Of a stretch of 11,228 nucleotides of DNA, positions 1 to 11,228 are shown in pieces (position 1 is the stretch's first letter; the number at the start of each line of letters is the position of its first letter). A model generated the notes under the pieces. It ran no database searches. It was not told the DNA's origin and was given only the letters and a program-made list of their open reading frames with translations. Location of the stretch: assembly GCA_002786025.1 (NCBI GenBank), contig NHNW01000152.1:1-11228 (forward strand). The letters are read 5' to 3'. Source of the DNA: Zasmidium citrigriseum. Its lineage: Eukaryota > Ascomycota > Dothideomycetes > Mycosphaerellales > Mycosphaerellaceae. The translations under genes were made by a program, and so were the position numbers.

Positions 1-241
1 GTTACGCTTATATAAAAGGATATATACCTATATAAAAAGTTTAGAGAGAGGTTCTTAGGATCTAGACTAGTATAAATATCGATAGAGGAAATATATAGTA
101 ACTAAATCGATTAGGCCTTAACTATTAAGGCCTTATAAAGCTATAGAGTCTAACTACTTTTACTAGCTATATTAGCTAGCTATAATATTAAGAAGTAAAC
201 GCTATCTATATAAATAGTAATAAGACCCTCTATTTCCTTAA
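1..241. other. Unassigned left edge, possible 3' part of gene A
   Basis: On the minus strand the last exon frame of gene A stays open, apart from TAG/TAA codons, down to base 1. The coding look weakens after about 264, where a copy of the intron-associated 13-bp repeat appears. A further imperfect copy lies at about 161-186. The stretch could hold one or two more introns with a short terminal exon, or 3' untranslated sequence. No acceptor and donor pair could be chosen with confidence. Confidence 0.3.
113..133. repeat. Perfect 9-bp inverted repeat (hairpin)
   Basis: AGGCCTTAA at 113-121 is the exact reverse complement of TTAAGGCCT at 125-133, with a 3-nt loop. It contains no CA or TG, so RIP could not have altered it further. 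It may be a chance palindrome in a sequence of very limited dinucleotide content, or a remnant of a terminator-like structure past gene A. Confidence 0.5.
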
Positions 242-263
242 TACTAGCTATATTTACTAGCTA
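242..263. repeat. Copy of the intron-associated 13-bp repeat
   Basis: The bases at 242-263 match the 22-base core found inside introns of gene A (for example 2914-2935). By analogy a sixth intron of gene A probably lies here. The nearby GT candidates on the minus strand are poor donors, so its borders are left open. Confidence 0.45.
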
Positions 264-496
264 CTTATTCTTTAGTAACTAATAAGGCTATCGTATACGA
301 AGCTTTCTACTAGTCTCGCTACCTAGCTTAGAGGCTAGAATTAGCGAGATAAATAGACGCCGTAGAGTTCTATAGCTTAGCGGAGCTAGTTACTCGACCT
401 CTAGAGGTAGTAGAGTAGTACCTAGCTCGCTTAAAGGAGAATTAGCGCTACTAGGGGGCGCTAGCTATATAGTAGCGTTAGTAGCTAGCTTAGTAG

Positions 497-706
497 GCTA
501 CTCTTCTAGTATAGTAGGTAGCTCTTCTAGTATAGTAGCCTACTCTTCTAGTACTATAGCCTACTCTTCTAGTATAGTAGTCTACTCTTCTAGTATAGTA
601 GTCTACTCTTCTAGTATAGTAGCCTACTCTTCTAGTATAGTAGCCTACTTATCTAGAATAGGGGCCTACTCGTCTAGAATAGTAGGCTACTTATCTAGAG
701 TAGTAG
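497..706 (-). repeat. Ten 21-bp tandem repeats encoding heptads
   Basis: Ten consecutive 21-bp units with no length change run from 497 to 706. The central units are almost identical and the right-hand three are more diverged. On the minus strand, in the frame of gene A exon 6, each unit encodes seven residues close to T-I-L-E-E-(TAG = Gln)-A, with Asp or Lys replacing Glu in the diverged units. The strict multiple of three and the conserved Leu/Glu spacing fit a coiled-coil repeat whose copy number can change without shifting the frame. Confidence 0.9.
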
Positions 707-818
707 TATCTCTTAGGGAAATATTAGCTAGTAGGTAGTAGAGCTACTCGTCTAGTAGTAGTAACTCCTTCTTAGGAGAGCTAGCGAGAGGTAAGTCGCT
801 AGGATTCTCGGATTATAC

Positions 819-875
819 CTATTCTACTATTAGTACGCGTACTCTATAGCTAGTAAATATAGCTAGTAGACTTAC
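819..875 (-). other. Gene A intron 5 (57 nt)
   Basis: Donor GTAAGT at 875-870, branch-like TACTAATAG, acceptor AATAG ending at 819. Removing it joins exon 5 (phase 0) to exon 6 in the frame that encodes the heptad repeats. It carries the shared 13-bp intron repeat near the donor. Confidence 0.78.
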
Positions 876-1261
876 CTTCTCCCTATCTAGCTATTCTATC
901 GAGAGCGGGTCTATAGCGAGTTACTACTAGCCTCTAGGGGACTCGATCGATTCGGCGATCTAAGGATTAGTTAACGAATTCTAATTAACTCTAGAGTCCT
1001 TCCTCGCTATCTTATCCTTTATATCTAGGAACGACGTATCTATATCTAGGGAAGATACGATACCCCTAAGGTCTAGACTATAGTACTACTAGTCCTAGCG
1101 AGTCTAGCCTTCGTTATCTTCCTAGTCCTCTTCGTCTTCTTCTTTAGTAGAGTTACGCTACGCTTCTCTTACGAATTACTCGTAGACTTCGGGATTAATA
1201 GTACCTAACTCTAGTATAGCTAGTATATTATTAATAGGCGTATAGTATACCCCTTAGGAAC

Positions 1262-1312
1262 CTATATCCCGTTAGTATTTATGTATCTAGTAAATATAGC
1301 TAGTAAACGTAC
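1262..1312 (-). other. Gene A intron 4 (51 nt)
   Basis: Donor GTACGT at 1312-1307, branch-like TACTAACG, acceptor ATATAG ending at 1262. Exon 4 ends one base into a codon and exon 5 supplies the other two, restoring a Gly codon and the open frame. The first half is nearly identical to that of introns 3 and 5. Confidence 0.78.
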
Positions 1313-1338
1313 CGCTACCTCTCGATCTAGCCCCTAGG

Positions 1339-1398
1339 GTCTTAGCCTATAGAGTCTTAGCCTATAGGTTCTTAGCCTATAGGTTCTTAGCCTTTAAG
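1339..1398 (-). repeat. Four 15-bp tandem repeats (AKNLQ-type pentads)
   Basis: Units begin at 1339, 1354, 1369 and 1384. In the minus-strand frame of gene A exon 4 each encodes Ala-Lys-(Asn/Thr)-Leu followed by TAG (former Gln) in most copies. The period is a multiple of three. Confidence 0.85.
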
Positions 1399-1451
1399 GT
1401 CTCGTTAGGGAGGGATAATAATAATAATACGCGGCTCGAGATCGCGATAGG

Positions 1452-1505
1452 ACTACTCTTAGCCCTACCTTTACGCGGCTTACTCTTAGCCCTACCTTCG
1501 CGTAG
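1452..1505 (-). repeat. Two 27-bp repeats (GRAKS-K-P-R-K type)
   Basis: Two adjacent near-identical copies of about 27 bp sit in gene A exon 4. On the minus strand they encode basic Gly-Arg-Ala-Lys-Ser segments. The period keeps frame. Confidence 0.75.
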
Positions 1506-1635
1506 CTTATAATCGATCTAAGAGGCAAAATTATTATTCGCTATATAAGAGGCGTAACCGTTACTCGCTATAAAGATAGTATAACCGCCGAAGAGGGGTA
1601 GTAGGCGCTTTCTAGTCTCTTCGCTAATATTGCTA

Positions 1636-1749
1636 CTAGAGCTATTACTATCGTCGCTAAGATTATTAGGAGAACTAGAGCTATTACCGTCGTCGCTAAG
1701 GATATTAGGGGAACTAGAGCTACTAGCGTCGCTAAGGATATTAGGAGAA
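1636..1749 (-). repeat. Three 36-39-bp repeats (Ser/Asp-rich)
   Basis: Units at 1636-1674, 1675-1713 and 1714-1749 (39, 39 and 36 bp). In gene A exon 4 they encode Ser-rich repeats with the core S-P-N-(I/N)-L-S-D. The 36-bp unit has lost exactly one codon. Confidence 0.85.
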
Positions 1750-1910
1750 CTAGGGCTATCGCCGCCGCCGCTACCGCCTAGGAGATTAGAGGAAGTAGAG
1801 CGCCTATTTAGAACTAGAGGGGAGGATTTACGAGGTCTAGTATTACTATTCGACCTTATACTACTTATAATAAGGTCCTACTTAGTAGGAGGGGGTTCCT
1901 AAGGGCTAGC

Positions 1911-1986
1911 CTATAACTACTTAAATATTAGTACTTTTACTCTATAGCTAGTAAATATAGCTAGTAAATATAGCTAGTAGACGTAC
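1911..1986 (-). other. Gene A intron 3 (76 nt)
   Basis: Donor GTACGT at 1986-1981, branch-like GTACTAATA, acceptor TTATAG ending at 1911. Removal joins exon 3 (phase 0, ending in Lys codons) directly to the Pro-rich start of exon 4. It holds almost three tandem copies of the 13-bp TAGCTAGTAAATA sequence, more than any other intron here. Confidence 0.78.
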
Positions 1987-2657
1987 CTTCTTCCTATCCT
2001 TAATCTCTTTAATCTTTTACGTAAGGGCGTTAATTCTATCGTTAAATATTTCTTCGATCTTGTTCGTATACTTCTTCGTAGCGTTATACCTATACTATTT
2101 AATAGTTAAGTAGGCCCCCTTTACTATTCTCTCCTTCTAGTCCTAGAGTTCTATATACTTTTTTCGTAGTGTATTCTCTTCGGCTAGGATATTAGCCTCT
2201 CTTTTATTAGTAGCTTTTTTACGTTACTTCCTCGCTACTTCGAGCTTCTTTTACTTTAATACTTACTCGTCCTCTTTAGGAGAATCCTCGCGTACTCTCT
2301 TCGCTAATAGTAGCTTAGAGGGATCCTTAGCCGCTTTTCTCTTTATATTTAGGAGGTAACTTAGTATCTAGAGGTATCGTTATCTAGCCTTATTATCCTT
2401 CGCTTCTTAGATACGGGCTAGTCTCGCCGCGAACTCTTTCTCTCTATTCTCCTTATACTTCTCTAGAGCTTCCTACCTCGTCTTATACTATAACGATTTC
2501 TACTCTTTAGTAGAACCCTTTCCTAGCGTATTAACTATAATGTCGGGTTTAGCTCTACTAAGCTTAATACTATATACGCTAAGGACTAGATTAAGTATAT
2601 AGATATCCTTATCTATTAAGGTCTAGCGTTTCGTATAATACGTAATATAGGTCGCTA

Positions 2658-2709
2658 CTAAAGTTATTAGTATAATATAGCTAGTATTTATATCTAGCGT
2701 TTATTATAC
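2658..2709 (-). other. Gene A intron 2 (52 nt)
   Basis: Donor GTATAA at 2709-2704 (weaker than the others), branch-like TACTAATAAC, acceptor CTTTAG ending at 2658. It divides phase 1 to phase 1 and is needed to pass from the frame of exon 2 into that of exon 3. It contains a degenerate copy of the shared intron repeat. Confidence 0.7.
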
Positions 2710-2895
2710 CTTCTATTATTATAATAATCTATGTCTTAGCTATATCTCTTAGCGCTTTAATCGCGCTCTCCTAGAACCGTATATCTTCCTTATAGGTTAT
2801 AGCAATTTCCTATATAAGCCGAGAGAACGACTAAAATAGGATCGCTAGTTCGTTATATATATACCGCTACTAATAACTAACCGTATCCTTTATTT

Positions 2896-2946
2896 CTAAA
2901 TTACGTTAGTCTCTACTAGCTATATTTACTAGCTACTAATACTTAC
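2896..2946 (-). other. Gene A intron 1 (51 nt)
   Basis: Donor GTAAGT at 2946-2941, branch-like GACTAACG, acceptor ATTTAG ending at 2896. Exon 1 is 286 nt, so it ends one base into a codon. Exon 2 then reads in a frame with few stops and a good coding look. The shared 22-base core occupies 2914-2935. Confidence 0.75.
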
Positions 2947-3136
2947 TTCTAATTATTTTCTTCCTCTCTTTCTCTTCCTCTACCTTCTAAGCTACCTTAA
3001 CTATATATATATTCTTTCCGCCTATACTAAGATACTTCTATAGCGCTTTTCTAGCTCTCGCCGCGCCTAATACGGTTCGCTACGTAGTTTTCGTACGCGC
3101 TATCGCGGCGGTAGTAGGTAAGGTATCGTTAGGTAT

Positions 3137-3199
3137 AGGTAATATTCTAGCGCGTATAGGTAATATCTCCGCGTAAGTAGGTAATATTAGCGCGTAATT
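3137..3199 (-). repeat. Three 21-bp repeats near the N-terminus of gene A
   Basis: Units begin at 3137, 3158 and 3179, each opening with AGGTAATATT or AGGTAATATC. On the minus strand they encode heptads of the type ILPxxAx, residues about 12-32 of the decoded gene A product. This is a second heptad block, unrelated in sequence to the one at 497-706. Confidence 0.7.
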
Positions 3200-3232
3200 T
3201 TCTAACGTCTAAGCGAGGTACGATAGCGTTAT

Positions 3233-3525
3233 TTAAAGTTAGAGGTTTATAAGATTACGACGAAGATAAGCGAGCGTCGCGCTAGCGCTACTAGCGTCGT
3301 TTTATAGCTAATTAAGAGCGGCGTAAAAGATATAGTTAGTAATATAGCTAGTATATACCGTATATAGTATCCTTATATTTATATAGGATTTAGGTTATAT
3401 TTTCTATATCTTAGCGAATCTATAGCTCTTTCCTATATATTTCCGTACCTATCTATACCTTTATCTAATTTTTACTTAGTAACCTAGTAAAGACCTAGTA
3501 AAGCCTAGTAGAAGCCTAGTAAAAA
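3233..3525. other. Spacer between genes A and B
   Basis: No reading frame with a convincing coding look was found here. It should hold the promoter of gene A and the 3' untranslated part of gene B. A degenerate copy of the intron-associated repeat lies at about 3333-3355, and a short tandem repeat begins at 3482. Confidence 0.5.
3482..3525. repeat. Four 11-bp tandem repeats
   Basis: Units at 3482-3492, 3493-3503, 3504-3514 and 3515-3525 share CCTAGTA followed by purines. The array lies just past the inferred stop of gene B and adjoins a hairpin built from the same CCTAGT core. Confidence 0.8.
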
Positions 3526-3532
3526 TTATACG

Positions 3533-3569
3533 GCCTAGTAGCCTAGTTTTACTAGGCTAACTACTAGGC
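3533..3569. repeat. Nested inverted repeat (hairpin with bulge)
   Basis: GCCTAGTA (3533-3540) pairs with TACTAGGC (3562-3569). Inside it GCCTAGT (3541-3547) pairs with ACTAGGC (3551-3557) around a 3-nt loop. The only unpaired part is TAAC at 3558-3561. It covers the last codons of the decoded gene B and could act at its 3' end, or be a remnant of a small foldback repeat. Confidence 0.65.
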
Positions 3570-4289
3570 TAAAACCCGGTTTCGACCTAGCCTAGCCTAC
3601 CTCGGGGTCTATAACGAGGCTATATAGTAACCTAACTACGCTATTAGAAGGCCTATTCGAGCTTTATTAGAGGGATAGATAGTATCGATACGAATTAGAC
3701 GCTATAGGATCTCGTTTAACTATTAGGGACTTAACCCGCTAGGGCTTCTTAATTACCTCCCTCTTATTCGTAGGTATATCTCTTTAGAGGTAGTCTCTTA
3801 TAAGCTTATCGATAGTAGCGTTTAGAGTATTACTATTATCGTTATCTATATAGTTATAGGCGCTAGCCCTAAAGAATATAGGAAGGAAAGGGCTACTAGA
3901 TTATATATACTAAGTAGCGTTTATATCGTAGAGGATAGGTTCTATAGGAGTAGCTACTAGCGTTCGACTTATAGGGGAATTAAGGATATACGCTAGCGGA
4001 TACTCGAGTAGTCTCCGTAGCGTCGATTCTATAATCTAATTAGACCTTAGTAGTAGATACTAGCTTAGTCTCTATAGGCTAACTATATATAATAACTTCT
4101 AACCTTACCTTAATAGGTATCTTTAGCTACGCTTACAAAATTATAGTTAGGAAGATAGCCTAGTTCTTATTCTAGTAGCTATCTTGTCTATAAAATATCG
4201 CCGCCTAAGTATAGGCTTCCTTAGTCTAAATCGGAGTCCTTATTACGTTATAGGGTATATAGACTATATTAGATCTTATACTAGGTTAC

Positions 4290-4333
4290 CTATAGACTAG
4301 TAGGTTACTTACCTAAACCTCCCGTATACTTAC
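4290..4333 (-). other. Gene B intron 2 (44 nt)
   Basis: Donor GTAAGT at 4333-4328, weak branch candidate CTACTAG, acceptor CTATAG ending at 4290. Without it the frame of exon 2 does not connect to the well-supported frame of exon 3; with it both join in phase 1. At 44 nt it is near the lower limit for fungal introns. Confidence 0.62.
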
Positions 4334-4453
4334 CTAAGAAGTCTACCTTCGTCTAGTCTAAGATCTAGCTATATACTACGAAGAAGTCGGCCCTAAGCTT
4401 ACCTATATACTAGTCCTCTTAGAGGATAAGGACTATACTAGCTAAACTACCGA

Positions 4454-4507
4454 CTATTTTATAAGTTAGTTAAGATCTCCTACTACTACTATAGTTCCTA
4501 TACTTAC
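4454..4507 (-). other. Gene B intron 1 (54 nt)
   Basis: Donor GTAAGT at 4507-4502, branch-like TTAACTAAC, acceptor AAATAG ending at 4454. The length is a multiple of three, so frame alone does not prove it. The strong donor, branch and acceptor, and the non-coding look of the stretch, support it. Confidence 0.68.
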
Positions 4508-5033
4508 TAATTCCCTTATACTATAGCTATAAGGTTAGTACGATTTACTTAATCTTTATACTAAGCTCCTCGTTATAGTATTCCTATAGGTAGTCCTCCT
4601 CTATTACTATATAGGCTATAACGATACGACGCGTACCCTATAGTATTCTAACTACCTTTATTCCGTATTACTTCTAGGTCTCTTTAGCCTTAGCTATCGT
4701 ATACTCGCTAGTAGTACGCTTTATAGCTTCGTACGTTATCTAGTCTTTATAGGAGCTAGTAGGATCGAAGACGATATTCTTATAGTCGCGGTAGATATAG
4801 CGGGGGTAGGTTATAACGAAGTAGATAGGCTTAGTACTATCGAGCTCGTCTAATAGTAGATATATAATTCTTATAGCGTTAGTAATATTTAATTAAAAGT
4901 TATAGAGGGAAATCCTTATAGTAAGTCGCTCGCTAGCGTTAATATACCTACTCTAATAGTCGTTATAACGATTAGATATTCTATCGGTATAGCTATCTAC
5001 CTTACTAAAGATCTAATATAGCGAGCGCGCTAT

Positions 5034-5285
5034 CGCTACTAGCCCTAATTAGCCGATTTACTACGCGCGGGGGTTTATTAATAAGCCGAGTAACGTATAC
5101 TAGCGCCGCCGCTTTAAAATCCCTAGCTTAGCCCCTAAACTTCCTCTTAGATATACCTACTAACCTCTCCTTAGCTATATCTTCGAGTAGTACTAGTAAC
5201 TCCTCTTCTCCTTTAATATCTTCTATTAATATTAGTAAGCTTCTTCTTTATTAATATCGCTCTCTAACGCTAACCTTTACTAGAT
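5034..5285. promoter_or_regulatory. Divergent intergenic region between genes B and C
   Basis: These 252 bases separate two inferred starts facing away from each other. Bases 5200-5265 on the plus strand are rich in C and T, as is common just upstream of fungal start codons, and precede gene C. No specific factor site can be read because RIP has altered any CA or TG within it. Confidence 0.4.
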
Positions 5286-6242
5286 ATAGCTCTATTAGAT
5301 AGCGACTATATTATTAAGCTTACTAGTAGCCCTAAGTATACTAATAGCCCTAAGCTTTATAACGATAGTAAGGCCGCTAACGCTACTAAGACCTAAGAAT
5401 CTAACGCTATAGTTACTAATACCTCTATTATCTAGGCTCTATCCTCTCTCGGCGATCTCTCTAACGCGCTCGACTAACTCGTCGCTACTACTACGTCTAG
5501 CCTCGAGATAGCTAAGGCTATTACCTACGCTATACCTAGTAGTAGCTACTAAGTCGCCTATATTACTATAGGTAGTAAAGCGCTACGTAAGATCCTAAAG
5601 TATAAAGCTACTAAGATAGCTCGCGATAGCGATAATAACGAGCTCGACGAAGACGAAGACTAAGATAATATCGTCTTTATTAATACTAGCGTCGAGCCGA
5701 ATCGTTACTATACGAAGAAGTAGTACTAGGTATACTATACTCTTCCTCTATTAGAATCGAGCCCTACTAACCTTCTCTAGATCCTAGCTATTATCGATTT
5801 TATAGACGATAGCTATAGCGTTACGTACCTAGTCCTAATCGATATACGTCTAGTACTTTATCTAGGTATCGATATTAGCGCCTCCTTTATATTCTAGTAC
5901 CGTATCTTACCTAAGGGCGTCGCTAGCTATAAGAGGCGCCTACCTAATATTAACTACCTCGATAATCGCCTTCCTAGTATTAGCTAGATCTAGGATAGTC
6001 CTAGCTACTAGTTCGCTCGCTATACTCTAAACGGTAGCCTAAATAGCTATATACGCTACGCTAAAGCTATCCTATAGGCCTAGTCTTAAGAGTATCCTAG
6101 TATAGCTTACGATAAGAACTAAGTATTAGTAGGCTAAGAGAAGATTATTAGGAGGTTTAGTAAGGGCTTAAGATTAATAGGCTATACTATACTTAATAAG
6201 AATATAATAAGCTTAAGATACGAGGTCTTAAGTAGATAGTAA
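5286..6242 (+). pseudogene. Gene C: RIP-inactivated single-exon gene, function unknown
   Basis: Not recognised. The inferred start is the ATA at 5286 (reading Met-Ala-Leu-Leu-Asp), after two in-frame TAA codons at 5265 and 5271. The frame runs without a shift to a TAG-TAA-TAA cluster at 6237-6245. The last TAG may be a former Gln, so the stop is placed at 6240-6242. That gives about 318 residues. Residues 1-110 are rich in Ser, Thr, Asn and Ala and look disordered. Residues 116-125 are strongly acidic (Asp/Glu). The C-terminal half is mixed, with many Tyr codons that may be former His or Cys. No membrane segment is seen. It ends 19 bases from the convergent gene D. Confidence 0.58.
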
Positions 6243-6261
6243 TAAGAAAGCTTTAGGTACT

Positions 6262-7602
6262 TTATTCTATATAATAATTTTCCCTTACCTTCTAATTTCT
6301 CTATATTATAATAATTTCCTACGCCTTATCTAGAATCTAGCTAAAGTACGTAATATTATTTCTCCGCGCGATACGTAGAGTAGTAATATAACGGTATAGC
6401 TTCGATATCGCCTAATCCCTAATATACGGTCTACTAGAGATATTAAATTACGTCGCGAGTTATTTATATACTTAATAATAACTTTATATTCTTAGTAAGG
6501 TAATTCTTACTTATAGTTACTCTTTACCCGCGAACCCTTACCTTACGTCTAGTATTATACGACGTTAGAACCTTTATATTAAAGTAGATACTCCTAGTAA
6601 AGCCTATAGCCTATTAAAACTACGTCGATACTACTAATTTATATATCTAATATAGTCTTAAAATACGCTTTTAGGATAGCCCTAATCTAAAGATCTTAAG
6701 AATATAGCGGCTAGCTAGGTTTTAGGTTACTTTACTAGCTTTAATCGATACCCGATTATTAGATATACGGTTTACTAAAATTTACTTTAGAAATCGCGAT
6801 CGGTAGTTATATAGGTTAGTAATCTCCGTATCTCCCTATATTAAGCTATAATTCCTTTAATTAGATACTCTCTCCTATAATACTCTTTTTTATTATTACT
6901 ATTATAGTTATAGCGCTTTTCGAGCTATTAGTAGCTCCGTACCTTCCTTATAAGGTTTCAAATCCTAGATTCCGTTACTATAGGTAATACTAGCTTACTA
7001 TAATAATTATAGACGTAGCGACGAAGTTTCCGATACCTTATAAACCCTCTCTTATATACCGCGCACGTTAGTACGCTTTATCCGACTCGTATAATATAAA
7101 CCCGTCTACCTTTATATTAATTTAAGCTCGCTAGGCTCTTAACTATAGCTCTTACTATACTCCTATCTATAAGCTCGAAGTTTTAACGCCTTATTACTTT
7201 CGCTATCTCCTATCTCCCGTCTTAACGACGCTTTCTAACTATATCGCGCTATAGGGACTACTAGGAGTCCTCTAGCGAATACGCTACTAGCGTATTATAG
7301 CCGCCTCCTCCTACGTAGATAGTCTCTCCTCTAGTACTATCTCCTTCGAATATCTAGCGCCTATAGCTATTTCTACTACTTACTAATAAAGAGCTTAGTA
7401 TTTCTCCGTTAGACGCCTAGGAAATACGTAGCGCTCTACTCTCTATAGAGAGATCTAGTTCTTAGACTCCCTCCTTTAAGATTATAGTATATAGAGCTAG
7501 CCGCTAGACGTCTCTATTTCGTCCTAGCCTATACTCGATAGCTCCGTATAAGACCTTAGCTAATTCTTCTACGCTAGCGAACGTAGCTTAAGGTAGTGGT
7601 AT
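6262..7602 (-). pseudogene. Gene D: RIP-inactivated single-exon gene, function unknown
   Basis: Not recognised. The minus-strand frame from the ATA at 7600-7602 (former ATG, reading Met-Pro-Leu-Pro) to the TAA at 6264-6262 is exactly 447 codons with no frameshift. Its only breaks are TAG/TAA. The decoded product, about 446 residues, is rich in Arg, Lys, Glu and former Gln. Residues roughly 20-130 are helix-like with alternating charged and aliphatic positions. A run dense in former Gln codons follows around residues 130-160. The last part is basic (Arg-Arg-Asn type). No membrane segment is seen. The CCA codon right after the start is one of the few CA dinucleotides left. The gene is divergent from gene E, about 100 bases away. 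An alternative frame in the 3' third (about 6350-6640) also looks fairly open, but continuous frame to a stop favours the model given. Confidence 0.66.
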
Positions 7603-7705
7603 AGTACTCGTAGCGTTATAGGCGTAAGATATTATAGATATAGGAAAGATTCTAGGGCTCTTAGCTTAGGGTTAGCTTCTTTATAGTACTTTTAACTTAG
7701 CGACT
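7603..7705. promoter_or_regulatory. Short divergent region between genes D and E
   Basis: These 103 bases lie between the inferred start of gene D and the preferred start of gene E. This is tight for two promoters, so either they share elements or the true start of E is elsewhere. The E frame stays open through this stretch, so the border is not sharp. Confidence 0.35.
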
Positions 7706-10700
7706 ATAAGAGGTATAGTAGACGCCTATAATTCTCTTATTACTAAGAATAATAGCAATATATAAGCCGCTATCTAAGTTATTCTACGCTATTTAAACCG
7801 TTATACTAAGTCTATAGAGGATACGTTACTCGTAGCTATTACTATTACTAATACCCTCGCTATAAAGCTTTTAGGCGGTATCGAAAATGTCTCGAAGCTA
7901 TCTAGAGGCCTATATACGCTAGAGAGGAAGTAAGGAGACGCTAATCGGAAGTTTATAGAGACTAGTAAGATTTATAAGATAGTAACTATCGACTTTCCTC
8001 TACTATTTACGTACCTATACCTTAGCGGATTAATAGAACTCGCTCTAGATAGGAGATTATTAGACTAAAAGAGCCTTAACCTTAAGGAGACTAGGTTAAT
8101 AAAGGGCCTTCTCGAGCTCGCTACTACTAAGGACTAGGATTAGACGTAGGTTATTAGCCTTATTATAAAGACGATTTTCTAGCGTATTAAGAGTAATTAC
8201 GTATATCTATACTAAATAACGGCCGCTTTTTATACTATAGCGGATAATCTTATAGAAGTATATAAGTAGCTTAAAGACGAGAAGAAGGCCTAGTTAATCT
8301 CTAATATTACTATTACTATAGACGAGGTCTAGGAGCTTAACGAGAAGCTCTAGGCTTATAGCGATAGTTAGGTAAAGTAGAAAGCTCGTACTATACCTTA
8401 AGATCTATATTATATTCGTATAAACTACTACGGAGCTCTAGAATAGTATAGGCGTAGAGCCTACCTTAAGGATATTATAGCTTTAGTAAGTACGCTACTA
8501 CTTATCGAATTTTAGCCTTCTACCCTAGGCGGTAACCTACCTTCCCGTAAGTAGTTATAGACTCTTAGCGCTAGCCTACCTCTAGACGATAATCGATTAC
8601 TCGATCTTATAACTAGTCTCGTTAGTAACGATCGTAGCCCTACTCCGTTAAAGTAGTAGCTAAACGAATACCTTACGACTAAGAAGAGGAAGCGTTAGAA
8701 GATCGTAACCTAGCGGTCGATACCTACTAGTAGCCTTAACGCTTCTCCGTTAAAGCTTCTATCTAGCGCCTCTACTAAGAAAGCGAATAACCCGCCTAAC
8801 GAGCCTAAGAAGTAGATAGACGGCTCTAATAGGGAAGATAGGGATAATTTAGAAACTAAGCGTATTCTCTAGACCGCGGCGAACGTAAAGAGAAAGCTCT
8901 TTAGAGATAAGTAGAGCGTAAGCGATACTAATAATACTAGCGATATAGCTACTAATACTACTTCTTCCGCCTCTATAGCTTAAGACGAGACTCGAGTATC
9001 TAAAGAGCTAGATAATTTTATAGATACGCTCGAGGATTAAGCTTAGTAAGGCGTAGACGAGATATAGCCTAAAGATATAGATATCGATTCCGATTAAGAG
9101 GATTAGGATACGGAGCTTAAAGGTATTAATAGTATAGGAATAGATACTAGCGAGGAAGACGAGCCTACCGATAAAGATAAGCCTACTAACGATAGCGTAT
9201 AGGACCTCTAAGCTACTAGATTAGACGTAAACGGCGACTTTACTACTTCTAGTAAGCTAGTTTACGCTAGAGACGTAATAAGTATAGCCCTATAGCCGTT
9301 AGAAGACTTTTAGATAGATACCTATTACTACTCTCGCTATCTAACGTATAGCTATTAGCCTAAAAAGGTCCTAGGGGTAGGAAGAAACGGCTTTATCTAC
9401 GCTAACAAATTTCGGGCTACGGTCCGTAGTCTCCTAAAGAAACCCTCGAAGAATTACTAGCGCGAGACTCTTTAGCGTAGATTTAAGAAGCTTTGTCGAT
9501 ACTTTACCGCTATTAGGACCCGTAAGCTTTAGCTATATTAGGGCTATCTTAAGGAAGCTCTATCTATCTTTAGTCTAACGCGAGATAATCTAGCGCTCGT
9601 TAATAGCGAGGAAATCGTCGTATAGCTTAAGAAGTTTTACGCGCTAATATAGATCCCTATCGATTAATAGCTACTATCGGACAAACATAACGACTTCTTC
9701 CTATATATAACGCTATCGCGTATACCTATTAGCCTTCTCGATCTAGGCTTAATAAACTAGACGACCCCTTACGTCCTTAATAATACTTTCGAATTCGAGC
9801 TTAGATAAGGTCTTACCTAGAAGATCCTCTAGGAGACCTACCCTAGGTTCTAAGACTACTTAGAGGCGTATAACTTTATAACCGTAAGATCGAAACTATA
9901 GCTAGAAGAGCTCCGCGATCTAGTCTCGTCTAAGGTATACCTATACGATCGTCTATATAATCCTCCTCTAGGCTTAAAGTATACTACTAATATATAGAAC
10001 GCTATAGATACCCTCTACTTATAGCTCTTCCGTATAGATATCGAGAACTATATATTATATACTTACTCGAGCGATAATCTCTAGTATAAGGTTATTACGT
10101 ATCCTATACTAGTTTAGTATCTCCGTAACGGTACCTATAATATACCTAATATATAGGTACTATACTATATATAGTATATTAACGAAATAGGCTATAATAG
10201 TCTTATTAACGTAGTTATATATATAAATTAGAATATATCGGCGAGCGCCGACGCTACTAGGAACGGAAAGCTAAATAGCGAGATACTACTAGACCTCGTC
10301 CTCCTAGGCGTAAAGGAAGCGGACGTTAAAGAGTTTATTAAGTTAACTAGACTATCCGTAAATATCGTTCTAAATTAGGTAGCTCGTAAGAAGAAATAGT
10401 AGCCGCGCTTTAGCTAAATATATATCGTTAGTAGACTCTCTAGCGACGTAACTATTATTAGGCCTTCCGTACTACGTAGAATATTAGCTTTAAAGCCTAG
10501 TGTTACGTAAGTACGTCTAACTACTCGATATCTCCTAATTTATAGCGATAGTATAATTATAAAAGACCTCCCGAAGGCCGATTTTATTACGTCTATTATC
10601 TTACGGTAGAATCCTCTAATTTTACTAAACGGTTATCCCTAGGAAGTATTACTAGAGTTCTAGGCTAGTTAAATTACAGCCGAGAGCTTCCTCGACGAGC

Positions 10701-11228
10701 CGCTTAACCTGCTTATACGCGTACTTCTTATAGGTAGGCTATAGGACGCTCCTAGTATTATCGAGTAAAAGAAGAGAGTATTCTCCCCTAATTAGTAAGT
10801 CTAAGATACGATTATCTAGGAGACTCGCTAGTAGTATAAGAAGATCTTTAAGAAGCTAATAGCCTAGAAACTTAACACTTAGATAGTAAAGGGCGAGGTC
10901 GTCTTCGCTAGCGACGTTATAACGAAAGGAGAGAGAATTAAGAATATTTTCCTAGGCGCTCCGTTTTAACGCGATATCTCTCGCGTAGCTAGCGAATTCT
11001 AGGACAAGTATATCTAGGCTTTTAGTACGGTTAACTAGTAGTTCGAGGATATAGATAAGCCTCGTACTACTTAGGTCGGTTATAAGGAGATTACTATAAC
11101 CGCTAATAACTCGGTATTCGAGGTAGATAAGGCCTTCGTTAGAGAGCCTAACCGTAGGAATAGATAGACGAATAGAACCGAGAACGTAGTTCTATATAAG
11201 CGTCTAGTACTACGGAGGCCTTCGCCTC
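7706..11228 (+). pseudogene. Gene E: RIP-inactivated very large gene, 3' end beyond the window
   Basis: Not recognised. One frame runs without a shift or a needed intron from 7706 to the last base, over 1,170 codons, broken only by TAG/TAA. The start is taken at the ATA at 7706-7708 (Met-Arg-Gly, A at -3). The ATA at 7715 is an alternative. The same frame is open upstream to about 7319, but that stretch is antisense to the better-supported gene D. Residues about 1-270 are helical and Leu/Ile-rich. A basic cluster Lys-Lys-Arg-Lys-Arg near residue 326 looks like a nuclear localisation signal. Residues about 430-500 are highly acidic (Asp/Glu with former Gln). A mixed-charge globular-looking region follows to the edge. 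The basic and acidic blocks inside an otherwise folded protein suggest a nuclear role, but this is inference only. No helicase, polymerase, transposase or recombinase motif was recognised. Confidence 0.7.

Follow-up and report, generated by a model that had tools for sequence, protein, structure and literature searches.

hAT transposons carrying genes for histone H3-like proteins have already been published for Pseudocercospora fijiensis and its relatives (PMC6710886) and for Pyrenophora tritici-repentis (PMC3538342). By the published description, the P. fijiensis element is about 9.5–9.9 kb long, has an 8-bp target duplication and a short terminal inverted repeat (TIR), and contains one or two H3-like genes, with CA to TA RIP in its copies and a three-exon H3 gene in the host. 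The H3-like copies are described as lacking introns and resembling a retrocopy, and that description reports no other domain in them (PMC6710886). Between the TIRs of the 5.6-kb P. tritici-repentis element lie the transposase, a single H3-like gene with an altered tail and another gene whose function is unknown (PMC3538342). A figure legend in the same paper refers to introns seen in ESTs from this element without tying them to a particular gene, and the element is stated to show little RIP (PMC6710886).

The stretch analysed here (the window) is an 11,228-bp contig of Zasmidium citrigriseum, and it very probably consists of two RIP-inactivated repeats, one nested in the other: a hAT transposon (X) lies inside a second, multi-gene repeat (Y); this degree of confidence applies to the structural part of the explanation only. 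Across the whole contig only 12 CA and 12 TG dinucleotides are left (observed/expected 0.02), TA stands at 1.9 and CG is kept at 1.48, which is the depletion of CpA/TpG towards TpA that RIP leaves in repeats, and all copies of X and Y seen carry RIP, as repeats do. The six frames contain a single TGA between them, and reading through TAA and TAG leaves all of them open. RIP takes away TG, and TGA with it, which makes the length of such a frame an empty test. No Rfam match was obtained in the window, and a Pfam search of its unspliced six frames gave nothing at E ≤ 1. Identity with a Starship was rejected, as the DUF3435 recombinase of Starship captains had no match in the six window frames, while a RIPped DUF3435 gene elsewhere in the genome was detected; a KDZ search found no match anywhere, its control likewise giving none. 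A contig that RIP had made unreadable can be resolved into named parts.

Positions 1–3611 are the right 3.6 kb of X and are common to five other loci, with flanks that differ beyond 3611. In C93 the element is complete at 9,807 bp, and positions 1–3611 correspond to its right third. The left end of X and its 8-bp target duplications were located in contigs C1 and C93, and in both of these, the two copies with both ends readable, the duplication is exact (ATCTAAAG in C1 and GTAGTAGC in C93). The TIRs are short (left end TAGACCCCGAAGTAGGCTAGGC and right end TAGACCCTAGGGTAGGCTAGGC in the C93 copy). In the window, subterminal CCTAGTA repeats and the right TIR occupy 3483–3611, ending in CCTCGGGGTCTA at 3611, and are followed by a presumed 8-bp target duplication, TAACGAGG (3612–3619), whose partner lies outside the contig. 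hAT and histone domains are found to the left of the window start in copies of X: the hAT dimerization domain PF05699 is at the cut-off in locus L022 (21.4 bits) and under it in L023 (14.0 bits), and the X transposase is homologous to L071, which is over this cut-off. With its 8-bp target duplication, short TIRs and a transposase with a dimerization domain, X is a transposon of the hAT superfamily. The 9.8 kb element, with its transposase, a first H3-like gene and a second, spliced one, was inserted into Y, probably making the 8-bp duplication in doing so.

Of H3-like gene 1, only the final 17 codons fall within the window (1–51, forward strand), where they continue the PF00125 match of L022, L023, L024 and L021 (E 1.3e-15 in one copy and between 3.5e-15 and 5e-14 in the three others). 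Genome-wide, 38 of the 52 PF00125 matches carry TAG or TAA. H3-like gene 2 (264–3103, reverse strand; the end at about 264 is the figure of the original prediction) comprises six exons and encodes an N-terminal histone H3 domain with a long K/E-rich coiled-coil extension. Exon 1 (2947–3103) begins ATA-ARTK and is followed by intron a (2896–2946, 51 nt), which agrees in position and phase with intron 2 of host H3; a 34-nt version of this intron breaks the frame and was discarded in favour of the 51-nt version, which fits. Exon 2 (2710–2895) encodes the bulk of the histone fold and exon 3 (1987–2657), beyond intron b (2658–2709, 52 nt), the end of the fold and the start of the extension. Intron c (1917–1986, 70 nt, or alternatively 76 nt, to 1911) has a length that modulo 3 matches the change of frame, and its splice sites are present in six copies. 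The serine-rich exon 4 (1313–1916), intron d (1262–1312, 51 nt), exon 5 (876–1261), intron e (819–875, 57 nt) and exon 6 (264–818), with heptad-like repeats, complete the gene; a 21-bp tandem repeat of ∼10 copies (491–706) encodes 7-residue units.

The spliced exons of gene 2, with stops masked as X, match PF00125 at 32.1 bits (cut-off 26.4), and the core histone fold is over the cut-off in all three of the spliced copies scanned from a set of six. Comparison with host H3 gives a score of 111 against 28.5 ± 4.8 for shuffles. The tail of the window copy starts with ARTK and lacks the conserved Lys9-ARKS segment, and the protein is therefore termed H3-like rather than canonical H3. Exon length differences between copies are multiples of three in 11 of 11 cases and those of introns in none of three; MAFFT alignment gaps behave similarly (exons 32/32, introns 1/4), while exon gaps by blastn are mixed (15/28 and 8/14). 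A substitution test, run without the tandem-repeat alignments that distort 330–820, singled out no exon frame clearly, exon 3 coming closest (z −6.3 against −5.0 for the next frame, all mismatches counted), so that the case for this gene is made by its exon lengths, its introns and its match to histones. Because gene 2 has kept intron 2 of host H3, though not intron 1, its source was probably a genomic copy of that gene. The Pfam matches GAS, HSDR_N_2 and DUF2975 fell below the cut-off and were taken as chance.

X resembles the P. fijiensis element, as described, in length, target duplication, the shortness of its TIRs, H3-like gene content and RIP, and the host H3 gene here has three exons as well (PMC6710886). 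Unlike the intronless copies of that description, gene 2 is interrupted by five introns, one of which is placed as in the host gene, and its product is extended by a long coiled coil. The gene content of the P. tritici-repentis element and the altered tail of its H3-like protein also recall X, from which it differs in being shorter and in having one H3-like gene (PMC3538342), and also in its low level of RIP (PMC6710886). To the published picture of H3-carrying hATs, X would add a spliced and extended H3-like gene.

The remainder of the window (3612–11228) belongs to Y, which continues in contigs C55 and C39 and contains genes C, D and E, with matches so far confined to this genome. Gene C (3687–5165, reverse strand) is best supported over 4122–5165, although its frame is not firmly shown: 38 of 65 gaps in 21 pairs are multiples of three, as are 3 of 9 against the C38 copy, and no frame stands out in the substitution test. 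In gene D (5169–6254, forward strand) 295 of the 411 MAFFT gaps are multiples of three (105 pairwise alignments of 15 copies), and conservative transversions are clearest in its own frame (z −13.5), an antisense frame reaching −9.7. Gene E (6251–11228, forward strand) has at least ∼1,650 codons and extends past the contig end; it has 123 of 249 such gaps in 15 pairs and mismatch rates of 0.30, 0.16 and 0.40 at codon positions 1, 2 and 3 over 9900–11128 (p = 1e-23). Frame-blind blastn gaps give no excess of multiples of three in C (31/194 and 16/115), D (77/340) or E (13/60). Many of these alignments are only 65–77% identical, and blastn tends to split gaps at such identity. E stands after D in C54, C90, C93, C38 and C29, and copies of Y are gene arrays such as C-D-D′-E, in blocks that differ in content. 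Terminal repeats were not seen in Y, inside which the C55 and C39 contigs end, and Y therefore counts as a putative mobile element. For none of the three genes did Pfam, the PDB sequences or the protein collection yield a credible match, and no homologue turned up among ∼8,000 scored candidates per search. Matches of D to VP4 (PDB, E 0.087) and MYT1 (Pfam, 0.051, in one of nine alignment members), of E to Lipid_DES (Pfam, 0.018, in two of eight members) and Motility protein B (PDB, E 0.085), and of C to Thp1 (PDB, E 0.33) were regarded as chance.

At the DNA level, several other copies of D contain internally the N-tail of histone H3, from Met to Leu20. When the host H3 tail was RIPped in silico and used in a genome-wide BLAST search, ten places were listed (best E 4.1e-14), nine of them inside D matches and one overlapping a D-like match to the same part of the gene. 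In the two best of ten D copies tried, the tail aligns with scores of 44 and 41 (the corresponding nulls average 12.8 and 12.5 and peak at 22 and 20), and in the C106 copy 35 of 37 bases match, with shared codon choice (controls 24.6 ± 1.7). The segment is joined across the first intron of host H3 and therefore spans a host exon junction. By these matches, the D protein predicted for several clades includes a stretch encoded by host H3 sequence, at its longest Met to Leu20. At the corresponding site in the window (5561–5597, forward strand) 25 of 37 bases match, within the range of those controls, and the score of 18 equals the null maximum of 18; on this comparison the tail has eroded away in the D copy of the window. 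The copies in C102 and C29 lack it too, and in those of C35, C40 and C88 it was not seen. No report was found in the literature of an H3 N-tail inside such a repeat-encoded protein.

The long frames could be an artefact of the removal of TGA by RIP, with nothing ever coding, as the single TGA, the empty Pfam search of unspliced frames, the substitution test on C and the gene 2 exons and the blastn gaps in C, D and E would allow. This is very improbable in view of the gene 2 exon lengths, the MAFFT gaps in D, the codon-position bias in E, and a histone match that passes the cut-off once spliced, in a gene with an intron in common with host H3; for gene 2, D and E it is refuted. The original prediction read five unspliced genes without frameshifts, forming one undescribed set with intact relatives elsewhere. 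Its central point, that dead coding genes are hidden by RIP where standard gene finders would miss them, agrees with the indels, codon positions and relatives, unevenly so in that C lags behind gene 2, D and E; its packed layout with divergent neighbours is seen in C and D, and the lack of a recognized family stands for C, D and E. They are not five unknown genes, however. Positions 1–3611 are a hAT end with one spliced gene whose five short introns join three frames, so that intronless models fail there, and the left-hand genes match known families, namely histone H3 and the hAT transposase, the latter encoded immediately beyond the window edge. This refutes the five-gene reading for the left third, and the hAT is an insertion into another repeat rather than a member of the same set. 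Intact relatives did not appear: all 33 D and all 27 E matches listed in the genome (window included) carry TAG or TAA, and the candidates scored in the homologue searches included no homologue. As a whole, that reading has hardly any probability left.

A more serious alternative for Y, if somewhat short of an even chance, holds that it is no mobile element: it would be a block at chromosome ends, present in many copies and bearing a gene family of its own, that recombination duplicated and thereby exposed to RIP. The absence of visible terminal repeats and the gene arrays are consistent with this, as is the D match lying within 20 kb of a contig end in 9 of the 11 D-bearing contigs known to be longer than 100 kb (a single match being counted in each, and C3, of unrecorded length, excluded). 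Against it, repeats are where contigs end in any case, the C94 and C98 copies lie 231 kb and 60 kb from an end, and block content varies. The H3 tail in D might in turn be a chance or convergent likeness of a basic, serine-rich segment, and protein searches against PDB chains indeed gave nothing significant (the best H3 tail reached E 0.39 with profile A3; with A5 it reached 1.7, behind three chains of other kinds). The DNA-level match with its common codons, the restriction of the ten listed matches to D genes or a D-like stretch, and the crossing of the host exon junction make such a coincidence extremely improbable.

The capture of host H3 sequence by D is accordingly the preferred reading, and it means that a second, apparently unrelated repeat family took up just the H3 tail. 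ARKS-type tail segments outside a histone are known from H3-tail mimics, which the D segment resembles; it differs from them in being, as its sequence suggests, a piece captured from the H3 gene by a repeat that has many copies and is RIPped. The intact D protein of the time before RIP may have displayed an H3-like tail, with Lys9 in an ARKST setting, as a mimic. Such a tail could have occupied the host H3K9 methylation and heterochromatin machinery as a decoy, or could itself have become methylated and bound heterochromatin proteins, placing the element there. A mimic role of some kind is a tentative suggestion, and the internal position of the tail in D speaks against it, the tail of a histone being N-terminal. 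Somewhat more speculative is the view that the D tail diverted or exploited H3K9 silencing while the separate hAT carried H3-like proteins, making two independent selfish lineages that used host H3. The functions proposed here are inferred. The repeated capture of a protein whose methylation silences repeats raises the question of whether mobile elements mimic the histone tail, and whether they do so to escape heterochromatin or to use it.

DNA searches of the genome (44.4 Mb in 148 contigs, with TTAGGG repeats at several contig ends) show that positions 1-3611 and 3612-11228 of the window are different repeats. The first, the right third of an element termed X, is common to five other loci (on contigs C46, C121, C93, C105 and C1; 86-95%), and the flanks beyond it, judged by eye, differ at each of them. 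The second, Y, extends upstream of point 3612 in C55 and C39, where the sequence differs from X. The shared segment with its differing flanks, together with the continuation of Y, shows X to be an insertion in Y. The window, read in the original prediction as a single set of five unspliced genes, is better described as two repeats, with X nested within Y.

The window, which takes up all 11,228 bp of contig C56, is saturated by RIP: CA and TG are nearly absent (12 each), TA is elevated and CG is retained. Since TG has been lost to RIP, TGA has been lost with it (one remains across all six frames) and all frames are therefore open as soon as TAA and TAG are read through. The long open frames that formed the main argument for the five genes thus carry no force alone. 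Known domains can be detected despite RIP, as RIPped DUF3435 and histone genes were recovered in the same genome. A RIPped DUF3435 gene of the Starship captain type lies at C70:484061-485419 (L042-L044).

X is a hAT transposon. Only two copies, C1 and C93, can be read at both ends; each has inverted repeats at its termini and an exact 8-bp duplication on either side (ATCTAAAG in C1, GTAGTAGC in C93). The C93 copy measures 9,807 bp. Left of the window start, the hAT dimerisation domain PF05699 scores at the cut-off in C93 (21.4 bits) and below it in the C105 copy (14.0 bits), and the histone domain PF00125 is found there in four copies of X (E = 3.5e-15, 6.1e-15, 5e-14 and 1.3e-15). The gene containing this domain, H3-like gene 1, continues into the window, where positions 1-51 are its last part. 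The earlier statement that no recognised family is present therefore fails for the left part of the window, which matches histone H3, with the hAT domain just outside. A hAT relative at C120:304600-311760 (L071, L073) shows light RIP, with stops still present, and has the order transposase then H3-like, as in X.

H3-like gene 2 runs on the minus strand from 3103 to about 264 in six exons. Its introns (a-e; 51, 52, 70 or 76, 51 and 57 nt) each run from GT to AG and contain a branch-like ACTAA(C/T) motif in 6/6 copies, and their lengths agree with the frame changes. Between the window and the five other copies, net length differences are multiples of three in 11 of 11 differing cases for exons and 0 of 3 for introns, and gap by gap in 32/32 and 1/4, respectively, these events being partly non-independent. 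Gap counts from blastn are mixed for two exon stretches (15/28 and 8/14 multiples of three), and in the substitution test no exon has its proposed frame standing out clearly; exon 3 comes nearest to doing so. The spliced, X-masked N-terminal part exceeds the Pfam histone cut-off in all three copies scanned of the six (32.1, 39.2 and 27.1 bits), and aligning it to host H3 gives scores of 91-120 across the six copies; shuffled sequences average near 28 and reach 55 at most. Intron a matches the second intron of host H3 in position and phase (both 15 residues before an ELLI/ELAI motif, phase 1), which speaks for capture of the gene from a genomic H3 copy; the first host intron has no counterpart in H3-like gene 2. 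The histone fold is followed by a long charged region in which a 21-bp repeat encodes seven-residue units. A motif of 13 bp, TATAGCTAGTAAA or the complement of this, occurs in both orientations within or next to introns a, c, d and e (window 845-887, 1282-1324, 1943-1985 and 2914-2944) and at two places beyond the end of the gene (150-184 and 242-272); its copy number in intron c varies among X copies. The C1 copy carries a 0.5-kb insertion in intron a (C1:85771-86267, equivalent to window 2910-2919), with about 10 bp doubled.

hAT elements carrying H3 genes have already been described (PMC6710886, PMC3538342). The H3-like copies of P. fijiensis are reported to lack introns (PMC6710886), whereas H3-like gene 2 has an intron at the host position, and X is a new variant of these published elements. 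The present genome has 52 matches to PF00125, with TAG or TAA inside 38. Capture, spread by transposition and subsequent silencing by RIP are demonstrated for X; for Y the same course of events is possible.

Y contains genes C (3687..5165, minus strand), D (5169..6254, plus) and E (6251..11228, plus, running past the contig end). Gene E is most readily recognised from the codon-position bias in 9900-11128 and from ten other long matches that share 31-34% identity across 1,034 to 1,647 query residues. In pairwise MAFFT alignments, for which the chance level is one third, gaps are multiples of three in 295/411 cases for D (15 copies), 123/249 for E (6 copies) and 38/65 for C (7 copies), with higher values in chosen subsets (D 72/76, C 9/10, E 12/16) and a lower one for C against its C38 copy (3/9); frame-blind blastn alignments give no excess (D 77/340, E 13/60, C 31/194 and 16/115). 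The substitution test supports the frames of D (z = -13.5, antisense -9.7) and E (z = -8.0, antisense -4.4), with no outstanding frame for C. Searches of Pfam and the PDB with C, D and E produced nothing credible, and none of the candidates scored in alignment searches with E, C and D (7,988, 7,994 and 8,000, respectively) was retained, so that the absence of a recognised family holds for these three genes. The expectation of intact relatives elsewhere is not borne out, as TAG or TAA lies inside all listed matches to D (33/33) and E (27/27), counts that include the window and some pieces of one gene, and the homologue searches retained none.

A D profile searched against the PDB matched only H3 tail peptides (16/16 among the matches listed; best E 0.39); a broader profile gave a weaker result, three other chains ranking ahead of the H3 peptides (E 1.7 and worse), and a single D copy matched Cse4 at E 1.2. 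The presence in D of an H3 tail, the N-terminal segment of the histone, was decided at the DNA level and not by these protein profiles. The host H3 coding start, altered in silico as RIP would alter it, aligns to D copies from Met to Leu20, spanning the first host intron, with one 3-base insertion. Scores for the ten D copies tried are 44 (C85), 41 (C94), 39 (C11) and 39 (C106), followed by 29 (C54), 28 (C93), 26 (C38), 23 (C90), 19 (C39) and 18 (window); the nulls, built from 200 codon shuffles plus the tail in reverse, average 11.0 to 12.8 and peak at 17 to 23. The C106 copy matches the tail at 35/37 bases in one stretch, against 24.6 ± 1.7 for controls (n = 180). The three control values that exceed 28 trace either to probes that overlap another sampled locus or to the H3 gene itself. 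A 75-base tail probe against the whole genome has ten listed matches, with E from 4.1e-14 to 7.0e-8. Nine of them fall within D matches, and the other one, at C3:29163, overlaps with a match to this part of D. The tail is eroded in the window's own D copy, absent from those of C102 and C29 and not seen in those of C35, C40 and C88. In six of the seven pairs compared, conservation is higher in the 14 residues of the tail than in the remainder of D (e.g. 11/13 versus 76/187); in the seventh, the window versus C38, it is lower (7/13 versus 251/298). One D group (L049, L059, L060, L061, L063) has an ATA-coded isoleucine at the place of H3 Lys14.

The D tail could act as a decoy for H3K9 methylation or, alternatively, a methylated tail might be a tag that recruits heterochromatin proteins. 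Its internal position in D, its loss in some D clades and, in one clade, the substitution at the Lys14 position call for caution as to such a role. A literature search, with most subscription journals outside its scope, gave no recognised description, among the matches listed, of an H3 tail inside the protein of another repeat.

The order D then E recurs in C54, C90, C93, C38 and C29. In L039 and L040 (C55 and C39), a second, distant E-like frame lies downstream of E (113-123 bits versus 64 for the next-best frame), and tandem diverged pairs are present, D-like sequence occurring twice in L034 to L037 and C-like sequence twice in L035, L036 and L038.
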